A stretch of DNA of 64,000 nt from Streptomyces sp. NRRL F-525 (GTDB lineage Bacteria > Actinomycetota > Actinomycetes > Streptomycetales > Streptomycetaceae): the NCBI RefSeq assembly GCF_000716605.1, contig NZ_JNXE01000028.1:1-64000 (forward strand). Reading direction: 5' to 3'. The notes under the pieces were generated by a model that worked only from the letters and a program-made list of their open reading frames with translations, did no database searches and had not been told where the DNA came from. The position numbers and the translations under genes are program-made. Shown piece by piece: positions 1 to 64,000 of the stretch. The number at the start of each line of letters is the position of its first letter. Position 1 is the stretch's first letter.

Positions 1-1
1 G

Positions 2-862
2 CCGATGTTCGGCTACATGGGACTGGTCGCGGCCACGATCTCCATCGCCGGCCTCTCCGTGACCGTGTGGGCCCACCACATGTACGTCACCGGCGGAGTG
101 CTCCTGCCGTTCTTCTCCTTCATGACGTTCCTCATCGCCGTGCCAACAGGCGTGAAGTTCTTCAACTGGATCGGAACGATGTGGAAGGGGTCCTTGAGCT
201 TCGAGACCCCGATGCTCTGGGCCACCGGCTTCCTGATCACCTTCACCTTCGGTGGTCTGACCGGTGTCATCCTGGCCTCGCCGCCGATGGACTTCCACGT
301 CTCGGACTCGTACTTCGTCGTCGCCCACTTCCACTACGTGGTCTTCGGCACGGTCGTGTTCGCGATGTTCTCCGGCTTCCACTTCTGGTGGCCGAAGATG
401 ACCGGCAAGATGCTCGACGAGCGCCTCGGCAAGATCACCTTCTGGACGCTGTTCATCGGCTTCCACGGCACCTTCCTGGTCCAGCACTGGCTGGGTGCCG
501 AGGGCATGCCCCGTCGTTACGCGGACTACCTCGCGGCCGACGGCTTCACCGCCCTGAACACGATCTCGACGATCAGCTCCTTCCTGCTCGGCCTGTCGAT
601 CCTGCCGTTCCTCTACAACGTGTGGAAGACGGCCAAGTACGGCAAGAAGGTCGAGGTCGACGACCCGTGGGGCTACGGCCGTTCGCTCGAGTGGGCGACG
701 TCCTGCCCGCCGCCGCGGCACAACTTCCTCACCCTGCCGCGGATCCGCAGCGAATCCCCGGCGTTCGACCTGCACCACCCGGAGATCGCCGCTCTCGACC
801 AGCTCGAGAACGCGCATCACGGTGACAAGGCCCTCACTGGCGGCAAGGAGGCGGGCAAGTGA
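2..862 (+). CDS. ctaD: Cytochrome c oxidase subunit I, C-terminal part (5' end outside window)
   Basis: Carries the haem-copper centre of the aa3 terminal oxidase, which reduces O2 to water and pumps protons in the cytoplasmic membrane. The frame is open from the first bases of the window, so the N-terminal half lies upstream. Visible signatures are the WAHHM segment, whose paired histidines bind CuB, and the AHFHYV segment, which holds the haem a3 and haem a axial histidines. About five membrane helices remain, followed by a hydrophilic tail containing [13 protein letters not shown], typical of actinobacterial CtaD. Its TGA stop overlaps the GTG start of ctaF by four bases, so the two are translationally coupled. 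Confidence 0.97.
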
Positions 863-1257
863 AGGTCCAGGGCAGGATGTTCATGTGGCTGGCCGTCTTC
901 GTGCTCGCCACGGCGATCGTCTACGGCGTCTGGTCCAAGGAGGCGGCCGGTACCACGGCCCTCTTCATGGCCTTCGGCCTGTGCATCATGGTCGGCTTCT
1001 ACCTGGGCTTCACGGCCCGGCGGATCGACACGCTCGCGCAGGACAACAAGGAGGCCGACGTCGCGGACGAGGCCGGCGAGGTGGGCTTCTTCAGCCCGCA
1101 CAGCTGGCAGCCCCTCGCCCTCGGTGTCGGTGGCGCACTGGCCTTCCTGTCGATCGCGATCGGCTGGTGGCTGCTGTACTTCTCCGCCCCGATCATCATG
1201 ATCGGCCTGTACGGCTGGGTCTTCGAGTACTACCGCGGTGAAGACCGCACCCAGTAG
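859..1257 (+). CDS. ctaF: Cytochrome c oxidase subunit IV, actinobacterial type
   Basis: Small accessory subunit of the actinobacterial aa3 oxidase, 132 residues. Helices are predicted near residues 5-25, 30-50, 90-108 and 110-125, with an acidic loop around 60-75. The GTG start overlaps the ctaD stop (GTGA), which fixes the start and shows coupling. It is the last gene of this transcription unit: a strong GC-rich hairpin follows the stop. The family has no catalytic residues; identification rests on length, helix layout, the FEYYRGED tail and position directly after ctaD. Confidence 0.93.
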
Positions 1258-1274
1258 CACGCGCGGAACACTCG

Positions 1275-1310
1275 CGAGCCCGGACACTCCGTCAGGAGGG
1301 TCCGGGCTCG
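1275..1310 (+). terminator. Hairpin terminator after ctaF
   Basis: Inverted repeat CGAGCCCGGAC / GTCCGGGCTCG with a 14-base loop, 17 bases after the ctaF stop, followed by a short T-containing stretch. It separates ctaDF from the L,D-transpeptidase gene. Confidence 0.8.
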
Positions 1311-1387
1311 TGCTTTTGCCGCAACGCCGGTCCCTCGTCCGGGTTACTCACCGCGCCGGGGCTGACGAAGCTTCATAGCGTGACCCC

Positions 1388-2653
1388 ATGAACCACTCTC
1401 CGCGCACCCGCACCGTCGTCAGCTGCACTCTGCTGGTGATCTCCCTCGGCGCGGGCGTCACCGCCTGCGGGTCCGACGGCGGCAACCCGCTGTCGGCCAA
1501 GCCGTACGACGCGGCGGGGCAGATCTCCTTCAACGGTCCGTCCGGCAAGGGCAAGAAGGTCGACCCCGACAAGCCTCTGGCCGTCACCGCCTCCGGTGAC
1601 GACGGCCGCATCACGGACGTCACCGCCGTGGACGCCACGGGGCGCTACGTCACGGGCGAACTCGCCGCCGACGGCACTCGCTGGCACAGCACCTCCCCGC
1701 TGGCCGCCAACGCCCACTACACGGTCAGCGTGAGCACGGAGGACGAGGACGGCGCCCCCGGCCGCAAGGTCCTCACCTTCGACACCAGCAAGCCGACCGC
1801 CAAGAAGAGCCTGACCGTGAAGTTCGGCCCCGACGCGGGCAAGTACGGCGTCGGCCAGCCGGTCACCGCCGAACTGAACACGCCCGTCAAGGACAAGGCG
1901 CAGCGGGCCATCGTGGAACGCGCCCTCAGGGTGGACTCCGTACCCGCCGTCGAGGGCGCCTGGCACTGGGTGGACGACAAGGAACTCCACTACCGCCCCA
2001 AGGACTACTGGCCCGCCCACGCCACCGTCCAGGTGCGCAGCGACCTCGACGGCGTGAAGATCAGCGACCGCCTGTGGGGCGGCAGTTCGAAGGCCCTCAA
2101 GCTCACCACCGGCGACAAGATCGTCGCCGTGACGGACGCCGCGTCCCACGAGATGACGGTCTACAAGAACGGCGAGGAGATCAACGAGATCCCCGTCACC
2201 ACCGGCAAGCCCGGCTTCGAGACCCGAAACGGCGTCAAGGTCGTACTGGGCAAGGAGTACTTCGTACGGATGCGCGGAACCACCGTCGGCATCTCCGAGG
2301 GCTCCTCGGACTCGTACGACCTCCCGGTGTACTACGCGACCCGCGTCACCTGGAGCGGCGAGTACGTCCACGCCGCCCCCTGGTCGGTGGGCTCCCAGGG
2401 CTCCGAGAACGTCAGCCACGGCTGCACCGGCATGAGCACCAGCAACGCCGAGTGGTTCTTCGACACCGTCCACGAGGGTGACGTGGTCAAGGTCATCAAC
2501 TCGAACGGCGACGAGATGGAACCCTTCGGCAACGGCTACGGCGACTGGAACCTCGGCTGGAAGAACTGGCGGGCCGGCAGCGCACTGGTAGGCGGAACCC
2601 CGGACGGTCCGAGGCCGGAGGACGCGGCACGTTTGCGCCCAGAGTCAGCGTGA
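1388..2653 (+). CDS. Lipoprotein L,D-transpeptidase (YkuD domain)
   Basis: Predicted cell-surface enzyme that forms 3-3 cross-links in peptidoglycan or attaches proteins to it. The 421-residue product has a lipoprotein signal with lipobox V-T-A-C, Cys27 being the lipidated residue. Two Ig-like/LDT accessory regions occupy roughly residues 45-245. A YkuD domain follows with motif SHGCTGMS: His344 and Cys346 are the catalytic pair, and a Thr replaces the Val usual in SHGCVR. A hydrophilic tail follows. A TAGCGT hexamer ends six bases before the ATG and no ribosome site is visible, suggesting a leaderless mRNA. Sitting between the ctaDF and ctaE-qcr units, it has its own promoter. The repeat at 2661 follows its stop. 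Confidence 0.92.
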   Translation: MNHSPRTRTVVSCTLLVISLGAGVTACGSDGGNPLSAKPYDAAGQISFNGPSGKGKKVDPDKPLAVTASGDDGRITDVTAVDATGRYVTGELAADGTRWHSTSPLAANAHYTVSVSTEDEDGAPGRKVLTFDTSKPTAKKSLTVKFGPDAGKYGVGQPVTAELNTPVKDKAQRAIVERALRVDSVPAVEGAWHWVDDKELHYRPKDYWPAHATVQVRSDLDGVKISDRLWGGSSKALKLTTGDKIVAVTDAASHEMTVYKNGEEINEIPVTTGKPGFETRNGVKVVLGKEYFVRMRGTTVGISEGSSDSYDLPVYYATRVTWSGEYVHAAPWSVGSQGSENVSHGCTGMSTSNAEWFFDTVHEGDVVKVINSNGDEMEPFGNGYGDWNLGWKNWRAGSALVGGTPDGPRPEDAARLRPESA

Positions 2654-2660
2654 CATCCCC

Positions 2661-2725
2661 AGGGGCGCGGGGAACTGCGCGACCAGCCACAGCCGGCCCG
2701 CAGTCGCCACGAAACTCGCGCCCCA
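2661..2725 (+). repeat. Intergenic repeat, family A (copy 1)
   Basis: Core GGGGCGCGGGGAACTGCGCG then ACCAGCC at 2662-2688, ending with the complementary arm CTCGCGCCCC. The ends pair as a long stem. It lies between two convergent genes, so it may act as a bidirectional terminator. Confidence 0.85.
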
Positions 2726-2730
2726 CCCCA

Positions 2731-3132
2731 CTAGGCGCTCAACGCCCGCTTCTCACGCAACAGAGAGGCAAGAGAGGCCGCGAACTCAACGGGATCCACC
2801 GGAAGGGTCACCGCGGCCTCCGCACGGCTCCACGTGGCGAGCCACGCATCCTGAGGCCGCCCGATCAGCACCAGCACCGGCGGGCAGTTGAAGACCTCGT
2901 CCTTCACCTGACGGCACAACCCCATGCCCCCCATCGGCGAGGACTCCCCGTCGAACACACAGACATCGATCCCACCCCGGTCCAGCTCCTTCAGAACCGC
3001 CGCAGGCGTGGCGCACTCGAGGAACTCGACCAACGGCACGTCGGACGCCGGCCGCCTGCCGGAGGCGAGCCGCACCTGCTCGCGGGTGTTGGAGTCGTCG
3101 CTGTAGACGAGCACCGTGGCAGTCGGCTGCAT
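2731..3132 (-). CDS. Atypical stand-alone receiver-domain protein
   Basis: The 133-residue product has the fold pattern of a response-regulator receiver without an output domain. Acidic pocket residues (Asp12, Asp13) and a phospho-acceptor-like Asp61 (VFDGE) are present. The conserved switch Thr/Ser is replaced by Gly (LVLIGRP), and the invariant Lys of the K-P motif is replaced by Leu (TLPVDP), so canonical phosphorylation-driven switching is doubtful. The start is placed at the ATG at 3132 because GGAGG precedes it at good spacing; an upstream in-frame extension looks non-coding. It is divergent from ctaE, with a 193-base shared promoter region. Role unknown; position suggests a link to oxidase expression, which is inference. 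Confidence 0.8.
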   Translation of the reverse strand: MQPTATVLVYSDDSNTREQVRLASGRRPASDVPLVEFLECATPAAVLKELDRGGIDVCVFDGESSPMGGMGLCRQVKDEVFNCPPVLVLIGRPQDAWLATWSRAEAAVTLPVDPVEFAASLASLLREKRALSA

Positions 3133-3314
3133 TGTTCCTCCACGCATCTGAGAAGCACCGTGTTGATCGGGAACCCCGGGTACCGATGCGGCGGATGCTA
3201 CTCCCTTGAACACCCCGTCAACACCTGTTGGAACACCCCTGCGATGGGCCATACGGGCAGTACACACGCTGCGAACACTCCGAACGGCACCCCCCGGAGT
3301 GAGGGCGGGATAAG

Positions 3315-3335
3315 CGACCGACATAATGTCGGTCG
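3315..3335. promoter_or_regulatory. Perfect 21-bp palindrome over the ctaE start codon
   Basis: CGACCGACAT-A-ATGTCGGTCG, ten-base arms around one central base. The ctaE ATG (3326-3328) lies in the right arm. A GATAAG hexamer just upstream could be a -10 element, placing the palindrome on the transcription start. It could be a repressor operator or, if the leader is longer, an RNA hairpin hiding the start codon. Confidence 0.6.
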
Positions 3336-3946
3336 TGGCGACAGCAACGACAGTAGAAACCGGGCACGCGCACCCGTCGGTCAACCGGCCGAACCTCACC
3401 AGCGTCGGAACCATCATCTGGCTGAGTTCCGAGCTGATGTTCTTCGCGGCCCTCTTCGCGATGTACTTCACCCTGCGATCGGTGACCGGTCCGGATCACT
3501 GGAAGGAGATGGCGAGCCATCTCAACCTTCCGTTCTCCGCGACCAACACCACGATCCTGGTGCTCTCCTCCCTCACCTGCCAGCTCGGCGTCTTCGCCGC
3601 CGAGCGCGGGGATGTGAAGAAGCTCCGGGGCTGGTTCATCATCACGTTCGTGATGGGTGCGATCTTCATCGGCGGTCAGATCTTCGAGTACACGGAGCTG
3701 GTGAAGAAGGACGGCCTGTCGCTGTCCTCCGACCCGTACGGCTCGGTGTTCTACCTGACCACCGGGTTCCACGGCATGCACGTGACGGGCGGCCTCATCG
3801 CCTTCCTGTTCGTCCTCGGACGTACCTACGCGGCGAAGAGGTTCACTCACGAACAGGCGACCGCGGCCATCGTCGTGTCCTACTACTGGCACTTCGTCGA
3901 TGTCGTCTGGATCGGCCTCTTCGCCACGATCTACTTGATCAAGTAG
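3326..3946 (+). CDS. ctaE: Cytochrome c oxidase subunit III
   Basis: Membrane subunit of the aa3 oxidase, 206 residues with five predicted helices, the usual size of the short actinobacterial and Gram-positive form. Family signatures include [17 protein letters not shown] near the N-terminus, [12 protein letters not shown] and [14 protein letters not shown] near the C-terminus. The ATG at 3326 gives the full conserved N-terminal extension; no good ribosome site precedes it. It heads a ctaE-qcrC-qcrA-qcrB unit: qcrC starts 80 bases after its stop. This arrangement is typical of actinobacteria, where bc1 and aa3 form a supercomplex. Confidence 0.97.
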
Positions 3947-4026
3947 TCGGGCCCGATCCCGCGCGCAGCCAAGAAGCGCACATTCCAGAAGCATCGACGC
4001 AGAAGATCCTGACACCGGGGTAATCC

Positions 4027-4836
4027 GTGAAAAAGCTCTCCACCCGACGACGCCATCCGCTGGCGGCGGTCGTCGTCCTACTCTTCGCGCTGGCGGCAAC
4101 TGGGGGGCTGTACGCCGCGTTCGCGCCCGCGAGCAAGGCGCAGGCCGACGAGTCCGCCCAGTCCCTCGCCATCGACGAGGGCAAGAAGCTGTTCGCCGTC
4201 GGCTGCGCAAGCTGCCACGGCACCGGCGGTCAGGGCACCTCCGACGGTCCGAGCCTGGTGGGTGTCGGCGCCGCGGCGGTCGACTTCCAGGTCGGCACCG
4301 GCCGGATGCCGGCGCAGCAGCCGGGTGCTCAGATCCCGGCCAAGAAGGTCATCTACTCGCAGGCCGAGATCGACCAGCTCGCGGCGTACATCGCCTCGCT
4401 GGGCGCCGGTCCCGCGATCCCGACGAAGAACGAGTACGGGCCCGCCGGTTCGGACATCGCCAAGGGTGGCGAGCTGTTCCGCACCAACTGCGCCCAGTGC
4501 CACAACTTCACCGGCAAGGGCGGCGCGCTGACGCACGGCAAGTTCGCGCCGAGCCTTGAGGGTGTCGCTCCGAAGCACATCTACGAGGCCATGCAGACCG
4601 GCCCGCAGAACATGCCTTCCTTCCCCGACACCACGCTGTCGTCGAAGAACAAGAAGGACATCATCGCGTACCTCAACGCGGTCAACGGCGACAACACCGA
4701 GAGCCCCGGCGGGCTTGAGCTGGGCGGTCTCGGTCCGGTCAGTGAGGGTCTCTTCGCCTGGATCTTCGGTCTGGGCGCGCTGATCGCGGTAGCCGTCTGG
4801 GTCGCCGCTCGGACCGCAAAGGCCAAGAAGTCATGA
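4027..4836 (+). CDS. qcrC: Cytochrome bc1 complex dihaem cytochrome c subunit
   Basis: Actinobacteria lack soluble cytochrome c; this dihaem protein passes electrons from the Rieske centre to the oxidase inside the bc1-aa3 supercomplex. The 269-residue product has an N-terminal helix (13-33), two CxxCH haem sites (Cys60-Cys63-His64 and Cys155-Cys158-His159), and a C-terminal anchor helix near 240-262. The GTG start is followed by a basic KKLSTRRRH segment, as in family members. The stop overlaps the qcrA start (ATGA). Confidence 0.97.
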   Translation: MKKLSTRRRHPLAAVVVLLFALAATGGLYAAFAPASKAQADESAQSLAIDEGKKLFAVGCASCHGTGGQGTSDGPSLVGVGAAAVDFQVGTGRMPAQQPGAQIPAKKVIYSQAEIDQLAAYIASLGAGPAIPTKNEYGPAGSDIAKGGELFRTNCAQCHNFTGKGGALTHGKFAPSLEGVAPKHIYEAMQTGPQNMPSFPDTTLSSKNKKDIIAYLNAVNGDNTESPGGLELGGLGPVSEGLFAWIFGLGALIAVAVWVAARTAKAKKS

Positions 4837-5888
4837 GTAGCCAAGACATTCCAGAAGAGAACCTGCCCGCTGAGCAGGACGCGCACGGCGCGGTGTCGGT
4901 CGCGGACGAGCAGGACCCGTTCGCCGACCCGGGACTGCCGCCGCACGAGCACCGTGTCCAGGACATCGACGAGCGGGCCGCCAAGCGGTCCGAGCGCGTC
5001 GTCGCCTTCCTGTTCACCCTGTCGATGCTCCTCACGGTCGGCTTCATCGCCTCCTACGTGGCGATCCCGCACGACAAGGCGATCTTCGTCTTCCCGATCG
5101 GTCACATCAACGCGCTCAACTTCGCGCTGGGTCTGACCCTCGGCGGAGCGCTCTTCACCATCGGCGCGGGCGCGGTCCACTGGGCCCGCACCCTGATGTC
5201 CGACGTGGAGATCGCCGACGAGCGGCACGCGATCGAGGCGCCCCCCGAGGTCAAGGCCAAGGTCATGGCCGACTTCAAGGACGGTGCCAAGGAGTCGGCG
5301 CTCGGCCGCCGCAAGCTGATCCGCAACACGATGTTCGGCGCGCTGGCCCTGTTCCCGCTCTCCGGCGTCATGCTGCTGCGTGACCTCGGCCCGCTGCCGG
5401 GGACGAAGCTCCGCCACACCCTGTGGTCCAAGGGCAAGCTGCTCGTCAACATGAACACGAACCTGCCGCTGCGTCCCTCGGACGTGGCCGTCGGCTCGCT
5501 CACCTTCGCCAAGCCCGAGGGCCTGGAGGAGACCGACGAGGAGTTCCAGACCGAGATCGCCAAGTCGGCCCTGATGATCGTCCGGCTCCAGCCGGACAAC
5601 ATCAAGGACAAGCGCGAGCTGGAGTGGGCGCACGAGGGCATCGTCGCCTTCTCGAAGATCTGCACCCACGTGGGCTGCCCGATCTCCCTGTACGAGCAGC
5701 AGACGCACCACGTGCTGTGCCCGTGCCACCAGTCCACCTTCGACCTCTCCGACGGTGCCCGAGTGATCTTCGGCCCGGCCGGTCACGCCCTGCCGCAGCT
5801 GCGCATCGGCGTGAGCGACGAGGGTTACCTCCAGGCGCTCGGCGACTTCGAGGAGCCCGTCGGTCCTGCATTCTGGGAGCGCGGATGA
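4833..5888 (+). CDS. qcrA: Cytochrome bc1 complex Rieske iron-sulfur subunit
   Basis: Oxidises menaquinol through a [2Fe-2S] cluster. The 351-residue product is the long actinobacterial form with three predicted helices, two near 50-110 and one near 165-185, before the Rieske domain. Cluster motif: Cys277 and His279 in CTHVGC, Cys296 and His299 in CPCHQS, with Cys282 and Cys298 placed for the structural disulfide. The acidic, Pro-rich first 45 residues are cytoplasmic. Start and stop overlap both neighbours by four bases, so qcrC-A-B are coupled. Confidence 0.97.
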   Translation: MSSQDIPEENLPAEQDAHGAVSVADEQDPFADPGLPPHEHRVQDIDERAAKRSERVVAFLFTLSMLLTVGFIASYVAIPHDKAIFVFPIGHINALNFALGLTLGGALFTIGAGAVHWARTLMSDVEIADERHAIEAPPEVKAKVMADFKDGAKESALGRRKLIRNTMFGALALFPLSGVMLLRDLGPLPGTKLRHTLWSKGKLLVNMNTNLPLRPSDVAVGSLTFAKPEGLEETDEEFQTEIAKSALMIVRLQPDNIKDKRELEWAHEGIVAFSKICTHVGCPISLYEQQTHHVLCPCHQSTFDLSDGARVIFGPAGHALPQLRIGVSDEGYLQALGDFEEPVGPAFWERG

Positions 5889-7525
5889 GTACTACGGCGA
5901 ACACCTCCGACTCGCGCTCGCGCGAGAAGGCACCGGCCGGCGAGAAGATCGCCGACTGGGCGGACGGCCGCCTGGGGATCTACTCCCTGGCCAAGTCCAA
6001 CATGCGCAAGATCTTCCCCGACCACTGGTCGTTCATGCTGGGCGAGGTCTGCCTCTACAGCTTCATCATCATCATCCTCACGGGTGTGTATCTGACGCTG
6101 TTCTTCCACCCGTCGATGAACGAGGTGACGTACCACGGCAGCTATGTCCCGCTCCAGGGGCAGCTGATGTCGGAGGCGTTCAACTCGACGATGCACATCT
6201 CCTTCGATGTGCGCGGTGGTCTGCTGATCCGTCAGATCCACCACTGGGCGGCGCTGATCTTCCTCGCCGCCATGTTCGTGCACATGATGCGGGTGTTCTT
6301 CACGGGCGCGTTCCGCAAGCCGCGTGAGGTCAACTGGCTGTTCGGCTTCCTGCTGTTCGTCCTGGGCATGTTCACCGGCTTCACCGGTTACTCGCTCCCG
6401 GACGACCTGCTCTCCGGCACCGGTGTCCGCTTCATGGAGGGCGCGGTCCTGTCCGTGCCGATCGTCGGCACGTACCTGTCGTTCTTCCTCTTCGGCGGCG
6501 AGTTCCCGGGCGGCGACTTCGTCGCGCGGTTCTACTCGATCCACATCCTGCTGCTGCCGGGCATCATGCTCGGCCTGGTGGTCGGCCACCTGATCCTGGT
6601 CTTCTACCACAAGCACACGCAGTTCGCGGGTCCCGGAAAGACGAACAACAACGTCGTCGGCATGCCGCTGCTGCCGGTCTACATGGCCAAGGCCGGAGGC
6701 TTCTTCTTCCTGGTCTTCGGTGTCATCGCGGCCGTCGCGGCGATCGCCTCGATCAACCCGATCTGGTCCATGGGTCCGTACCGTCCGGACATGGTGTCCA
6801 CGGGCGCGCAGCCCGACTGGTACATGGGCTTCTCCGAGGGCCTGATCCGTGTCATGCCGGGCTGGGAGATCAACTTCTGGGGTCACACGCTCGTCCTGGG
6901 CGTGTTCATCCCGCTGATCATCTTCCCGCTGGTCCTGGTCGCGATCGCGGTCTACCCGTTCATCGAGTCCTGGGTCACCGGCGACAAGCGCGAGCACCAC
7001 ATCCTGGACCGCCCGCGCAACGTCCCGACCCGTACGGCCTTCGGTGCCGCGTGGATCTCGTGGTACTTCGTCCTGCTCATCGGTGGCGGCAACGACATCT
7101 GGGCCACGCACTTCCACCTGTCGATCAACTCGATCACCTGGTTCGTGCGCGTCGGCTTCTTCGTGGTGCCGGTGCTGGTCTTCATCGCCACCAAGCGGGT
7201 CTGCCTCGGCCTCCAGCGCCGCGACCGGGACAAGGTGCTGCACGGCCGCGAGTCGGGCATCATCAAGCGCCTGCCGCACGGTGAGTTCGTCGAGATCCAC
7301 GAGCCGCTCAGCCAGGACGCGCTGCACACGCTCACCGCGCACGAGCAGTACGAGCCGGCCGCGATCGGCGCGACCGTCGACGACAACGGCGTCGAGCGCA
7401 AGGTGAAGGGCTCCCAGAAGCTGCGCGCCAAGCTGAGCGAGGCGTACTACGGCGAGGAGTCCCAGATCCCCAAGCCCACCGTCGAGGAGTACAAGGAGAT
7501 CACGAGCGGCCACGGCCACCACTGA
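5885..7525 (+). CDS. qcrB: Cytochrome bc1 complex cytochrome b subunit
   Basis: Binds two b haems and the quinone sites of complex III. The 546-residue product includes the extended C-terminal domain of actinobacterial QcrB. Haem-ligand histidines lie in RQIHHWAALIFLAAMFVH and in the helix running from FYSIHILLLPG to VVGHLILVFYHKH. The Qo-site PEWY motif appears as PDWY (QPDWYMGF), the usual actinobacterial form. The start is the ATG overlapping the qcrA stop; an in-frame extension upstream lies inside qcrA and is not used. A perfect terminator hairpin follows. Confidence 0.97.
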   Translation: MSTTANTSDSRSREKAPAGEKIADWADGRLGIYSLAKSNMRKIFPDHWSFMLGEVCLYSFIIIILTGVYLTLFFHPSMNEVTYHGSYVPLQGQLMSEAFNSTMHISFDVRGGLLIRQIHHWAALIFLAAMFVHMMRVFFTGAFRKPREVNWLFGFLLFVLGMFTGFTGYSLPDDLLSGTGVRFMEGAVLSVPIVGTYLSFFLFGGEFPGGDFVARFYSIHILLLPGIMLGLVVGHLILVFYHKHTQFAGPGKTNNNVVGMPLLPVYMAKAGGFFFLVFGVIAAVAAIASINPIWSMGPYRPDMVSTGAQPDWYMGFSEGLIRVMPGWEINFWGHTLVLGVFIPLIIFPLVLVAIAVYPFIESWVTGDKREHHILDRPRNVPTRTAFGAAWISWYFVLLIGGGNDIWATHFHLSINSITWFVRVGFFVVPVLVFIATKRVCLGLQRRDRDKVLHGRESGIIKRLPHGEFVEIHEPLSQDALHTLTAHEQYEPAAIGATVDDNGVERKVKGSQKLRAKLSEAYYGEESQIPKPTVEEYKEITSGHGHH

Positions 7526-7552
7526 TCGCTGAGGCGTCGCCACGCCACAGTC

Positions 7553-7587
7553 GAAGGGCCCCGTCCGAACACCGGACGGGGCCCTTC
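7553..7587 (+). terminator. Strong terminator after qcrB
   Basis: Fifteen-base perfect stem GAAGGGCCCCGTCCG / CGGACGGGGCCCTTC with a five-base loop AACAC, 28 bases after the qcrB stop. Confidence 0.92.
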
Positions 7588-7658
7588 GCCGTGCCCGCGG
7601 CTGGATAGGGTGGGCATGTCTTTCGGACCATGTTTCTACGACACTCAGGAGCGGCCGT

Positions 7659-8723
7659 ATGAGCGCTGTGACCCCCGCTGGAGGCGACACCGCGGCGGCC
7701 CGTTCCTGGCCCGACGTACTGAGCGCGCTGCTGGCCGGACAGGACCTGAGCACCGCCGACACGGCGTGGGCGATGGACCGCATCATGAGCGGCGAGGCGG
7801 CCGACGCCCAGATCGCGGGCTTCCTGGTGGCGCTGCGGGCCAAGGGCGAGACCGTCGAGGAGATCAACGGCCTCGTCGAGACGATGTACGCCCACGCCAA
7901 GCCGCTGCACATCCCGGGACCGGCCGTCGACATCGTCGGTACGGGTGGCGACCGGGCCAAGACGGTCAACATCTCGACCATGTCGGCGATTGTGATCGCC
8001 GGGGCCGGCGCGAAGGTCGTCAAGCACGGCAACCGCGCCTCCTCCTCGGCGAGCGGTTCCTCGGACGTGCTGGAGCGGCTCGGCATCAACCTGGAGCTGT
8101 CGCCCGAGCGGGTCGCGCAGGTGGTGGAGGAGGCCGGGATCACGTTCTGCTTCGCGGCCAAGTTCCATCCCACGATGCGGTTCGCGGGCGCGGTCCGGCG
8201 GGACCTGGGCGTGCCGACCGCGTTCAACCTCCTCGGCCCGCTCACCAACCCGGCCAAGGTCACCTCGTCGGCGGTCGGCTGCTTCGACACCCGCATGGCC
8301 GGGCTCATCGCGGGCGTACTGGCCGAACGCGGCTCCTCCGCCCTGGTGTTCCGCGGCGACGACGGCCTGGACGAGCTGACGACCACGGCGACCTCCCGGG
8401 TGTGGATCGTCCGCGAAGGCAAGGTCACCGAGGAGGCCTTCGACCCGAGGGACGTAGGCCTCGAACTCGTCCCGGTGGAGGCCCTGCGCGGAGCCGACCC
8501 CGAGTACAACGCGAACGTCGCCCGCCGTCTCCTGGACGGCGAGACAGGCCCGGTGCGGGACGCCGTACTCCTGAACTCGGCGGCGGCCCTGGTGGCGCTT
8601 GAGGCCGGGGACGGGCCGCTGGTGGACCGGATCCGGGCCGGGATGGCGAAGGCGGCGGAGTCGATCGACTCCGGGGCGGCCAAGCGCACGCTGGAGCGCT
8701 GGGCGGCGGCCAGCAACGCGTAG
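7659..8723 (+). CDS. trpD: Anthranilate phosphoribosyltransferase
   Basis: Second step of tryptophan synthesis: joins anthranilate and PRPP to give phosphoribosylanthranilate. The 354-residue product shows the family motifs [18 protein letters not shown] (PRPP binding), [18 protein letters not shown] and [10 protein letters not shown], followed by [14 protein letters not shown] precedes the ATG at suitable spacing. It is monocistronic, flanked by the qcrB terminator and the SAM-IV leader. It is separate from the anthranilate synthase gene at 36-38 kb; no attenuator is visible here. Confidence 0.96.
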
Positions 8724-8798
8724 CGGTACGGCGGTCGTCGTCCCGCGATCCGGACACGGGTTGCGGGACGACGATCACCTCGCGTAAGTTTTCTGACC

Positions 8799-8918
8799 AG
8801 GTCATGAGTGACAGTCATGAGGCCCCGGCCGACTGTCCGGCAACCCTCCGTCCGTGGCGGGGTGCCCCGGGTGAAGACCAGGCCGTAGGCAGCGAGGTCT
8901 GCGGCAAGCGCGGGCCCC
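8799..8918 (+). ncRNA. SAM-IV riboswitch
   Basis: About 120 bases matching the SAM-IV aptamer pattern: GGTCATGAG at 8800, the core GCCCCGG...CCGGCAACCCTCC at 8821-8849, GGTGGGGTGCCCCGGGTGA-like segment (here GGCGGGGTGCCCCGGGTGA), GACCAGGCCG, and the closing GGCAAGCGCGGG. SAM binding normally turns expression off. It lies about 160 bases upstream of the aminotransferase-like gene, implying that gene is needed when SAM or methionine is low. Recognised by motif only; no covariance search was run. Confidence 0.88.
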
Positions 8919-8959
8919 TCGAAAGACACCAGGGGTCCTGGTCATCGAGGGAGCTCTCT

Positions 8960-8980
8960 GTGAGCAAGCGAATGCGATAG
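8960..8980 (+). CDS. Possible six-codon leader ORF after the SAM-IV aptamer
   Basis: GTG AGC AAG CGA ATG CGA TAG encodes MSKRMR, preceded by GGGAG at six-base spacing. It sits between the riboswitch and the downstream gene. It may be translated and take part in control, or be chance; nothing but the ribosome site supports it. Confidence 0.25.
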   Translation: MSKRMR

Positions 8981-9080
8981 GGCGCGAAGCCCCCACTCCG
9001 CACATCCCCTTTCACCCTTTCCTGCGCCGAAGCCATGCCGCTCGCGCAGTGAATTCGCCTGCCTCTTACGGGAGTTCGCC

Positions 9081-10442
9081 ATGTCTGTCTCCACTGTTGC
9101 CACCGTTCAGACCATTTGTGCCCCGTTGCCCGTTCTCGGCCGGGATGTCACCGTCCCGCTCGTCACGGGCGGCGAGGTCACCTACGCGGCGCTCGACTAC
9201 GCGGCCAGCGCCCCCGCCCTTCAGCGCGTCTGGGACGACGTGGCGGCCTACGCCCCGTACTACGGCAGCGTGCACCGAGGTGCCGGCTACCTCTCGCAAC
9301 TGTCGACGGACCTCTTCGAGAACGCCCGCAAGACGGTCGAGGAGTTCCTGGACTGCCGCCCCGACGACCAGCTGATCTTCACCCGCTCCACGACGGACTC
9401 CCTGAACCTCCTCGCCGCGGCCCTCCCCGCCGACTGCCAGGTCTTCGTCTTCGAGACCGAGCACCACGCGTCCCTGCTCCCCTGGAAGGACGCCCGGGTC
9501 ACCTACCTCAACGCCCCGCGCACCCCGGCCCAGGCGGTCGAGACCCTGGAGCAGGCCCTAGCCGCCCGCGACCCGCAGGGCCCGGCCCTGGTCTGCGTCA
9601 CCGGCGCCTCGAACGTCACCGGCGAGCTGTGGCCCGTACGGGAGTTGGCGGCCGCGGCCCACGCCCACGGCGCCCGGATCGTCCTCGACGCCGCCCAACT
9701 CGCCCCCCACCACCCGGTCTCCGTCCAGGACCTCGACGTCGACTGGATCGCCTTCTCCGGCCACAAGCTCTACGCCCCCTTCGGCTCGGGCGTCCTGGCG
9801 GGCCGAGCCGACTGGCTCCAGGCCGCCGACCCCTACCTCGCGGGCGGCGGCGCCAGCCGCAAGGTCACGCGGCGCGAGGACGGGGGAGTGGACGTGGAGT
9901 GGCACGACAGCGCGGCCCGCCACGAGGCCGGCTCCCCGAACGTCATCGGCGCCTACTCCATCGCGTCGGCCTGCAAGGCCCTGACGGAGGCGGGCTTCGA
10001 CACCCTGGTCGCCCGCGAGCAGCACCTGATCGAGAAGGTACGGGCGGGCCTGGCCGAGGTCCCCGAGGTGAAGGTCCTGTCCCTGTTCGGCGACGACGCC
10101 CCGCGAGTCGGCGTCATCTCCTTCGTCGTCGACGGCTGGAACAGCTCCCACTTCGCCGCCGCCCTCTCCGCCGAGTACGGCATCGGCGTCCGCGACGGCC
10201 TCTTCTGCGCCCACCCCTTGGTCCGCACGCTCCTGGGCTCCGACCCCCAGACCCAGGGCGAGTGCGGCGCCCCCGAGGCGGCCCCGGGCGAGAAGTCCCT
10301 CAACGCCATCCGCGTCAGCTTCGGCGCGGGCACCCCGGACGAGCACGTCGAGCGGTTCATCACGGCCGTACGGGAGCTCGTGACCGACGGCGCCAAGTGG
10401 AACTACCGTACGGAGGACGGCCGTTGCGTCCCGGCCGTGTGA
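9081..10442 (+). CDS. Class V aminotransferase / cysteine-desulfurase-like PLP enzyme
   Basis: Fold-type I PLP protein of 453 residues. Lys229 in SGHKLYAPFGSG is the expected Schiff-base lysine. TRSTTDSLNLLA and ETEHHASLLPW match the cofactor phosphate and ring-stacking regions of the family, and LDAAQLAPHHPV supplies the Asp that contacts the pyridine nitrogen. Exact substrate is unknown: cysteine desulfurase, cysteine lyase or related activity are options. Control by a SAM-IV riboswitch points to sulfur amino-acid or SAM metabolism. No SufU or other scaffold gene is adjacent, which argues against a dedicated iron-sulfur assembly role. CGGGAG precedes the ATG. Confidence 0.85.
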   Translation: MSVSTVATVQTICAPLPVLGRDVTVPLVTGGEVTYAALDYAASAPALQRVWDDVAAYAPYYGSVHRGAGYLSQLSTDLFENARKTVEEFLDCRPDDQLIFTRSTTDSLNLLAAALPADCQVFVFETEHHASLLPWKDARVTYLNAPRTPAQAVETLEQALAARDPQGPALVCVTGASNVTGELWPVRELAAAAHAHGARIVLDAAQLAPHHPVSVQDLDVDWIAFSGHKLYAPFGSGVLAGRADWLQAADPYLAGGGASRKVTRREDGGVDVEWHDSAARHEAGSPNVIGAYSIASACKALTEAGFDTLVAREQHLIEKVRAGLAEVPEVKVLSLFGDDAPRVGVISFVVDGWNSSHFAAALSAEYGIGVRDGLFCAHPLVRTLLGSDPQTQGECGAPEAAPGEKSLNAIRVSFGAGTPDEHVERFITAVRELVTDGAKWNYRTEDGRCVPAV

Positions 10443-10469
10443 CCATCCGAGGGTGGGGATTCCACCTGA

Positions 10470-10975
10470 GGTGAGCGCGGCGGCGGCAGACCCGTCCACC
10501 TGTACGAGGAGGGGTTCGTCCTCGTCCGCGGGGCGCGGGCCCGTCGCTGGGCGGACGTGACGCGCCGGCGCTCCACCGTCGACGCGAACGTCGGGGCCAA
10601 CGAGAACGGCGACAGGGCCTGGTACACCTTGGTCCACCGGCATCTGCTGCGGTTCGGTGACGGGGTGGAACAGGGCTTCCTTGTCCACGAGCGGCAGACC
10701 GAGCTGGGGGTGATGGTCGTCGAGCCCCCTGAGAAGCGGGTGGCCGACGCTCAGGTACCGGCGATGCTCGACCGGATCGAGGCGGGCCGGCAGGTCACCT
10801 TCGGCCCGCTCACGGCGGACGCGCACGGGCTGTTCGTGCCGGGCGGCCGACTGGCGTATCGGTGGCTGCGGCCACGGAGACCCGCACCGCACCGAGCTGC
10901 CAGCCTGGGAGGTCGTGAACTGGTGTGCGCTGGTCGCCCTGTGGAAGCGGCTGCGTCCCGGCGGTATGAGGCAAA
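10470..10975 (+). pseudogene. Decayed DUF6585-type gene
   Basis: A frame beginning HLYEEGFVLVRGARARRWADV at 10497 resembles the DUF6585 family ('hlYe.G.v..r....RWaDvt'). It has no start codon near its N-terminus (TGA at 10467, first in-frame GTG at 10557) and lacks the upstream part. Similarity continues to about LFVPGGRLAYRW near 10860, then shifts frame to a TELPAWEVVNWCALVALW segment at about 10895-10950. A 5' truncation and at least one frameshift make a working product unlikely. It lies in the 640-base gap after the PLP gene. Confidence 0.6.
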
Positions 10976-10996
10976 CGCCCTCGACGGCACCCCCCT

Positions 10997-11062
10997 AAGG
11001 GGCGCGGGGAACTGCGCGACCAGCCACGACGGACCGGTCACCCGCAAACGATCCGCGCCCCC
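10997..11062 (+). repeat. Intergenic repeat, family A (copy 2)
   Basis: GGGGCGCGGGGAACTGCGCG then ACCAGCC at 10999-11025, closing arm CCGCGCCCC. As in copy 1 it is followed by CACCCCACTAGGCGC and then the 3' end of a minus-strand gene, so the shared sequence extends beyond the core. Confidence 0.85.
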
Positions 11063-11083
11063 CACCCCACTAGGCGCCCAACC

Positions 11084-11365
11084 TCACGAGTCCAGCCCAA
11101 TGGCGAACGCAGCCTCAAGGTCATGCTGCGAGTAAGTCCGGAAGGCGACGTGCGTATCCGTCCCCTCCACCCCGGGGATCTTCGAGATCCGCCCGGGAAT
11201 CACCTCGGCCAGATCCTCGTGCTGCCGCACCCGAACCATCGCGATCAAGTCGTACGTACCGGTGACGGAGAAGACCTCGCTCACAGATTCGAGCGCGGCG
11301 ATCGACTCGGCGATCTCGGGAATCCGGTCCACGCTGGTCTTGATGAGGACGATCGCGGTGATCAC
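11084..11365 (-). CDS. Stand-alone Lrp/AsnC ligand-binding (RAM) domain protein
   Basis: The 93-residue product is only the alpha-beta RAM domain of Lrp/AsnC regulators, without the helix-turn-helix. Family pattern: AIVLIKTSVDRIPEIAESIAALESV, then VTGTYDLIAMVRV with the Gly-x-Tyr-Asp turn, then IPGVEGTDTHVAF. Such proteins bind small effectors such as amino acids and may form mixed oligomers with full-length Lrp proteins. The GTG start overlaps the stop of the rhomboid gene (GTGA), so the two are co-translated. Confidence 0.88.
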   Translation of the reverse strand: MITAIVLIKTSVDRIPEIAESIAALESVSEVFSVTGTYDLIAMVRVRQHEDLAEVIPGRISKIPGVEGTDTHVAFRTYSQHDLEAAFAIGLDS

Positions 11366-12096
11366 GGCTGGTTCTCTCCCTCGGGGACCGTTACTGGGGC
11401 GGCCCCAACTCTAGTCGTACGACCGAATCTCACCCACGCGTAGCCGAACCCCAACGTGAAGCCCACGAGGTGGGCGAGGTACGCCACCCCCGGCCCCGTC
11501 GCCGCCTGCCCCGCCGCCAGCCACTGCAGGGCGACCCAGAACGGCAGCACGACCCACGCGGGGAAGCGCAACGGCAGGAAGAAGAGGAAGGGGAGGAGAC
11601 TCGTCACGCGTGCCCGGGGGAACAAGTACAGGAACGCCCCGAGGACCGCCGAGATCGCCCCGGACGCGCCGACCAGCGACTGCTCGGAGCCGGCGTTGGC
11701 CACCGCGTAGCCCAGCAGCGCGAGGTACCCGCAGACCAGGTAGAACAGGGTGAACTCGACCCGGCCCAGCCGTTCCTCGGTCATCGCTCCGAAGACGTAG
11801 AGGAAGAGCATGTTGCCGAGGAGATGGATCCAGCTGCCGTGGATGAACAGGGCCGTGACCGGGGTCAGGGCCTCGCGGGCGGGGTGGCCGAACAGGTCGG
11901 CCGGGACCACGCCCCAGCGGCGGAAGTACGCCCGCTGGGCCGCGAGCAGCGTGTCCCCGGTGCCGTAGGACGGGACGAAGCCCGAGGCCGGGCCGAGGAC
12001 GAAGATCAGGCAGCACAGGGCGATCAGGGCGTAGGTCATGGGCGCGGAGGTGCCGCGGAACGTCCTGATGAGGGCCGGGCCCCAGTTGCTGATCAT
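11362..12096 (-). CDS. Rhomboid family intramembrane serine protease
   Basis: Cleaves membrane proteins within the bilayer. The 244-residue form starts at the ATG at 12096, just before the first helix; a longer reading upstream has atypical sequence and was not used. Six membrane segments are visible. The catalytic serine is in VGASGAISA (GxSG) and the partner histidine in YLAHLVGF on the last helices; the HGSWIHLLGNMLFLYVFG loop-helix carries the conserved His and Asn. It is the first gene of a two-gene unit with the Lrp-domain gene. Confidence 0.9.
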   Translation of the reverse strand: MISNWGPALIRTFRGTSAPMTYALIALCCLIFVLGPASGFVPSYGTGDTLLAAQRAYFRRWGVVPADLFGHPAREALTPVTALFIHGSWIHLLGNMLFLYVFGAMTEERLGRVEFTLFYLVCGYLALLGYAVANAGSEQSLVGASGAISAVLGAFLYLFPRARVTSLLPFLFFLPLRFPAWVVLPFWVALQWLAAGQAATGPGVAYLAHLVGFTLGFGYAWVRFGRTTRVGAAPVTVPEGENQP

Positions 12097-12257
12097 GGCT
12101 ACAGAGCATGACGTAACGGGACGCAACGGGACAGGGTGAATCGCCGCTGTGGACGGCCGAGCGGCGAGTACCCGCCAGGCCGTAGGGTTACGAGCCACAC
12201 TCGCCGGGGAAACCGGCGATCACGGAAACTGGAACAAGAAGGAAGCGGACAGCCACG

Positions 12258-12497
12258 ATGACGGTTCCCCTGCCGACCGGCTCCACGCGGTGGCGCTGCA
12301 CCCTCTGCGGCAACCTCACGCGCTTCGACGTGACGCGCTCGTCGAAGGTCGTGGAGTACCTCCACCTGGACCTGGCGGGTGAGCCGAAGGTGGAGGAGCG
12401 CGAGGTGGTCAGTGAGACCATCGAGTCGGTGCGCTGCCGCTGGTGCAACGCCGTGGATCAGGTGGAACTCGTGGACAGGCCGGGCGCCGGCTCCTGA
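12258..12497 (+). CDS. Small zinc-ribbon-like protein
   Basis: Seventy-nine residues with two CxxC pairs, Cys14/Cys17 and Cys60/Cys63, arranged as a zinc ribbon. The start of the protein reads RWRCTLCGNLTRFDV. No catalytic motif is visible. It lies 39 bases before the NYN-domain gene on the same strand, so the two may be co-transcribed and both could act on RNA; that link is inference. Confidence 0.78.
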   Translation: MTVPLPTGSTRWRCTLCGNLTRFDVTRSSKVVEYLHLDLAGEPKVEEREVVSETIESVRCRWCNAVDQVELVDRPGAGS

Positions 12498-12535
12498 GAG
12501 GGAGTGGCCCCGCACAAATGGTTGGGGTGTGAGGG

Positions 12536-13879
12536 ATGGTGGAGAACTCAGGCGGGGGGCCGGGCGACGGCGCCGCCGAGGTGCTCGACCGTCCGCTGCC
12601 CGACGGCGTGCGGAGACGAGTCGTACAGATCGTGTCGGACGGTTTCGGCGGCCTCACCGTCGCCGAACTGCCCGCGCAGCTACGACAGTACGCCCGCTTC
12701 GCCCCCAACCGGCGCGCCAAGTTCGCGGGGAACGCGATGGCCGCCGCGCTGGAGACCGATCCGCTGTTCCGGCAGCGGATCGGGGAGAAGCTCAGAGAGG
12801 CCCAGTCGGAGCTCGCGGGCGCTCTCGACTCCGGCTCGCCGCCCCCGGCCGCGGATCCGCTCGACGTGGCGGCCGCGGCCTATGTTCTGCGCCCCACCGG
12901 CTGGGTGAAGCTGGTGACCGCCGCCGGCGAGGAGGCGCTGCGCGCCGACGCCGAGCGCGCCGACGAGGAGAGCCGGGCCGAACTGGAGCGGCTGCGCGAG
13001 GAGTTGGCGCAGGCGCGGGACGCGACCCGGGCCGACACGGAGCGGCTGCGCACCGAGCTGGACGCGGCGAAGAAGGAAGCGGACTCGCTGCACCGCAAGC
13101 TGCGTGCCGCCCACAGCGACGTCAAGCGCGGCGAGGCCGCCCTGCGCAAGCTGCGGGCCGAGACGGACGCCGCGCGCGCCGAGGCGCAGACCCAGGTGTC
13201 CGCCGCCGAGAGCGAGAGCCGCCGCCTCAAGGCCCGGCTGGGCGAGGCGGAGGCGGCCCTGGAGGCCACCCGCAAGGCCGCCCGTGAGGGCCGCAGCGTC
13301 GAGGACATGCGGGTACGGCTGCTGCTCGACACCGTGCTGGACGCGGCCCAGGGGCTGCGGAGGGAACTGGCTCTGCCGCCGGTCTCCGTACGGCCCGCCG
13401 AGACCGTCGACGCGGTCGAACCGGGACGAATGACCCCGAAGGACATCGCGGCGCGGGCGCTGTCGGACAACGACCCCGCGATCCTCGACCAGTTGCTCGC
13501 GCTGCCGCAGGCCCACCTGGTCGTCGACGGCTACAACGTCACCAAGACCGGCTATCCCCAAATGCCCCTGGAGAAGCAGCGGTTGAGGCTTCTGGGGCAG
13601 CTCTCGCAGCTCGCCGCGCAGACCGGCGCCGAGGTCACCTGTGTCTTCGACGGGGCCGAGCTGGCCGCGCCGGTGCTGCTCGCGCCGCCGCGCGGAGTGC
13701 GGGTGCTGTTCTCCAAACCGGGCGTCACCGCCGACGAGTTGATCCGCCAGCTGGTGCGCGCCGAGCCGCCGGGCCGGCCGGTGATCGTCGCGTCGACCGA
13801 CCGCGAGGTGGCCGACGGCATCGCGAAGGCGGGCGCCCGGCCCGTCGCTTCTGCGGTACTCCTCAAGCGACTGTCGTGA
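12536..13879 (+). CDS. NYN-domain (PIN-like nuclease) protein with coiled coil
   Basis: The 447-residue product has three parts. Residues 20-130 are a conserved N-terminal region (DGFGGLTVAELPAQLRQYARF). Residues 140-270 are a long charged coiled coil rich in Ala, Glu and Arg. Residues 320-447 are a YacP/NYN domain: LVVDGYNVTKTG holds the first metal-binding Asp, VTCVFDGAE the second acidic site, and VIVASTDREVADG the third. This is a predicted RNA-binding or RNA-cleaving domain related to Rae1/YacP. The start is uncertain: GAGGG abuts the ATG, and the next codon is GTG. Confidence 0.87.
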   Translation: MVENSGGGPGDGAAEVLDRPLPDGVRRRVVQIVSDGFGGLTVAELPAQLRQYARFAPNRRAKFAGNAMAAALETDPLFRQRIGEKLREAQSELAGALDSGSPPPAADPLDVAAAAYVLRPTGWVKLVTAAGEEALRADAERADEESRAELERLREELAQARDATRADTERLRTELDAAKKEADSLHRKLRAAHSDVKRGEAALRKLRAETDAARAEAQTQVSAAESESRRLKARLGEAEAALEATRKAAREGRSVEDMRVRLLLDTVLDAAQGLRRELALPPVSVRPAETVDAVEPGRMTPKDIAARALSDNDPAILDQLLALPQAHLVVDGYNVTKTGYPQMPLEKQRLRLLGQLSQLAAQTGAEVTCVFDGAELAAPVLLAPPRGVRVLFSKPGVTADELIRQLVRAEPPGRPVIVASTDREVADGIAKAGARPVASAVLLKRLS

Positions 13880-14007
13880 AGGTCAACGTACAGGTTTAAT
13901 GCCGGAATTGACCGAACCGTCACGCAACGTAGCGTCAATCGGCCATCACTGCACGTTGGTTATGTGCAAAGAATGCTTTGAGTGACAGCATTTTTTCGTG
14001 TGAGGAT

Positions 14008-14037
14008 TTGAACTGATCACAGAAACATCACTAGGGT
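14008..14037 (+). promoter_or_regulatory. Promoter of the first NlpC/P60 gene
   Basis: TTGAAC (14008-14013), 18-base spacer, TAGGGT (14032-14037). It would give a leader of about 45 bases before the GTG at 14090. Confidence 0.5.
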
Positions 14038-14089
14038 CAGGCCTCGAACCTCCGAACGGGTGATCACTCAATAGAAGGAGCTCGACTCC

Positions 14090-15124
14090 GTGGCGTCCCA
14101 TCGTCGACCGAAGCAGCCGAGCCGCACGCGTGTGACTGTGCTGACCACCGCAGCCGCAGCCGCCGTTGCCTTCAGCGCTCAGGCCGCCAATGCCGCGCCG
14201 AGCGAGAAGCCCAGCAAGGACGAGGTCAAGGCGAAGGTCGACGCCCTCTACGAGCAGGCCGAGCAGGCCACCGAGAAGCTCGACGGCGCCCAGGAGAAGC
14301 AGGAGAAGCTCCAGAAGGAGATCTCCACCATCCAGGACAACGTCGCCCGCGGCCAGGAGGAGCTCAACAAGCTCCGGGACGGCCTCGGCACGATGGCGAG
14401 CGCCCAGTACCGCACCGGGGGCATCGACCCCTCGATCCAGCTGTTCCTGTCCTCGAACCCGGACGACTACCTCGACAAGGCGTCCACGATGGACCAGTTG
14501 AGCAGTCAGCAGGTCGAGGCGCTCACGAAGATCCAGGGCAAGCAGCGCGAACTCGCCCAGGAGCGCGCGGAGGCGAGCAGCAAGCTCAAGGATCTCTCCG
14601 CCACCCGCACCGAGCTCAAGAAGAAGAAGGACGAGGTCAAGGCGAAGCTGGCCTCGGCCCAGAAGCTGCTCAACACCCTGACCGCCGCGGAGAAGGCGGC
14701 GCTGGACCAGGAGCAGGCGCAGGCCGCCAACCGCTCCAGCTCGCGGGTGAACCTCGGCAACACCGGTTCCGCCTCCGGCCGCGCCGCCTCCGCCTTCGCC
14801 GCCGCCCAGTCCGTGATCGGCTCCCCGTACGTCTACGGCGCCTCGGGCCCGTCCTCCTTCGACTGCTCCGGCCTCACCTCCTGGGCCTACGCGCAGGCGG
14901 GTGTCTCCATACCCCGCACGTCCGAGGCGCAGGCGAACGCCGGCACCCGGATCTACAGCCAGAGCGACCTCAAGGTCGGCGACCTGGTCATCTTCTACGG
15001 CGACTTCCACCACGTCGGTCTCTACGCGGGCAACGGCCAGGTGCTGCACGCACCGCACACCGGTGCCGTGGTCCGCTACGAGGCGATCAGCAACATGACC
15101 TTCGAGTTCGGCGTCCGGATCTGA
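14090..15124 (+). CDS. Secreted NlpC/P60 peptidoglycan endopeptidase (copy 1)
   Basis: Cleaves stem peptides of peptidoglycan outside the membrane. The 344-residue product has a signal peptide ending at QAANAAP (about residue 40), a long coiled coil (residues 45-205), and a C-terminal NlpC/P60 domain. The catalytic Cys259 is in SFDCSGLTSWAY and the His in DFHHVGLYAGNG. AAGGAG lies nine bases before the GTG start. Architecture resembles RipA-type hydrolases, in which the coiled coil restrains the enzyme. The next gene is a diverged duplicate. Confidence 0.95.
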   Translation: MASHRRPKQPSRTRVTVLTTAAAAAVAFSAQAANAAPSEKPSKDEVKAKVDALYEQAEQATEKLDGAQEKQEKLQKEISTIQDNVARGQEELNKLRDGLGTMASAQYRTGGIDPSIQLFLSSNPDDYLDKASTMDQLSSQQVEALTKIQGKQRELAQERAEASSKLKDLSATRTELKKKKDEVKAKLASAQKLLNTLTAAEKAALDQEQAQAANRSSSRVNLGNTGSASGRAASAFAAAQSVIGSPYVYGASGPSSFDCSGLTSWAYAQAGVSIPRTSEAQANAGTRIYSQSDLKVGDLVIFYGDFHHVGLYAGNGQVLHAPHTGAVVRYEAISNMTFEFGVRI

Positions 15125-15212
15125 TCCGACCTCGTCCGGTTCCCCTCCGGTCGTTCTCCGGCCCTTGGGCACCGCCCGAACGGGCGAATTACGACACACC
15201 AGGCTGACCCCG

Positions 15213-15246
15213 CGCCCCGCCGATGACCTGCGTCATAGGCGGGGCG
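15213..15246 (+). terminator. Hairpin between the NlpC/P60 paralogues
   Basis: CGCCCCGCC / GGCGGGGCG outer stem with an inner ATGA/TCAT pairing. It follows copy 1 and precedes the promoter of copy 2. Confidence 0.7.
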
Positions 15247-15271
15247 TCACGTTGTGTGCCTGCGGCGGTCT

Positions 15272-15301
15272 TTGGCCCGCACCCCTTCACAGAGCTACTG
15301 T
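15272..15301 (+). promoter_or_regulatory. Promoter of the second NlpC/P60 gene
   Basis: TTGGCC (15272-15277), 18-base spacer, TACTGT (15296-15301). A hairpin, CGTTTCCCCG / CGGGGAAGCG (15308-15330), lies at the start of the predicted leader. Confidence 0.45.
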
Positions 15302-15365
15302 CTGGCGCGTTTCCCCGCACCGGGGAAGCGGTCCGTGTCCGCCAGCGGAAGGAGTGCGACTCCCC

Positions 15366-16388
15366 GTGGGATCCCGTCGCCGCCCTGCACCGTCCGGGTT
15401 CGACCGAGGCGCCAGCGCCGCGGTCTGTGTGTTGAGCGCCGCCGCCGCGGCCCTCGGCGCCCTGCCGGCCACCTCCGCCGTGGCCGCGCCGCACGACGAC
15501 TCCAAGGCCGAGGTGGACCGGCTCTACCAGGAGGCGGAGCGGGCGACCGAGGCCTACGACAAGGCCGACGAGAGCGCCGGGCAGTTGCACCGGCAGGTCA
15601 GCGACGCGCAGGACCGGATCGCCCGGCAGCAGCAGCGCATCAACACCATGCGGGACGCGCTGGGTTCACTCGCCGGCGCCCAGTACCGCTCCGGCGGCAT
15701 CGACCCCACCGTCGCGCTGCTGTTCTCCGACGACCCGGCCGACTACCTCGACAAGGCCTCCGTCCTCGACCGCATCACCACCCAGCAGGCGGGCCAGCTC
15801 AAGGACCTCCAGGAGGCCATGCGCGAACTCGCCCAGGAACGCACCGAGGCCGCCGGACACCTCGCCGAACTGGAGCGCAGCCGCAAGGCCGTCGCCACCC
15901 ACAAGAAGACCGTCGAGCGGAAACTCGCCAAGGCCCGGCAGCTCCTCAACCAGATGCCGCTCGCCGAGCGCGCCTCCTTCGACCGGGCCTCCCGCTCCAC
16001 CCGCGAGGACATCCCCGACCTCGGCGCCGGCGTCCCCTCCTCGGGCCGCGCGGCCGCCGCCGTGGCCGCCGCCCACTCCGCTCTCGGCAAGCCGTACATC
16101 TGGGGCGCCAACGGCCCCGGCGGCTTCGACTGCTCCGGCCTGATGCAGTGGTCGTACGCCCACGCGGGCGTCCACCTCCCGCGCACCTCGCAGGAACAGC
16201 GCTACGCCGGCCATCAGATCCCGCTCTCCCAGGCCCAGCCCGGCGACCTGGTCGTCTACCGCTCCGACGCCAGCCATGTCGGCATGTACGTCGGCAACGG
16301 CCAGGTCATCCACGCCCCCTACCCCGGCGCGCCGGTGCGCTACGACCCGGTCGGCATGATGCCCATCTCGTCGGTCACGAGGGTCTGA
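15366..16388 (+). CDS. Secreted NlpC/P60 peptidoglycan endopeptidase (copy 2)
   Basis: Tandem paralogue of the preceding gene with the same plan: signal peptide ending near AVAAPHDD (about residue 40), coiled coil with the shared AQYRSGGIDP and DYLDKAS segments, and an NlpC/P60 domain with Cys256 in GFDCSGLMQWSY and His in DASHVGMYVGNG. The 340-residue form starts at the GTG at 15366 because GGAAGGAG and the following GCGACTCC mirror the leader of copy 1. A longer reading upstream crosses the promoter and hairpin and is rejected. The catalytic residues are intact, so both copies should be active. Confidence 0.93.
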   Translation: MGSRRRPAPSGFDRGASAAVCVLSAAAAALGALPATSAVAAPHDDSKAEVDRLYQEAERATEAYDKADESAGQLHRQVSDAQDRIARQQQRINTMRDALGSLAGAQYRSGGIDPTVALLFSDDPADYLDKASVLDRITTQQAGQLKDLQEAMRELAQERTEAAGHLAELERSRKAVATHKKTVERKLAKARQLLNQMPLAERASFDRASRSTREDIPDLGAGVPSSGRAAAAVAAAHSALGKPYIWGANGPGGFDCSGLMQWSYAHAGVHLPRTSQEQRYAGHQIPLSQAQPGDLVVYRSDASHVGMYVGNGQVIHAPYPGAPVRYDPVGMMPISSVTRV

Positions 16389-16418
16389 ACCCGCCCGAAA
16401 GGGTCGTACGATCGGGAA

Positions 16419-17609
16419 GTGACTGGTCGTAGGCGGGCGTCGCGCTCCGGAGTGCTCGCGCTGTGTCTGCTGCTCGGCTCGCTGGTGTCGTGCGGCGGGC
16501 AGCCGGCGGCGAACAGCGCGAAGGCGGAGGTCCAGAGCCTCCTCGACCGTCAGTCCGCGGCGGTCCTGCGCCACGACGAGCCGGCGTACACCAGGACCGG
16601 AGCGCGCACGGCGTACGAGAACCTGAGCGCCGTCCCCTTCGCCTCCTGGTCCTACCGCCTGACCTCCTTCCACCCCAGTGGCGCCACGGCGACCGCCGAC
16701 GCCGAGCTGAGCTACAAGGTCAAGGGCTACGACACCTCACCCGTCACGGTCGGCCGCACGCTCGGCCTCCGCCTCACGGCGGACGACCAGTGGTACGTGG
16801 ACTCCGACAAGCCCGCGAAGAAGTCCGGCCAGCAGCTGTGGGACCAGGGGAAGGTGAGCGTGGTCAAGGGCGCGCACAGCCTGGTGATGGGGGTCGGCCA
16901 GGACGCCGACGGCCTCGACGACTACCGCTCCCTCGCGGACCACGCCGTACCGGCCGTGTCGGCCGCGTGGGGCACGGACTGGACCCGGCACGTCGTCGTG
17001 CTCGTCCCCGGCTCCCTGGACGGCATGGCGGGCCTCCTGGGCTCACCGGCGGCCTCCTACCGGGGCATCGCCGCGGTGACGACGGGCGAGGCGGGCGGCT
17101 CGGGCAGCGCGCCCGCGGACCGGATCATCGTCAACCCGGAGGCGTACGCGCTCCTGGGTTCGGTGGGCAAGCAGGTGGTCCTGACCCACGAGACGACCCA
17201 TGTGGCCACGCGGGCCCACACCACCTCCGCCACCCCCCTCTGGCTCTCGGAGGGCTACGCCGACTGGATCGGCTACCGGGGCACCGGCCGCACCCCCACC
17301 CAGGCCGCCCCGGAGCTCTACCGCGCCGTCGAGGACGGCGACCTCCCGACCGCCCTCCCCACCGACAAGGACTTCGGCTTCGACAGCGATCCGACGAAGC
17401 TCGCGCAGGCCTACGAGGGCGGCTGGATGGCCTGCCGGATGATCGAGGACCGGTGGGGGGTCGACCAACTGGGCAAGTTCTACAGGGCAGTCGGGGCCCA
17501 CAAGAAGCGGTCGGGGGCGGTGGAGGACGCGTTGAAGAGTGTCCTCGGGGTGACGCTGGGGGGCTTCACGGCGGAGTGGCGGGAGTATCTGAAGGGTCAA
17601 CTCGCCTGA
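16419..17609 (+). CDS. Lipoprotein with zinc-metallopeptidase motif
   Basis: The 396-residue product has a lipoprotein signal (lipobox L-V-S-C, Cys near residue 25). An NTF2-like or similar domain spans roughly 35-130. The C-terminal half contains the motif HETTH in VLTHETTHVATRA and a downstream WLSEGYADW, which together match the HExxH and third-ligand Glu of gluzincins. It is therefore probably a surface peptidase, though some such proteins are inactive. It starts 30 bases after the NlpC/P60 gene and is probably co-transcribed. Substrate unknown. Confidence 0.82.
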   Translation: MTGRRRASRSGVLALCLLLGSLVSCGGQPAANSAKAEVQSLLDRQSAAVLRHDEPAYTRTGARTAYENLSAVPFASWSYRLTSFHPSGATATADAELSYKVKGYDTSPVTVGRTLGLRLTADDQWYVDSDKPAKKSGQQLWDQGKVSVVKGAHSLVMGVGQDADGLDDYRSLADHAVPAVSAAWGTDWTRHVVVLVPGSLDGMAGLLGSPAASYRGIAAVTTGEAGGSGSAPADRIIVNPEAYALLGSVGKQVVLTHETTHVATRAHTTSATPLWLSEGYADWIGYRGTGRTPTQAAPELYRAVEDGDLPTALPTDKDFGFDSDPTKLAQAYEGGWMACRMIEDRWGVDQLGKFYRAVGAHKKRSGAVEDALKSVLGVTLGGFTAEWREYLKGQLA

Positions 17610-17626
17610 TCTGAAAGGGTCTTGGC

Positions 17627-18862
17627 TCAGGACGACGCCGAAGTCGCCTTCGACCGCGTCGCCTGACTGGGCAGTGGCGGTACGTCCGCCCAGGTGACCG
17701 ATGCCCGCCACAGCTCCCGTGCGGCGGTGAGGGTCGCTGCGATCAGCAGGCCGTTGCGGACGGTCAGGAGGGTCACGCCGAGGCCGTCGCTGGCGACCAC
17801 GTGGGCGAACCAGATCGGGAATTCCAGGACCGTGACGAAGGCCGCTGCCAGGACCAGGGTGACCGGGAGCCGCATGCGGCTGGCTCGGAAGCAGGAGCAG
17901 ACGGCTGCGAGGCCGATCAGCCAGACGACGTACTGGGGGCTGATGACGCGGCTGGTGACCGTGAACATCAGGACCGCGACGAAGGCCGCGTCCGCGAGGG
18001 TGTGGGGGAGGAAGCGGGCCGCCATCAGGCGCCAGAGCACGATCCAGCCGAAGGCCATCGCGGTGAGGCCCAGGGCGGCCGTGCTGACCCAGTTGACGTA
18101 CGGGCCGACGAACTCCACCGAGCCGTAGTTCAGGAGGACTTGGCCCGGCCAGCCGAAGTGGCGGGCCACGTGGAAGACGAGGGAGCCCAGGGACTCCACC
18201 TCCGTGCCGCGGTTGCGCTGGAAGTTCAGGAAGGCGAACGCGCCCGGCATCGACACCGCGAAGAGCGACGCGATCGCTGCCACCGTCAGCGCCGCCGCTC
18301 CCCACGCCCGGCGCTTGACCGCGCCCAGCAGGAGCAGTGCCGGCCAGACCTTGAGGAGCGCTCCGAAGCCGGCCAGTGCTCCCATCACGCGGGGGTGGCG
18401 GGTGCCGGCGAGCAGCGCTGCCACGGCCACCGCGGTCACCATCACGTCGTAGCGCGCGTACACGGTCGGGCCGAGGAGGGGGACGCCCGCGGTCCAGACC
18501 CAGGCGCCGCGGAGGGTGCGGCCGGGGCGCAGGCCCGTGTACAGGAGCAGGGCCAGGACGGTCAGGTCGGCGAGGAAGGCGAGGACGAAGAACGCCGACG
18601 CGTAGTCCAGGAAGCCCAGCAGGGCGGGGGAGAGGATCGGGAGGGCGGCGGCGGGCGGGTACTGCCAGGTGACGTCGTCCAGCGGGAAACCGCCGTGGCG
18701 GAGTGTCTCGTACCAGCCCTGGTAGATCACCGACACGTCGCTGGTGACGTCCGGGCCCGGGAACACGAGCACCTTGAACACGAACAGCAGGAGTACGACT
18801 CGGGTCAGGCCCCAGGTTCCCAGCAGCGGCGCCAGCCGCCGTCCCGCGCCCGCGATCTCCAC
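17627..18862 (-). CDS. Polytopic membrane glycosyltransferase (GT87/DUF2029-like)
   Basis: Predicted polyprenyl-phosphate-mannose-dependent mannosyltransferase acting outside the membrane, 411 residues with about ten helices. Family features: FPGPDVTSDVSVIY, where the Asp after the first helix is catalytic, FPLDDVTWQYPPAAAL with the conserved W-x-Y-P-P-x-A segment, and SRVISPQYVVWL. The start is placed at the GTG at 18862, after AGGGG; an ATG at 18934 would add 24 poorly conserved residues. It is divergent from a PimB-like mannosyltransferase gene, which supports a role in mannoconjugate synthesis. Confidence 0.8.
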   Translation of the reverse strand: MEIAGAGRRLAPLLGTWGLTRVVLLLFVFKVLVFPGPDVTSDVSVIYQGWYETLRHGGFPLDDVTWQYPPAAALPILSPALLGFLDYASAFFVLAFLADLTVLALLLYTGLRPGRTLRGAWVWTAGVPLLGPTVYARYDVMVTAVAVAALLAGTRHPRVMGALAGFGALLKVWPALLLLGAVKRRAWGAAALTVAAIASLFAVSMPGAFAFLNFQRNRGTEVESLGSLVFHVARHFGWPGQVLLNYGSVEFVGPYVNWVSTAALGLTAMAFGWIVLWRLMAARFLPHTLADAAFVAVLMFTVTSRVISPQYVVWLIGLAAVCSCFRASRMRLPVTLVLAAAFVTVLEFPIWFAHVVASDGLGVTLLTVRNGLLIAATLTAARELWRASVTWADVPPLPSQATRSKATSASS

Positions 18863-18993
18863 CTGAGCCCCTGTTCCGTGCCGTGCCTGCGGATGTGGGG
18901 CACATGTTCTCCCGATCTGCTGTGCGATGGCCATGAAGCGCGGCCGTGCGGGCCTGTGAGTCGTCGTCCGGTGGGGCCGGTAGGGTCTGCCGC

Positions 18994-20136
18994 GTGCGCA
19001 AGACCCTGATCGTGACCAATGACTTTCCGCCCCGGCCCGGTGGCATCCAGGCGTTCCTGCACAACATGGCGCTACGGCTGGATCCGGAGCGGCTCGTGGT
19101 CTACGCCTCGACCTGGAAGCGCGGGCGGGAGGGCGCGGAGGCGACGGCGGCGTTCGACGCCGAGCAGCCGTTCACCGTCGTACGGGACGCCACGACCATG
19201 CTGTTGCCGACGCCTGCCGCGACCCGCCGGGCGGTGGGGCTGCTGCGTGAACACGGGTGTACGGCGGTGTGGTTCGGGGCGGCGGCGCCGCTCGGGCTGA
19301 TGGCGCCGGCGTTGCGGAAGGCGGGCGCGGAACGGCTGGTCGCCACGACCCACGGGCACGAGGCCGGGTGGGCGCAACTGCCCGCCTCGCGTCAACTCCT
19401 GCACCGTATCGGGGAGTCCACCGACACGGTCACCTACCTCGGGGAGTACACGCGCTCGCGCATCGCCGCGGCGCTGAGTCCGGAGGCGGCCGCGCGGATG
19501 GTCCAACTCCCGCCCGGTGTGGACGAGAAGGTCTTCCATCCGGGTTCGGGTGGCGCTGAGGTCCGGTCCCGCCTTGGGTTGACCGAACGGCCGGTGGTCG
19601 TCTGCGTCTCGCGGCTGGTGCCGCGCAAGGGGCAGGACACGTTGATCCTTGCGATGCCGCGCATTCTGGCCCGGGAGCCGGAGGCCGTGCTGCTGATCGT
19701 GGGGGGCGGGCCGTACGAGAAGGATCTGCGGCGGCTTGTGCGGGAGACGGGTGTGAGTGACTCCGTCCGCTTCACGGGTGCCGTGCCCTGGTCCGAACTG
19801 CCCGCCCACTACGGCGCCGGGGACGTCTTCGCGATGCCCTGCCGGACCCGGCGCGGGGGGCTTGACGTGGAGGGCCTCGGCATTGTCTATCTGGAGGCGT
19901 CCGCCACGGGGCTGCCCGTCGTTGCCGGGGACTCCGGGGGCGCGCCCGACGCGGTCCTCGACGGGGAGACCGGTTGGGTCGTCCGGGGTGGCTCGCCGGA
20001 GGAGGCCGCCGACCGCATCCTCGCGCTGCTTGCCGACCCGGAGCTTCGTCAGAACATGGGGGAGCGGGGGCGGCAGTGGGTGGAGGAGCGGTGGCGGTGG
20101 GACCTCCTTGCGGAGAAGTTGAGGGCGTTGCTGTAG
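18994..20136 (+). CDS. GT4 mannosyltransferase, PimB'-like
   Basis: Predicted GDP-mannose-dependent alpha-(1-6)-phosphatidylinositol monomannoside mannosyltransferase. The 380-residue product has the GT4 fold: N-terminal TNDFPPRPGGIQAFLHNMA, middle VSRLVPRKGQDTLI at the donor site, and E-x7-E motif region GLDVEGLGIVYLEASATGLPVVAGDSGGAPD. It starts at the GTG at 18994; TAGGGT ends seven bases upstream and no ribosome site is present, indicating a leaderless mRNA. The gene is followed by a cluster of intergenic repeats. Confidence 0.9.
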   Translation: MRKTLIVTNDFPPRPGGIQAFLHNMALRLDPERLVVYASTWKRGREGAEATAAFDAEQPFTVVRDATTMLLPTPAATRRAVGLLREHGCTAVWFGAAAPLGLMAPALRKAGAERLVATTHGHEAGWAQLPASRQLLHRIGESTDTVTYLGEYTRSRIAAALSPEAAARMVQLPPGVDEKVFHPGSGGAEVRSRLGLTERPVVVCVSRLVPRKGQDTLILAMPRILAREPEAVLLIVGGGPYEKDLRRLVRETGVSDSVRFTGAVPWSELPAHYGAGDVFAMPCRTRRGGLDVEGLGIVYLEASATGLPVVAGDSGGAPDAVLDGETGWVVRGGSPEEAADRILALLADPELRQNMGERGRQWVEERWRWDLLAEKLRALL

Positions 20137-20189
20137 GGGCGCCATTTGGGGTGCCGGGTGCGGTTGTCGGGCGGCTGCGGGGTGGTGGG

Positions 20190-20216
20190 GGCTGGTCGCG
20201 CAGTTCCCCGCGCCCC
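20190..20216 (-). repeat. Intergenic repeat, family A (copy 3)
   Basis: Minus-orientation core (GGCTGGTCGCGCAGTTCCCC then GCGCCCC on the plus strand), 54 bases after the mannosyltransferase stop. Confidence 0.85.
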
Positions 20217-20257
20217 TAAAAGCAGGGGGTTGCGCCGAGCGGGTGCGGGGTGGTGGG

Positions 20258-20284
20258 GGCTGGTCGCGTAGTTCCTCGCGCCCC
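20258..20284 (-). repeat. Intergenic repeat, family A (copy 4)
   Basis: Minus-orientation core with two substitutions (GTAGTTCCTCGCG), 68 bases from copy 3; both are preceded by GGGGTGGTGGGG. Confidence 0.85.
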
Positions 20285-20323
20285 TGAAGGCGGGGGTTTG
20301 TCGGGCGGCTGCGAGTCGTGTGT

Positions 20324-20350
20324 GGCTGGTCGCGCAGTTCCTCGCGCCCC
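20324..20350 (-). repeat. Intergenic repeat, family A (copy 5)
   Basis: Minus-orientation core, 66 bases from copy 4, so copies 3-5 form a near-regular array. Confidence 0.85.
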
Positions 20351-20514
20351 TTAAAGGACGGGCGGTTGCGGGTGTTTGCGGTGTGCCGTGTGACCGAACC
20401 CCGGCTTGCCCGAGTGGCGGGGGCGGCGACCCTGGGCAACCCCCTGCTTTCCGGGGCGGGACCGTGACACCGGCGACTCTGCAGCGGTCGCACGGCGGAA
20501 CCCCCTGGTTTTTA

Positions 20515-20541
20515 GGGGCGCGGGGAACTGCGCGACCAGCC
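20515..20541 (+). repeat. Intergenic repeat, family A (copy 6)
   Basis: Plus-orientation core, inverted relative to copies 3-5. The rest of the 511-base gap 20137-20647 shows no convincing gene. Confidence 0.85.
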
Positions 20542-20629
20542 CCCACCCACCCGCACCCGCCCGACCACCGCACCCGGCACCCCCCACCGCGCCCCAAAAC
20601 CGCCGCAGCCCCTTGGCGGAACCCAATAA

Positions 20630-22285
<1,656 letters not shown>

Positions 22286-22307
22286 CCCAACTCCCGTACC
22301 GGGCCCG

Positions 22308-24104
22308 CTACTTCTGGTAGATGGCCTCGATCTCGTCCGCGTAGTCCTTCGCCACCACATTGCGCTTGAGCTTCAGGGACGGCGTCAGGTGGCCCGACTC
22401 CTCCGTGAACTGGGAGGACAGAATGCGGAACTTCCGCACCGATTCCGCCTTCGACACCGCGGCGTTGCCGTCGTCGACCGCGTCCTGGATCGCCCGCACC
22501 AGATCCGGGTCGTCACGCAGCGACGCCGCGGTGGAACCCGCCGGTTTGCCGTGCTCGGCGGCCCACCGGCCCAGGAACTCGTCGTCGACCGTGATCAGCG
22601 CGCCCACGAAGGGCCGCCCGTCGCCGACGACCATGCACTCCGCGACCAGCGCGTGCGCGCGGATGCGGTCCTCGATCACGGCCGGGGCGACGTTCTTGCC
22701 GCCCGCGGTGACGATGATCTCCTTCTTGCGGCCCGTGATGCTGAGGTAGCCGTCCTCGTCGAGGGTGCCGATGTCGCCGGTGTGGAACCAGCCGTCGGCG
22801 AGCGCCTCGGCCGTAGCCGCCTCGTTGTTCCAGTAGCCCTTGAACAGGTGCTCGCCGTGCAGCAGCACCTCGCCGTCGTCCGCGATGCGCACGACCGAGC
22901 CGGGCAGCGGCTGGCCGACCGTGCCGATCTTCGTGCGGTCCCAGGGGTTGAACGCGGTGGCCGCGCAGGACTCGGTCAGGCCGTAGCCCTCCAGGACCGT
23001 GAAGCCGATGCCCCGGAAGAAGTGCCCGAGCCGCTCGCCCAGCGGGGCGCCGCCGGAGATCGCGTACTCGCCCTTGCCGCCGAGCACCGCGCGCAGCTTG
23101 CTGTAGACGAGCTTGTCGAAGGTCTTGTACTTGATCTTCAGCCCGAGGGACGGACCCGACGGCGTGTCCAGCGCGCGGCTGTACGCGATCGCGGTGTCGG
23201 CCGCCTTGTCGAAGATCTTGCCCTTGCCGTCCGCCTGCGCCTTGGCCCGCGCCGAGTTGTAGACCTTCTCGAAGACGCGCGGCACACCGAGGATCAACGT
23301 CGGCCGGAACGAGGCGAGTTCATCGGTGAGGTTCTTGATGTCCGGGACCAGGCCCAGCTTGATCGGCGCCATCATCGGCGCGATCTGCACCAGCCGCCCG
23401 AAGACGTGCGCGAGCGGCAGGAACAGCAGCACCGAGCACTCGCCGGTGCGGAACAGCGGGCGCAGCCGCTCCACGATGTTGCCGCACTCCGCGAAGAAGC
23501 TGCGGTGGGTGAGCACACAGCCCTTGGGCCGCCCGGTGGTGCCACTCGTGTACACGATGGTCGCCGGGTCGTCGGCCTTCGCCAGCGAGCTGCGCTCCTC
23601 GACGGTCGCGTCGGTGACGTCCTTGCCCGCGCGGTCCAGCTCGTCGATCGCGCCGGCGTCGATCTGCCAGACGTGCTTGAGCGCGGGCAGCTGCGCCCGC
23701 ACCGACTCGACGGTGGCCGCGTGCCCGTCCTGCTCGACGATGACGGCGGTGGCGCCCGAGTCGCTCAGGATCCACTGCACCTGCTCCGGCGAGCTGGTCT
23801 CGTACACCGGCACGGTGATCGCGCCCGCGCACCAGATCGCGAAGTCGAGCAGCGTCCACTCGTACCGCGTGCGGGACATCAGGCCGACCCGGTCGCCGGG
23901 CTGGACGCCGGAGGCGATGAGCCCCTTGGCGGCGGCGTGCACCTCGGCGAGGAAGACCGTGGCGGTCACGTCCTGCCAGCCGCCGTTCGCCTTGCGGGCG
24001 ATCACGGCGACATCTGGGTGCTGCGCGGCGTTTCTGCGGACGATGTCGGTCAGATTGCCGTCCGCAGGGACCTCGTACAAAGCCGGAAGGCTGAACTCGC
24101 GCAA
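22308..24104 (-). CDS. Long-chain fatty acid-CoA ligase
   Basis: Activates fatty acids as acyl-CoA through an acyl-adenylate. The 598-residue product has the AMP-binding signature YTSGTTGRPKGCVLTHRS near residue 182, the GYGLTES motif, and the HTGDIGTLDEDGYLSITGRKKE hinge, with the catalytic Lys region EIIVTAGGKNVAP. The start is a TTG at 24104, chosen because GAGGAG stands eight bases upstream and the protein then begins REFSLPALYE. It is divergent from a metallophosphoesterase gene across 296 bases that contain a 10-bp palindrome. Confidence 0.94.
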   Translation of the reverse strand: MREFSLPALYEVPADGNLTDIVRRNAAQHPDVAVIARKANGGWQDVTATVFLAEVHAAAKGLIASGVQPGDRVGLMSRTRYEWTLLDFAIWCAGAITVPVYETSSPEQVQWILSDSGATAVIVEQDGHAATVESVRAQLPALKHVWQIDAGAIDELDRAGKDVTDATVEERSSLAKADDPATIVYTSGTTGRPKGCVLTHRSFFAECGNIVERLRPLFRTGECSVLLFLPLAHVFGRLVQIAPMMAPIKLGLVPDIKNLTDELASFRPTLILGVPRVFEKVYNSARAKAQADGKGKIFDKAADTAIAYSRALDTPSGPSLGLKIKYKTFDKLVYSKLRAVLGGKGEYAISGGAPLGERLGHFFRGIGFTVLEGYGLTESCAATAFNPWDRTKIGTVGQPLPGSVVRIADDGEVLLHGEHLFKGYWNNEAATAEALADGWFHTGDIGTLDEDGYLSITGRKKEIIVTAGGKNVAPAVIEDRIRAHALVAECMVVGDGRPFVGALITVDDEFLGRWAAEHGKPAGSTAASLRDDPDLVRAIQDAVDDGNAAVSKAESVRKFRILSSQFTEESGHLTPSLKLKRNVVAKDYADEIEAIYQK

Positions 24105-24332
24105 GACTGCTGCTCCTCATAGGGCGCCGGCGCCACGACGTTGTGTGATGCGACGGTCCGGTCCAAGGCTCGGGCAGGTGCGTCAGGACCGGATGATTGA
24201 AATCCTGAGCACGACTGGACTGCCCGGACGTTACCCGCCGGTATGGGTCCTACGACAGGGGGGTCCGGCGAGATGTTCGCTGCGTCACACAGATTGGTGT
24301 TTCCTCGCGCACAGTAGTCCACGCCTTTCTTA

Positions 24333-24342
24333 ACTGGCCAGT
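24333..24342. promoter_or_regulatory. Palindrome ACTGGCCAGT between divergent genes
   Basis: Perfect ten-base palindrome within TTAACTGGCCAGTAAC, about 60 bases upstream of the metallophosphoesterase start and 230 upstream of the ligase. AT-rich flanks suggest a TetR- or GntR-type operator. Which gene it serves is not clear. The rest of the 296-base gap shows no gene. Confidence 0.4.
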
Positions 24343-24400
24343 AACCGCAAGGTCCGCCGCCACTGTTCACGTTTGCCGCACACGCCTACGCTTGATCGTC

Positions 24401-25198
24401 ATGGCACCCACACCGGCCGGTAACTCCGGGACGCGCATCCACGTGGTCAGCGACGTGCACGGCAACGCCCGTGACCTGGCCAGATCCGCCGAGGGTGCCG
24501 ACGCCCTGATCTGCCTGGGCGACCTCGTCCTCTTCCTCGACTACGCCGACCACGCGCGCGGGATCTTCCCCGAACTGTTCGGCGAGGAGAACGCCGACCG
24601 TCTGGTCGAGCTGCGCACCGCTCGCCGCTTCGAGGAGGCCCGAGAACTGGGCGCCCGCCTCTGGTCCGGCGTCGGCGGCGACCGAGCGGCCCTGATCGAG
24701 AAGGCGGTCCGCAAACAGTACGCCGAGATGTTCGCCGCCTTCCCCACCCCGACGTACGCCACCTACGGCAACGTCGACATGCCGACCCTGTGGCCCGAGT
24801 ACGCCGCCCCCGGAACGACGGTCCTCGACGGCGAACGCGTGGAGATCGGGGGCCGCACCTTCGGCTTCGTCGGCGGCGGCCTGCGCACCCCCATGCGCAC
24901 CCCGTACGAGATCAGCGACGAGGAGTACGCGGCGAAGATCGAGGCGGTCGGCGAGGTCGACGTCCTGTGCACGCACATCCCGCCCGAGGTCCCCGAGCTG
25001 GTCTACGACACCGTCGCGCGCCGTTTCGAACGCGGCAGCCGTGCCCTCCTGGACGCCATCCGCCGCACCAGGCCCCGCTATTCACTGTTCGGGCACGTTC
25101 ACCAGCCGTTGGTGCGCAGGATGCGGATCGGGGCCACCGAGTGTGTGAACGTGGGGCACTTCGCGAGCAGCGGCAAGCCGTGGGTACTGGAGTGGTGA
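24401..25198 (+). CDS. Metallophosphoesterase
   Basis: Calcineurin-like phosphoesterase of 265 residues. Motifs: VVSDVHGNARDL (D-x-H), CLGDLVLF (GD), TYGNVDMP (GN-D in place of the usual GNHD), LCTHIPPE (H) and LFGHVHQP (GHxH). These supply the dinuclear metal ligands, with the NHD histidine position altered to Val-Asp. Substrate cannot be deduced. A TACGCT hexamer ends eight bases before the ATG and no ribosome site is visible, so the mRNA may be leaderless. Confidence 0.88.
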   Translation: MAPTPAGNSGTRIHVVSDVHGNARDLARSAEGADALICLGDLVLFLDYADHARGIFPELFGEENADRLVELRTARRFEEARELGARLWSGVGGDRAALIEKAVRKQYAEMFAAFPTPTYATYGNVDMPTLWPEYAAPGTTVLDGERVEIGGRTFGFVGGGLRTPMRTPYEISDEEYAAKIEAVGEVDVLCTHIPPEVPELVYDTVARRFERGSRALLDAIRRTRPRYSLFGHVHQPLVRRMRIGATECVNVGHFASSGKPWVLEW

Positions 25199-25345
25199 CC
25201 TCCCCCTGACCTCATCCTGACTTCCTCCTGATGTCCGCAGGTAGGGGGTGCGGTAAGGGGGTTGGCGGGGAGGTAGCCTTCACGCTGCACGCACACGCGC
25301 ACGACGACGACGCCCTGCCGGTCCGCATCTGGAGGAGCCACAGCG

Positions 25346-25789
25346 ATGGCGGAACACACCAGTTCGAGCATCACGATCGAGGCGGCACCGGCCGAAGTGA
25401 TGGAAGTGATCGCCGACTTCGCCCGCTACCCGGACTGGACCGGCGAGGTGAAGGAGGCGGACGTCCTCAAGACCGACGAGCGCGGCCGCGCCCAAGAGGT
25501 CCGCCTCGTCATGGACGCCGGCGCGATCAAGGACGACCAGGTCCTCGCGTACACCTGGACCGGCGACAACGAGGTCTCCTGGACCCTCGTCAAGTCCCAG
25601 ATGCTGCGCTCCCTGGACGGCTCCTACCTGCTCAAGCCGTCGGGCGCGGGCGCCACGGAGGTCACCTACCTCCTCACGGTGGACGTCAAGATCCCCATGC
25701 TGGGCATGATCAAGCGCAAGGCCGAGAAGGTCATCATCGACCGGGCGCTGGCGGGGTTGAAGAAGCGCGTGGAGTCCGGGGAGCAGTAA
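25346..25789 (+). CDS. SRPBCC family protein (polyketide cyclase/START-like)
   Basis: The 147-residue product has the helix-grip fold pattern: ITIEAAPAEVMEVIADFARYPDWTGEVKEADVL at the N-terminus, then seven strands, then a long C-terminal helix (RALAGLKKRVE). It binds a hydrophobic ligand in family members; the ligand here is unknown. GGAGG precedes the ATG by eight bases. A repeat of family B follows the stop. The next gene, 117 bases on, encodes an ArsA-like ATPase, and the two may be functionally linked, but no direct evidence exists. Confidence 0.88.
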   Translation: MAEHTSSSITIEAAPAEVMEVIADFARYPDWTGEVKEADVLKTDERGRAQEVRLVMDAGAIKDDQVLAYTWTGDNEVSWTLVKSQMLRSLDGSYLLKPSGAGATEVTYLLTVDVKIPMLGMIKRKAEKVIIDRALAGLKKRVESGEQ

Positions 25790-25796
25790 GAGCGGT

Positions 25797-25866
25797 CAGC
25801 CCGTCCGGCGTTTGAGGACGAGGCCCCTTCAGGGCCGACGGGGGTCCGGGGGCGGAGCCCCCGGCA
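25797..25866 (+). repeat. Intergenic repeat, family B
   Basis: Begins CAGCCCGTCCGGCGTTTGAG then GACGAGG, continues with GGGGGTCCGGGGGCGGAGCC. I recognise this as a recurring Streptomyces intergenic element, distinct from family A. GGGGGTCCGGGGGC / GCCCCCGG parts can pair as a hairpin. Confidence 0.75.
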
Positions 25867-25906
25867 ACGGCGCCCAACCCCCACGCAGCGACTACCGTTC
25901 ACTCAT

Positions 25907-27076
25907 ATGCGTACCATCCTGATCACCGGCCCAGGCGGCAGCGGCCGCAGCACCATCGCCGCAGCCACCGCACAAGCCGCCGCAGGCACCGGCACCCGGA
26001 CACTGCTCCTCGGTGCCGACCGCGGCGACACCCTAGGCGCCGCCCTGGGCGTGGTGACGGGAGCGGCCCCCGTGGAAGCCGCCGAGAACCTCACGGCATG
26101 GCGCCCCGACGCCACGGAGTCCTTCCGCGCCGACCTCACCGCCTTCCAGGACCGCGCCTCCACCGCCCTCGAACTCCTGGGCGCGGCCCGCCTGGACGCG
26201 GAAGAACTGACCCCCCTCCCAGGCGCCGAGGAACTGGCCCTCCTCCGAGCCCTCAGGGACGCGGCCCTGTCCGAGGCCTACGACCTCCTCGTCGTGGACC
26301 TCCCGCCGACCCCCCACGCGCTCGCGCTCCTCGCCCTCCCCGAGGAACTCCGCCGCTACCTCCGCCGCCTCCTCCCGGCCGAGCGGCAAGCGGCCCGCGC
26401 CCTTCGCCCGGTCCTCGGCCGCCTCGCCGGCGTCCCGATGCCGTCCGAGTGGCTCTACGACACGGCCGGCCGCTGGGACGTGGAACTGGCCGCCGTGGAA
26501 GCCGTCCTCGCCGACCGCCACACCTCCGTACGACTGGTGGCCGAGCCAGGACCGGCCGGCGCCGAAGCCGTCCGCGCGGCCGGGCTCGCGCTCGCCCTGC
26601 GCGGCCTGCGCCCCGACGTGCTGGTCGCCAACCGGGTGCTGCCCGAGTCCGTCGAGGACACCTGGCTGGCCGGCCTCAACGCCCAGCAGCGCAAGACCCT
26701 GGACGAGTGGCAGGGGACGTACGACGTCCGGCACGTCCCGCACCTCGGCCACGACCCCCGCGGCACCGACGACCTCACCGCGCTCGCCGTGCCCGGTGTC
26801 GACGCGGCCGGTTCCGCGGTCGAGTGGCCGGTGACCGACCGGCTGGCCGAGGACGGTGTGCTGGTCTGGGGCATCCCGCTGCCCGGCGCGATACGGGACG
26901 AGCTGGACCTGGTCCGGCGCGGCGACGAACTCGTCGTCACCGTCGGCCGGTTCCGCCGGATCGTGCCGCTGCCGTCGGCCCTGCGCCGCTGCACGGTGGC
27001 CGGCGCGGCCCTGCGCGAGGGCGAACTGCGCATCCGGTTCGCCCCGGACCCTGACCTGTGGCCGCAGGGAAGGTGA
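25907..27076 (+). CDS. ArsA/Get3-like ATPase with altered P-loop
   Basis: The 389-residue product matches the ArsA/Get3 SIMIBI ATPase layout: N-terminal P-loop, YDLLVVDLPPTPHALALLALPEELRRYL (switch II region), VANRVLP, and a C-terminal HSP20-like beta domain with GDELVVTVGRFRRIVPLPSALRRCTVAGAALREGELRI. The P-loop reads GPGGSGRST. Both lysines of the deviant Walker A motif GKGGxGKT are missing, replaced by Pro9 and Arg14. ATP hydrolysis is therefore questionable, though Arg can sometimes bind phosphate. TACCGT ends eight bases before the ATG, consistent with a leaderless mRNA. Confidence 0.83.
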   Translation: MRTILITGPGGSGRSTIAAATAQAAAGTGTRTLLLGADRGDTLGAALGVVTGAAPVEAAENLTAWRPDATESFRADLTAFQDRASTALELLGAARLDAEELTPLPGAEELALLRALRDAALSEAYDLLVVDLPPTPHALALLALPEELRRYLRRLLPAERQAARALRPVLGRLAGVPMPSEWLYDTAGRWDVELAAVEAVLADRHTSVRLVAEPGPAGAEAVRAAGLALALRGLRPDVLVANRVLPESVEDTWLAGLNAQQRKTLDEWQGTYDVRHVPHLGHDPRGTDDLTALAVPGVDAAGSAVEWPVTDRLAEDGVLVWGIPLPGAIRDELDLVRRGDELVVTVGRFRRIVPLPSALRRCTVAGAALREGELRIRFAPDPDLWPQGR

Positions 27077-27157
27077 GTATTGGTGGGTGCGGAGCCGTGA
27101 AGCACGTACGCCCATTCGGGTAACGTCGTAGAGACGAACCGTAGTCAGGAGTCCGTC

Positions 27158-27655
27158 ATGAGCGAAGAGCTCCCCCCGTCCGACGCCCGCAAGGACGAGG
27201 CGCTCGACGAGGTGCGGGCGACCGACGCCGACGCCTGGGCGACGGCGGCCGCCGAAGACCTCGCGGCGGAGAAGGCCCGCCGCCGCACCCAGTACGGCCA
27301 GCCGCCGGTCTCGGCCGCCGAGGAACTGCGCAAGCTCGTCGACACCGTCGCGGACAAGCTGTCCGGCCTCCAGTCCCCGTTGCTCGGCCAGGTCGCGGGA
27401 CCGGCCGCCCAGCAGGTGGTGAAGCAGGTCGTCCAGCAGGCCAAGGCCGCCGTCGAGCCCGTCATCGAACGCAACCCGGACGTCTTCGACCACCTCGCGG
27501 CGGCCGGCAACGAACTCCTCGCCGCGTACCGCTCCGCGGTCCAGGCCCAGGAGCAGCGCTGGACGGCCCGGGACAGCGAGCTGAAGGACCTGAAGAACGA
27601 CCGCCGCGACCGGGGAGACGACTCCGGTCCGGGGGAGCGCATCGACCTGGACTAG
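27158..27655 (+). CDS. DUF5304-type protein
   Basis: Soluble, highly charged protein of 165 residues with no membrane segment. The region 45-135 (VSAAEELRKLVDTVADKLSGLQSPLLGQVAGPAAQQVVKQVV...) is predicted as amphipathic helices, and the ends are disordered. It resembles the DUF5304 family of Streptomyces, whose function is unknown. AGGAG stands seven bases before the ATG. It lies between the ArsA-like gene and glucokinase gene on the same strand, but a hairpin separates it from the latter. Confidence 0.7.
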   Translation: MSEELPPSDARKDEALDEVRATDADAWATAAAEDLAAEKARRRTQYGQPPVSAAEELRKLVDTVADKLSGLQSPLLGQVAGPAAQQVVKQVVQQAKAAVEPVIERNPDVFDHLAAAGNELLAAYRSAVQAQEQRWTARDSELKDLKNDRRDRGDDSGPGERIDLD

Positions 27656-27671
27656 AAGCCCCTGAGGGCCC

Positions 27672-27699
27672 GCCGCCGGATTCGCGTCCGCCCGGCGGC
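27672..27699 (+). terminator. Hairpin before the glucokinase gene
   Basis: GCCGCCGG / CCGGCGGC stem with a 12-base loop, 16 bases after the DUF5304-type gene. Confidence 0.5.
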
Positions 27700-27803
27700 C
27701 AGGCGTTGTCGTCGGGCCGTCCTACGGGCGAACGCCGCGATTCCGACGGCAGCCCCTCGGGTACGGTGGGCCGTAGCGGGGCTCGACCGAAACTGAGGGA
27801 TTC

Positions 27804-28757
27804 ATGGGACTCACCATCGGCGTCGATATCGGCGGCACCAAGATCGCGGCCGGGGTGGTCGACGAGGAAGGCAACATCCTCTCGACCCACAAGGTGCCGA
27901 CCCCGGGCACGGCCGAGGGCATCGTGGACGCCATCGCCGCCGCGGTCGACGGGGCGCGCGCCGGGCACGAGATCGTCGGCGTGGGCATCGGTGCCGCCGG
28001 ATACGTCAACCGTCAGCGCTCCACGGTCTACTTCGCGCCGAACATCGACTGGCGCCAGGAGCCGCTGAAGGAGAAGGTCGAGGCCCGCGTGGGCCTCCCC
28101 GTCGTCGTGGAGAACGACGCGAACGCCGCGGCCTGGGGCGAGTACAAGTTCGGCGCCGGCAAGGGCCACCGCAACGTCATCTGCATCACGCTCGGCACCG
28201 GCCTCGGCGGCGGCATCATCATCGGCAACAAGCTGCGCCGCGGGCACTTCGGGGTGGCCGCCGAGTTCGGCCACATCCGCATGGTGCCGGACGGCCTGCT
28301 GTGCGGCTGCGGCTCACAGGGCTGCTGGGAGCAGTACGCGTCGGGCCGCGCGCTCGTGCGCTACGCCAAGCAGCGCGCGAACGCGACCCCCGAGTCCGCG
28401 GAGGTGCTCCTCTCGCTCGGCGACGGCACCCCCGAGGGCATCGAGGGCAAGCACATCTCCATGGCCGCCCGGCAGGGCGACCCGGTGGCCGTCGACTCCT
28501 ACCGCGAGTTGGCCCGCTGGGCCGGCGCGGGCCTCGCCGACCTCGCCTCCCTCTTCGACCCCTCCGCCTTCATCGTCGGCGGCGGTCTCTCGGACGAGGG
28601 CGAACTGGTCCTCGACCCGATCCGCAAGTCCTACAAACGCTGGCTGGTAGGCGGCAACTGGCGCCCGGTCGCCGACGTGATCGCGGCCCAGCTAGGCAAC
28701 AAGGCGGGCATGGTCGGCGCAGCGGACCTGGCAAGGGAACCGGACCCGATCATGTAA
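27804..28757 (+). CDS. glkA: ROK-family glucokinase
   Basis: Phosphorylates glucose with ATP; in Streptomyces GlkA is also a main player in glucose repression. The 317-residue product has the phosphate-binding motif GVDIGGTKIAAGVVD at residues 6-20, ENDANAAAWGE with the catalytic Asp, EFGHIRM, and the ROK zinc motif LCGCGSQGCWEQYASG (Cys residues plus His). GAGGG lies six bases before the ATG. Three copies of repeat family A, one truncated, follow the stop. Confidence 0.95.
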   Translation: MGLTIGVDIGGTKIAAGVVDEEGNILSTHKVPTPGTAEGIVDAIAAAVDGARAGHEIVGVGIGAAGYVNRQRSTVYFAPNIDWRQEPLKEKVEARVGLPVVVENDANAAAWGEYKFGAGKGHRNVICITLGTGLGGGIIIGNKLRRGHFGVAAEFGHIRMVPDGLLCGCGSQGCWEQYASGRALVRYAKQRANATPESAEVLLSLGDGTPEGIEGKHISMAARQGDPVAVDSYRELARWAGAGLADLASLFDPSAFIVGGGLSDEGELVLDPIRKSYKRWLVGGNWRPVADVIAAQLGNKAGMVGAADLAREPDPIM

Positions 28758-28779
28758 CACGCACGACGCTGCCCACCTC

Positions 28780-28844
28780 AGGGGCGCGAGGAACTGCGCG
28801 ACCAGCCACGCACCACCGGCAGCCGCCCACGAACCTCGCGCCCC
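28780..28844 (+). repeat. Intergenic repeat, family A (copy 7)
   Basis: Core at 28781-28807 with one change (GCGAGGAACTG), closing arm CTCGCGCCCC, 23 bases after the glucokinase stop. Confidence 0.85.
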
Positions 28845-28864
28845 GCTTCTGCTTTTCGCTTTTA

Positions 28865-28880
28865 GGGGCGCGGGGAGTTC
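28865..28880 (+). repeat. Intergenic repeat, family A, truncated (copy 8)
   Basis: Only GGGGCGCGGGGAGTTC remains. It lies between complete copies 7 and 9. Confidence 0.6.
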
Positions 28881-28913
28881 GTGCTCTTAGAAGCGCCGCG
28901 AGCTACCGCTTTC

Positions 28914-28978
28914 AGGGGCGCGGGGAACTGCGCGACCAGCCACGTACTACTGGCAGTCGCCCACGTACCTCGCGCCCC
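28914..28978 (+). repeat. Intergenic repeat, family A (copy 9)
   Basis: Full core at 28915-28941 and closing arm CTCGCGCCCC at 28969-28978, directly upstream of the TAGATT promoter of the next gene. Confidence 0.85.
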
Positions 28979-29004
28979 GATCGGTCAGGCGTAGATTGAT
29001 CCAC

Positions 29005-29751
29005 ATGGCGCCGCTCCCCAACTCCCGCACCGAACCCGACGGTTCGGCAGTCATCCGCGTCCTGAGCTACAACATCCGCTCGATGCGCGACGACACAGCC
29101 GCCCTGGCCCGCGTCATCAAGGCCTGCGCTCCGGACCTCGTCCTGATCCAAGAGGCCCCCCTCTTCTTCCGCTGGCGCAAAAAGCTGGCCCGCCTGGCCT
29201 CGGCCTCAGACCTGGTCGTCCTCTCCGGCGGAGGCACCGCGGCCGGCCCGGCCCTGCTGTGCTCACTCCGGGCCACGGTCGAGCGCACGGAGGACGTACT
29301 CCTGCCCCTGACCCCCGGCCAGCACCGCCGCGGTTTCGCCACCGCGGTCGTACGGATCGGCGGCGTCCGCCTGGGCGTCCTCAGCTGTCACCTCAGCCTC
29401 CACCAGGACGAGCGCTACGAACAGGCCGGCATGCTGCTCGACCGGCTGGCCGGCATGGGCGTGGACCACGTGATCGCGGGCGGCGACCTCAACGACCGCC
29501 CCGACGGCCGGACTTTCGGCCGCCTGGCCAAGGAACTCCAGGACTGCTGGGCCACCGCGCCCTGGGGCGACGAGCACACCTGGACCCCCGGTAACCCCTT
29601 CCAGCGCATCGACGCGATCTTCGCCACGCACGGCATCGAGGTGCTGGGCTGCGGGGTGCCCTCGGCCCAACCGGGAGTCACGGAGACGGACTTGAGGGCG
29701 GCCACCGACCACTTCCCGGTGCTGGCCGCCCTCAGAATCCCCGCGAGCTAG
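29005..29751 (+). CDS. Endonuclease/exonuclease/phosphatase family protein
   Basis: The 248-residue product has the DNase I-like fold: RVLSYNIRSMRDD (Asn), DLVLIQEAPLF (metal-binding Glu), LSCHLSLHQDERYEQ (His), VIAGGDLNDRPDG (Asp-x-Asn), RIDAIFATHGI and TDHFPVLAAL (catalytic Asp-His). All catalytic residues are present, so it should hydrolyse a phosphodiester, but nucleic acid versus lipid or other substrate cannot be told. TAGATT ends seven bases before the ATG, consistent with leaderless translation. Its end overlaps the convergent next gene by four bases. Confidence 0.9.
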   Translation: MAPLPNSRTEPDGSAVIRVLSYNIRSMRDDTAALARVIKACAPDLVLIQEAPLFFRWRKKLARLASASDLVVLSGGGTAAGPALLCSLRATVERTEDVLLPLTPGQHRRGFATAVVRIGGVRLGVLSCHLSLHQDERYEQAGMLLDRLAGMGVDHVIAGGDLNDRPDGRTFGRLAKELQDCWATAPWGDEHTWTPGNPFQRIDAIFATHGIEVLGCGVPSAQPGVTETDLRAATDHFPVLAALRIPAS

Positions 29752-30353
29752 ACGACGGCCCCGCGTCCGGGGTCGTCCCCGTCCTCCTCGTCCGTCCGCA
29801 TCCGCATCACCAACGTGCCGAACCCGCCCAGGAACCCGCCGATCCCGATGGTCGCCAGCCACCAGGTCATGTCCCAGCTGAGCAGCACCGCCAGCAGCAG
29901 CAGGATCGGGCCGCCGACCACCCCGAGCCAGGCGAACTTGGCCGTCGTATCGGCATCAGGCAGCGGCGGCGGCTCCGGCGGTACGAAGTGGCCCTCGTCG
30001 TCCTCGTCGAAGTCCTCCTCGGAGGAGTCGGGCGAGGTGTAGTCACGGGGTCCGCCGACACCGGGCGCGAAGGAGACCGAGCTGCCCAGCGGCTTGGCGG
30101 GCGCGGGCGGCTCCTCCGCGGCCTTGTCCTTGCCGGTGTCCTTGTCCGGCTCCTTGGCCTTCGGCCGCTCGTCGTTCTTCTCGGGATCGAGCAGCGCGAG
30201 ATCCTCGATCGACTTGAACGGCTTGGCGCCCGGCGGATCCTTGGGCTCGTCGCCGTACCCGGCGACGATCGCGGCCCACGCGGCCTCCTCGTCGAACGGG
30301 ACGCCCTGCTCGTCCGGTTCGAGGCCCTCGCGGTCGGAGTCGTGCTCAGCCAC
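29748..30353 (-). CDS. Acidic membrane protein with two C-terminal helices
   Basis: The 201-residue product has a long, acidic, Pro-rich cytoplasmic region (residues 1-135, including DYTSPDSSEEDFDEDDEGHF) and two membrane helices near 140-180 (GGPILLLLAVLLSWD and WLATIGIGGFLGGFG). No enzyme motif. The GTG start lies inside the 3' end of the esterase gene with an eight-base overlap, so the two are co-translated. The function is unknown. Confidence 0.8.
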   Translation of the reverse strand: MAEHDSDREGLEPDEQGVPFDEEAAWAAIVAGYGDEPKDPPGAKPFKSIEDLALLDPEKNDERPKAKEPDKDTGKDKAAEEPPAPAKPLGSSVSFAPGVGGPRDYTSPDSSEEDFDEDDEGHFVPPEPPPLPDADTTAKFAWLGVVGGPILLLLAVLLSWDMTWWLATIGIGGFLGGFGTLVMRMRTDEEDGDDPGRGAVV

Positions 30354-31176
30354 CTGTGGCCGTCCCTTCCTGCTCGCTCACCCGGCCCGTGTCGGACGCC
30401 TGCTTGCCGACACTGGGTGCGAGCCGGCCGATGAACGCGAAGCTCTCCTCGAAAATCCGGTCCGCGTCGTGGTCCAACGTCGCGACGTGGTAGCTCTGTT
30501 CCAGCAGGATCTCCGTCACGTCGGCCGAGGAAACCCGGCTGAGCACACGAGCCGAGTCGGCCGGCGGAACCACATGGTCCTGCGGGCTGTGCAGCAGCAG
30601 GAGCGGCTGGGTGACCTGCGGAAGCTCGCTGTCGACCAGCCGGAAGAAAATACGCAGGGAGTGCGCGGAGTGCAGCGGCACCTTGTCGTACCCGACCTCC
30701 TCGCTGCCCTCCTTCGCGATGTCGCTGGCGATACCCGGCGCCGTACGCACCAGATGGCGGGCCACCGGAAGGGCGTACGCCGCGAGGCCGTGCACCTTGA
30801 TGCCGGGGTTGACGACCACGACACCGCTGATCTCGTCACCGTGCTTCGCGGCCAGCCGCAGGGCCAGCGCGCCGCCCATGGACAGGCCCGCGACGAAGAC
30901 CTGCGAGCAGCGCTCGCGCAGGGCGCGCAGCTCGCGGTCCACCTCCGCGTACCAGTCCTGCCAGCCGGTGAGCTGCATGTCCTCCCAGCGCGTGCCGTGC
31001 CCGGGCAGCAGCGGCAGCGACACGGTGAGGCCGCGCTCGGCCAGATGCTCCGCCCAGGGGCGCAGCGACTGCGGGGAACCGGTGAAGCCGTGGCAGAGGA
31101 GCACTCCGACCTCCCCGCCCTCGTGGCGGTACGGCTCGGCTCCGGGGAGGACCGGCACCTTCGGTCTCCTGTTCAT
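30346..31176 (-). CDS. Alpha/beta-hydrolase (carboxylesterase)
   Basis: Predicted serine esterase or monoacylglycerol-lipase-like enzyme of 276 residues. Features: oxyanion-hole region VLLCHGFTGSPQSLRPWA, nucleophile elbow GLSMGGALAL (Ser), acid SPQDHVVPP (Asp) and a His in EQSYHVATLDHDA. The start is taken at the ATG at 31176, giving MNRRPKVPVLPGAEPY; the longer open frame upstream overlaps the divergent plsC gene and is not credible. Coupled to the downstream membrane-protein gene. Confidence 0.9.
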   Translation of the reverse strand: MNRRPKVPVLPGAEPYRHEGGEVGVLLCHGFTGSPQSLRPWAEHLAERGLTVSLPLLPGHGTRWEDMQLTGWQDWYAEVDRELRALRERCSQVFVAGLSMGGALALRLAAKHGDEISGVVVVNPGIKVHGLAAYALPVARHLVRTAPGIASDIAKEGSEEVGYDKVPLHSAHSLRIFFRLVDSELPQVTQPLLLLHSPQDHVVPPADSARVLSRVSSADVTEILLEQSYHVATLDHDADRIFEESFAFIGRLAPSVGKQASDTGRVSEQEGTATGG

Positions 31177-31335
31177 GAGAAGGGCGTGGTGGTGAGACGC
31201 GTGTTCATGAGAGGGGTCTGAACAAGTCCAGGTGCGGTTAACCGTACGCGACCGCACTGACACCGACCAGGGTCGTCGGGTCCTTTGACAGTGCTCCGGG
31301 TTAAGGTCTGATCGACGGATACGGGAGGCACTCGC

Positions 31336-32097
31336 TTGTTGTACGGCACGATGAAGGTCGCCATCGGGGGACCGCTGAAGGTCGCCTTCCGACCCTGGGT
31401 GGAGGGCCTGGAGAACATTCCGGACGAGGGGGCCGCCATTCTGGCGAGCAATCACCTCTCGTTCTCGGACTCGTTCTTCCTGCCCGCGGTGCTGGACCGC
31501 AAGGTCACCTTCATCGCGAAGGCCGAGTACTTCACGACCCCCGGGGTGAAGGGCAAGCTCACGGCCGCGTTCTTCAAGGGCGCGGGCCAGCTTCCGGTGG
31601 ACCGCTCCGGTGCGCGCGGGGCGGGCGAGGCCGCGATCAAGGCCGGGATCGACGTCCTGGAGCGCGGTGAACTGTTCGGTATCTATCCGGAGGGCACGCG
31701 CTCCCCGGACGGCCGCCTCTACCGGGGCAAGCCCGGCGGCCTCGCGCGCGTGGCGCTCGCCAGCGGCGCCCCGGTGATCCCGGTCGCGATGATCGACACG
31801 GAGAAGATCCAGCCGCCGGGGAAGGTGATGCCGAAGCTGATGCGCCCCGGCATCCGGATCGGCAAGCCGCTCGACTTCAGCCGGTACAACGGCATGGAGC
31901 ACGACCGCTTCGTCCTCCGCGCGGTGACCGACGAGGTCATGTACGAGATCATGAAGCTCTCCGGCCAGGAGTACGTCGACATCTACGCGACCGCCGCCAA
32001 GCGGCAGATCGCGGAGGCGGCGAAGGCCGACAAGGAAGCGGACAAGGCGGCCAAGGCCGCGCTCGCGCAGACGGAGAAGGAACAGACCAGCCCCTAG
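31336..32097 (+). CDS. plsC: 1-acyl-sn-glycerol-3-phosphate acyltransferase
   Basis: Adds the second acyl chain to lysophosphatidate at the membrane. The 253-residue product has the acyltransferase motifs SNHLSFSDSFF (H-x4-D), PVDRSGARG, IYPEGTRSPDG and VIPVAMI. The C-terminal 30 residues are Lys/Ala-rich. A TTG start at 31336 is chosen because GGGAGG lies seven bases upstream; an ATG five codons later is an alternative. The gene is divergent from the esterase gene, suggesting lipid metabolism on both sides. Confidence 0.93.
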   Translation: MLYGTMKVAIGGPLKVAFRPWVEGLENIPDEGAAILASNHLSFSDSFFLPAVLDRKVTFIAKAEYFTTPGVKGKLTAAFFKGAGQLPVDRSGARGAGEAAIKAGIDVLERGELFGIYPEGTRSPDGRLYRGKPGGLARVALASGAPVIPVAMIDTEKIQPPGKVMPKLMRPGIRIGKPLDFSRYNGMEHDRFVLRAVTDEVMYEIMKLSGQEYVDIYATAAKRQIAEAAKADKEADKAAKAALAQTEKEQTSP

Positions 32098-32111
32098 GCG
32101 GGCCGGAGTCT

Positions 32112-33350
32112 GTGTCGGGGGTGGGGGAGATGGCCAAGCAGGTACGTGTCGTCAGGATGTCCGTGGAGCAGCCGCTCTGGCGCGCCCTGAGCGGCTACCG
32201 CGTGCTGACCATGCTGTACGCGATCGGGCTGTTCGCCTCCGCCTACGACGAGTTCGACCGCCCCGGCATCGCCATCGCCTTCTACGTCGTCCTGTTCGTC
32301 TGGACGCTCGCCACCCTGCCCCGGGTGCAGAGCGCGGTCGCGTGCACCAAGCGCTTCCTCGCCGTCGACCTCGCGATCGCGCTGACCGGCATCGTCCTCA
32401 CCCCGCTCGCGGCCGACGACCACCACATCTCCAGCGGCGGCCCCACCCTCCCGTCGATATGGACCGCGGGCTCGGTCCTCGCCTACGCCATCAAGGGCGG
32501 CTGGCGCTGGGCCGCCTTCGCCTCCACCCCGGTCGCCGCCGCCAACCTGATCGAGCGCGGCTCCCCGGCCCGCGACACCGTCCACAACGTGGTCCTCGTC
32601 TGGGTCGCCTCCATCGCCATCGGCTACGTCGTCGAGGTCGCCCGCGCCTCCGAGCGCACCCTCGCCCGCGCCCTGGAGATCGAGGCCACCACCCGGGAAC
32701 GGGAGCGCCTCGCCCGCGACATCCACGACGGCGTCCTCCAGGTGCTGGCGATGGTCCAGCGGCGCGGTGCCGTCCTCGGCGGCGAGGCGGGCGAGCTGGG
32801 CAGGATGGCGGGCGAGCAGGAGATCGCGCTGCGCACCCTGGTCTCCGGCGCCCTGGTGCCCGTGTCCCGGGTGTCGCTGGACGCGGCGGAGGGCGCGGTC
32901 GTGAGGGCCGTAGAAGTAGAAGTCGAAGAACCCGACGACGGGCCGGTCGATCTGCGGGCGCTGCTCGCGCCGTATGCCGCGGCCAAGGTGAGTTTTGCCG
33001 AGCCGGGGGCTCCGGTGCCCTTGCCCGCGCCCGCGGCGAAGGAGCTGGCCGCCGCTGTCGGGGCCGCGCTGGACAATGTGCGCAGGCATGCGGGGGAGGA
33101 TGCCCGGGCTTGGATCCTGGTCGAGGACGAGCCCCGGGAGGTCGTGGTGACCGTGCGGGACGACGGGCCCGGGATTCCCGAGGGGCGGCTCGCGCAGGCT
33201 GAGGGGGAGGGGCGGCTCGGGGTCGCGCTGTCGATCCGGGGGCGGTTGCGGGACCTCGGGGGGAGCGCCGAACTGGTGTCGATTCCCGGGCAGGGCACGG
33301 AAGTTGAGCTGAAGGTACCGAAAGCGCGGGGGAAGGCGGGGACACGATGA
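32112..33350 (+). CDS. macS: Sensor histidine kinase MacS
   Basis: Membrane kinase of the MacRS system (SCO2121 in S. coelicolor), reported to affect morphology and antibiotic production. The 412-residue product has four to five N-terminal helices (about 30-175), a HisKA_3 dimerisation domain with RERLARDIHDGVLQVLAM (phospho-acceptor His) and an HATPase_c domain with ALDNVRRHAGEDA (N box), VRDDGPGIP (G1) and GRLGVALSIRGR (G2). Several in-frame starts are possible (GTG at 32112 or 32121, ATG at 32130). The stop overlaps the macR ATG. Confidence 0.92.
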   Translation: MSGVGEMAKQVRVVRMSVEQPLWRALSGYRVLTMLYAIGLFASAYDEFDRPGIAIAFYVVLFVWTLATLPRVQSAVACTKRFLAVDLAIALTGIVLTPLAADDHHISSGGPTLPSIWTAGSVLAYAIKGGWRWAAFASTPVAAANLIERGSPARDTVHNVVLVWVASIAIGYVVEVARASERTLARALEIEATTRERERLARDIHDGVLQVLAMVQRRGAVLGGEAGELGRMAGEQEIALRTLVSGALVPVSRVSLDAAEGAVVRAVEVEVEEPDDGPVDLRALLAPYAAAKVSFAEPGAPVPLPAPAAKELAAAVGAALDNVRRHAGEDARAWILVEDEPREVVVTVRDDGPGIPEGRLAQAEGEGRLGVALSIRGRLRDLGGSAELVSIPGQGTEVELKVPKARGKAGTR

Positions 33351-34024
33351 GTGAGCAGCAGGGCCCGATCAGGGTCATGGTGGTGGACGACCACCCGATG
33401 TGGCGCGACGCCGTCGCCCGCGACCTGGCCGAGTCCGGCTTCGACGTGGTCGCCACCGCCGGTGACGGCGAGCAGGCGGTACGCCGGGCCAAGGCTGCCG
33501 CCCCGGACGTCCTCGTCCTCGACCTGAACCTGCCGGCGATGCCCGGCGTCCAGGTCTGCAAGGAACTCGTCGGCGCCAACCCGGCGTTGCGCGTCCTGGT
33601 CCTCTCCGCGAGCGGCGAGCACGCCGACGTGCTGGAGGCGGTGAAGTCGGGGGCGACCGGTTATCTGCTCAAGTCGGCTTCCACGGAAGAGCTGTTGGAC
33701 GCGGTGCGGCGGACCGCGGTCGGCGACCCGGTGTTCACACCCGGGCTCGCCGGACTGGTCCTCGGCGAGTACCGCCGCCTGGCCTCCGATCCGGCACCGG
33801 CCATCGACGGCGACCAGCCCAAGGCACCCCAACTCACCGACCGCGAGACCGAAGTGCTCCGCCTGGTCGCCAAGGGCCTGAGCTACAAGCAGATCGCCGA
33901 GCGTCTCGTCATCTCGCACCGCACGGTCCAGAACCACGTCCAGAACACCCTGGGCAAGCTGCAGTTGCACAACCGGGTGGAGCTGGTCCGGTACGCCATA
34001 GAGCGCGGTCTCGACGACGCGTAG
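33347..34024 (+). CDS. macR: Response regulator MacR (NarL/LuxR type)
   Basis: DNA-binding partner of MacS. The 225-residue product has a receiver domain (acidic pair in VVDDHPMW, phospho-acceptor Asp in VLVLDLNLPAMPG, Thr/Ser in VLVLSASGE, Lys in YLLKSAS) and a LuxR helix-turn-helix (LTDRETEVLRLVAKGLSYKQIAERLVISHRTVQNHVQNTLGKL). ATGA overlap with macS indicates coupled translation. The published MacR site is TGAGTACnnGTACTCA; a near match lies at 54038. Confidence 0.93.
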   Translation: MSEQQGPIRVMVVDDHPMWRDAVARDLAESGFDVVATAGDGEQAVRRAKAAAPDVLVLDLNLPAMPGVQVCKELVGANPALRVLVLSASGEHADVLEAVKSGATGYLLKSASTEELLDAVRRTAVGDPVFTPGLAGLVLGEYRRLASDPAPAIDGDQPKAPQLTDRETEVLRLVAKGLSYKQIAERLVISHRTVQNHVQNTLGKLQLHNRVELVRYAIERGLDDA

Positions 34025-34084
34025 CCAGACCGGTAGATCAACTCCCCCATAATTCAGCCGAATTGACCTTCCCGCCCATCCCTC

Positions 34085-34100
34085 TGTGACCTGGATCACC
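34085..34100. promoter_or_regulatory. Crp-like site upstream of pfkA
   Basis: TGTGACCTGGATCACC: TGTGA-N6-TCAC-C, one base from the CRP consensus TGTGA-N6-TCACA. It is nested in a second inverted repeat, CTGTGAC (34084-34090) / GTCACAG (34113-34119), which encloses a TTAGCG hexamer. Confidence 0.5.
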
Positions 34101-34144
34101 ATTAGCGTGGCTGTCACAGGAAACCGCGGCGAAGGGATATTTCC

Positions 34145-35173
34145 ATGCGCGTCGGAGTACTGACCGGAGGCGGCGACTGCCCCGGACTCAACGCCGTCAT
34201 CCGGGGCATCGTCCGCAAGGGCGTACAGGAGTACGGCTATGACTTCGTCGGCTACCGGGACGGCTGGCGAGGCCCGCTCGAAGGCGACACCGTCCGGCTC
34301 GACATTCCCGCGGTGCGCGGCATCCTGCCCCGCGGCGGCACCATCCTCGGCTCCTCCCGCACCAACCCGCTCAAGCTGGAGAACGGCATCCAGCGCATCA
34401 AGGCCAACCTCGCCGCGCAGGAGGTCGACGCGCTCATCGTGATCGGCGGCGAGGACACCCTCGGCGTGGCCGCGCGGCTCTGGGACGAGAGTGGCGTGCC
34501 CTGCGTCGGCGTACCGAAGACCATCGACAACGACCTGTCCGCCACCGACTACACCTTCGGCTTCGACACCGCCGTCGGCATCGCCACCGAGGCGATCGAC
34601 CGGCTGCACACCACCGCCGAGTCGCACATGCGCATCCTGGTCTGCGAGGTCATGGGCCGCCACACCGGCTGGATCGCCATCCACTCCGGCCTCGCGGGCG
34701 GCGCGAACGTCATCCTCATCCCCGAGCAGCGCTTCGACGTCGACCAGGTGTGTGCCTGGATCACGTCCCGCTTCAAGGCGTCGTACGCCCCGATCGTGGT
34801 CGTCGCGGAGGGGGCCATGCCCAAGGACGGCGATGTCGTGCTGAAGGACGGGACGCTCGACTCCTTCGGGCACGTCCGGCTGTCCGGGGTGGGCGAGTGG
34901 CTGGCAAAGGAACTGGAGAAGCGGACCGGCAAGGAGGCCCGCACCACCGTCCTCGGGCACATCCAGCGCGGGGGCACCCCGAGCGCGTTCGACCGCTGGC
35001 TCGCCACCCGTTTCGGCCTGCACGCCATCGAGGCCGTGCGCGACGGCGACTTCGGCAAGATGGTCGCCCTGCGCGGCACGGACATCGTCCGCGTACCGAT
35101 CGCGGAGGCCACGGCCCAGCTGAAGACCGTCGACCCGAAGCTGTACGAGGAGGTCGGCGTCTTCTTCGGCTGA
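34145..35173 (+). CDS. pfkA: 6-phosphofructokinase
   Basis: Phosphorylates fructose 6-phosphate in glycolysis. The 342-residue product has the PfkA motifs GVLTGGGDCPGLNAVIRG, IGGEDTLGVA, PKTIDNDLSATDYTFGF (catalytic TIDND-type segment), MGRHTGWIA, LGHIQRGGTPSAFDR. In IGGEDTL, GGED replaces GGDGS; this is the signature seen in pyrophosphate- or ATP-type group III enzymes of actinobacteria, and the GGDCPG segment points to an ATP-dependent form. Corresponds by position to pfkA3 of S. coelicolor. GAAGGG precedes the ATG. A Crp-like site lies 45 bases upstream. Confidence 0.93.
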   Translation: MRVGVLTGGGDCPGLNAVIRGIVRKGVQEYGYDFVGYRDGWRGPLEGDTVRLDIPAVRGILPRGGTILGSSRTNPLKLENGIQRIKANLAAQEVDALIVIGGEDTLGVAARLWDESGVPCVGVPKTIDNDLSATDYTFGFDTAVGIATEAIDRLHTTAESHMRILVCEVMGRHTGWIAIHSGLAGGANVILIPEQRFDVDQVCAWITSRFKASYAPIVVVAEGAMPKDGDVVLKDGTLDSFGHVRLSGVGEWLAKELEKRTGKEARTTVLGHIQRGGTPSAFDRWLATRFGLHAIEAVRDGDFGKMVALRGTDIVRVPIAEATAQLKTVDPKLYEEVGVFFG

Positions 35174-35205
35174 ACCCTGAACCGGTCGCATCGGCTGGAC
35201 CGGCA

Positions 35206-35247
35206 CTGTGGGGTTATGAGCCTTATATTCGGCCCATAACCCCACAG
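35206..35247. promoter_or_regulatory. 13-bp perfect inverted repeat before the dehydrogenase gene
   Basis: CTGTGGGGTTATG (35206-35218) and CATAACCCCACAG (35235-35247) around a 16-base AT-rich loop containing TATATT. It ends six bases before the ribosome site GGGAG. It may be an operator around a -10 element, a translational hairpin, or the pfkA terminator. Confidence 0.65.
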
Positions 35248-35260
35248 AACGGGAGCGCTC

Positions 35261-36256
35261 GTGGAGATCCTTGCCTTCGGTGTCCAGGCCGACGAGAAGC
35301 CGCTGATCGAGCGCGCCTTCGCCGGCCACCACGGCATCCACTGCCTGAGCGTCTTCCTCGACGAGGACACCGCCCCGATCGCCGCAGGCCACGAGATCAT
35401 CTCCACGAGCGTCAACGCGGACCTGAACCCCCGCGTCCTCCAGACCCTCGCCGCCGGCGGCACCCAGCTCATCGCCCAGCGCTCCACCGGCTTCAACAAC
35501 ATCGACCTCGACGTCGCCGAACGCCTCGGCCTCACGGTCGCCCGCGTCTCCTCCTACTCCCCGTACTCCGTCGCCGAGTTCGCCTGGACCCTCGCGATGG
35601 CGGTCAACCGCCGTATCGTCCGCGCGGCCACCCGCACCCGCGACTTCGACTTCCGCCTCGACGGCCTGATGGGCCGCGACCTGCGCGGCCGCACGGTCGG
35701 CGTCCTCGGCACCGGCAAGATCGGCGAGGCGTTCACCCGGATCGCCCACGGCTTCGGCATGCGCCTGCTCGGCTGGGACGTCACCGAGAACCCGGCCTGC
35801 GTGGAACTCGGCATGACCTACGTCCCGAAGGACCAGCTCCTCGCCGAGTCCGACCTCGTCACCCTGCACGTCCCGCTGATGCCGGCCACCCAGCGGCTCA
35901 TCGACGCGGACGCCCTGAAGCTGATGAAGGACGACGCGATCCTCGTCAATTCCAGCCGCGGCGGCCTGATCGACACCGCGGCCCTCGTCGCCGAACTCCG
36001 CGAGGGCCGCTTCACCGGCGTGGGCCTGGACGTCTACGAGGCGGAGGCGGGCCTGTTCTTCCTCGACAAGTCCCTGGAGGCCGTCGACGACGACACCCTG
36101 GCCCGCCTGGTCACCTTCCCGAACGTCCTGGTCACCTCCCACCAGGCGTACTACACCGAGGACGCCGTCGGCCAGATCATCGAGGCCACCGTCCAAAACG
36201 TCCTCGACTACACGGAGGGCCGTCGCTCGGAGAACGTGCTCGTCCCGCGCAGCTGA
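35261..36256 (+). CDS. 2-hydroxyacid dehydrogenase (D-lactate dehydrogenase-like)
   Basis: NAD-dependent D-isomer-specific dehydrogenase of 331 residues, closest in pattern to fermentative D-lactate dehydrogenase. NAD motif GVLGTGKIGEAFTRIA near residue 150, substrate loop QRSTGFNNIDLD, catalytic Arg in NSSRGGLIDTAAL, Glu in GLDVYEAE, and His in TSHQAYYTEDAV. GTG start with GGGAG eight bases upstream. The 3' end overlaps the convergent trpEG gene by 49 bases. The position after pfkA suggests reoxidation of NADH under low oxygen; that is inference. Confidence 0.88.
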   Translation: MEILAFGVQADEKPLIERAFAGHHGIHCLSVFLDEDTAPIAAGHEIISTSVNADLNPRVLQTLAAGGTQLIAQRSTGFNNIDLDVAERLGLTVARVSSYSPYSVAEFAWTLAMAVNRRIVRAATRTRDFDFRLDGLMGRDLRGRTVGVLGTGKIGEAFTRIAHGFGMRLLGWDVTENPACVELGMTYVPKDQLLAESDLVTLHVPLMPATQRLIDADALKLMKDDAILVNSSRGGLIDTAALVAELREGRFTGVGLDVYEAEAGLFFLDKSLEAVDDDTLARLVTFPNVLVTSHQAYYTEDAVGQIIEATVQNVLDYTEGRRSENVLVPRS

Positions 36257-38088
36257 CCCACCAACTCCCGTACGACAGCAGCCCCGTTGAGCGTCAGCAC
36301 CGACTCCGGGTGGAACTGGACACCGGCGAACCCCGGTCCGCGCAGCGCATGCAGCTCGCCCGACCCGCTCAGGCTCAACTCCACACCATGGGTGGCCAGT
36401 TCAGCGGCGGCCTCCTCGTCACACCGGGCCACGAAGCTGTTGTAGAACCCGACGGTCTCCGCCCGCCCGAACAGATCGATCACCGTCTGCGCCCCCTGGT
36501 ACGGAACCTCCTTCCGTACGATCTCCAGGCCCAGCTCCGCAGCGATCAGCTCGTGGCCGAGGCAGACGCCGAGGACACCGTGCCGGTTCGCCCGGAGGAC
36601 CTCGGCGGTCAGCGCGCGCAGGAACCGCATCTTCGGGTCGGCCGAGTCGGAGGGGTCACCCGGCCCGGGGCCCAGCACCACGGGCCCCTCGTGCGCGAGC
36701 ACCGCCTCCCGAAGCCCCTCCTCGTCGTACCGCCGCACGGTCACCTCGAGGCCGCTCGACCGCAGCACGTGCGCGAGCATCGCCGTGAAGGTGTCCTCCC
36801 CGTCGACGACCAGCGCGTGCCCGGTCAGCTCCTCGGACCGCTCCTGCATCCGCAGCCAGAACGGGGCGAGCGAGGACCGGCGCCCGTCGAGCGCGGCACG
36901 CACGCGTGGGTCGTCGGCCAGCCGGGGCCGCGTGCTCTCGTCCCGCGGCCGGGACGGTCGTACGCCCAGAGCCGCCAGCACCCCCGCCGCCTTCGCGTGG
37001 GTCTCCGCTACCTCGCTCGCCGGGTCCGAACCGCGGACCAGGGTGGCGCCGACCGGCACCCGCAGCCGCCCGCCCGGGTCGATGTCGGCGGTGCGGATGA
37101 GGATGGGGGAGTCGAGGGTCTGGGCGCCCCCGGAGTCACGGCCGATCAGCGCGAGCGCACCGGCGTAGTAGCCGCGCCCGCCGACCTCGTGCCGCTCGAT
37201 GACCCGGCAGGCGTTCTGCACCGGCGACCCGGTGACGGTCGCCGCGAACATCGTCTCCTTCAGCACCTCGCGCACGTCCAGCGAGGACCGGCCGCGCAAC
37301 TCGTACTCGGTGTGCGCGAGATGGGCCATCTCCTTCAGCCGAGGCCCGATCACGACCCCGCCGATGTCGCCGACCGTGCACATCATCTTGAGCTCCTCGT
37401 CGACGACCATCGACAGCTCCTCGATCTCCTTGCCGTCAGCCAGGAAATCCAGCAGATGCTCGGGCGTCGGCCCCTCGGCGGGATAGCGGTACGTCCCGCT
37501 GATCGGGTTCATGACGACGGTCCCGCCCGACATCCGGACGTGCACCTCAGGGCTCGCGCCCACGAGCGTCCGCTCCCCGGTGTGCACGACGAACGTCCAG
37601 TACGCGCCCCGCTCCCCGACCAGCAGCCGCCGGAACAGCGCCAGCGCCTCGGCCCTGCCGTACCCCGGGATCTCGCCCTCGTACGTCCGCCGGATGACGA
37701 AGTTGGCGCCCTCGCCCCGCCCGATCTCCTCCCGCAGCACCCGCCCGACGATCTCGCCGTAGGCCTCGTCGTCGACGTCGAAGCCACCGCCCTCGACCCG
37801 GACGTCGTGCGCGGGCAGCTGGGCCAGCGCGTCGGCGAGCGGGATCTCGTACGACTCCTCGGGCGTGAGGAAGGTCAGCGGGGTGCCGTCGTCGCGGACG
37901 TCGAAGCCGCGCTCGCGGATCTGGCGGAAGGGGATCAGGGCCAGGCCCTCGTCGGGGAGGTCGGCGAGGCGGTCGTAGGAGGCGACCGGGCCGCGCATGA
38001 CCTCGATCACGTCCTGGTCGTGGCCCGGGGTGCGACGGCGCAGCAGGGCGAACGGGCGGGGATCGCTGAGCAGGTCGTCCAGATGCAT
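36208..38088 (-). CDS. trpEG: Fused anthranilate synthase (TrpE-TrpG)
   Basis: Converts chorismate and glutamine to anthranilate, the first step of tryptophan synthesis. The 626-residue product fuses the chorismate-binding domain (about 1-410; PISGTYRYP, AATVTGSPVQNACRVI) to a class I glutamine amidotransferase (about 425-615; GPGPGDPSD, nucleophile Cys in GVCLGHELIA, His-Glu in GVQFHPESVLT). AGAGGA precedes the ATG. A Trp-rich leader peptide and attenuator lie upstream. A similar fused gene with attenuator is described in S. venezuelae. A PhzE-type role is possible but the trp leader argues for tryptophan supply. Confidence 0.94.
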   Translation of the reverse strand: MHLDDLLSDPRPFALLRRRTPGHDQDVIEVMRGPVASYDRLADLPDEGLALIPFRQIRERGFDVRDDGTPLTFLTPEESYEIPLADALAQLPAHDVRVEGGGFDVDDEAYGEIVGRVLREEIGRGEGANFVIRRTYEGEIPGYGRAEALALFRRLLVGERGAYWTFVVHTGERTLVGASPEVHVRMSGGTVVMNPISGTYRYPAEGPTPEHLLDFLADGKEIEELSMVVDEELKMMCTVGDIGGVVIGPRLKEMAHLAHTEYELRGRSSLDVREVLKETMFAATVTGSPVQNACRVIERHEVGGRGYYAGALALIGRDSGGAQTLDSPILIRTADIDPGGRLRVPVGATLVRGSDPASEVAETHAKAAGVLAALGVRPSRPRDESTRPRLADDPRVRAALDGRRSSLAPFWLRMQERSEELTGHALVVDGEDTFTAMLAHVLRSSGLEVTVRRYDEEGLREAVLAHEGPVVLGPGPGDPSDSADPKMRFLRALTAEVLRANRHGVLGVCLGHELIAAELGLEIVRKEVPYQGAQTVIDLFGRAETVGFYNSFVARCDEEAAAELATHGVELSLSGSGELHALRGPGFAGVQFHPESVLTLNGAAVVRELVGQLRGTSTFSERRPSV

Positions 38089-38134
38089 GGGTCCTCTGTT
38101 CCTTCTCGTGGAGAGGAACGGACCCCGGACACAC

Positions 38135-38161
38135 CGAAGGCCGCCCCTCGGGCGGCCTTCG
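38135..38161 (-). terminator. Attenuator hairpin of trpEG
   Basis: Stem CGAAGGCCGCCC / GGGCGGCCTTCG with a three-base loop between the leader peptide and trpEG. Ribosome stalling at the Trp codons would be expected to prevent its formation. Confidence 0.85.
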
Positions 38162-38184
38162 CGGAGTACTGGGAGTACGCGCAG

Positions 38185-38241
38185 TCAGTGGGCCGCCGGA
38201 TGAGCGGTCCACCACCAGTTACGGGTCGAGTGCGCGAACAT
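38185..38241 (-). CDS. trpL: trp leader peptide with three consecutive Trp codons
   Basis: The sequence MFAHSTRNWWWTAHPAAH, 18 residues, has TGG TGG TGG at 38217-38209. It ends 24 bases before the attenuator stem and 97 before trpEG. It acts as the tryptophan sensor: low charged tRNA-Trp stalls the ribosome here. It is too short for usual gene finders. A GGAG-like site (GGTGCGCTCC context) upstream is weak. Confidence 0.92.
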   Translation of the reverse strand: MFAHSTRNWWWTAHPAAH

Positions 38242-38337
38242 GGAGCGCACCCTACCCCACGCACAGGTGAGCATCGGGGCGTCTCACCTGTCGAGCCGCA
38301 GGAAAACGACTCGACACGACCCCGTAATGTTTACTGA

Positions 38338-39693
38338 GTGACCGTGAACGCTGATTCCCAAGCCGTCGCCGCTCAGGCGACCTGGCGCGACCTGCCCGCG
38401 GCGCAGCAGCCTGATTACCCCGACTCCGAGGCTCTGCGCAAGGTGATTGCCGAGCTGGAGTCGTATCCTCCGCTGGTCTTCGCCGGTGAGTGTGACCAGC
38501 TGCGTGCCCGTCTGGCGGCCGTCGCCAAGGGGGAGGCGTTCCTCCTTCAGGGCGGCGACTGCGCCGAGTCCTTCGACGCCGTCGGCGCCGACCAGATCCG
38601 CGCCAAACTGAAGACCCTGCTCCAGATGGGCGCCGTCCTCACGTACGCGGCCTCCGTGCCGGTCGTGAAGGTCGGCCGCATCGCCGGCCAGTACTCGAAG
38701 CCGCGCTCCAAGGGCACCGAGACCCGTGACGGCGTGACCCTGCCGACGTACCGCGGCGACTCGGTCAACGGCTTCGCCTTCGACGAGAAGTCCCGTATCC
38801 CGGACCCCGAGCGCCTGAAGCGGATGTACAACGCGTCCGCCTCCACGCTCAACCTGGTCCGCGCCTTCACCACCGGCGGCTACGCCGACCTGCGCCAGGT
38901 GCACGCCTGGAACCAGGACTTCGTGAAGTCGTCCCCGTCCGGCCAGCGCTACGAGCAGCTCGCGCGCGAGATCGACAGCGCGCTGAACTTCATGCGGGCC
39001 TGCGGCACGGACCCGGAGGAGTTCAAGACCGTCGAGTTCTACTCCTCGCACGAGGCGCTCCTGCTGGACTACGAGTCGGCCCTGACCCGGGTCGACTCGC
39101 GCACCGGCCGGCTCTACGACGTCTCCGGGCACATGGTGTGGATCGGCGAGCGCACCCGCCAACTGGACGGCGCGCACATCGAGTTCGCCTCCCAGATCCG
39201 CAACCCGATCGGCATCAAGCTCGGCCCGACGACGACCGCCGAGGACGCGCTGCAGTACATCGAGCGCCTCGACCCGGACCGCGAGCCCGGCCGGCTCACC
39301 TTCATCGTGCGGATGGGCGCGGACAAGGTCCGCGACAAGCTGCCCGAGCTGGTCGAGAAGGTCACCGCGTCCGGCGCGACCGTCGCCTGGATCACCGACC
39401 CGATGCACGGCAACACGTACGAGGCGGCCTCCGGTCACAAGACCCGCCGCTTCGACGACGTGCTCGACGAGGTGAAGGGCTTCTTCGAGGTCCACAAGGG
39501 CCTCGGCACCCACCCGGGCGGCATCCACGTCGAGCTCACGGGCGACGATGTCACCGAGTGCGTGGGCGGCGGCGACGAGATCTTCGTCGACGACCTCCAC
39601 CAGCGCTACGAGACGGCCTGCGACCCGCGCCTCAACCGCAGCCAGTCGCTTGACCTGGCCTTCCTCGTCGCCGAGATGTACAGGGACCAGTAA
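38338..39693 (+). CDS. Class II 3-deoxy-7-phosphoheptulonate synthase
   Basis: First enzyme of the shikimate pathway: condenses phosphoenolpyruvate with erythrose 4-phosphate. The 451-residue product is the plant-type (class II) form with LLQGGDCAESF, RIAGQYSKPRSK, GHMVWIGERTRQ, IGIKLGPTT, ITDPMHGNTYEA and TGDDVTECVGGG. A GTG start at 38338 follows TAATGT by seven bases, with no ribosome site, indicating leaderless translation. It is divergent from trpEG, so entry to and commitment of the aromatic pathway share an intergenic region. Confidence 0.96.
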   Translation: MTVNADSQAVAAQATWRDLPAAQQPDYPDSEALRKVIAELESYPPLVFAGECDQLRARLAAVAKGEAFLLQGGDCAESFDAVGADQIRAKLKTLLQMGAVLTYAASVPVVKVGRIAGQYSKPRSKGTETRDGVTLPTYRGDSVNGFAFDEKSRIPDPERLKRMYNASASTLNLVRAFTTGGYADLRQVHAWNQDFVKSSPSGQRYEQLAREIDSALNFMRACGTDPEEFKTVEFYSSHEALLLDYESALTRVDSRTGRLYDVSGHMVWIGERTRQLDGAHIEFASQIRNPIGIKLGPTTTAEDALQYIERLDPDREPGRLTFIVRMGADKVRDKLPELVEKVTASGATVAWITDPMHGNTYEAASGHKTRRFDDVLDEVKGFFEVHKGLGTHPGGIHVELTGDDVTECVGGGDEIFVDDLHQRYETACDPRLNRSQSLDLAFLVAEMYRDQ

Positions 39694-39720
39694 CCGTTTC
39701 ACCTGTTACAGCAGTGTGCC

Positions 39721-39763
39721 GTGGGGCGGGGATCACATACGATCCCCGCCCCACAGCACTTTT
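39721..39763 (+). terminator. Terminator after DAHP synthase gene
   Basis: Fourteen-base stem GTGGGGCGGGGATC / GATCCCCGCCCCAC with loop ACATAC, followed by AGCACTTTT. Confidence 0.92.
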
Positions 39764-39782
39764 GCGGCACCTGCGGGCCGGG

Positions 39783-39801
39783 TAAGGTTAGGTTGGCCTT
39801 A
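39783..39801 (+). promoter_or_regulatory. Iron box (DmdR/IdeR-type) before the Bfd-like gene
   Basis: TAAGGTTAGGTTGGCCTTA matches 14 of 19 positions of the consensus TTAGGTTAGGCTCACCTAA. It ends 27 bases before the GTG of the ferredoxin gene and overlaps the probable promoter. Confidence 0.75.
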
Positions 39802-39828
39802 TCAAGTTCCGGCGGGAGGTGAATCCGC

Positions 39829-40071
39829 GTGTACGTCTGCAGCTGCTTCCAGGTGACCGAGGCGCAGGTCCAGCAGCACGCGGGTGGGGGTGCCTGCACG
39901 CCCCGCCAGATCGCCTCCGCCTGCAAGGCCGGTACCGACTGCGGTTCGTGCGTCCGCCGGATCCAGGCGATCCTCGGCCGCGGCAGCTGCCCGCGCCGCG
40001 ATCTCGCGGAAGAGGGCGCGCCGGTCTTCGCCGAACTGGCCGAACCGGCCGAACTGGACGAAGCCGCTTAG
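39829..40071 (+). CDS. Bacterioferritin-associated-ferredoxin-like [2Fe-2S] protein
   Basis: Eighty residues with the BFD [2Fe-2S] fold: Cys4 and Cys6 in YVCSCFQVTEAQV, and Cys38/Cys41 in GTDCGSCVRRI. Bfd proteins reduce the iron core of bacterioferritin so that Fe2+ is released. GGGAGGTGA precedes the GTG start. An iron box at the promoter implies induction when iron is low. Its end faces the bacterioferritin gene nine bases away, so storage and release genes are convergent. Confidence 0.9.
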   Translation: MYVCSCFQVTEAQVQQHAGGGACTPRQIASACKAGTDCGSCVRRIQAILGRGSCPRRDLAEEGAPVFAELAEPAELDEAA

Positions 40072-40080
40072 GGGCGGACC

Positions 40081-40557
40081 CTAGCTGGGCTGCTCGATCT
40101 GCTGCGCGATGTAGAGCGCCTCGCCGAGCTGCTCGATCAGCTGGAGCTGCGTGTCGAGGTAGTCGATGTGGTGCTCCTCGTCCTCGAGGATGTCCTCGAA
40201 GATGTTGGCCGACGTGATGTCGCCCTTCGTGCGCATCACCTCGATCCCGCGCTTGAGGCGGTCGATCGCCTCGACCTCCACCTGCCGGTCCGCCTGGAAC
40301 ATCTCGGTGACCGTCTGCCCGACCCGGACGTGGAACAGCCGCTGGTAGTTCGGCAGACCGTCGAGCATCAGGATGCGCTCGGTGATCTTGTCCGCGTGCT
40401 TCATCTCGTCGATGGATTCTTCACGCGTGTACTTGGCGAGCTTGGTCCAGCCGTTGTTGTCCTGGATGCGGTAGTGCAGCCAGTACTGGTTGATCGCGGT
40501 CAGCTCACCGGTGAGCTGCTCGTTCAGGAACTCGAGGACCTCGGGGTCGCCCTGCAT
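40081..40557 (-). CDS. bfr: Bacterioferritin
   Basis: Iron-storage protein that assembles into a 24-subunit shell. The 158-residue product has ferroxidase ligands in ELTAINQYWLHY (Glu18), DEMKHADKI (Glu51, His54), VEAIDRLKR (Glu94) and DILEDEEHHIDYL (Glu127, His130). Met52 in EMKHA is the haem ligand. AAGGAG lies eight bases before the ATG at 40557; a longer upstream reading is not needed. Convergent with the Bfd-like gene. No clear iron box was seen upstream of its own start. Confidence 0.97.
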   Translation of the reverse strand: MQGDPEVLEFLNEQLTGELTAINQYWLHYRIQDNNGWTKLAKYTREESIDEMKHADKITERILMLDGLPNYQRLFHVRVGQTVTEMFQADRQVEVEAIDRLKRGIEVMRTKGDITSANIFEDILEDEEHHIDYLDTQLQLIEQLGEALYIAQQIEQPS

Positions 40558-40715
40558 CGCAGAGGCTCCTTCCAAAAACGGGGGAACTGGCGGGTTGCGC
40601 CGCATGATTGCACCGGCGCGAAGACGTCGTCCAGTAAGTGCATGCTTAGTAGGAGTTGCCCGAATCCGCCCAGAGCCGGTCATGTGCACCGCCCCCGGTC
40701 TGTCAGGATGGAGTC

Positions 40716-41330
40716 ATGGGTCAGAGAGGGGTCGAACAGTCCGAGCTTCCGCCGGGCCAGCGGCTCCAGCGCGGCTGGCCGGTCACGCACTACGGCCCGG
40801 TGCCCAAGTTCCGCCCCGAGCGCTGGGAGTTCAGGGTCTTCGGCGCCACGGCGGACGGCGACAAGCACTGCTGGAACCACGACGAGTTCACGGCCCTGCC
40901 CTACGACTCCGTAGTCGCCGATCTGCACTGCGTCACGAAGTTCAGCATGCTCGGCGCCGAATGGGGCGGCATCCCCGCCCGCACGATCCTGGACACCGCC
41001 CCGCCGGCACCGACGGTCACGCACGTCATGGTCTGGGCGGAGTACGGCTTCAGCGCCAACCTCCGCCTCGCCGACTTCGCCGCCGACGGCACCATCTTCG
41101 CCACCCACAAGGACGGCGAACTCCTCACCGCGGAACACGGCTTCCCGCTCCGCCTGGTCGTCCCCCACCTGTACGCCTGGAAGGGCCCGAAGTGGGTCCG
41201 GGGCGTCGAGTACATGACGGCGGACCGGCGGGGGTTCTGGGAGGAGCGGGGGTACCACAACGTGGGGGATCCCTGGCAGGAGCAGCGGTACTCGTACCAG
41301 GAGGGCCCCGGCGAGGGACCCGAACTGTGA
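40716..41330 (+). CDS. Sulfite-oxidase-like molybdopterin oxidoreductase
   Basis: The 204-residue product consists of one Oxidored_molyb domain. DLHCVTKFSMLGAEWGG contains the Cys expected to ligate molybdenum, and FPLRLVVPHLYAWKGPKWVRGVEY is the usual C-terminal part of the domain. It lacks a signal peptide and haem or dimerisation domains, so it is cytoplasmic and smaller than true sulfite oxidase. Substrate unknown. The ATG at 40716 is preferred; the sequence upstream is in the bacterioferritin promoter region. Confidence 0.88.
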   Translation: MGQRGVEQSELPPGQRLQRGWPVTHYGPVPKFRPERWEFRVFGATADGDKHCWNHDEFTALPYDSVVADLHCVTKFSMLGAEWGGIPARTILDTAPPAPTVTHVMVWAEYGFSANLRLADFAADGTIFATHKDGELLTAEHGFPLRLVVPHLYAWKGPKWVRGVEYMTADRRGFWEERGYHNVGDPWQEQRYSYQEGPGEGPEL

Positions 41331-41360
41331 GCCCCTTCGAGACCGTGAGCCCTCCGGGGG

Positions 41361-42275
41361 CTACGCGTCCCTGAGCTTCTTCAGCCGCTCCACGTCCGCC
41401 GCGTGCCCCTCCTTGCCGCCGGGCGTCTCGATGATCAGCGGTACGCCCGCGGTCGCCGGGTGGGTCATCAGGGCGCGGAACGGGTCCTCGCCGATATGAC
41501 CGGAGCCGATGTTCTCGTGCCGGTCCTTGTGGGCGCCGACGACGTCCTTGGAGTCGTTGGCGTGGATCAGCTTCAGCCGTCCCTCGCCGACCGTGTCCAC
41601 CAGCAGGTCGAGGGTCTGGTGCATACCGCTCGGGCCGGTCAGGTCGTGCCCGGCGGCGAAGATGTGGCACGTGTCCAGGCATACGCCCAGCTTCGGATGG
41701 GCGTCCAGCGCCTCGAAGTACGGCCCGAAGTCCCAGGTCCGCGAACACAGCGAGGAACCCTGGCCGGCCGTCGACTCCAGCAGCAGGAACGGGTCGTCGT
41801 CGTGCGTCAACTCGTCCAGCAGCGGCAGCAGATGCTCCCGCACCTGGGCCAGCGCCACCGACCGCTCCCGCCCACCCGTCGCGCTCCCGGTGTGCACGAC
41901 GACACCGAGCGCGCCGATCTCCCGCCCGCGCCGCAGCGAGTGCCGTAGCGAATCGACGGACTTCTCCACGGTGGCCTCGGTGTGCGAGCCGAAGTTGATC
42001 AGGTACGGGGCGTGCACGTACGCCGGGATCGAATCGGCCTCGCAGGCCGCGTGGAACTCCTCGTCCTGGCGCGGGTTCCCGACCGGGGTGGCCCAGCCGC
42101 GCGGGTTGGCGACGAAGACCTGCACGGTCTCGGCGGCCAGCTCACGGGCGTAGGACAGCCCTACGGAGTGCAGGCCGCCGGCGACCGGGACGTGGCCGCC
42201 GACCGGGTTGCGGGAGGGGAACGCGGGGGCGCTGGAAGAGGATCCGGGGGCGCTGGAAGGGGACTCGCTGCTCAC
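41361..42275 (-). CDS. nfo: Deoxyribonuclease IV (AP endonuclease, Nfo-type)
   Basis: Base-excision repair enzyme that cuts 5' of abasic sites. The 304-residue product is a TIM-barrel with the AP endonuclease 2 metal-binding signatures: GALGVVVHTGS (His), LLLESTAGQGSS (Glu), LGVCLDTCHIFAAGHD (Asp, His), KLIHANDSKDVVGAHKDRHENIGSGHIGED (His, Asp, His) and LIIETPGG (Glu). The first 30 residues are Ser/Pro-rich and probably disordered. GTG start at 42275. Confidence 0.95.
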   Translation of the reverse strand: MSSESPSSAPGSSSSAPAFPSRNPVGGHVPVAGGLHSVGLSYARELAAETVQVFVANPRGWATPVGNPRQDEEFHAACEADSIPAYVHAPYLINFGSHTEATVEKSVDSLRHSLRRGREIGALGVVVHTGSATGGRERSVALAQVREHLLPLLDELTHDDDPFLLLESTAGQGSSLCSRTWDFGPYFEALDAHPKLGVCLDTCHIFAAGHDLTGPSGMHQTLDLLVDTVGEGRLKLIHANDSKDVVGAHKDRHENIGSGHIGEDPFRALMTHPATAGVPLIIETPGGKEGHAADVERLKKLRDA

Positions 42276-42309
42276 GCGTCCAGGGTGTCACGCGCGCGTG
42301 CCGCCCCCG

Positions 42310-44244
42310 TCACCGGATGGTGATCGTGATCGTCGACCCCTTGGGGGCCTGTTCGCCCGCGTCCACGGACTGCTTCTTCACGGTGTCGCCGAACAGGCCG
42401 AGCAGGCCGCGGTCCTCCTTGACCTCGAAGCCGGACTGCTCGAGGAGCTTCGTCGCGGCATCCACGCTCGCGCCGACCACGCTCGGGACCTCGACCATCT
42501 CCCGGCCCTTGGACAGCGTCAGCGTCACCGTGTCGCCCTCGGCGGCCTGGCCGTCGCCGGCCGGGGTCTGCTGGGCGACCTGGCCCGCGTCGTACTCCGA
42601 GGTGATCTCGGTGTCGGACACCTTCACGGTGAGACCGGCCTCCTGGAGGTCCGACTTCGCGTCGTCCAGGCTCTCGCCGGTGACGTCGGGCACGTCGACC
42701 GCGCTGCCCTTGCTGACGGTCAGGGCTATCGCGGAGCCCGCGTGGCGCTCGGTACCCGCCTCCGGGTCCGTGCTGATCACGAAGCCCTTGGGGACGTCGT
42801 CGCTGAACTCCCTGGTGACCATGCCGGCCGCCAGCCCGTCCTGCTTCAGCAGGGTCTGCGCCTTGGCCAGGCGGGTGCCCGTCAGGTCGGGGACCTTCAC
42901 GGTCTCCGGGCCGTCCGAGACGGTGAGGGCGACCGAGTCGTTGTCCCGGATGCGGGCGCCGGACTCCGGGTCGGTGCTGATGACCGTGCCGCGCTTCACG
43001 GTGTCGCTGTAGGCGTGGTCGACCTTCTTGACGTCGAGACCGGCCTCCTTGAGCCGCTCCTTCGCCTGCGCCTCGGTCTTCGCCAGCAGCGGCGGGACCT
43101 TGGTGAACTGCCCGGAGTTGATGTACCAGACCCCCGCCCCGACCCCGACGATCAGCAGCAGGGCGGCGACGACCGCCAGCAGCCCGCGCCGGGGCCGCCG
43201 CGTCTCGCGCCGCCGGGGCGGCAGCGGCGGCCCGCTCTCGAAGCGGCTGGTCCGGTTGAACCGGTCACCGGGCTCGTCGTCCTCGTTGACCGGCAGCGGA
43301 CGCGGCACGGTCAGCGAGCGCGGGATCACACTCGTACGGTTCTCGGCGTTGGGATACTCCGAGGTCAGCGCCTGCGGCGGCACCGCGTCCAGCTGCTCGG
43401 TGCTCAGCCGCGCACGCGCCTCGCGGACCAGACCGAACAGTGCGACCGCGTCGTACGGCCGCAGGTCCGGGGTGCGCGCGGTGGCGGTGGCGACCAGCTC
43501 GTCCAGCTCGTACGCCAGCCCCGGCACGAGCGCCGAGGGCGGCGGGACGTCCTCGTGCAGGTGCTTGTAGAGCACGATCGCGGCCGAGTCCCCGTCGTGC
43601 GGCTTCTGGCCGGTGAGCATCTCGTAGAGGACGACACCGCACGCGTACACGTCGACCCGGGGGTCGGCGGTGGTGCCCTCGATCTGCTCCGGCGCGAGAT
43701 ACGACACCGTGCCGAGCACGGACCCCGTGGTGCTGGTCACCGTGTCCACGGACCTGACAAGCCCGAAGTCGGCGACCTTGACCCGGCCGTCGTCCCCTAT
43801 GAGCACGTTCTCCGGCTTCATGTCCCGGTGCACGAACCCGGCCCGGTGCGCGGCACCGAGCGCGGCCAGCACCGGCTCCAGGATGTCGAGGGCGGCCCGC
43901 GGCTGCAGCGCCCCGCGCTCGCGCAGCACGTCCCGCAGGGTGCAGCCGGCGACGTACTCCATCGCCAGATAGACGTACGACCGGTCGGCGCCCTGGTCGA
44001 AGACCTGCACCACGTTCGGGTGCGCCAGTCGCGCCACGGACTTCGCCTCGCGGATGAACCGGTCCACGAAGTGGGCGTCGGCCGCCAGCGTCGGGTGCAT
44101 CACCTTGAGCGCGAGAACCCGGTCCAGGCGGGTGTCCACGGCCCGGTAGACCGTGGCCATCCCGCCGACGGCGATCCGCGCGTCGACGCGATACCGGCCG
44201 TCGAGCAACTGCCCGACGAGAGGGTCATGAAGGGTCGTATCCAC
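42310..44244 (-). CDS. PASTA-domain serine/threonine protein kinase (PknL/PknB-like)
   Basis: Membrane kinase of 644 residues that senses peptidoglycan fragments. The kinase domain (18-280) has Gly-rich RIAVGGMATVYRA, catalytic HRDMKPENVLI near 138 and VADFGLV. A basic juxtamembrane stretch leads to one helix near 360-378. Four PASTA repeats follow (about 382-644; e.g. VKVPDLTGTRLAKAQTLL and VEVPSVVGASVDAATKLL). The GTG start at 44244 is preferred; TACACT ends seven bases upstream, suggesting leaderless mRNA. An Rv2175c homologue, the type of protein PknL phosphorylates in mycobacteria, is encoded at 48.5 kb. Confidence 0.94.
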   Translation of the reverse strand: MDTTLHDPLVGQLLDGRYRVDARIAVGGMATVYRAVDTRLDRVLALKVMHPTLAADAHFVDRFIREAKSVARLAHPNVVQVFDQGADRSYVYLAMEYVAGCTLRDVLRERGALQPRAALDILEPVLAALGAAHRAGFVHRDMKPENVLIGDDGRVKVADFGLVRSVDTVTSTTGSVLGTVSYLAPEQIEGTTADPRVDVYACGVVLYEMLTGQKPHDGDSAAIVLYKHLHEDVPPPSALVPGLAYELDELVATATARTPDLRPYDAVALFGLVREARARLSTEQLDAVPPQALTSEYPNAENRTSVIPRSLTVPRPLPVNEDDEPGDRFNRTSRFESGPPLPPRRRETRRPRRGLLAVVAALLLIVGVGAGVWYINSGQFTKVPPLLAKTEAQAKERLKEAGLDVKKVDHAYSDTVKRGTVISTDPESGARIRDNDSVALTVSDGPETVKVPDLTGTRLAKAQTLLKQDGLAAGMVTREFSDDVPKGFVISTDPEAGTERHAGSAIALTVSKGSAVDVPDVTGESLDDAKSDLQEAGLTVKVSDTEITSEYDAGQVAQQTPAGDGQAAEGDTVTLTLSKGREMVEVPSVVGASVDAATKLLEQSGFEVKEDRGLLGLFGDTVKKQSVDAGEQAPKGSTITITIR

Positions 44245-44356
44245 GCAGGTGAGTGTACGAGCCAAGGCTGAAAGCACGGCCTTTTCGCCCGGTTTCGAGG
44301 CGGTACTGCAGCTGAGCTGTGACGGATACCTCATGGTGGGGCGGGTGTCCGGGTCC

Positions 44357-44396
44357 GGCGACCAGCCATGTACTGGCAGTCGCCGACGGCGAGAAG
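44357..44396 (+). repeat. Remnant of intergenic repeat family A
   Basis: GCGACCAGCCATGTACTGGC then AGTCGCC matches the middle of copy 9 (GCGACCAGCCACGTACTACT). The 5' core is gone. It lies in the 238-base gap between the kinase and thiG, which otherwise shows no gene. Confidence 0.5.
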
Positions 44397-44482
44397 GCCC
44401 CACGGGAAACGTCCACTTCTTGGCCGACCGTAAACGGGTGGTGCGCGGGTGGGAGACGCAACGGAAGTGCGGTACAGGGGGC

Positions 44483-45280
<798 letters not shown>

Positions 45281-45481
45281 TCAGCCTCCTTGGACGGCGG
45301 TGAGGACCTCGACGCGGTCTCCCTCGGAGAGGGAGGTCGATGTCCACTCCGCGCGCGGGACGACGGTTTCGTTGAGGGCGGCGGCCACTCCGGAGGGGGC
45401 CGGGGTGAGGGACCGTACAAGCACATCGAGAGGCGTACCCGGAGCGATCTCCTGGTGCTCGCCGTTGACGGAGATGTTCAT
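45281..45481 (-). CDS. thiS: Sulfur carrier protein ThiS
   Basis: Ubiquitin-like carrier of 66 residues ending in Gly-Gly, the site of thiocarboxylate formation. The sequence opens MNISVNGE and contains VAAALNETVVPRAEW, with DRVEVLTAVQGG at the end. Its ATG overlaps the thiO stop, and thiG follows directly. Confidence 0.95.
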   Translation of the reverse strand: MNISVNGEHQEIAPGTPLDVLVRSLTPAPSGVAAALNETVVPRAEWTSTSLSEGDRVEVLTAVQGG

Positions 45482-46641
45482 GCGGGCTGCTCCACGAGGT
45501 GCGTGCGGGCGAACCGCTTCGGGGTGAACGGGCGTGCCTCGTCCGGCAGTTCACCGGTACTGAGCGCATGCGCCAGGGCGTCGCCGGTAACCGGCGTGAG
45601 CAGCACGCCGTTGCGGTAGTGCCCGGTGGCCAGCAGCAGTCCCGGCAGCGCGGTCGGGCCGAGCAGCGGCGCGTTGTCGGGGGACCCGGGGCGCAGTCCG
45701 GCCCGGGTCTCGGTGAGCGGCAGTTCGGTGATCCCGGGGACCAACTCGTGGGCGTCGCGCAGCAGTTCGTAGACACCGCCGGCCGTCACGGTCGTGTCCC
45801 AGCCCAGCTCCTCGCTGGTCGCGCCGACGACCAGCTCGCCGTTCTCGCGCGGCACGAGGTACACCTGGCTGCCACGGACCACGGCCCGCACGGTCCGGCT
45901 CAGGAACGGCGCGTAGCGCTCCGGCACGGTCAGCCGCAGCACCTGCCCCTTCACGGGCCGTACGGGCGGCAGGACGTCGTCAGGGACCCCCTCCAGCTGC
46001 CCGCTGAGGCTGCCGGCGGCCAGTACGACCTGGTCCGCGCCCAGCGTCTCGTCCTCGCGCGTCACGACCCCTGTGGCGCGGTCCCGCGCGACCGTGAGGC
46101 GCTCGGCCCACGTCCGGTGGAAGACGACCCCGGCGCGCTCGCAGGCGGCCACCAGCGCGCCCGCCAGCCGCCTCGGGTCGACCTGGTGGTCCCCGTCGAC
46201 CCGGAGCCCTCCACGCACGCCCGGCGCGAGCATCGGCTCCAGGCGCCGGCACTCGCGCCCCGACAGCCACTCCGAGTCCAGCCCCGACTGGTGCTGCAGG
46301 GCGTGCAGTTCACGCAGATGGGCACGGTCGTCGGCGTCCAGGGCGACGGCGAGCGTGCCGCAGCGGCGGTAGCCGAGGTCGAGGCCGGTGAGGTCGGTCA
46401 GCTCGGCCGCGAAGTCCGGGTAGCGGTGCGCCGAGGCGAGGTTGAGGGCGAGCAGGGTCTGTTCGCCGTAGTGGAGTTCGGTGACGGCGGCCAGCATCCC
46501 GGCGGCCACCTGGGCGGCCCCGCCACCCGGCTCCGGGTCCAACACGGCCGTGGAGAAGCCGCGTTGGGCCGCGCGCCAGGCCGTGACCAGGCCGATGATC
46601 CCGCCCCCGACGACGAGGACGTCTGAGTTACGTGCAGGCAT
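45478..46641 (-). CDS. thiO: Glycine oxidase ThiO
   Basis: FAD enzyme that oxidises glycine to the dehydroglycine used by ThiG. The 387-residue product has VLVVGGGIIGLVTAWRAAQRG (FAD motif, residues 8-28), GGAAQVAAGMLAAVTE, a central RLAGALVAACERAGVVF segment and the C-terminal GHYRNGVLLTPVTGDALA. First gene of the thi operon, directly under a TPP riboswitch. The riboswitch GGAGGGG near its start is the likely ribosome site. Confidence 0.94.
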   Translation of the reverse strand: MPARNSDVLVVGGGIIGLVTAWRAAQRGFSTAVLDPEPGGGAAQVAAGMLAAVTELHYGEQTLLALNLASAHRYPDFAAELTDLTGLDLGYRRCGTLAVALDADDRAHLRELHALQHQSGLDSEWLSGRECRRLEPMLAPGVRGGLRVDGDHQVDPRRLAGALVAACERAGVVFHRTWAERLTVARDRATGVVTREDETLGADQVVLAAGSLSGQLEGVPDDVLPPVRPVKGQVLRLTVPERYAPFLSRTVRAVVRGSQVYLVPRENGELVVGATSEELGWDTTVTAGGVYELLRDAHELVPGITELPLTETRAGLRPGSPDNAPLLGPTALPGLLLATGHYRNGVLLTPVTGDALAHALSTGELPDEARPFTPKRFARTHLVEQPA

Positions 46642-46654
46642 GGGCGTCCAGCCC

Positions 46655-46745
46655 CTCCCTTCGCCGGCATGACCCGGATCAGGTTCGTACGGTCGGAGGC
46701 CGCCAGCCTCCCTCTCAGCCCGGTACGTCCGGACTCCCGCGAGTG
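46655..46745 (-). ncRNA. TPP riboswitch
   Basis: On the minus strand: GCGGGAGTCCGG at the 5' side, then GGGCTGAGAGGGAGGC (the CTGAGA pyrimidine-sensing helix), ACCTGATCCGGGTCATGCCGGC (pyrophosphate arm) and closing GCGAAGGGA. It ends about 13 bases before the thiO start and includes the ribosome site, so TPP should block translation of thiOSG. Confidence 0.94.
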
Positions 46746-46801
46746 CTTTACCTTGACCACCCTAGCCCGCTGTCACTGTCCCAGTAAGGGAGCCTCTGTC
46801 C

Positions 46802-47140
46802 ATGGCCCGCTCGCTCGACGGTCTCGTCCTCGCCCCGGTCGCGGACCAGGCCCCAGGTCAGGTCAGTACGCGCACGCGGTTCACCTACCACGAGCAGGAC
46901 GGCGAGATCTGGGCCGAGTACGAGGGCGGCGACGTCGTACGGGGGCGTCTCGTCGGCACGCGCGCGGGGGACCGGATCGACTTCCGGTACGTGCAGTTGA
47001 AGACCGACGGGACGACGTCCTCCGGGCACTGCGTTTCGGATGTGGTCGAGCTGCCCGACGGCCGCATTCGCCTCGACGAGTCCTGGGAGTGGGAGTCCCA
47101 GGAGGGAAACGGGACCAGCATTGTGGAACAGGTCACCTGA
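46802..47140 (+). CDS. Conserved hypothetical protein, beta-rich
   Basis: The 112-residue product consists mainly of predicted beta strands with evenly spaced motifs (RTRFTYHEQDGEIWAEYEGGDVVRGRLVG, DRIDFRYVQL, RIRLDESWEWESQ), suggesting a small barrel or lipocalin-like fold. No cysteine cluster, helix or signal peptide. It is divergent from the thi operon and 44 bases upstream of a flavoprotein gene. I do not recognise its function. Confidence 0.72.
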   Translation: MARSLDGLVLAPVADQAPGQVSTRTRFTYHEQDGEIWAEYEGGDVVRGRLVGTRAGDRIDFRYVQLKTDGTTSSGHCVSDVVELPDGRIRLDESWEWESQEGNGTSIVEQVT

Positions 47141-47152
47141 CGCGCCCGCTGA

Positions 47153-47167
47153 CTGACAAATTGTCAG
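47153..47167. promoter_or_regulatory. Palindrome CTGACAA-A-TTGTCAG
   Basis: Perfect seven-base arms around one base, overlapping the -35/spacer region of the flavoprotein gene; TATGGT at 47173-47178 is the probable -10. Operator candidate. Confidence 0.55.
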
Positions 47168-47184
47168 GTGTCTATGGTGATCGA

Positions 47185-48414
47185 GTGAGCGAGCAGACGC
47201 GGGACCAGGGCACGGTGGCAGGGCGGCGCGTGGTCGTCGTCGGCGCGGGCATGGCCGGGGTGCAGACCGCGGTCGCGCTACGGGAGCAGGGCTTCACCGG
47301 CACCGTCACCCTGATCGGCGCGGAACCCCATCAGCCGTACGACCGGCCCCCGCTCTCCAAGGCGGTCCTGCTCGGCAAGGCCGAGGGCTCCGCCTTCGAC
47401 GTCGACTTCGAGGCGCTCGGCATCGAGGTGCAGTTGGGGCGCGAGGTGGTGGGCGTGCGCCCCGCCGACCACGAACTGGACACCGCCGAGGGCCCGGTGC
47501 CCTACGACGTCCTCGTGCTCGCCACCGGTGCCGAACCGATCCGGCTGCCGGGCGCCGACGGCATCCCCGGGGTGCATCTGCTGCGCACCCTGGACGACGC
47601 CGAGCGGCTGCGCCCGGTGCTCGCCCGGCAGCACGACATCGTGGTGGTCGGCGCGGGCTGGATCGGCGCCGAGTTCGCCACGGCCGCGCGCGAGGCGGGC
47701 TGCGCGGTGACCGTCGTAGAAGCGGCGGACCGGCCGCTCGCGGGGGCGCTGCCCGCCGAGGTGGCCGCGCCGATGGCAGCCTGGTACGCCGCCGCCGGAG
47801 CCACCCTGCGGACGCACGCACGCGTGGCGCACGTCGAACCCGGCGAGGTCGTCCTCGACGACGGCTCACGGCTGCCCGCGGGTGCCGTCGTGGTCGGCAT
47901 CGGCGCCCGCCCCGCCACCGCCTGGCTGGCGGGCTCGGGCATCGAACTGGGCGCGCACCGCGAGGTCCTGGCCGACGCCGGGCTGCGCACCTCGGTGCCG
48001 GACGTCTACGCGGTCGGCGACTGCGCCTCCTTCCCTTCGGGAAGGTATGGCGAGCGACTCCTGGTCCACCACTGGGACAACGCCCTCCAGGGGCCGCGCA
48101 CGGTCGCCGCGAACATCGTGGGGGAGAGCCCGGCGGTGTACGACCCGGTGCCGTACTTCTGGTCGGAGCAGTTCGGCCGGTTCGTCCAGTACGCCGGTCA
48201 CCACGCGTCCGCCGACACCACCCTGTGGCGCGGGGACCCGGCCACCCCGGCGTGGAGCGTCTGCTGGCTGCGCGGGGACCGTCTGGTGGCCCTCCTGGCG
48301 GTCGGCCGACCCCGTGACCTGGCCCAGGGCCGCCGCCTGATCGAGTCGGCCACGCCGATGGATCACACGCTGCTGGTGGATGCTTCTCTCCCGATGAAGG
48401 CCGCTATCGCCTAG
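47185..48414 (+). CDS. FAD-dependent oxidoreductase (ferredoxin-reductase type)
   Basis: The 409-residue product has the layout of NAD(P)H:ferredoxin or rubredoxin reductases: FAD motif RVVVVGAGMAGVQTAVALREQG, PYDRPPLSK, VLATGAEPIRLPG, NAD motif IVVVGAGWIGAEFATAAREAG, VYAVGDCASFP and the C-terminal reductase domain (VPYFWSEQFGRFVQYAGHH). Its redox partner is not encoded next to it. GTG start at 47185, with TATGGT six bases upstream; no ribosome site, so leaderless. A palindrome lies across the promoter. Confidence 0.9.
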   Translation: MSEQTRDQGTVAGRRVVVVGAGMAGVQTAVALREQGFTGTVTLIGAEPHQPYDRPPLSKAVLLGKAEGSAFDVDFEALGIEVQLGREVVGVRPADHELDTAEGPVPYDVLVLATGAEPIRLPGADGIPGVHLLRTLDDAERLRPVLARQHDIVVVGAGWIGAEFATAAREAGCAVTVVEAADRPLAGALPAEVAAPMAAWYAAAGATLRTHARVAHVEPGEVVLDDGSRLPAGAVVVGIGARPATAWLAGSGIELGAHREVLADAGLRTSVPDVYAVGDCASFPSGRYGERLLVHHWDNALQGPRTVAANIVGESPAVYDPVPYFWSEQFGRFVQYAGHHASADTTLWRGDPATPAWSVCWLRGDRLVALLAVGRPRDLAQGRRLIESATPMDHTLLVDASLPMKAAIA

Positions 48415-48478
48415 TTCGTACCCCCGGGTCGGACCGGCCCGGCTTCCGACTGTCAGTCCGGGATGGCACGCTGTTTAC

Positions 48479-48850
48479 GTGACCGAGATTGACGCAAAGA
48501 TCGATGCTCTCGTCCCCGCCTGGCTCACGCTGCCCGACATCGCAGAGTTGCTCGATGTCGAGGTGACACGCGTGCGGCAGCTGGTCAAGGACGGCCAAGT
48601 CATCGCCGTACGCCGTGGTGAGAACCGCGCGCTGCACGTCCCCGCCGCCTTCATCGACGGGGCCGAGCAGAAGGTCGTCAAGGGCCTCACGGGGACCCTG
48701 ACGCTCCTGCGGGACGACGGCTTCTCCGACGAAGAGATGCTCGAGTGGCTCTTCACCCCCGACCCCAGCCTGCCCGGCACCCCCGCGCAGGCCCTGAGCG
48801 AGAATCGCGGCACGGAGGTGAAGCGCCGCGCCCAGGCGCTCGCCGTCTGA
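48479..48850 (+). CDS. Rv2175c-type DNA-binding protein
   Basis: The 123-residue product matches mycobacterial Rv2175c, a winged helix-turn-helix protein that is phosphorylated by PknL. The HTH region is WLTLPDIAELLDVEVTRVRQLVKDGQVIAVRRGENRAL, followed by an Rv2175c C-terminal domain (LTGTLTLLRDDGFSDEEMLEWLFTPDPSLPGTPAQAL). In mycobacteria the two genes are adjacent; here the PASTA kinase is about 4 kb away, separated by the thi genes. GTG start at 48479. Confidence 0.88.
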   Translation: MTEIDAKIDALVPAWLTLPDIAELLDVEVTRVRQLVKDGQVIAVRRGENRALHVPAAFIDGAEQKVVKGLTGTLTLLRDDGFSDEEMLEWLFTPDPSLPGTPAQALSENRGTEVKRRAQALAV

Positions 48851-48868
48851 CCCGCACGACCTACCGGT

Positions 48869-48925
48869 GCACGGGCCGCGGTGACACGAGGGCCTGCCTG
48901 AGAGGGCCCTGCCCGCGGCCCGTGC
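48869..48925 (+). terminator. Long branched hairpin before thiE
   Basis: Perfect 12-base outer stem GCACGGGCCGCG / CGCGGCCCGTGC enclosing AGGGCC / GGGCCCT. It begins 18 bases after the Rv2175c-type gene, so it probably terminates that transcript, but it also lies in the thiE leader. The loop holds CTGAGAGGG, which looks like half a TPP motif. Confidence 0.6.
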
Positions 48926-48968
48926 GCGACACCACCACACGACCAGCAGGACAACGGGGGACACATCC

Positions 48969-49628
48969 ATGCCCGACACCGCCGCAGCAGCCGCCCGCGC
49001 GGAACTCGCCGACGCCCGGGTCTACCTCTGCACGGACGCCCGCCGGCGCCAGGGCGACCTCCCGGAGTTCCTGGACGCGGTCCTGGCCGGCGGGGTCGAC
49101 ATCGTGCAGCTGCGCGACAAGGGCATGGAGGCCGCCGAGGAGCTGGAGCACCTCCAGGTGTTCGCCGACGCCTGCGCCCGGCACGGCAGACTCCTCGCGG
49201 TCAACGACCGCGCGGACGTCGCCCACGCCGCCGGAGCCGACGTACTGCACCTGGGCCAGGGCGACCTCCCGGTTCCCGCGGCCCGCGCGATCCTCGGCGA
49301 GGACATCCTGATCGGCCGCTCCACGCACGCCGAGTCCGAAGCGGCCGCGGCCGCCGTCCAGGAGGGCGTGGACTACTTCTGCACGGGCCCGTGCTGGCCC
49401 ACCCCCACCAAGCCCGGCCGCCACGCCCCCGGCCTCGACCTGGTCCGGTACACGGCCGCCCTGGGCACCGACCGCCCGTGGTTCGCCATCGGCGGCATCG
49501 ACCTCGGCACCCTCGACGAGGTCCTCGAAGCGGGCGCCCGCCGCGTCGTCGTCGTACGGGCGATCACCGAGGCCGACGATCCGGGCGCGGCGGCGGCGGA
49601 GTTCGCGAAGCGGCTGCGGCAGCTCTGA
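48969..49628 (+). CDS. thiE: Thiamine-phosphate synthase
   Basis: Joins the thiazole and pyrimidine phosphates to make thiamine phosphate. The 219-residue product is a TIM barrel with [24 protein letters not shown] (pyrophosphate-binding QLR-K), [46 protein letters not shown] and PWFAIGGID. Preceded by GGGGGA seven bases before the ATG. It is separate from thiOSG and lacks a complete TPP riboswitch. Confidence 0.95.
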
Positions 49629-49659
49629 GGCTCTGACGGGCGTCCAGGAAGTCGCGCTG

Positions 49660-49678
49660 TTGTCCGATGGGTGGACAA
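49660..49678. promoter_or_regulatory. Inverted repeat TTGTCC-N7-GGACAA upstream of metF
   Basis: Perfect six-base arms around GATGGGT, about 35 bases upstream of a -35-like TTGGGT (49713-49718) and TAACCT (49736-49741, 17-base spacer). Confidence 0.4.
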
Positions 49679-49738
49679 GAGGGCGACAAACCCGGCAAAT
49701 TCCCACTTCCGGTTGGGTGACCGCCGCCCCCTGACTAA

Positions 49739-50671
<933 letters not shown>

Positions 50672-50727
50672 ACCGGTCGCTCCGGAATAGGACACACTGC
50701 GTAGCGGCCACTGGGAGAGGGGCGTAC

Positions 50728-51732
50728 ATGGGCTGGACGGTCCTCTACATCGCGTTCGGCGTCGTCGCACTGTGGTTGCTCGGCGAGGTGCTGCTGCAGT
50801 ACAAGGCACGCCTGCGCTGGCGGCTGCTCGCCTTCGTCGGCTTCCTGGGCGTCGTCCTCGGAGTGCTGATCCCCTCCGTCGTCGTGATCGGCCTGGGCGC
50901 CGTGGCGTTCGCGGTCGGCCAGACCTACGTCACGCTGTCGTTCCGCCGCGGCTTCGAAGCCGGTTGGGCGGTCTCCGGCCGACCGGGCGCGGGCGGCCTC
51001 AAGCGCCGTCGCGGCGAGCCCGACGAGCAGGACCCGAACCTGGACGCCTCCGGCCTCGAAGGGGCGGAGAGCGGCTTCCAGGAGTACGGCCAGGACAAGG
51101 CCGCCTTCGGCCAGGACGACGACTACGACCGCGACGACGTGTTCACCCCGAACCGCCCCGTCGCCCCCACGGCCGCCGAGACCACCTCGGTCTACGAGCC
51201 GCAGCCCCTCCCGGACGACACCGGTTCCTACGGCGTGTACAACGCCACCGCGTACGCGAACGCCACGGACCCCAACTACGAGGGCTCGGACCAGGCGTAC
51301 GCGGCGGCGGCCGCGGGCCAGACCCAGGACCAGGCCTACGCGACGGGCGACCAGAACTACGGCTACGACAACAACTACGCGGGCTACGACCAGCAGCAGT
51401 ACGGCTACGACACGACCGGCCAGCAGCAGTACGCGGCCTACTCCGACCCGTACATCGGCACCCAGACCTACGGCGGCACCGGTTACGACACGGGCTACGA
51501 CGGTCAGCAGCAGTACCCCCAACAGGGCTACACGCAGGACCAGTACGGCAACGGCGGCTACGGCGGCGAGACCCCGGCCGGCGGGGTGTGGGTCCCGCAG
51601 CAGCGCAACGACGAGACCTACGGCGGCGAGATGCCGCCGGAGCAGCAGTACCCCTACCAGGGCGACGGCCAGCAACAGCCGCAGCAGCAGCCTCAGTCGG
51701 GCCCCGGCTACGACGAGCAGTACCGTTTCTGA
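50728..51732 (+). CDS. Membrane protein with Gln/Tyr-rich low-complexity tail
   Basis: The 334-residue product has two N-terminal helices (about 5-22 and 32-68), a basic segment, then about 240 residues of low-complexity sequence. The last 130 are rich in Gln, Tyr, Gly and Asp, with repeated units such as YGYD, QQQY, TYGG and GYD. The tail is predicted to be disordered and cytoplasmic and resembles prion-like domains that form condensates. AGAGGGG precedes the ATG. No enzymatic motif; function unknown. Confidence 0.83.
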   Translation: MGWTVLYIAFGVVALWLLGEVLLQYKARLRWRLLAFVGFLGVVLGVLIPSVVVIGLGAVAFAVGQTYVTLSFRRGFEAGWAVSGRPGAGGLKRRRGEPDEQDPNLDASGLEGAESGFQEYGQDKAAFGQDDDYDRDDVFTPNRPVAPTAAETTSVYEPQPLPDDTGSYGVYNATAYANATDPNYEGSDQAYAAAAAGQTQDQAYATGDQNYGYDNNYAGYDQQQYGYDTTGQQQYAAYSDPYIGTQTYGGTGYDTGYDGQQQYPQQGYTQDQYGNGGYGGETPAGGVWVPQQRNDETYGGEMPPEQQYPYQGDGQQQPQQQPQSGPGYDEQYRF

Positions 51733-51786
51733 AGCCTGCCGAGACCTGTCCTGCTAGGGCCCCGTCTACTGGGACGTGGGCTCCGT

Positions 51787-53298
51787 CTACTGGGACCCTC
51801 TGAACTGCGGCCCCTCCACGATCAGTCCGGCGACCAGCGCCCCCGACATCCCGGCGTGCGGAAGTCCGCCGCCGGGGTGGGACCAGCCGCCGACCCGGTA
51901 GAGCCCGGGCACGCGCGTGGTGTTCGCGGGATGCAGGAAACGGCCCTGCCCGGCGGCGAGCGAAGGCGCGGGCACGGCACCGAAGCGGGTGCCCGTCTCA
52001 CCCTCCGTGTGCCGCGGGGTACGCACCTCGTGCCACAACAGGCGCTCCCGCAGCCCTGGTACGGCCCGTCCGGCGGCTTCCAGGAGGAAGTCCGTGTACC
52101 GCCGGACCGTGCCCTCGTCGTCCCAGTCGGCCTCGCCGGACAGCACGGCGGAGACCACCGCCGACTCGTGCTCGCCGTCGGGCGTGAGCGCGGGGTCGTC
52201 GGGGCGCAGCACCGTCACCGTGGGGCAGCGCGGCTCGTCGCCGCCGGGGGAGGCCAGGAGGTCCAACTCGGCCTCGCGGTCCGGGGCGTGGACCACCGTC
52301 CGGTGAACGGCCCCGTCCTCGCGCGGGCCGCGCAGGGCCAGCAGCAGCGTGCACCGCACCGGCCGGGACGAGTCCGCGTCGGCCCGCACATCGCCGTCCT
52401 CGTCCAGCGGACGCTCCGTCAGGGCCCGCAGCCGCGCGGGGTCGACGTCCGCCACGACATGGTCCGCGTCGACCATCGTCCCGTCGGCGAGCTCGATTCC
52501 CGCCGCCCGACCGTCCTTCTCCAGCACCCGGGTGACCTCGGCCCCGAAGACGAACTCGACCCTTCTCGCCACGCACCGCTCGTACACCGCGCGCGCCAAC
52601 TCCCGTATGCCGCCCCGCACATACCAGGTGCCGAAGGCGTGCTCCATGTACGGCAGCACGGCCGCGCTCGCCGGTGCGGTCCGGGGATCGAGGCCGTAGG
52701 CGAGCGCGTGGCTCTCCAGAAGGGCCGTCAGGCGCTCGTCGCGCAGCTCCCAGGCGCCGATCTCGGCGAGGGTGCTCGCGCGCCGGGTGCGCAGGAGTTT
52801 CTTGTGCGGGACCGCCGGATAGGGCTCCTGGTCGGCCAGCACCGACCAGTTGGGCCACAGGGGCTCCTCCAGGAGGGGCCTGCGGGTGCGGTCCCAGGCC
52901 TCGCGGGCCCGGATCAGGAAGTCGCCCCAGCGCTCGCCTGCGCCGCCGCCCAGGGCCTCGTCCAGGGCCGTGACGACGCCCGCGCGGGAGGCGTTCGGCA
53001 GCGACACCTCCGTGCCGTCCGCGAAGACGTGCCGGGACGACGGGTCGACCTGGACCAGCTCGACCAGGTCCTCCAGCGGCTCCTTGCCGGTCTTGATGAA
53101 CAGATCGCGGTGGACCGCGGGCACGGGCAGCAGACCGGGGCCGGTGTCGAAGGAGAACCCGTCCCGCTCGAAGCGGCGCACCGCACCGCCGTACGTCTCC
53201 GTACGCTCGTACACCGCCACCCGGTGGCCCGCGACGGCCAGCCGGGCAGCGGCCGCCATCGCGCCCATGCCGGCGCCGATCACCGCAATCCGTGCCAT
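51787..53298 (-). CDS. Phytoene-desaturase-like FAD oxidoreductase
   Basis: The 503-residue product matches the CrtI/CrtN-like family: FAD motif RIAVIGAGMGAMAAAARLAVAGHRVAVYE, then GGAVRRFERDGFSFDTGPGLLPVP, and the C-terminal LYRVGGWSHPGGGLPHAGMSGALVAGLI. No carotenoid genes are adjacent, so substrate is uncertain; other family members act on different polyunsaturated compounds. The start at 53298 follows TAAAGT by seven bases, without a ribosome site. A 21-bp tandem repeat covers its stop codon. Confidence 0.87.
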   Translation of the reverse strand: MARIAVIGAGMGAMAAAARLAVAGHRVAVYERTETYGGAVRRFERDGFSFDTGPGLLPVPAVHRDLFIKTGKEPLEDLVELVQVDPSSRHVFADGTEVSLPNASRAGVVTALDEALGGGAGERWGDFLIRAREAWDRTRRPLLEEPLWPNWSVLADQEPYPAVPHKKLLRTRRASTLAEIGAWELRDERLTALLESHALAYGLDPRTAPASAAVLPYMEHAFGTWYVRGGIRELARAVYERCVARRVEFVFGAEVTRVLEKDGRAAGIELADGTMVDADHVVADVDPARLRALTERPLDEDGDVRADADSSRPVRCTLLLALRGPREDGAVHRTVVHAPDREAELDLLASPGGDEPRCPTVTVLRPDDPALTPDGEHESAVVSAVLSGEADWDDEGTVRRYTDFLLEAAGRAVPGLRERLLWHEVRTPRHTEGETGTRFGAVPAPSLAAGQGRFLHPANTTRVPGLYRVGGWSHPGGGLPHAGMSGALVAGLIVEGPQFRGSQ

Positions 53299-53343
53299 GC
53301 CTGCGACTTTATCGGCCGCCACTGACAGTCACGGCCGCGGGCA

Positions 53344-53982
53344 TCACCAGGGATCTTGGTCCGGTGGCCGTCCGGGCGGGTGCCCCACCTGTGAGGCGAG
53401 CCGTTTCTCCTCCCGGCGCTGGGCTCTGCGGCGCAGGTAGCGCCGGATCCGGGAGACCAGGAAGAACAGGACCGTGAGCCCGGCCACCAGCAGCACGGCC
53501 GCGATGATCGCCGCCGCCTGGGGATGGAACATCGCGAACGAGACGATCCCGCCGACGCCGAGATCCTCCGCGAAGCTCATGATCACGTTGCTGAACGGCT
53601 CCGGCGAGGTGTTGATCGCCATCCGCGTCCCGGTCTTGACGGTATGGCTGGCCAGCGCCGACGAACCGCCGATCAGGCCCGCCACCACGTCGTTCATGGA
53701 ACCGCTGTGGCCCGCGAGCACCGCCCCGACCCAGGCCCCGGCGGCCGGCCGGATCACCGTGTGCACGGAGTCCCACAGGGAGTCGAGGTAGGGGATCTTG
53801 TCGGCGACGGACTCGCACAGGAACAGGACGCCCGCTGTGATGAGGACCTCAGGGCGTTGCAGCGACTCGGGGACCGCGTCGGTCACTCCGGTCGCGCCGA
53901 AGATCCCGAGCAGCAGCACCACCGCGTACGCGTTGACGCCGCTGGCCCAGCCGCTGGTGAAGACCAGGGGGAGTACGGACAC
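53344..53982 (-). CDS. DUF4126-type membrane protein
   Basis: The 212-residue product has about five helices and the DUF4126 features TSGWASGVNAYAVVLLLG, a central DVVAGLIGGSSALASHTVK and VIMSFAEDLGVGGIVSFAM, followed by a basic tail (RRYLRRRAQRREEKR). Function unknown. The GTG start at 53982 is chosen because TACTAT ends seven bases upstream (leaderless); a GTG six codons earlier is the alternative. A MacR-like site lies about 55 bases upstream. Confidence 0.82.
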   Translation of the reverse strand: MSVLPLVFTSGWASGVNAYAVVLLLGIFGATGVTDAVPESLQRPEVLITAGVLFLCESVADKIPYLDSLWDSVHTVIRPAAGAWVGAVLAGHSGSMNDVVAGLIGGSSALASHTVKTGTRMAINTSPEPFSNVIMSFAEDLGVGGIVSFAMFHPQAAAIIAAVLLVAGLTVLFFLVSRIRRYLRRRAQRREEKRLASQVGHPPGRPPDQDPW

Positions 53983-54037
53983 GGAGGCGATAGTAACCAC
54001 TCGGCAACATGGCGTCCTGGGCCTGAGTGCGTACGGC

Positions 54038-54053
54038 TGAGTATCCGTACCTA
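54038..54053. promoter_or_regulatory. MacR-like site before the DUF4126-type gene
   Basis: TGAGTAT-CC-GTACCTA compared with the MacR consensus TGAGTACnnGTACTCA: 11 of 14 defined positions match. Further TGAGT half-sites occur at 54024 and 54064. The rest of the 386-base gap 53983-54368 shows no gene. Confidence 0.45.
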
Positions 54054-54340
54054 GGGAGTGAGATGAGTACGCGCGCGGATGGGGCGCGACCTGCGCGAAC
54101 GAGAGAGTAGGGGCACGGAAAGGGGCGCGGCTCCGGAACCGCCGACACGGGGCGGCGGAACGGGGCCCGCGCCCTTGGCCGCTCCTTCCGCCGGATTTCC
54201 GGCGGAAGCGAGGCACGGGGGAACCCTGGGACTGACCAACGGGGGTTCCAACAGGGGGAACGTACGGGGGAAGCACAAGGAGGCGCCGGTTCGAGGTGGC
54301 CCGCGGGGGACGCGGCCACAACGGACCGGCGCTTCTGCTT

Positions 54341-54372
54341 GTGACCTGTCGTCAGGTGTGACCTGTTGTCAG
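54341..54372 (+). repeat. Direct repeat at the tetR 3' end
   Basis: GTGACCTGTCGTCAG (54341-54355) and GTGACCTGTTGTCAG (54358-54372), one mismatch, 17-base period. The second copy runs over the tetR stop. Confidence 0.6.
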
Positions 54373-54998
54373 CGGCCGCCGCTGACCCGCCCCTGGAGCA
54401 GCCGGGACAGCGCCGCGTGGACGTCGTCCAGGGAGCGCTCCGGCTGGAACGACTGCCAGTCCAGGGCGGCCACCAGGACCATGCCGACCAGGGCGGCCGC
54501 CGTCAGCCGGACATCGATCTCGGGGCTGAACTCACCGCCCGCCACGCCCGCGTGCAGCACGTCCTCGATGGCCGCGTTCACCTGCTGGCGCACGACCATG
54601 AGCGTGGGCTGCCAGGAGCGGTTGGTGCGCCACAGCTCGGCCACGTAGAGCTGGGTGAAGGACGGGTAGCGGGCGATGAAGCCGAGGCCCGCGCGGATCA
54701 TCGCGTCCAGGGCGTCGACCTTGCTGCCGCCGTCCCGGGCCGTCTGCTCGGCGGCCTCTCTCAGGGAGGCGGTGAGGAGGCCGACGCCGTGCCGCAGCAG
54801 CTCCTCGAAGAGAACGGACTTGCTGGCGAAGTTGTAGTAGACGGTGCCCTTCGCGACCCCGGCACGCTCGGCGATCTCGTCCACCGTGGTGGCGGAGAAG
54901 CCCTGTTCGGCGATGAGCGTGACGGCCGCCTCGTAGAGCTTCTGCCGGGTGGCCTCGCGGCGCGTGCTGCCGCCCGACGGGGTGCTGCTGCTTTCCAT
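54369..54998 (-). CDS. TetR/AcrR family repressor
   Basis: The 209-residue product has an N-terminal HTH (ATTVDEIAERAGVAKGTVYYNFASKSVLFEELL, about residues 38-70) and a C-terminal ligand-binding domain. It is the third gene of an ABC-YhgE-TetR unit and probably represses that unit; the palindrome at 57847 is the probable operator. The start is the ATG at 54998; a GTG five codons earlier is possible. The gene begins 63 bases after the YhgE/Pip stop. Confidence 0.9.
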   Translation of the reverse strand: MESSSTPSGGSTRREATRQKLYEAAVTLIAEQGFSATTVDEIAERAGVAKGTVYYNFASKSVLFEELLRHGVGLLTASLREAAEQTARDGGSKVDALDAMIRAGLGFIARYPSFTQLYVAELWRTNRSWQPTLMVVRQQVNAAIEDVLHAGVAGGEFSPEIDVRLTAAALVGMVLVAALDWQSFQPERSLDDVHAALSRLLQGRVSGGR

Positions 54999-55060
54999 GG
55001 GCCTGATTGTCACAGGCCCGGTCCCCGCCTCGGGCACGGGTGCCGAGGTCCCGCGCGCGC

Positions 55061-57145
55061 TCACAGGCTCAGCTCCGGGTGCAGCCGGTCCAGCGTCCAC
55101 ACCTGGCGGCGGCGGGCCGACAGCGCGGTCAGCGCGAGCGCCCCCGCGGTGAAGGCGACGAGCACCACGCACGCGTGCCACACGGGTCCGAGGCCACCGC
55201 CCGTGATGAGCCTCCGTAGGGCCTCGACGACGTAACTCATCGGCAAGAAGGGGTGGATTGCGTTGAAGAAGCCGGGGCTGGTCTGCACCGGGTAGGTGCC
55301 GCCCGCCGACGTCAACTGGAGCATCAGCAGGGCGAGTACGAGGATCCGGCCCGCCGCCCCGAAGCGTGCGTTCAGCCACTGGACGATGGCCCCGAAGCAC
55401 GCCGTCACGAGGAAGAGGAAGCCGATCGTGCCGGCCGCGCGCACCATCTCCAGGCCGATCGCCCAGTGCAGTACGGCCATCAGGGCCACCGTCTGGAGCA
55501 CCCCGACCGCGACCACCGGCAGCCAGCCCGCGAGCGCGATCCGCCAGGCCGAGGCGCCGGCGGCGAGCGCGCGCCGGTTCATGGGCGCGATCAGCATGTA
55601 GGCCACCATCGCGCCCACCCACAGGGACAGCGGGATGAAGTACGGGGCGAATCCGGTGCCGTAGTTGGGCGCCTTGTGGAGGTCCTGGGAGGCCAGGTGG
55701 ACCGGGTCGGACATGACCCCGGTGCGCTGGTCGCGGTCCTGCTTGTCGTAGTCCGGGATCTGCGCGGCGCCGTCGTGAAGGCCACCGGCCAGCTTCCCGG
55801 AGCCGTCGACGAGCTTGTACAGGCCGCCGCTGAGGTCCACCGCGCCGGTCTTCAGCTTGCCGACGCCGGTGTCCAGGTCGGTGGCGCCGGTGCTGGCCGT
55901 GCCGAGCCCGGCGTGCAGGGTCTTGGCGCCCGCGGCGACCTTCGAGGCACCGTCGTTCAGCTTGTCGACCTTGGCCACCGCGTCGTCGAGGTCCTCGGAG
56001 AGATGCGGGGCGTGGTCGGCGAGGGCCTGGGCCTGCGTCTGGAGCGTGGCCAGGTTCGCGTCGAGCTTCTTCAGGTCGCCGTGCTGATCGACGACCAGGG
56101 TGTTCACGTCGTCGGCGACCTTCGCCACATCGGAGGCGGCCGTAACGGCCTTCTTCAGGTCGGGGCAGGCGTCATCCTTCAGGACGACGCTTTCGCAGCG
56201 CGCCTTGTAGACCTTGTCCAGAGTGTCCGAGGCCGCGTGCGCGCCCTTGGCGGCGACCGGGGCCGTCTTCACCAGGACGTCGAGGTTGGCGCGGATCGTC
56301 TTGGCGGAATCGGCCACCAGTTGGGCGGTGTCCCCGATGGTCTTCTCGTTGTCCTTCAGGAAGGGGCCCGCCTTGTCGGCGACCCCGTTGACCGTGTCCG
56401 CGAGGGTCTGCGTCCCCGCCGCCACCTGCGCCGAGCCGTCCGCCAGGTTGCCCGCGCCCGTGTCGAGCTTCTTCAGGCCCTTGGAGAGCTTGCCACTGCC
56501 CTTCTTGGCGTCCCTCAGGCCGTCGGCGAGATCCTTGGAGCCCGCCTCGGCCGTCCCGATACCGCCCTTGAGCTTGTCGGCGCCGTCGGCCGCCTTCACG
56601 GTCTGCCCGTGGATGTCGGAGAACGACACGAAGATCCGGTCGAGGAAAGTCCGCGAGGCCTTCGTGGACGCGGCCGAGCGCACCTCGCTGAACACCGTCC
56701 GGGAGATCTGCCCGACGATGTAGTTGTTCGCGTCGTTCGTCCGCACCTGGAGCGCGCCCGTCTCCGGGGAGTCGCCCGCACTGGAGGAGACGCGTTTACT
56801 GAAGTCGGCCGGCATGGTCAACGACAGGTAGTACGTGCCGTCCTCGACGCCCTTCCGCGCGGCGGCCGCACTCACCTCGTGCCAGTCGAACGTCCCGCTG
56901 TCCCGCAGCCCCTTGGTGATGTCCTCGCCCGCGGTGACCTTCTTCCCGTCGGCACTCGCCCCCTTGTCGTCGTTGACGAGCGCCACGGGGATGCGGTCCA
57001 GGCGGCCGTACGGGTCCCAGAAGGACCACAGGTACAGGGCGCCGTAGAGCAGCGGCAGCAGCAGGAGGGCGACGAGCGCGGCGCGCGGCAGCTTCCCCCT
57101 GCCGAAGCGCTTGAGCTCAAGCGCGGCCAGTCGTGGCGTGTGCAT
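55061..57145 (-). CDS. YhgE/Pip-family membrane protein
   Basis: The 694-residue product has one N-terminal helix (about 22-42), a large extracytoplasmic region of coiled-coil-like repeats (about 165-480; e.g. DGADKLKGGIGTAEAGSKDLADGL and LKTGAVDLSGGLYKLVDGSG), and five C-terminal helices (about 505-680). It belongs to the family of phage-infection protein Pip and EsaA, related to RND/MmpL-like or ABC-2 permeases. Its start overlaps the ABC gene by 29 bases, so the two are co-expressed. Likely the membrane partner of the degenerate ATPase; substrate unknown. Confidence 0.93.
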   Translation of the reverse strand: MHTPRLAALELKRFGRGKLPRAALVALLLLPLLYGALYLWSFWDPYGRLDRIPVALVNDDKGASADGKKVTAGEDITKGLRDSGTFDWHEVSAAAARKGVEDGTYYLSLTMPADFSKRVSSSAGDSPETGALQVRTNDANNYIVGQISRTVFSEVRSAASTKASRTFLDRIFVSFSDIHGQTVKAADGADKLKGGIGTAEAGSKDLADGLRDAKKGSGKLSKGLKKLDTGAGNLADGSAQVAAGTQTLADTVNGVADKAGPFLKDNEKTIGDTAQLVADSAKTIRANLDVLVKTAPVAAKGAHAASDTLDKVYKARCESVVLKDDACPDLKKAVTAASDVAKVADDVNTLVVDQHGDLKKLDANLATLQTQAQALADHAPHLSEDLDDAVAKVDKLNDGASKVAAGAKTLHAGLGTASTGATDLDTGVGKLKTGAVDLSGGLYKLVDGSGKLAGGLHDGAAQIPDYDKQDRDQRTGVMSDPVHLASQDLHKAPNYGTGFAPYFIPLSLWVGAMVAYMLIAPMNRRALAAGASAWRIALAGWLPVVAVGVLQTVALMAVLHWAIGLEMVRAAGTIGFLFLVTACFGAIVQWLNARFGAAGRILVLALLMLQLTSAGGTYPVQTSPGFFNAIHPFLPMSYVVEALRRLITGGGLGPVWHACVVLVAFTAGALALTALSARRRQVWTLDRLHPELSL

Positions 57146-57809
57146 CGGCCTTCTCCGTCCCCTCGGTGGACACCGCTACGACAGTCGTCCCGGAATCGGC
57201 GAGCGACCTCAACAAGTCCCAGATATCGGCCCGTTCGGCATCCGACAGCTTGAGATCGACGTCGTCGACCCCGAGCAGTGCCGGCCGCCCGATGAGCGCC
57301 AGCGCGATGGACAGCCGCAGCTCCTGCGGCCGTTCCAGATCCCGTACGGCGGTCCGCGCACCCTTGGGCAGCGCCTCGCGGTCGAGCCCGGCGGCGGTCA
57401 GCGCACGCTCGATCCGCAGGCCCGCCTCGACGGCCCGCTCGGAACGCGGGCGCAGCAGTCCGCGCACCGAGTCCCCGAACCGCCGTTGCAGCAGCGCCCG
57501 TTCGCGCAGATGCTCGCCGACGGTCAGTGCCGGTTCGAGGTCGGTGACCCCGGCGACATTGGCCAGCGCGCTGACCCGGCGTACGGCGGCCGCCTGCTTC
57601 GGGAGCGTCAACCCGCCCACGGCGACGGTCCCTTCGGACGCCTTCATCCGCCCGGTGAGCGCGAGCAGCAGGCTCGTACGCCCGGACCCGGACGGCCCTT
57701 CGACGGCGATCAGCGACCCGGGCCCTGCGTCCAGGGAGATCCCCCGGAACGCCCAGCCGCGCGGCCCCTCGACCCCGAAGTCCTCGGCCGTGACACCGAC
57801 CCCACCCAC
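57117..57809 (-). CDS. Degenerate ABC-type ATPase
   Basis: The 230-residue product has the order of an ABC ATPase, but three key motifs are altered. Walker A is GPSGSGRTS (Arg44 replaces the Lys). The signature is LERPQ (158-162) instead of LSGGQ. Walker B is ALLGVDDVD, with Asp183 in place of the catalytic Glu. Hydrolysis may be very weak or absent. GTG start at 57809. It leads an operon with the YhgE/Pip gene and tetR; the promoter with embedded operator is 27-55 bases upstream. Confidence 0.82.
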   Translation of the reverse strand: MGGVGVTAEDFGVEGPRGWAFRGISLDAGPGSLIAVEGPSGSGRTSLLLALTGRMKASEGTVAVGGLTLPKQAAAVRRVSALANVAGVTDLEPALTVGEHLRERALLQRRFGDSVRGLLRPRSERAVEAGLRIERALTAAGLDREALPKGARTAVRDLERPQELRLSIALALIGRPALLGVDDVDLKLSDAERADIWDLLRSLADSGTTVVAVSTEGTEKADAHATTGRA

Positions 57810-57835
57810 GGTTCCCCGCCCCCTGCCCGCACAGC

Positions 57836-57864
57836 GAACTATTTGAACTGACTGGTCAGTGCAA
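57836..57864 (-). promoter_or_regulatory. Promoter of the ABC-YhgE-TetR operon with embedded operator
   Basis: On the minus strand TTGCAC (57864-57859), 17-base spacer, TAGTTC (57841-57836). The spacer contains the palindrome ACTGAC-TG-GTCAGT (57847-57860), typical of TetR operators. Occupancy would block RNA polymerase directly. Confidence 0.75.
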
Positions 57865-57994
57865 AAAGTAACCCGAACCTTCGATCGAAGCAAAAGTGCA
57901 GGTCAGAACGGATTGTCAGTGCCATACCCCACGATGGGTCACATACGGCACTACCTGACTGGGCGTGCCGTCACACGACGACAGGAGGTTCGTC

Positions 57995-58534
57995 ATGGCC
58001 AACTCGTCCGCAGCCGCCGCCCGTCGGCGCCGCGCCTCCGGCCCTGCCCCCTCACTGACCGGCCCGGCGAGCGACGTGCACCCCGTGCTCCGCCGGGCCA
58101 CGGCCCCACCAGCCGCCCTCGACCTCCTCGCCCAGGCCCGCGCCGGACTGGACGAGGCAGCCGTCCTCGAGACGTCGAACGAGCGCTACGCGACAGCCCA
58201 CCTGGCCGCCCTGCGCACCGCCGCCGCGGTCCTCGCCGCGCGCGTCCAGCCGGAGCCCACGGCCCGGCGCCGCGGCCGTATCCGCAGCGCCTGGGAAGTG
58301 CTCCCCGAGATAGCGCCCGAACTCACCGAGTGGAGCGCCCTGTTCGCCTCCGGCGCCCGGCGCCGCGCGCGGGCCGAGGCGGGCATCCAGGGCGCGGCGA
58401 CCCGCCGGGACGCCGACGACCTCATACGCGACGTGGCGATGTTCCTGCGCCTGGTCGAGCGCATGCTCGTCCTCCAGCCGGTCCTGCCCCAGCCACGCCA
58501 GGACCCGGAGCGGCCGGGGGACCGCGCGGGGTGA
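57995..58534 (+). CDS. SAV_6107-type HEPN protein
   Basis: The 179-residue product is mostly alpha-helical, resembling the SAV_6107 HEPN family of Streptomyces. AALDLLAQARAGLDEAAVLETSNERYATAHLAALRTAAAVLAAR forms the first helices. A canonical HEPN RxxxxH catalytic motif is not evident, so RNase activity is doubtful. AGGAGG lies six bases before the ATG at 57995. It is divergent from the ABC operon. Confidence 0.78.
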   Translation: MANSSAAAARRRRASGPAPSLTGPASDVHPVLRRATAPPAALDLLAQARAGLDEAAVLETSNERYATAHLAALRTAAAVLAARVQPEPTARRRGRIRSAWEVLPEIAPELTEWSALFASGARRRARAEAGIQGAATRRDADDLIRDVAMFLRLVERMLVLQPVLPQPRQDPERPGDRAG

Positions 58535-58546
58535 GCAGCGCCCCAA

Positions 58547-58600
58547 AGGGGCGCGGGGCTGTGTCGATATGCGGCTCCGCCGCGTGCGCGCGACCAGCCC
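58547..58600 (+). repeat. Intergenic repeat, family A variant with insert
   Basis: GGGGCGCGGGGCTGTGTCGATATGC-type start and GCGCGACCAGCCCCC end; a 25-base insert with the small hairpin GCGGCTCCGCCGC replaces the middle of the core. It follows the HEPN-type gene by 12 bases. Nothing else is seen in the 260-base gap. Confidence 0.75.
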
Positions 58601-58794
58601 CCACCGGCCGGCAGGTTGATCACCGCTCCCACCAGCGGAGCGCTTCCCCGCGAGACACATGACCAGGTACGGCACCGGAGGCAATAGGGTGGAAGGCGCC
58701 TGAAGCCTTCCCCCTCCGTCCGCACCCGGGCCGGGGGAGGCAGCCCGTTCGCTCCGCCGTGCACAGGCGGTGCCGCGCCGAGGAGTCAACTGCC

Positions 58795-59565
58795 GTGTCG
58801 GACCCGAGCCGCCCCCGCGCCTCCCTCCGTACCGCCGTGGTCTGGGACGTCCTTCAGGACGCCCTCGACCGCCGGGTCAAGGCCACGGGGCGGGACGCGC
58901 TGGACGTCCTCGACACCGGAGGCGGCAGCGGCAACTTCGCGGTGCCCGTCGCCCGCCTCGGGCACCGCGTCACCGTCGTCGACCCCAGCCCGAACGCGCT
59001 GTTCGCACTGGAGCGCCGCGCCGCCGAGGCCGGTGTCGCCGACCGTGTGCAGGGCGTCCAGGGCGACGCGCACGGCCTCTTCGACGTGGTCGAGCGCGGC
59101 GGCTACGACGCGGTGCTGTGCCACGGCGTCCTGGAGTACGTGGACGACCCCGCCGAGGGCGTCCGCACCGTGGTGGCCGCGCTGCGCCCCGAGGGCGTCC
59201 TCAGCCTTCTCGCAGCCGGGCTCGGCGGTGCCGTGCTCGCGCGCGCCCTGGCCGGCCACTTCAAGGAGGCCCGGCAGGCCCTCGACGACCCGAACGGCCG
59301 CTGGGGCGAGGCCGATCCCGTCCCGCACCGTTTCACCGCCGAGCAGCTCGCCGCGTTCGTCGAGGGCGCGGGCCTGGACGTCGGCGCCGTGCACGGGGTG
59401 CGGGTCTTCGCCGACCTGGTGCCCGGAGTGCTCGTGGACACCGAGCCCGGCGCCCTGGACGCGCTGCTGAAGCTGGAGGCCGCGGCGGCCGAACTCCCGG
59501 CGTTCCACTCCGTGGCCACGCAGCTTCATGTGCTCGGCGAGACGCGGGGTGCCAGCGAGGCGTGA
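58795..59565 (+). CDS. SAM-dependent methyltransferase
   Basis: Class I methyltransferase of 256 residues. SAM-binding motif I is VLDTGGGSGNFAVPVA, with the acidic end of strand 2 in VTVVDPSPNA, QGDAHGLFD, and the post-motif AVLCHGVLEYVDDP. Substrate not deducible. Near cell-division genes in Streptomyces this protein is conserved, but its role is unknown to me. The start is the GTG at 58795, with AGGAG nine bases upstream. Confidence 0.9.
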   Translation: MSDPSRPRASLRTAVVWDVLQDALDRRVKATGRDALDVLDTGGGSGNFAVPVARLGHRVTVVDPSPNALFALERRAAEAGVADRVQGVQGDAHGLFDVVERGGYDAVLCHGVLEYVDDPAEGVRTVVAALRPEGVLSLLAAGLGGAVLARALAGHFKEARQALDDPNGRWGEADPVPHRFTAEQLAAFVEGAGLDVGAVHGVRVFADLVPGVLVDTEPGALDALLKLEAAAAELPAFHSVATQLHVLGETRGASEA

Positions 59566-59583
59566 GTGGCCTCCCGCGCCGGA

Positions 59584-59640
59584 CCCCTGATCAGGGGCTC
59601 GACAGCACATGGAGTACGCCACAGGCCCCCCGATCGGGGG
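59584..59640. terminator. Two adjacent GATC-centred palindromes
   Basis: CCCCTGATCAGGGG (59584-59597) and CCCCCGATCGGGGG (59627-59640) after the methyltransferase gene; either could terminate transcription. The rest of the 277-base gap holds the promoter below. Confidence 0.5.
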
Positions 59641-59764
59641 CCCGGCGCCGTATGATCGAGGGAGACCGCCCGGCATGACGGGACGGCTCCTGGGGAATGG
59701 AAGCCTCAGCGAGTCGGAACGGCCATGACGGGTTCCGGTTGGCCAATTGGCGTAGAGGGGCGGG

Positions 59765-59793
59765 TTTCACGGGGGCGATTCCCTGCCTATCCT
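59765..59793 (+). promoter_or_regulatory. Promoter of the DUF3040 gene
   Basis: TTTCAC (59765-59770), 17-base spacer, TATCCT (59788-59793). A perfect palindrome GCCAATTGGC (59743-59752) sits 12 bases upstream. Confidence 0.5.
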
Positions 59794-59842
59794 GAAGGGA
59801 CCCCCCGGGTCGCCCCGGCGACTGCACGATGAGGAGGACTCC

Positions 59843-60241
59843 GTGCCGCTCTCGGAGCACGAGCAGCGAATGCTTGAGCAGATGGAGCGAGCGCTGTACG
59901 CCGAAGACCCCAAGTTCGCGACAGCGCTCGAAGGAAGCGGCCTGCGCACGTACACCCGGCGACGGGTCTACCAAGCAGTGGCCGGCTTCCTCGTAGGTAT
60001 CGCGCTCCTCATCGCCGGCATGGTCACGCTGCAGATTTGGGTCAGCGTGGTGGGATTCCTCGTCATGCTGGGCTGTGCGGTTCTCGCCGTGACCGGTTGG
60101 CGCAAGGCCCCCAAGCCTGGCGAACAGCCCGCCGCAGGCGCTCCGCAGGCCCGCAGCCAGGGACGGCAGCGGCGCTCGGTGATGGATCGTATCGAGCAGC
60201 GCTGGCAGCGCCGCCGCGACGAGCAACAGGGCGGCCAGTAG
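59843..60241 (+). CDS. DUF3040 membrane protein
   Basis: The 132-residue product begins PLSEHEQRMLEQMERALYAEDPKFA, the DUF3040 signature, followed by two helices (about 45-65 and 68-87) and a basic C-terminus (RQRRSVMDRIEQRWQRRRDEQQ). Widespread in actinobacteria near the division and cell-wall cluster; function unknown. GAGGAG precedes the GTG at six-base spacing. Confidence 0.92.
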   Translation: MPLSEHEQRMLEQMERALYAEDPKFATALEGSGLRTYTRRRVYQAVAGFLVGIALLIAGMVTLQIWVSVVGFLVMLGCAVLAVTGWRKAPKPGEQPAAGAPQARSQGRQRRSVMDRIEQRWQRRRDEQQGGQ

Positions 60242-60292
60242 CAGCACCCGGCCCCGCGCGAGCAGCACACGCGGCGCTCCTCGAAGACGAGT

Positions 60293-60327
60293 GAGGGGGT
60301 GACCACCGGACCGGTGGTCACCCCCTC
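60293..60327. terminator. Bidirectional terminator between convergent genes
   Basis: Seventeen-base perfect stem GAGGGGGTGACCACCGG / CCGGTGGTCACCCCCTC with one central base, between the DUF3040 gene and the transglutaminase gene. Confidence 0.9.
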
Positions 60328-60336
60328 CCGTATGCC

Positions 60337-62718
60337 CTAGCCCTGCTGCCCGGACGGCTTGCGCAGGGTCGGCCGCAGCGCCGCCGCCCGTGCCGTCACC
60401 GACGTCCGCCAGGCCGACAGCGCCCACACCACCCGGACGGTCGAGCGCGGGGCGACCAGTGCGCGCAGCCGCGTGGAGCGGCCGGCCGTGTCCTGGAACC
60501 CGACGACCACCCGCCGCACGTCCTGGGCGAGCCCCGCCGCGAGCTGCGGCCGGGGCGCGTACAGGACCTGCTCCACGGCGTCCGCCACCCGGTGCACCGA
60601 GGCGGCCGACGGCGGGTCGAGATGCCCGAGGTCCACGATCCGCGCCGCCGCTCTGCGCGGGGTCAGCGAATCGTCGGGCGAGATCCCGAAGTCCCAGGCG
60701 GTATCGGTCAGTTCCTCCCACACGGCCAGCGTGTGGAGGGCCGCCTCGGACTCCGTACGACCGTGCGCGCCCAGCCGTACGGACCGCATCCGGGTCCGCC
60801 ACAGCATCGGCGAGAACGGGATCGTCAGCAGCAGGAGCGCGCCAAGGCCCAGCGTCACCATCTGCACGTACCACCAGGGGCCGCGCGGGTCGCCGCCCGC
60901 CGCGATCGCCGGGGCCTGGCTCGCGCAGCCGTCCAGCTTCCGCAGCTGGGCCGTGCAGCTCTCGCTCGCCGAGGGGGCCGCGGAGGGCGCCGTGCTCGTC
61001 GAGGCCGAGGGGAGGGCCGGGTCCGGGACATCGCTGCCGGGGGTGGTCGACTGGGTGTACGACGGCACCGAGCCCCGGTTGGGGGTCGGCTCGAAGCGGG
61101 TCCAGCCCACGCCCTCGAAGTACAGCTCGGGCCAGGCGTGCGCGTCCTTCAGGCCCACGGACACCGTGCCGTCCGCCTCCGGGGTGCCCGGGGCGAAGCC
61201 CACCGCGACCCGGGCCGGGATGCCCAGGGTGCGGGCCATCGCCGCCATCGCGAAGGAGAAGTGGACGCAGAAGCCCTGCTTGTCCTTCAGGAACTTGGCG
61301 ATCGCGTCACGGCCGGTGCCGACGTCCACCTGGGTGTCGTACTGGAAGCCGCCGGTCACCGCGAAGTAGTCCTGGAGCTTGACCGCCTCCTCGTAGTGAC
61401 TGGTCGAGCCCGCGGTGACCTTGCGGGCCGTGTCGGCCACCACCGAGGGCAGCGACTTGGGCACCTTCGTGTACTGGTTCCGCAGGGTCGCCGACGGCTC
61501 CGGTGCCGTGGCCAGCTGCTCCGCGGTCGGCTGTACGTCCAGGCTGTTGACCGTGTAGGTCGCGCCCCGCGTGTTCTGGCCGTGGTCGCCCACGACCGTC
61601 ATGCCCACGGGTTCGTAGCGCCAACTGCCGTCGATGCTCACGTGGCTGGGCGGGTACGGCATCGGCAGCCAGTCCTGGGCGTACCAGTCCGCGGCCGAGA
61701 TCCGGGTCTGGATCTCCGAGCGCTTGATGTCGGCGCCGAGGCCGGTCGGGGTGGGGAACTGGTTCGGCACACCCTGGATGTGCCGCTGGGACGGCTTCCA
61801 GGTGGTGCCGTCGAAGTCGTCCAGGGACACGATCCGCAGATACATGTCCGAGATGTCGTTCGTGTTGGTGCGCACGGACAGGACCTGGCGGTTCTCGTCC
61901 ACGTTCAGGCTGTCGCGGAGCGAGACCAGCGGGTTGACCGCGGAGATCGTGCCGCCGCTTCCGTTGCCCGAGCCCACGCCGGTCCCGGCGGCGTCCAGCA
62001 GGCCGCCCGAGATGGTGGGCAGCGGCAGCAGGGCGATGGCCATCGCGACCGCGCCGATCCGCCGCCCGGTGCGGACCGGGGCGAGCGGGCCCGAGGAGTC
62101 CGAGCCAGGGGTGGTGCGCGGTGCCCCGCCGAAGACGCGGCCCCACTGCGCGAGCCGGTCCCGGCCCTCGGCCAGCAGCAGCATCAGGTAGCCGGCGGCG
62201 GCGAGCAGGAACCACAGCCAGCTGACACTGCTCTCGGACAGTCCGGCGGCGACCGAGTACAGCGCGAGCAGCGGCAGTCCGGCCGGGGCCGCGCTGCGGA
62301 AGGTGACGGCCAGGGTGTCCACCGCGAGACCGATCACCAGGACACCGCCGATGAGCATGAGGCGGATGCCGTCGTGCAGCGGTGCCGGGATCGCGTACCG
62401 GGAGACGTCGTCGGAGCCCTCCCGCAGCAGGTCCGCGAAGTGCTGGAAGGCCTCGGGACCCGGGACGAACCCGGCGAGGGCCTGCGCGTGCGCGAAGACC
62501 AGGGTCAGCATCAGCAGCGTGACCAGGGCCTGCGCCGCGACGGTCAGCGGCCTGGCCAGCGGCACCCGGCGGGTCGCCGCGCCGACGCCGGTCTGGATCG
62601 CCAGCATGAAGGCGGCCTGGATGATCCAGGTCGCCGGGGAGACCAGGGGCAGCATCGCGCAGGACGCCAGCAGTGTGGCCACCCAGGCGCAGATCGCCAG
62701 TCGTGCGCGCCCGCTCAT
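60337..62718 (-). CDS. Transglutaminase-like membrane protein (TgpA/DUF3488 type)
   Basis: The 793-residue product has six N-terminal helices (to about residue 250), an extracytoplasmic transglutaminase domain, a Ser/Pro/Thr-rich linker, one helix near 625 and a cytoplasmic DUF4129-like tail. The catalytic Cys is in QGFCVHFSFAMAAMA (near 482), His in DAHAWPELYF and Asp in the following strand. ATGA overlap with the DUF58 gene sets the start at 62718, with GGAGGG upstream. With DUF58 and a MoxR ATPase this forms a known cell-envelope gene set; the MoxR gene would lie outside the window. Confidence 0.9.
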   Translation of the reverse strand: MSGRARLAICAWVATLLASCAMLPLVSPATWIIQAAFMLAIQTGVGAATRRVPLARPLTVAAQALVTLLMLTLVFAHAQALAGFVPGPEAFQHFADLLREGSDDVSRYAIPAPLHDGIRLMLIGGVLVIGLAVDTLAVTFRSAAPAGLPLLALYSVAAGLSESSVSWLWFLLAAAGYLMLLLAEGRDRLAQWGRVFGGAPRTTPGSDSSGPLAPVRTGRRIGAVAMAIALLPLPTISGGLLDAAGTGVGSGNGSGGTISAVNPLVSLRDSLNVDENRQVLSVRTNTNDISDMYLRIVSLDDFDGTTWKPSQRHIQGVPNQFPTPTGLGADIKRSEIQTRISAADWYAQDWLPMPYPPSHVSIDGSWRYEPVGMTVVGDHGQNTRGATYTVNSLDVQPTAEQLATAPEPSATLRNQYTKVPKSLPSVVADTARKVTAGSTSHYEEAVKLQDYFAVTGGFQYDTQVDVGTGRDAIAKFLKDKQGFCVHFSFAMAAMARTLGIPARVAVGFAPGTPEADGTVSVGLKDAHAWPELYFEGVGWTRFEPTPNRGSVPSYTQSTTPGSDVPDPALPSASTSTAPSAAPSASESCTAQLRKLDGCASQAPAIAAGGDPRGPWWYVQMVTLGLGALLLLTIPFSPMLWRTRMRSVRLGAHGRTESEAALHTLAVWEELTDTAWDFGISPDDSLTPRRAAARIVDLGHLDPPSAASVHRVADAVEQVLYAPRPQLAAGLAQDVRRVVVGFQDTAGRSTRLRALVAPRSTVRVVWALSAWRTSVTARAAALRPTLRKPSGQQG

Positions 62719-63998
62719 GCCCATCCCTCCCCGAGGCCGGTCGCGGTGATGCCGTTGCGCTCCCGGTCGGCCTGTTGCCACAGATCGGTCAGGGACGCGC
62801 CGCGCGGCACGCCCACAGCGGTCCAGCCCGCGTCGCGCAGCATCCGCAGCCGCTCCTCGGGCTCGTCCCCGGGACCGGGGACGTCGGTCGACTCACGCAC
62901 CCAGCCGTCGCTGTCCAGCACGAAGGCGAGGGCGCCCCCGCTGCGCTGGCGCATCCGCGCGACCACCGCGGCCTGTTCCTCGTCCAGGTCGCCGAAGAAG
63001 GCCACCAGCAGCCCTTCGTTCCCGCTGCGCAGGACGTCGTAGGCGCGGGACAGGCCCGAGCCGTCCGAGTGGTCGATCACCGCGAGGGTGTCCATCATCA
63101 GCCCGGCCGCGTCCGCCGACTCCTGGCTCGCGCCCGCGAACCCGTCGGCGTCCTGGCCCGGCACCGAGTTGCCGGTGTCGCTCAACAGCCGTACGGAGAA
63201 GCCCCGTTCCAGCATGTGCACCAGGACGGAGGCGGCGCCGGAGACGGCCCACTCGAAGGCGGAGTCCGGGCCCTGGCCCGCGAAGGCGATGCCCCGGGTG
63301 TCGAGCAGGACCGTGCAGCGGGCGCGCTGGGGCTGCTCCTCGCGGCGCACCATCAGCTCGCCGTAGCGCGCGGTGGAGCGCCAGTGCACGCGGCGCAGGT
63401 CGTCGCCGTAGCGGTAACCGCGCGGGATCACGTCGTCCTCGCCCGCCAGGGCCAGCGAGCGGTTGCGGCCGTCGCCGTAGCCCTTGGCCTCGCCGCTGAG
63501 GCGGACCGGGGGGAGGGCCTCCACGCGCGGGATGACCGTGAGGGTGTCGAAGGTCGAGAAGGAGCGGGTCAGTTCGCACATCCCGAAGGGGTCCGTCAGG
63601 CGGAGCTGGAGCGGGCCCAGGGGGTAGCGCCCGCGCAGGTCGGAGCGGACCCGGTAGGACACCTCGCGCCGGCCGCCCGCCTCGACCCGGTCCAGCACGA
63701 AGCGGGGGCGCGGGCCGAGCACGTACGGCACCCGGTCCTGGAGCATCAGCAGGCCCGTGGGCAGCCGCGAGACGTTGTCCATCCGGAGATGGACGCGGGC
63801 CTCGGAGCCGGCGGGCACGCGCGCGGGGGAGAGCCTGCGGCTGCCCGCGACCCGGTAGCGGGTGCGGTAGAGCACGGTCGCGCAGACCAGGGGCAGCACC
63901 GCCAGCAGCAGTCCGACCCGGAGCAGATCGCTCTGCCCCAGGACGTACGCGCAGACCGCGGCGGCGATACCGGCGGCCAGGAAGGAGCGTCCACGGGT
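62715..63998 (-). CDS. DUF58 protein (5' end outside window)
   Basis: The frame is open to the window edge, so the start lies beyond 64000; 428 codons are visible including the stop. Two N-terminal helices are seen (SFLAAGIAAAVCAYVLG and VGLLLAVLPLVCATVLY), followed by a domain with the DUF58 core DVIPRGYRYGDDLRRVHWRSTARYGELMVRR and a von Willebrand-like region starting CTVLLDTRGIAF. In the VWA site DTRGI replaces DxSxS. Usually encoded with MoxR and a transglutaminase protein, as here. Confidence 0.92.
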   Translation of the reverse strand, partial: TRGRSFLAAGIAAAVCAYVLGQSDLLRVGLLLAVLPLVCATVLYRTRYRVAGSRRLSPARVPAGSEARVHLRMDNVSRLPTGLLMLQDRVPYVLGPRPRFVLDRVEAGGRREVSYRVRSDLRGRYPLGPLQLRLTDPFGMCELTRSFSTFDTLTVIPRVEALPPVRLSGEAKGYGDGRNRSLALAGEDDVIPRGYRYGDDLRRVHWRSTARYGELMVRREEQPQRARCTVLLDTRGIAFAGQGPDSAFEWAVSGAASVLVHMLERGFSVRLLSDTGNSVPGQDADGFAGASQESADAAGLMMDTLAVIDHSDGSGLSRAYDVLRSGNEGLLVAFFGDLDEEQAAVVARMRQRSGGALAFVLDSDGWVRESTDVPGPGDEPEERLRMLRDAGWTAVGVPRGASLTDLWQQADRERNGITATGLGEGWA

Positions 63999-64000
63999 CG

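Follow-up and report, generated by a model that had tools for sequence, protein, structure and literature searches.

Gene organization and the predicted TetR operator

The window analysed here is a 64,000-nucleotide stretch of DNA from Streptomyces sp. NRRL F-525. A preliminary description had assigned to it a TetR-controlled YhgE/Pip operon with an ABC-type nucleotide-binding domain (NBD), and the three genes are indeed found at this place, all on the minus strand (Table 1). That they "overlap or nearly touch" holds for the NBD and YhgE reading frames, which share 29 bp (57117-57145), and only loosely for YhgE and TetR, separated by 62 bp. The order NBD-YhgE-TetR is retained in 100 of 100 Streptomyces loci, a number that is an upper bound since the sets overlap (L084/L120, L085/L121, L086/L163). 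These loci, taken from 328 genomes of the genus possessing the NBD, comprise 20 whole loci and 80 named loci, the latter being the closest relatives by design (best 80 of 148) and including S. lincolnensis and S. canus. Outside Streptomyces, 14 of 20 loci retain the same order. The divergent HEPN neighbour gene has its intergenic region in common with the operon, and persists in several genomes devoid of the operon.

Table 1. Positions of genes and regulatory elements at the YhgE/Pip locus
Feature	Position	Strand	Basis or remark
TetR-family regulator gene, 209 aa	54369..54998	-	TetR_N, TetR_C_24
YhgE/Pip membrane protein gene, 694 aa	55061..57145	-	TIGR03061, TIGR03062, TIGR03057, PF12698
ABC-type NBD gene, 230 aa, GTG start	57117..57809	-	PF00005, motif alignment
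26-bp operator TTTTGCACTGACCAGTCAGTTCAAAT	57841..57866	-	one departure from consensus palindrome
Promoter TTGCTT-17-TACTTT	57865..57893	-	pattern kept in orthologous regions; start site predicted
SAV_6107-like HEPN protein gene, divergent neighbour	57995..58534	+	PF18726, 124.2 bits

The palindrome ACTGAC-TG-GTCAGT, noticed previously and located at 57847-57860, proved to be longer than first stated, the conserved unit being the 26-bp palindrome TTTTGNACTGACNNGTCAGTNCAAAA. Its core is exact in 99 of the 100 Streptomyces loci and has at most one mismatch in all of them, versus 0.5% of 2400 shuffled upstream stretches (a control preserving letter content only) with up to two mismatches. Outside Streptomyces, the core is found within one mismatch in 13 of the 15 tetR-bearing loci. 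In the 10.9-Mb source genome, ACTGAC-TG-GTCAGT has a single exact match and, among the matches listed, no copy with one mismatch; when up to two mismatches are allowed, 65 sites are returned versus 45 for the reversed control pattern, and the near-exact palindrome is therefore the only informative form.

The promoter proposed at first, TTGCAC-17-TAGTTC, does occur in the window, yet we reject it, as it is kept in just 2 of 94 orthologous upstream regions (those containing ACTGACCAGTCAG within the available stretch). TTGCAC is a piece of the operator arm (85/94 regions), and two of its bases are inside the palindrome. Just upstream, the pattern TTGNYY-17-TANNNT is present in 82 of the 94 regions, its copy in the window consisting of TTGCTT (57893-57888) and TACTTT (57870-57865). 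This conserved pattern places the operator at the predicted transcription start.

Pfam analysis of the regulator reports TetR_N (66.2 bits) and TetR_C_24 (33.9 bits), and its PDB matches are 6azh, KstR2, and FadR. Acyl-CoA regulators of the FadR/KstR2 type are thereby among its nearest models and structures, but it scores below the curated cut-offs, with 68.9 bits against the FadR model NF053878 (cut-off 200), and cannot be counted as a FadR. By sequence, it combines the two features expected of a self-regulating TetR protein, a helix-turn-helix domain and a conserved palindromic operator at the promoter. We have little doubt that this TetR would act on the 26-bp operator, and the control by TetR that had been proposed is well supported, the operator being conserved across lineages, near-unique, and accompanying the genes controlled.

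The YhgE/Pip protein and its genomic partner

The kinship of the membrane protein with YhgE/Pip, already claimed in the preliminary description, is confirmed by TIGR03061 (197.6 bits, cut-off 96.15) and TIGR03062 (239.6 bits, cut-off 102.2). The protein is predicted to comprise an N-terminal transmembrane helix, an N-terminal extracytoplasmic domain, a stalk, and C-terminal transmembrane helices of the ABC-2 type. The stalk appears long and helical, with Leu-x-x-Gly heptads, in low-confidence AF2 secondary structure; the AF2 models, calculated from a single sequence and from an alignment of 34 rows at 77-96% identity, are poor (mean pLDDT 52.7 and 50.5). Both terminal domains and the heptad-repeat ectodomain are common to the YhgE/Pip family (TCDB PIP family 9.B.74), including B. 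subtilis YhgE and Enterococcus PIP. What differs here is the degenerate NBD encoded upstream: an NBD-like gene directly precedes YhgE in all 26 over-cut-off YhgE places of a 118-genome class sample, and in 67 of 80 further places, which are the listed YhgE places outside the genus that were new to the sample, the contig-end place G567 being excluded. No NBD gene is known beside the Firmicute YhgE/Pip members, and B. subtilis yhgE also has a TetR neighbour. One of the 26 upstream partners is an MMPL-fused tail without Pfam match.

Among the 13 places devoid of an upstream NBD, seven stem from regions having two YhgE genes (L338, and three pairs that each enter the count twice), two are interrupted by contig ends (L326, L352), and two (L350, L351) have an MMPL ORF directly upstream, with a tail that is remnant-like by eye. 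In L306 and L336, 2 of the 80 places, no NBD, second YhgE or MMPL was recognised upstream. At another locus (L078), TetR is located between two NBD-YhgE units, the first of which has its NBD spread over three reading frames.

In Firmicutes, members of the YhgE/Pip family act as phage receptors and as components of secretion systems, and both roles may be considered here. The EsaA/YueB proteins of type VIIb secretion have a related N-terminal domain and a topology similar to that of YhgE (PMC4999554), and B. subtilis YhgE is treated as a paralogue of YueB/EsaA in PMC3701619. The likeness to EsaA put forward earlier is nevertheless distant, since the protein reaches 58.4 bits with the EsaA model TIGR03929, below the cut-off of 122, and none of the five window proteins run against Pfam is a secretion protein; a type VII secretion component is thus extremely unlikely. 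Regarding phage entry, PIP is required for phage DNA entry in Enterococcus, again according to PMC4999554, and the joint loss of YhgE and NBD observed in some Streptomyces could follow phage selection. However, the ectodomain (residues 126-442) exhibits a majority-residue frequency of 0.80, its least conserved 40-residue window still reaching 0.68 (residues 281-320), and has no strongly hypervariable block in 96 sequences, mostly from close relatives. Phage entry would also leave the operator and the NBD partner unexplained, making a phage receptor or DNA-entry factor a very improbable main natural effect.

The ATPase motifs of the NBD

The NBD belongs to the ABC fold family (PF00005, 45.7 bits, cut-off 25), while its best NCBIfam match, DrrA, is far from its cut-off (56.5 bits versus 312.45), and PADLOC returned weak matches only, to mad3 and mad8. 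The non-canonical ATPase noted beforehand turns out to be more extreme than claimed, all five motifs of a hydrolytic ABC protein (Walker A Lys, Q-loop Gln, LSGGQ, Walker B Glu, switch His) being replaced. In the window, the Walker A reads GPSGSGRTS (K to R), the signature RPQELRLS, and the Walker B ends with GVDD (E to D), with neither a Q-loop Gln nor a switch His in the motif alignment. The Walker A Lys is an Arg in all 100 Streptomyces loci, the catalytic Glu an Asp in 99 of 99 aligned Streptomyces NBDs, all 99 of which are devoid of the switch His. The Q-loop Gln is replaced by Gly in 99 Streptomyces loci and Asp in one, and the signature Ser by Glu in 96. This census is based on alignments to three canonical NBDs and is least reliable at the Q- and H-loop columns. 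Outside Streptomyces, 101 NBD entries (67 from the 80 further places and 34 from earlier loci, with at least one gene present twice, L078/L276, and one fragment, L288) display Lys in 12 cases, Arg in 53, and neither in 36, several of the latter retaining no P-loop pattern. The catalytic Glu is found in 2 of the 101 entries, and never together with the Lys. Homology extends to a second NBD sub-family that has lost most of the P-loop (hhalign probability 99.6, E 8e-25).

Decay into a pseudogene was considered for the window NBD and discarded, as its dN/dS values (0.16-0.32) are comparable to those of YhgE (0.21-0.31; 10 comparisons each), by a simple Nei-Gojobori count in which high GC constrains synonymous rates. 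In one strain (L010), a TAG occurs within the NBD gene. Judged from its residues, the NBD is a conserved pseudo-ATPase, deprived of the hydrolysis residues across the family, and very probably acts as something other than a hydrolytic motor.

A conventional ABC-2 exporter of drugs or lipids, driven by ATP that its NBD still hydrolyses in spite of unusual motifs, would account for the PF00005 and ABC2_membrane_3 matches over cut-off, likenesses shared with ABC-2 exporters having a DrrA-type NBD, and exporters are typically under TetR control. The P-loop glycines and Thr are also mostly kept in Streptomyces, as is the Walker B Asp (99/99). In contrast to such exporters, the catalytic residues are missing here, and with a single NBD gene a homodimer would have two degenerate sites. 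Moreover, the P-loop pattern has gone from relatives whose partner is a membrane protein of this kind, and two genomes of the same phylum outside the class (L238, L239) carry YhgE genes in adjacent pairs with no NBD next to them. An ordinary exporter is therefore improbable, and the exporter of the preliminary description, taken in the usual ABC sense, finds no support, the ATPase site being degenerate across the family.

Since the Streptomyces NBD retains the Walker B Asp and the rest of the P-loop, nucleotide binding by the Streptomyces NBD is likely, and slow ATP hydrolysis may occur. Accordingly, the NBD could be a nucleotide-sensing switch, in which bound, unhydrolysed ATP gates YhgE by the energy state of the cell. 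The entries having neither Lys nor Arg make nucleotide binding unlikely as a shared function of the NBD family, however, and we consider such a switch unlikely. The NBD profile matches 3244 database proteins at E 1e-20 (the best 120 of them listed; a second protein search listed the best 120 of 5600), and "ATP-binding" names in this family should be regarded with caution.

MMPL fusions and a possible lipid link

In some Actinomycetes, mainly Aeromicrobium, an NBD of the same type is fused to the C-terminus of MMPL (RND) transporters adjoining a YhgE gene. One 959-residue protein beside YhgE consists of MMPL plus ABC_tran, and MMPL is present in 91 of 92 matches of the fused NBD. ORFs of more than 1000 residues had been read as NBD-YhgE fusions; this reading was rejected, the actual fusion being MMPL-NBD and YhgE the next gene. 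Unlike the Streptomyces NBD, which is a separate gene without MMPL nearby, the fusions of the first set retain the Walker A Lys. An MMPL relative is found in 3 of 20 loci outside Streptomyces, all fusions, and in none of the 100 Streptomyces loci within flanks of up to ~7 kb, so that the latter do not qualify as an MMPL-associated complex, whether in the operon or fused. An MMPL transporter is thus a rather doubtful physical partner of the module in Streptomyces.

In PMC9782250 (Table 2), cholesterol raised 28 genes, including YhgE/Pip (3.82-fold) and MMPL (3.33-fold) genes with consecutive locus tags, and its authors propose lipid export for this YhgE gene. Together with the MMPL fusions, this response lends support to the lipid-responsive system suggested in the preliminary description, the ligand of which would be lipid-like; the chances that the operon module handles lipophiles appear evenly balanced.

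The NBD-like and YhgE/Pip genes lie behind a single conserved promoter, with a dedicated 26-bp operator in the start region. Our explanation as a whole, to which we give as much credence as doubt, is a TetR-repressed, lipid-linked envelope module made of a pseudo-ATPase and YhgE. TetR would bind the operator and release it upon a lipid-like ligand (acyl-CoA, sterol or membrane-active amphiphile). The pseudo-ATPase would sit at the cytoplasmic face of YhgE, against its ABC-2 membrane fold, a subunit serving in assembly or nucleotide sensing and not as a motor, while the YhgE stalk would extend into the cell wall. The complex would move or sequester lipophilic molecules, the driving force, if any, coming from a proton-motive MMPL (RND) partner. 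The module is probably lipid-responsive rather than an ATP-driven pump, a reading in which we infer the ligand, the substrate, and the MMPL partnership. It is a speculative and rather unlikely extension that it represents an undescribed Actinomycete lipid-handling complex, an MMPL-energised ABC/RND hybrid with YhgE/Pip on a pseudo-ATPase that retains the ABC fold and has acquired a near-invariant Arg (GR[M/L/F/V]; Arg54 of GRM in the window, counted from the GTG start), and with a lipid-sensing TetR switch. Among the open-licence papers listed, no title or opening of an abstract dealt with a YhgE/Pip protein having a degenerate NBD as its partner, or with an MMPL fusion of such an NBD, and PMC5417439 yielded nothing on YhgE.

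A selected pseudo-ATPase partner that can be fused to MMPL narrows the question of the own job of YhgE/Pip, suggesting that its fold has no need of ATP hydrolysis and pointing to an RND pump with which lipophiles would be handled. The 26-bp operator offers a clean element for reporter-based ligand screening. The preliminary description made its reading depend on the three genes staying together: NBD and YhgE do remain paired, but TetR separates in part, being retained in 11 of 20 Streptomyces genomes without the NBD, and therefore has, or had, another task.

NBD and YhgE/Pip in the operon

The minus-strand run of an ABC-type NBD gene, a YhgE/Pip gene and a TetR gene noted in the preliminary description is present in the window of this 10.9 Mb genome. 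The YhgE/Pip assignment is firm (TIGR03061, 197.6 bits; TIGR03062, 239.6 bits), and the protein also reports an ABC-2 membrane match (PF12698, 99.3 bits) and Leu-x-x-Gly heptads (TIGR03057), while the EsaA model scores 58.4 bits, below its cut-off of 122. The stalk (residues ~126-442) is predicted, with low confidence, to be helical. Since an unbroken helix of ~100 residues would span ~15 nm, the earlier suggestion that the ectodomain extends through the wall is perhaps only partly true.

Coordinates of the operon and of the downstream gene in the window
Feature	Position	Strand	Remark
ABC-type NBD gene	57809-57117	minus	GTG start
YhgE/Pip gene	55061-57145	minus	29-bp overlap with the NBD gene
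TetR gene	54998-54369	minus	62 bp beyond the YhgE/Pip gene
DUF4126 membrane protein	53347-54024		downstream of tetR

By its sequence, the NBD is a pseudo-ATPase. Comparison of 100 Streptomyces entries with three canonical NBDs from the same genome bears out its description as non-canonical, five catalytic features being replaced: Arg stands for the Walker A Lys (100/100), Gly (99) or Asp (1) for the Q-loop Gln, and Asp for the catalytic Glu (99/99 aligned); within LSGGQ, Ser has become Glu (96) and the first Gly Arg (99), and the switch His is absent from all 99 aligned sequences. Of 101 entries from outside the genus, 12 have the Walker A Lys, 53 have Arg in its place and 36 have neither; the catalytic Glu occurs in two, in neither together with the Walker A Lys, and none has LSGGQ at the signature position. 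One sub-family has AETEQRPT or a similar stretch in place of the P-loop, and profile comparison still ties it to the window's NBD (hhalign probability 99.6, E 8e-25, 196 columns). Of ten distant proteins, three exceed the Pfam ABC_tran cut-off and three match no family at all. A GR[M/L/F/V] motif after the P-loop helix is kept outside the genus (Gly 96/101, Arg 99/101, with gaps in two), the three canonical NBDs having Y, Q and L there. The dN/dS of the NBD (0.16-0.32) compares with 0.21-0.31 for YhgE (10 comparisons each). Taken together, the loss of motifs, the kept GR[M/L/F/V] and these ratios argue that a shared role of the NBD is under selection and its chemistry is not.

Operator, promoter and regulator

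The palindrome ACTGAC-TG-GTCAGT proposed as an operator is real and conserved, and forms the centre of a longer 26-bp site, TTTTGNACTGACNNGTCAGTNCAAAA. Of 100 Streptomyces loci, 99 match the 14-bp core exactly and the remaining one has a single mismatch, and 66 carry the whole site without a departure; in a letter-shuffle control, the core with at most 2 mismatches occurred in 0.5% of 2400 trials. Outside the genus, a site upstream of the NBD (at most one core mismatch) accompanies 13/15 loci with TetR and 1/5 without. Of the two TetR-bearing exceptions, L078 does have a perfect site, in front of its first NBD-YhgE unit, and L070 has none. The window's genome holds one exact core copy, none with one mismatch among the matches listed, and 65 sites with up to two mismatches versus 45 for a control pattern. 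Of nine operon-bearing genomes, eight have a single exact core and one has two.

The promoter put forward earlier, TTGCAC-17-TAGTTC, is present but not conserved, occurring in just 2 of 94 orthologous regions; the looser TTGNYY-17-TANNNT lies directly upstream of the operator in 82. Transcription would thus start inside the operator, the arrangement expected for simple repression. Across 18 operon-linked TetRs and the window's own, the recognition region AERAGVAKG hardly varies, even where the ligand domain is <40% identical, which matches the constant operator; we infer that TetR binds the 26-bp site. Just ahead of tetR (window 55000-55020), TGATTGTCACAGG, possibly its own promoter, recurs by eye in L248 and L254, and less so in L249 and L252.

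Linkage and loss of the operon

Of 392 genus genomes, 328 have an ortholog of the NBD at E 1e-30 or below, and the named loci of close orthologs are nearly all Streptomyces among the matches listed. The 120 loci compared comprised 80 named Streptomyces (best 80 of 148, biased toward close relatives), 20 further Streptomyces and 20 other class members, with some Streptomyces duplicates. Contrary to the refuting condition set earlier, NBD and YhgE stay together (120/120); this holds for TetR only in part. TetR comes next in 114 loci and sits between two NBD-YhgE units in L078, while tblastn did not detect it in five; it is kept at E 1e-40 in 11 of 20 NBD-less genus genomes (first 20 listed of 64). 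Two units flank one TetR in three genomes, that of L078, G505 and G754 (loci L078, L067/L309, L291/L325). The first NBD of L078 matches in three frames and is thus broken or mis-sequenced; in strain MBT53 (L010/L107), a TAG lies within the NBD gene, and YhgE and TetR still match over full length.

Nineteen of the 20 NBD-less genomes also lack YhgE at E 1e-20, and G010 has a divergent one. The 11 orphan-TetR loci (L248-L257, L259) showed no operator within 2 mismatches (L250 and L251 end shortly beyond TetR); genome-wide, the exact core is absent in eight and present once elsewhere in three. In L248, L249, L251 and L252, the match to the window stops within the TetR-YhgE spacer (55015-55029) and picks up again directly past the operator (57872-57893), and L249 retains an 86-bp NBD scar, indicating that at these loci the operator disappeared along with YhgE and the NBD. 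In the five closest orphan TetRs, the DNA-binding region does not differ from that of the window's TetR. We read the TetR kept at the 11 loci as an orphan regulator, presumably with a remaining target.

YhgE partners, lipid links and neighbouring sequence

In a class sample of 118 genomes, all 26 YhgE places over the family cut-off are immediately preceded by an NBD-like gene or an MMPL-fused tail, those of L224, L225 and L227 recognised by reading ORFs and the L229 tail having no Pfam match. A 394-genome search gave 80 further places outside the genus, 67 preceded in this way and 13 not, seven of the latter in regions with a second YhgE gene. YhgE also occurs in close pairs in three genomes of the phylum outside the class, perhaps Coriobacteriia. 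No NBD lies beside the pairs in L238 and L239; YhgE therefore appears capable of functioning with no NBD at all, in line with a non-motor role for the NBD. Close pairs with no NBD recognised were also seen in L340/L342, L344/L348 and L345/L346; these and the L238-L240 pairs are possible heterodimers. Both families are known, and we could not find their pairing, a degenerate NBD with YhgE/Pip, described in the open-licence literature searched.

In L074, L079 and L080, an MMPL (RND-type) transporter carries the NBD as its C-terminal domain, and YhgE is the next gene; one 959-residue chain matches Pfam MMPL (1.7e-90) and ABC_tran (8.5e-12). The same fusion occurs in 7 of the 67 further loci, and a search with the fused NBD returned 92 proteins, 91 with an MMPL domain, the named sources being Aeromicrobium, Nocardioides and Mobilicoccus. 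A 708-residue metagenome chain, P0325, matches MMPL, ABC_tran and YhgE-type models, has a garbled middle and may be a sequencing artefact. In PMC9782250 (Table 2 and text), the 28 cholesterol-raised genes of Saccharopolyspora hirsuta include YhgE/Pip F1721_04135 (3.82-fold), for which the authors suggest lipid export, and MMPL F1721_04140 (3.33-fold); from their locus tags, we read the two as neighbours. As far as the consulted excerpts go, Enterococcus isolates that had lost their sensitivity to ginkgolic acid carried a mutation in a YhgE gene, an effect being reported for overexpression of Fur and none for YhgE (PMC8754111), and Mycobacterium avium has a YhgE/Pip gene upstream of its Mce genes (PMC12584985).

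Operator conservation and NBD motif loss are evident from the alignments. We infer that a lipid-type ligand would release TetR, upon which YhgE and the pseudo-ATPase would be made and would form an envelope complex handling lipophilic molecules without ATP hydrolysis, the MMPL pump being its likely energy source where present; its substrate and stoichiometry are proposed on the same footing.

A primer published for reverse transcription of SCO2100-SCO2101 RNA in S. coelicolor (PMC5775266) matches the 3' end of tetR with a single mismatch (window 54390-54409), and scr2101, a small RNA, may therefore lie at the 3' end of the operon; the second primer has no good match (best, 4 mismatches). Upstream, the spacer shared with the divergent HEPN gene (window 57867-57980) is conserved well past the operator, around GTATGGCACTGACAATCCGTTCTGACCTG, which may be the promoter of the HEPN gene. 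Beyond that gene (59843-63899) lie what we take to be DUF3040-like, transglutaminase and DUF58-like genes, presumably the edge of a cell-division (dcw) cluster. The DUF4126 gene lies near tetR in many, not all, Streptomyces loci.
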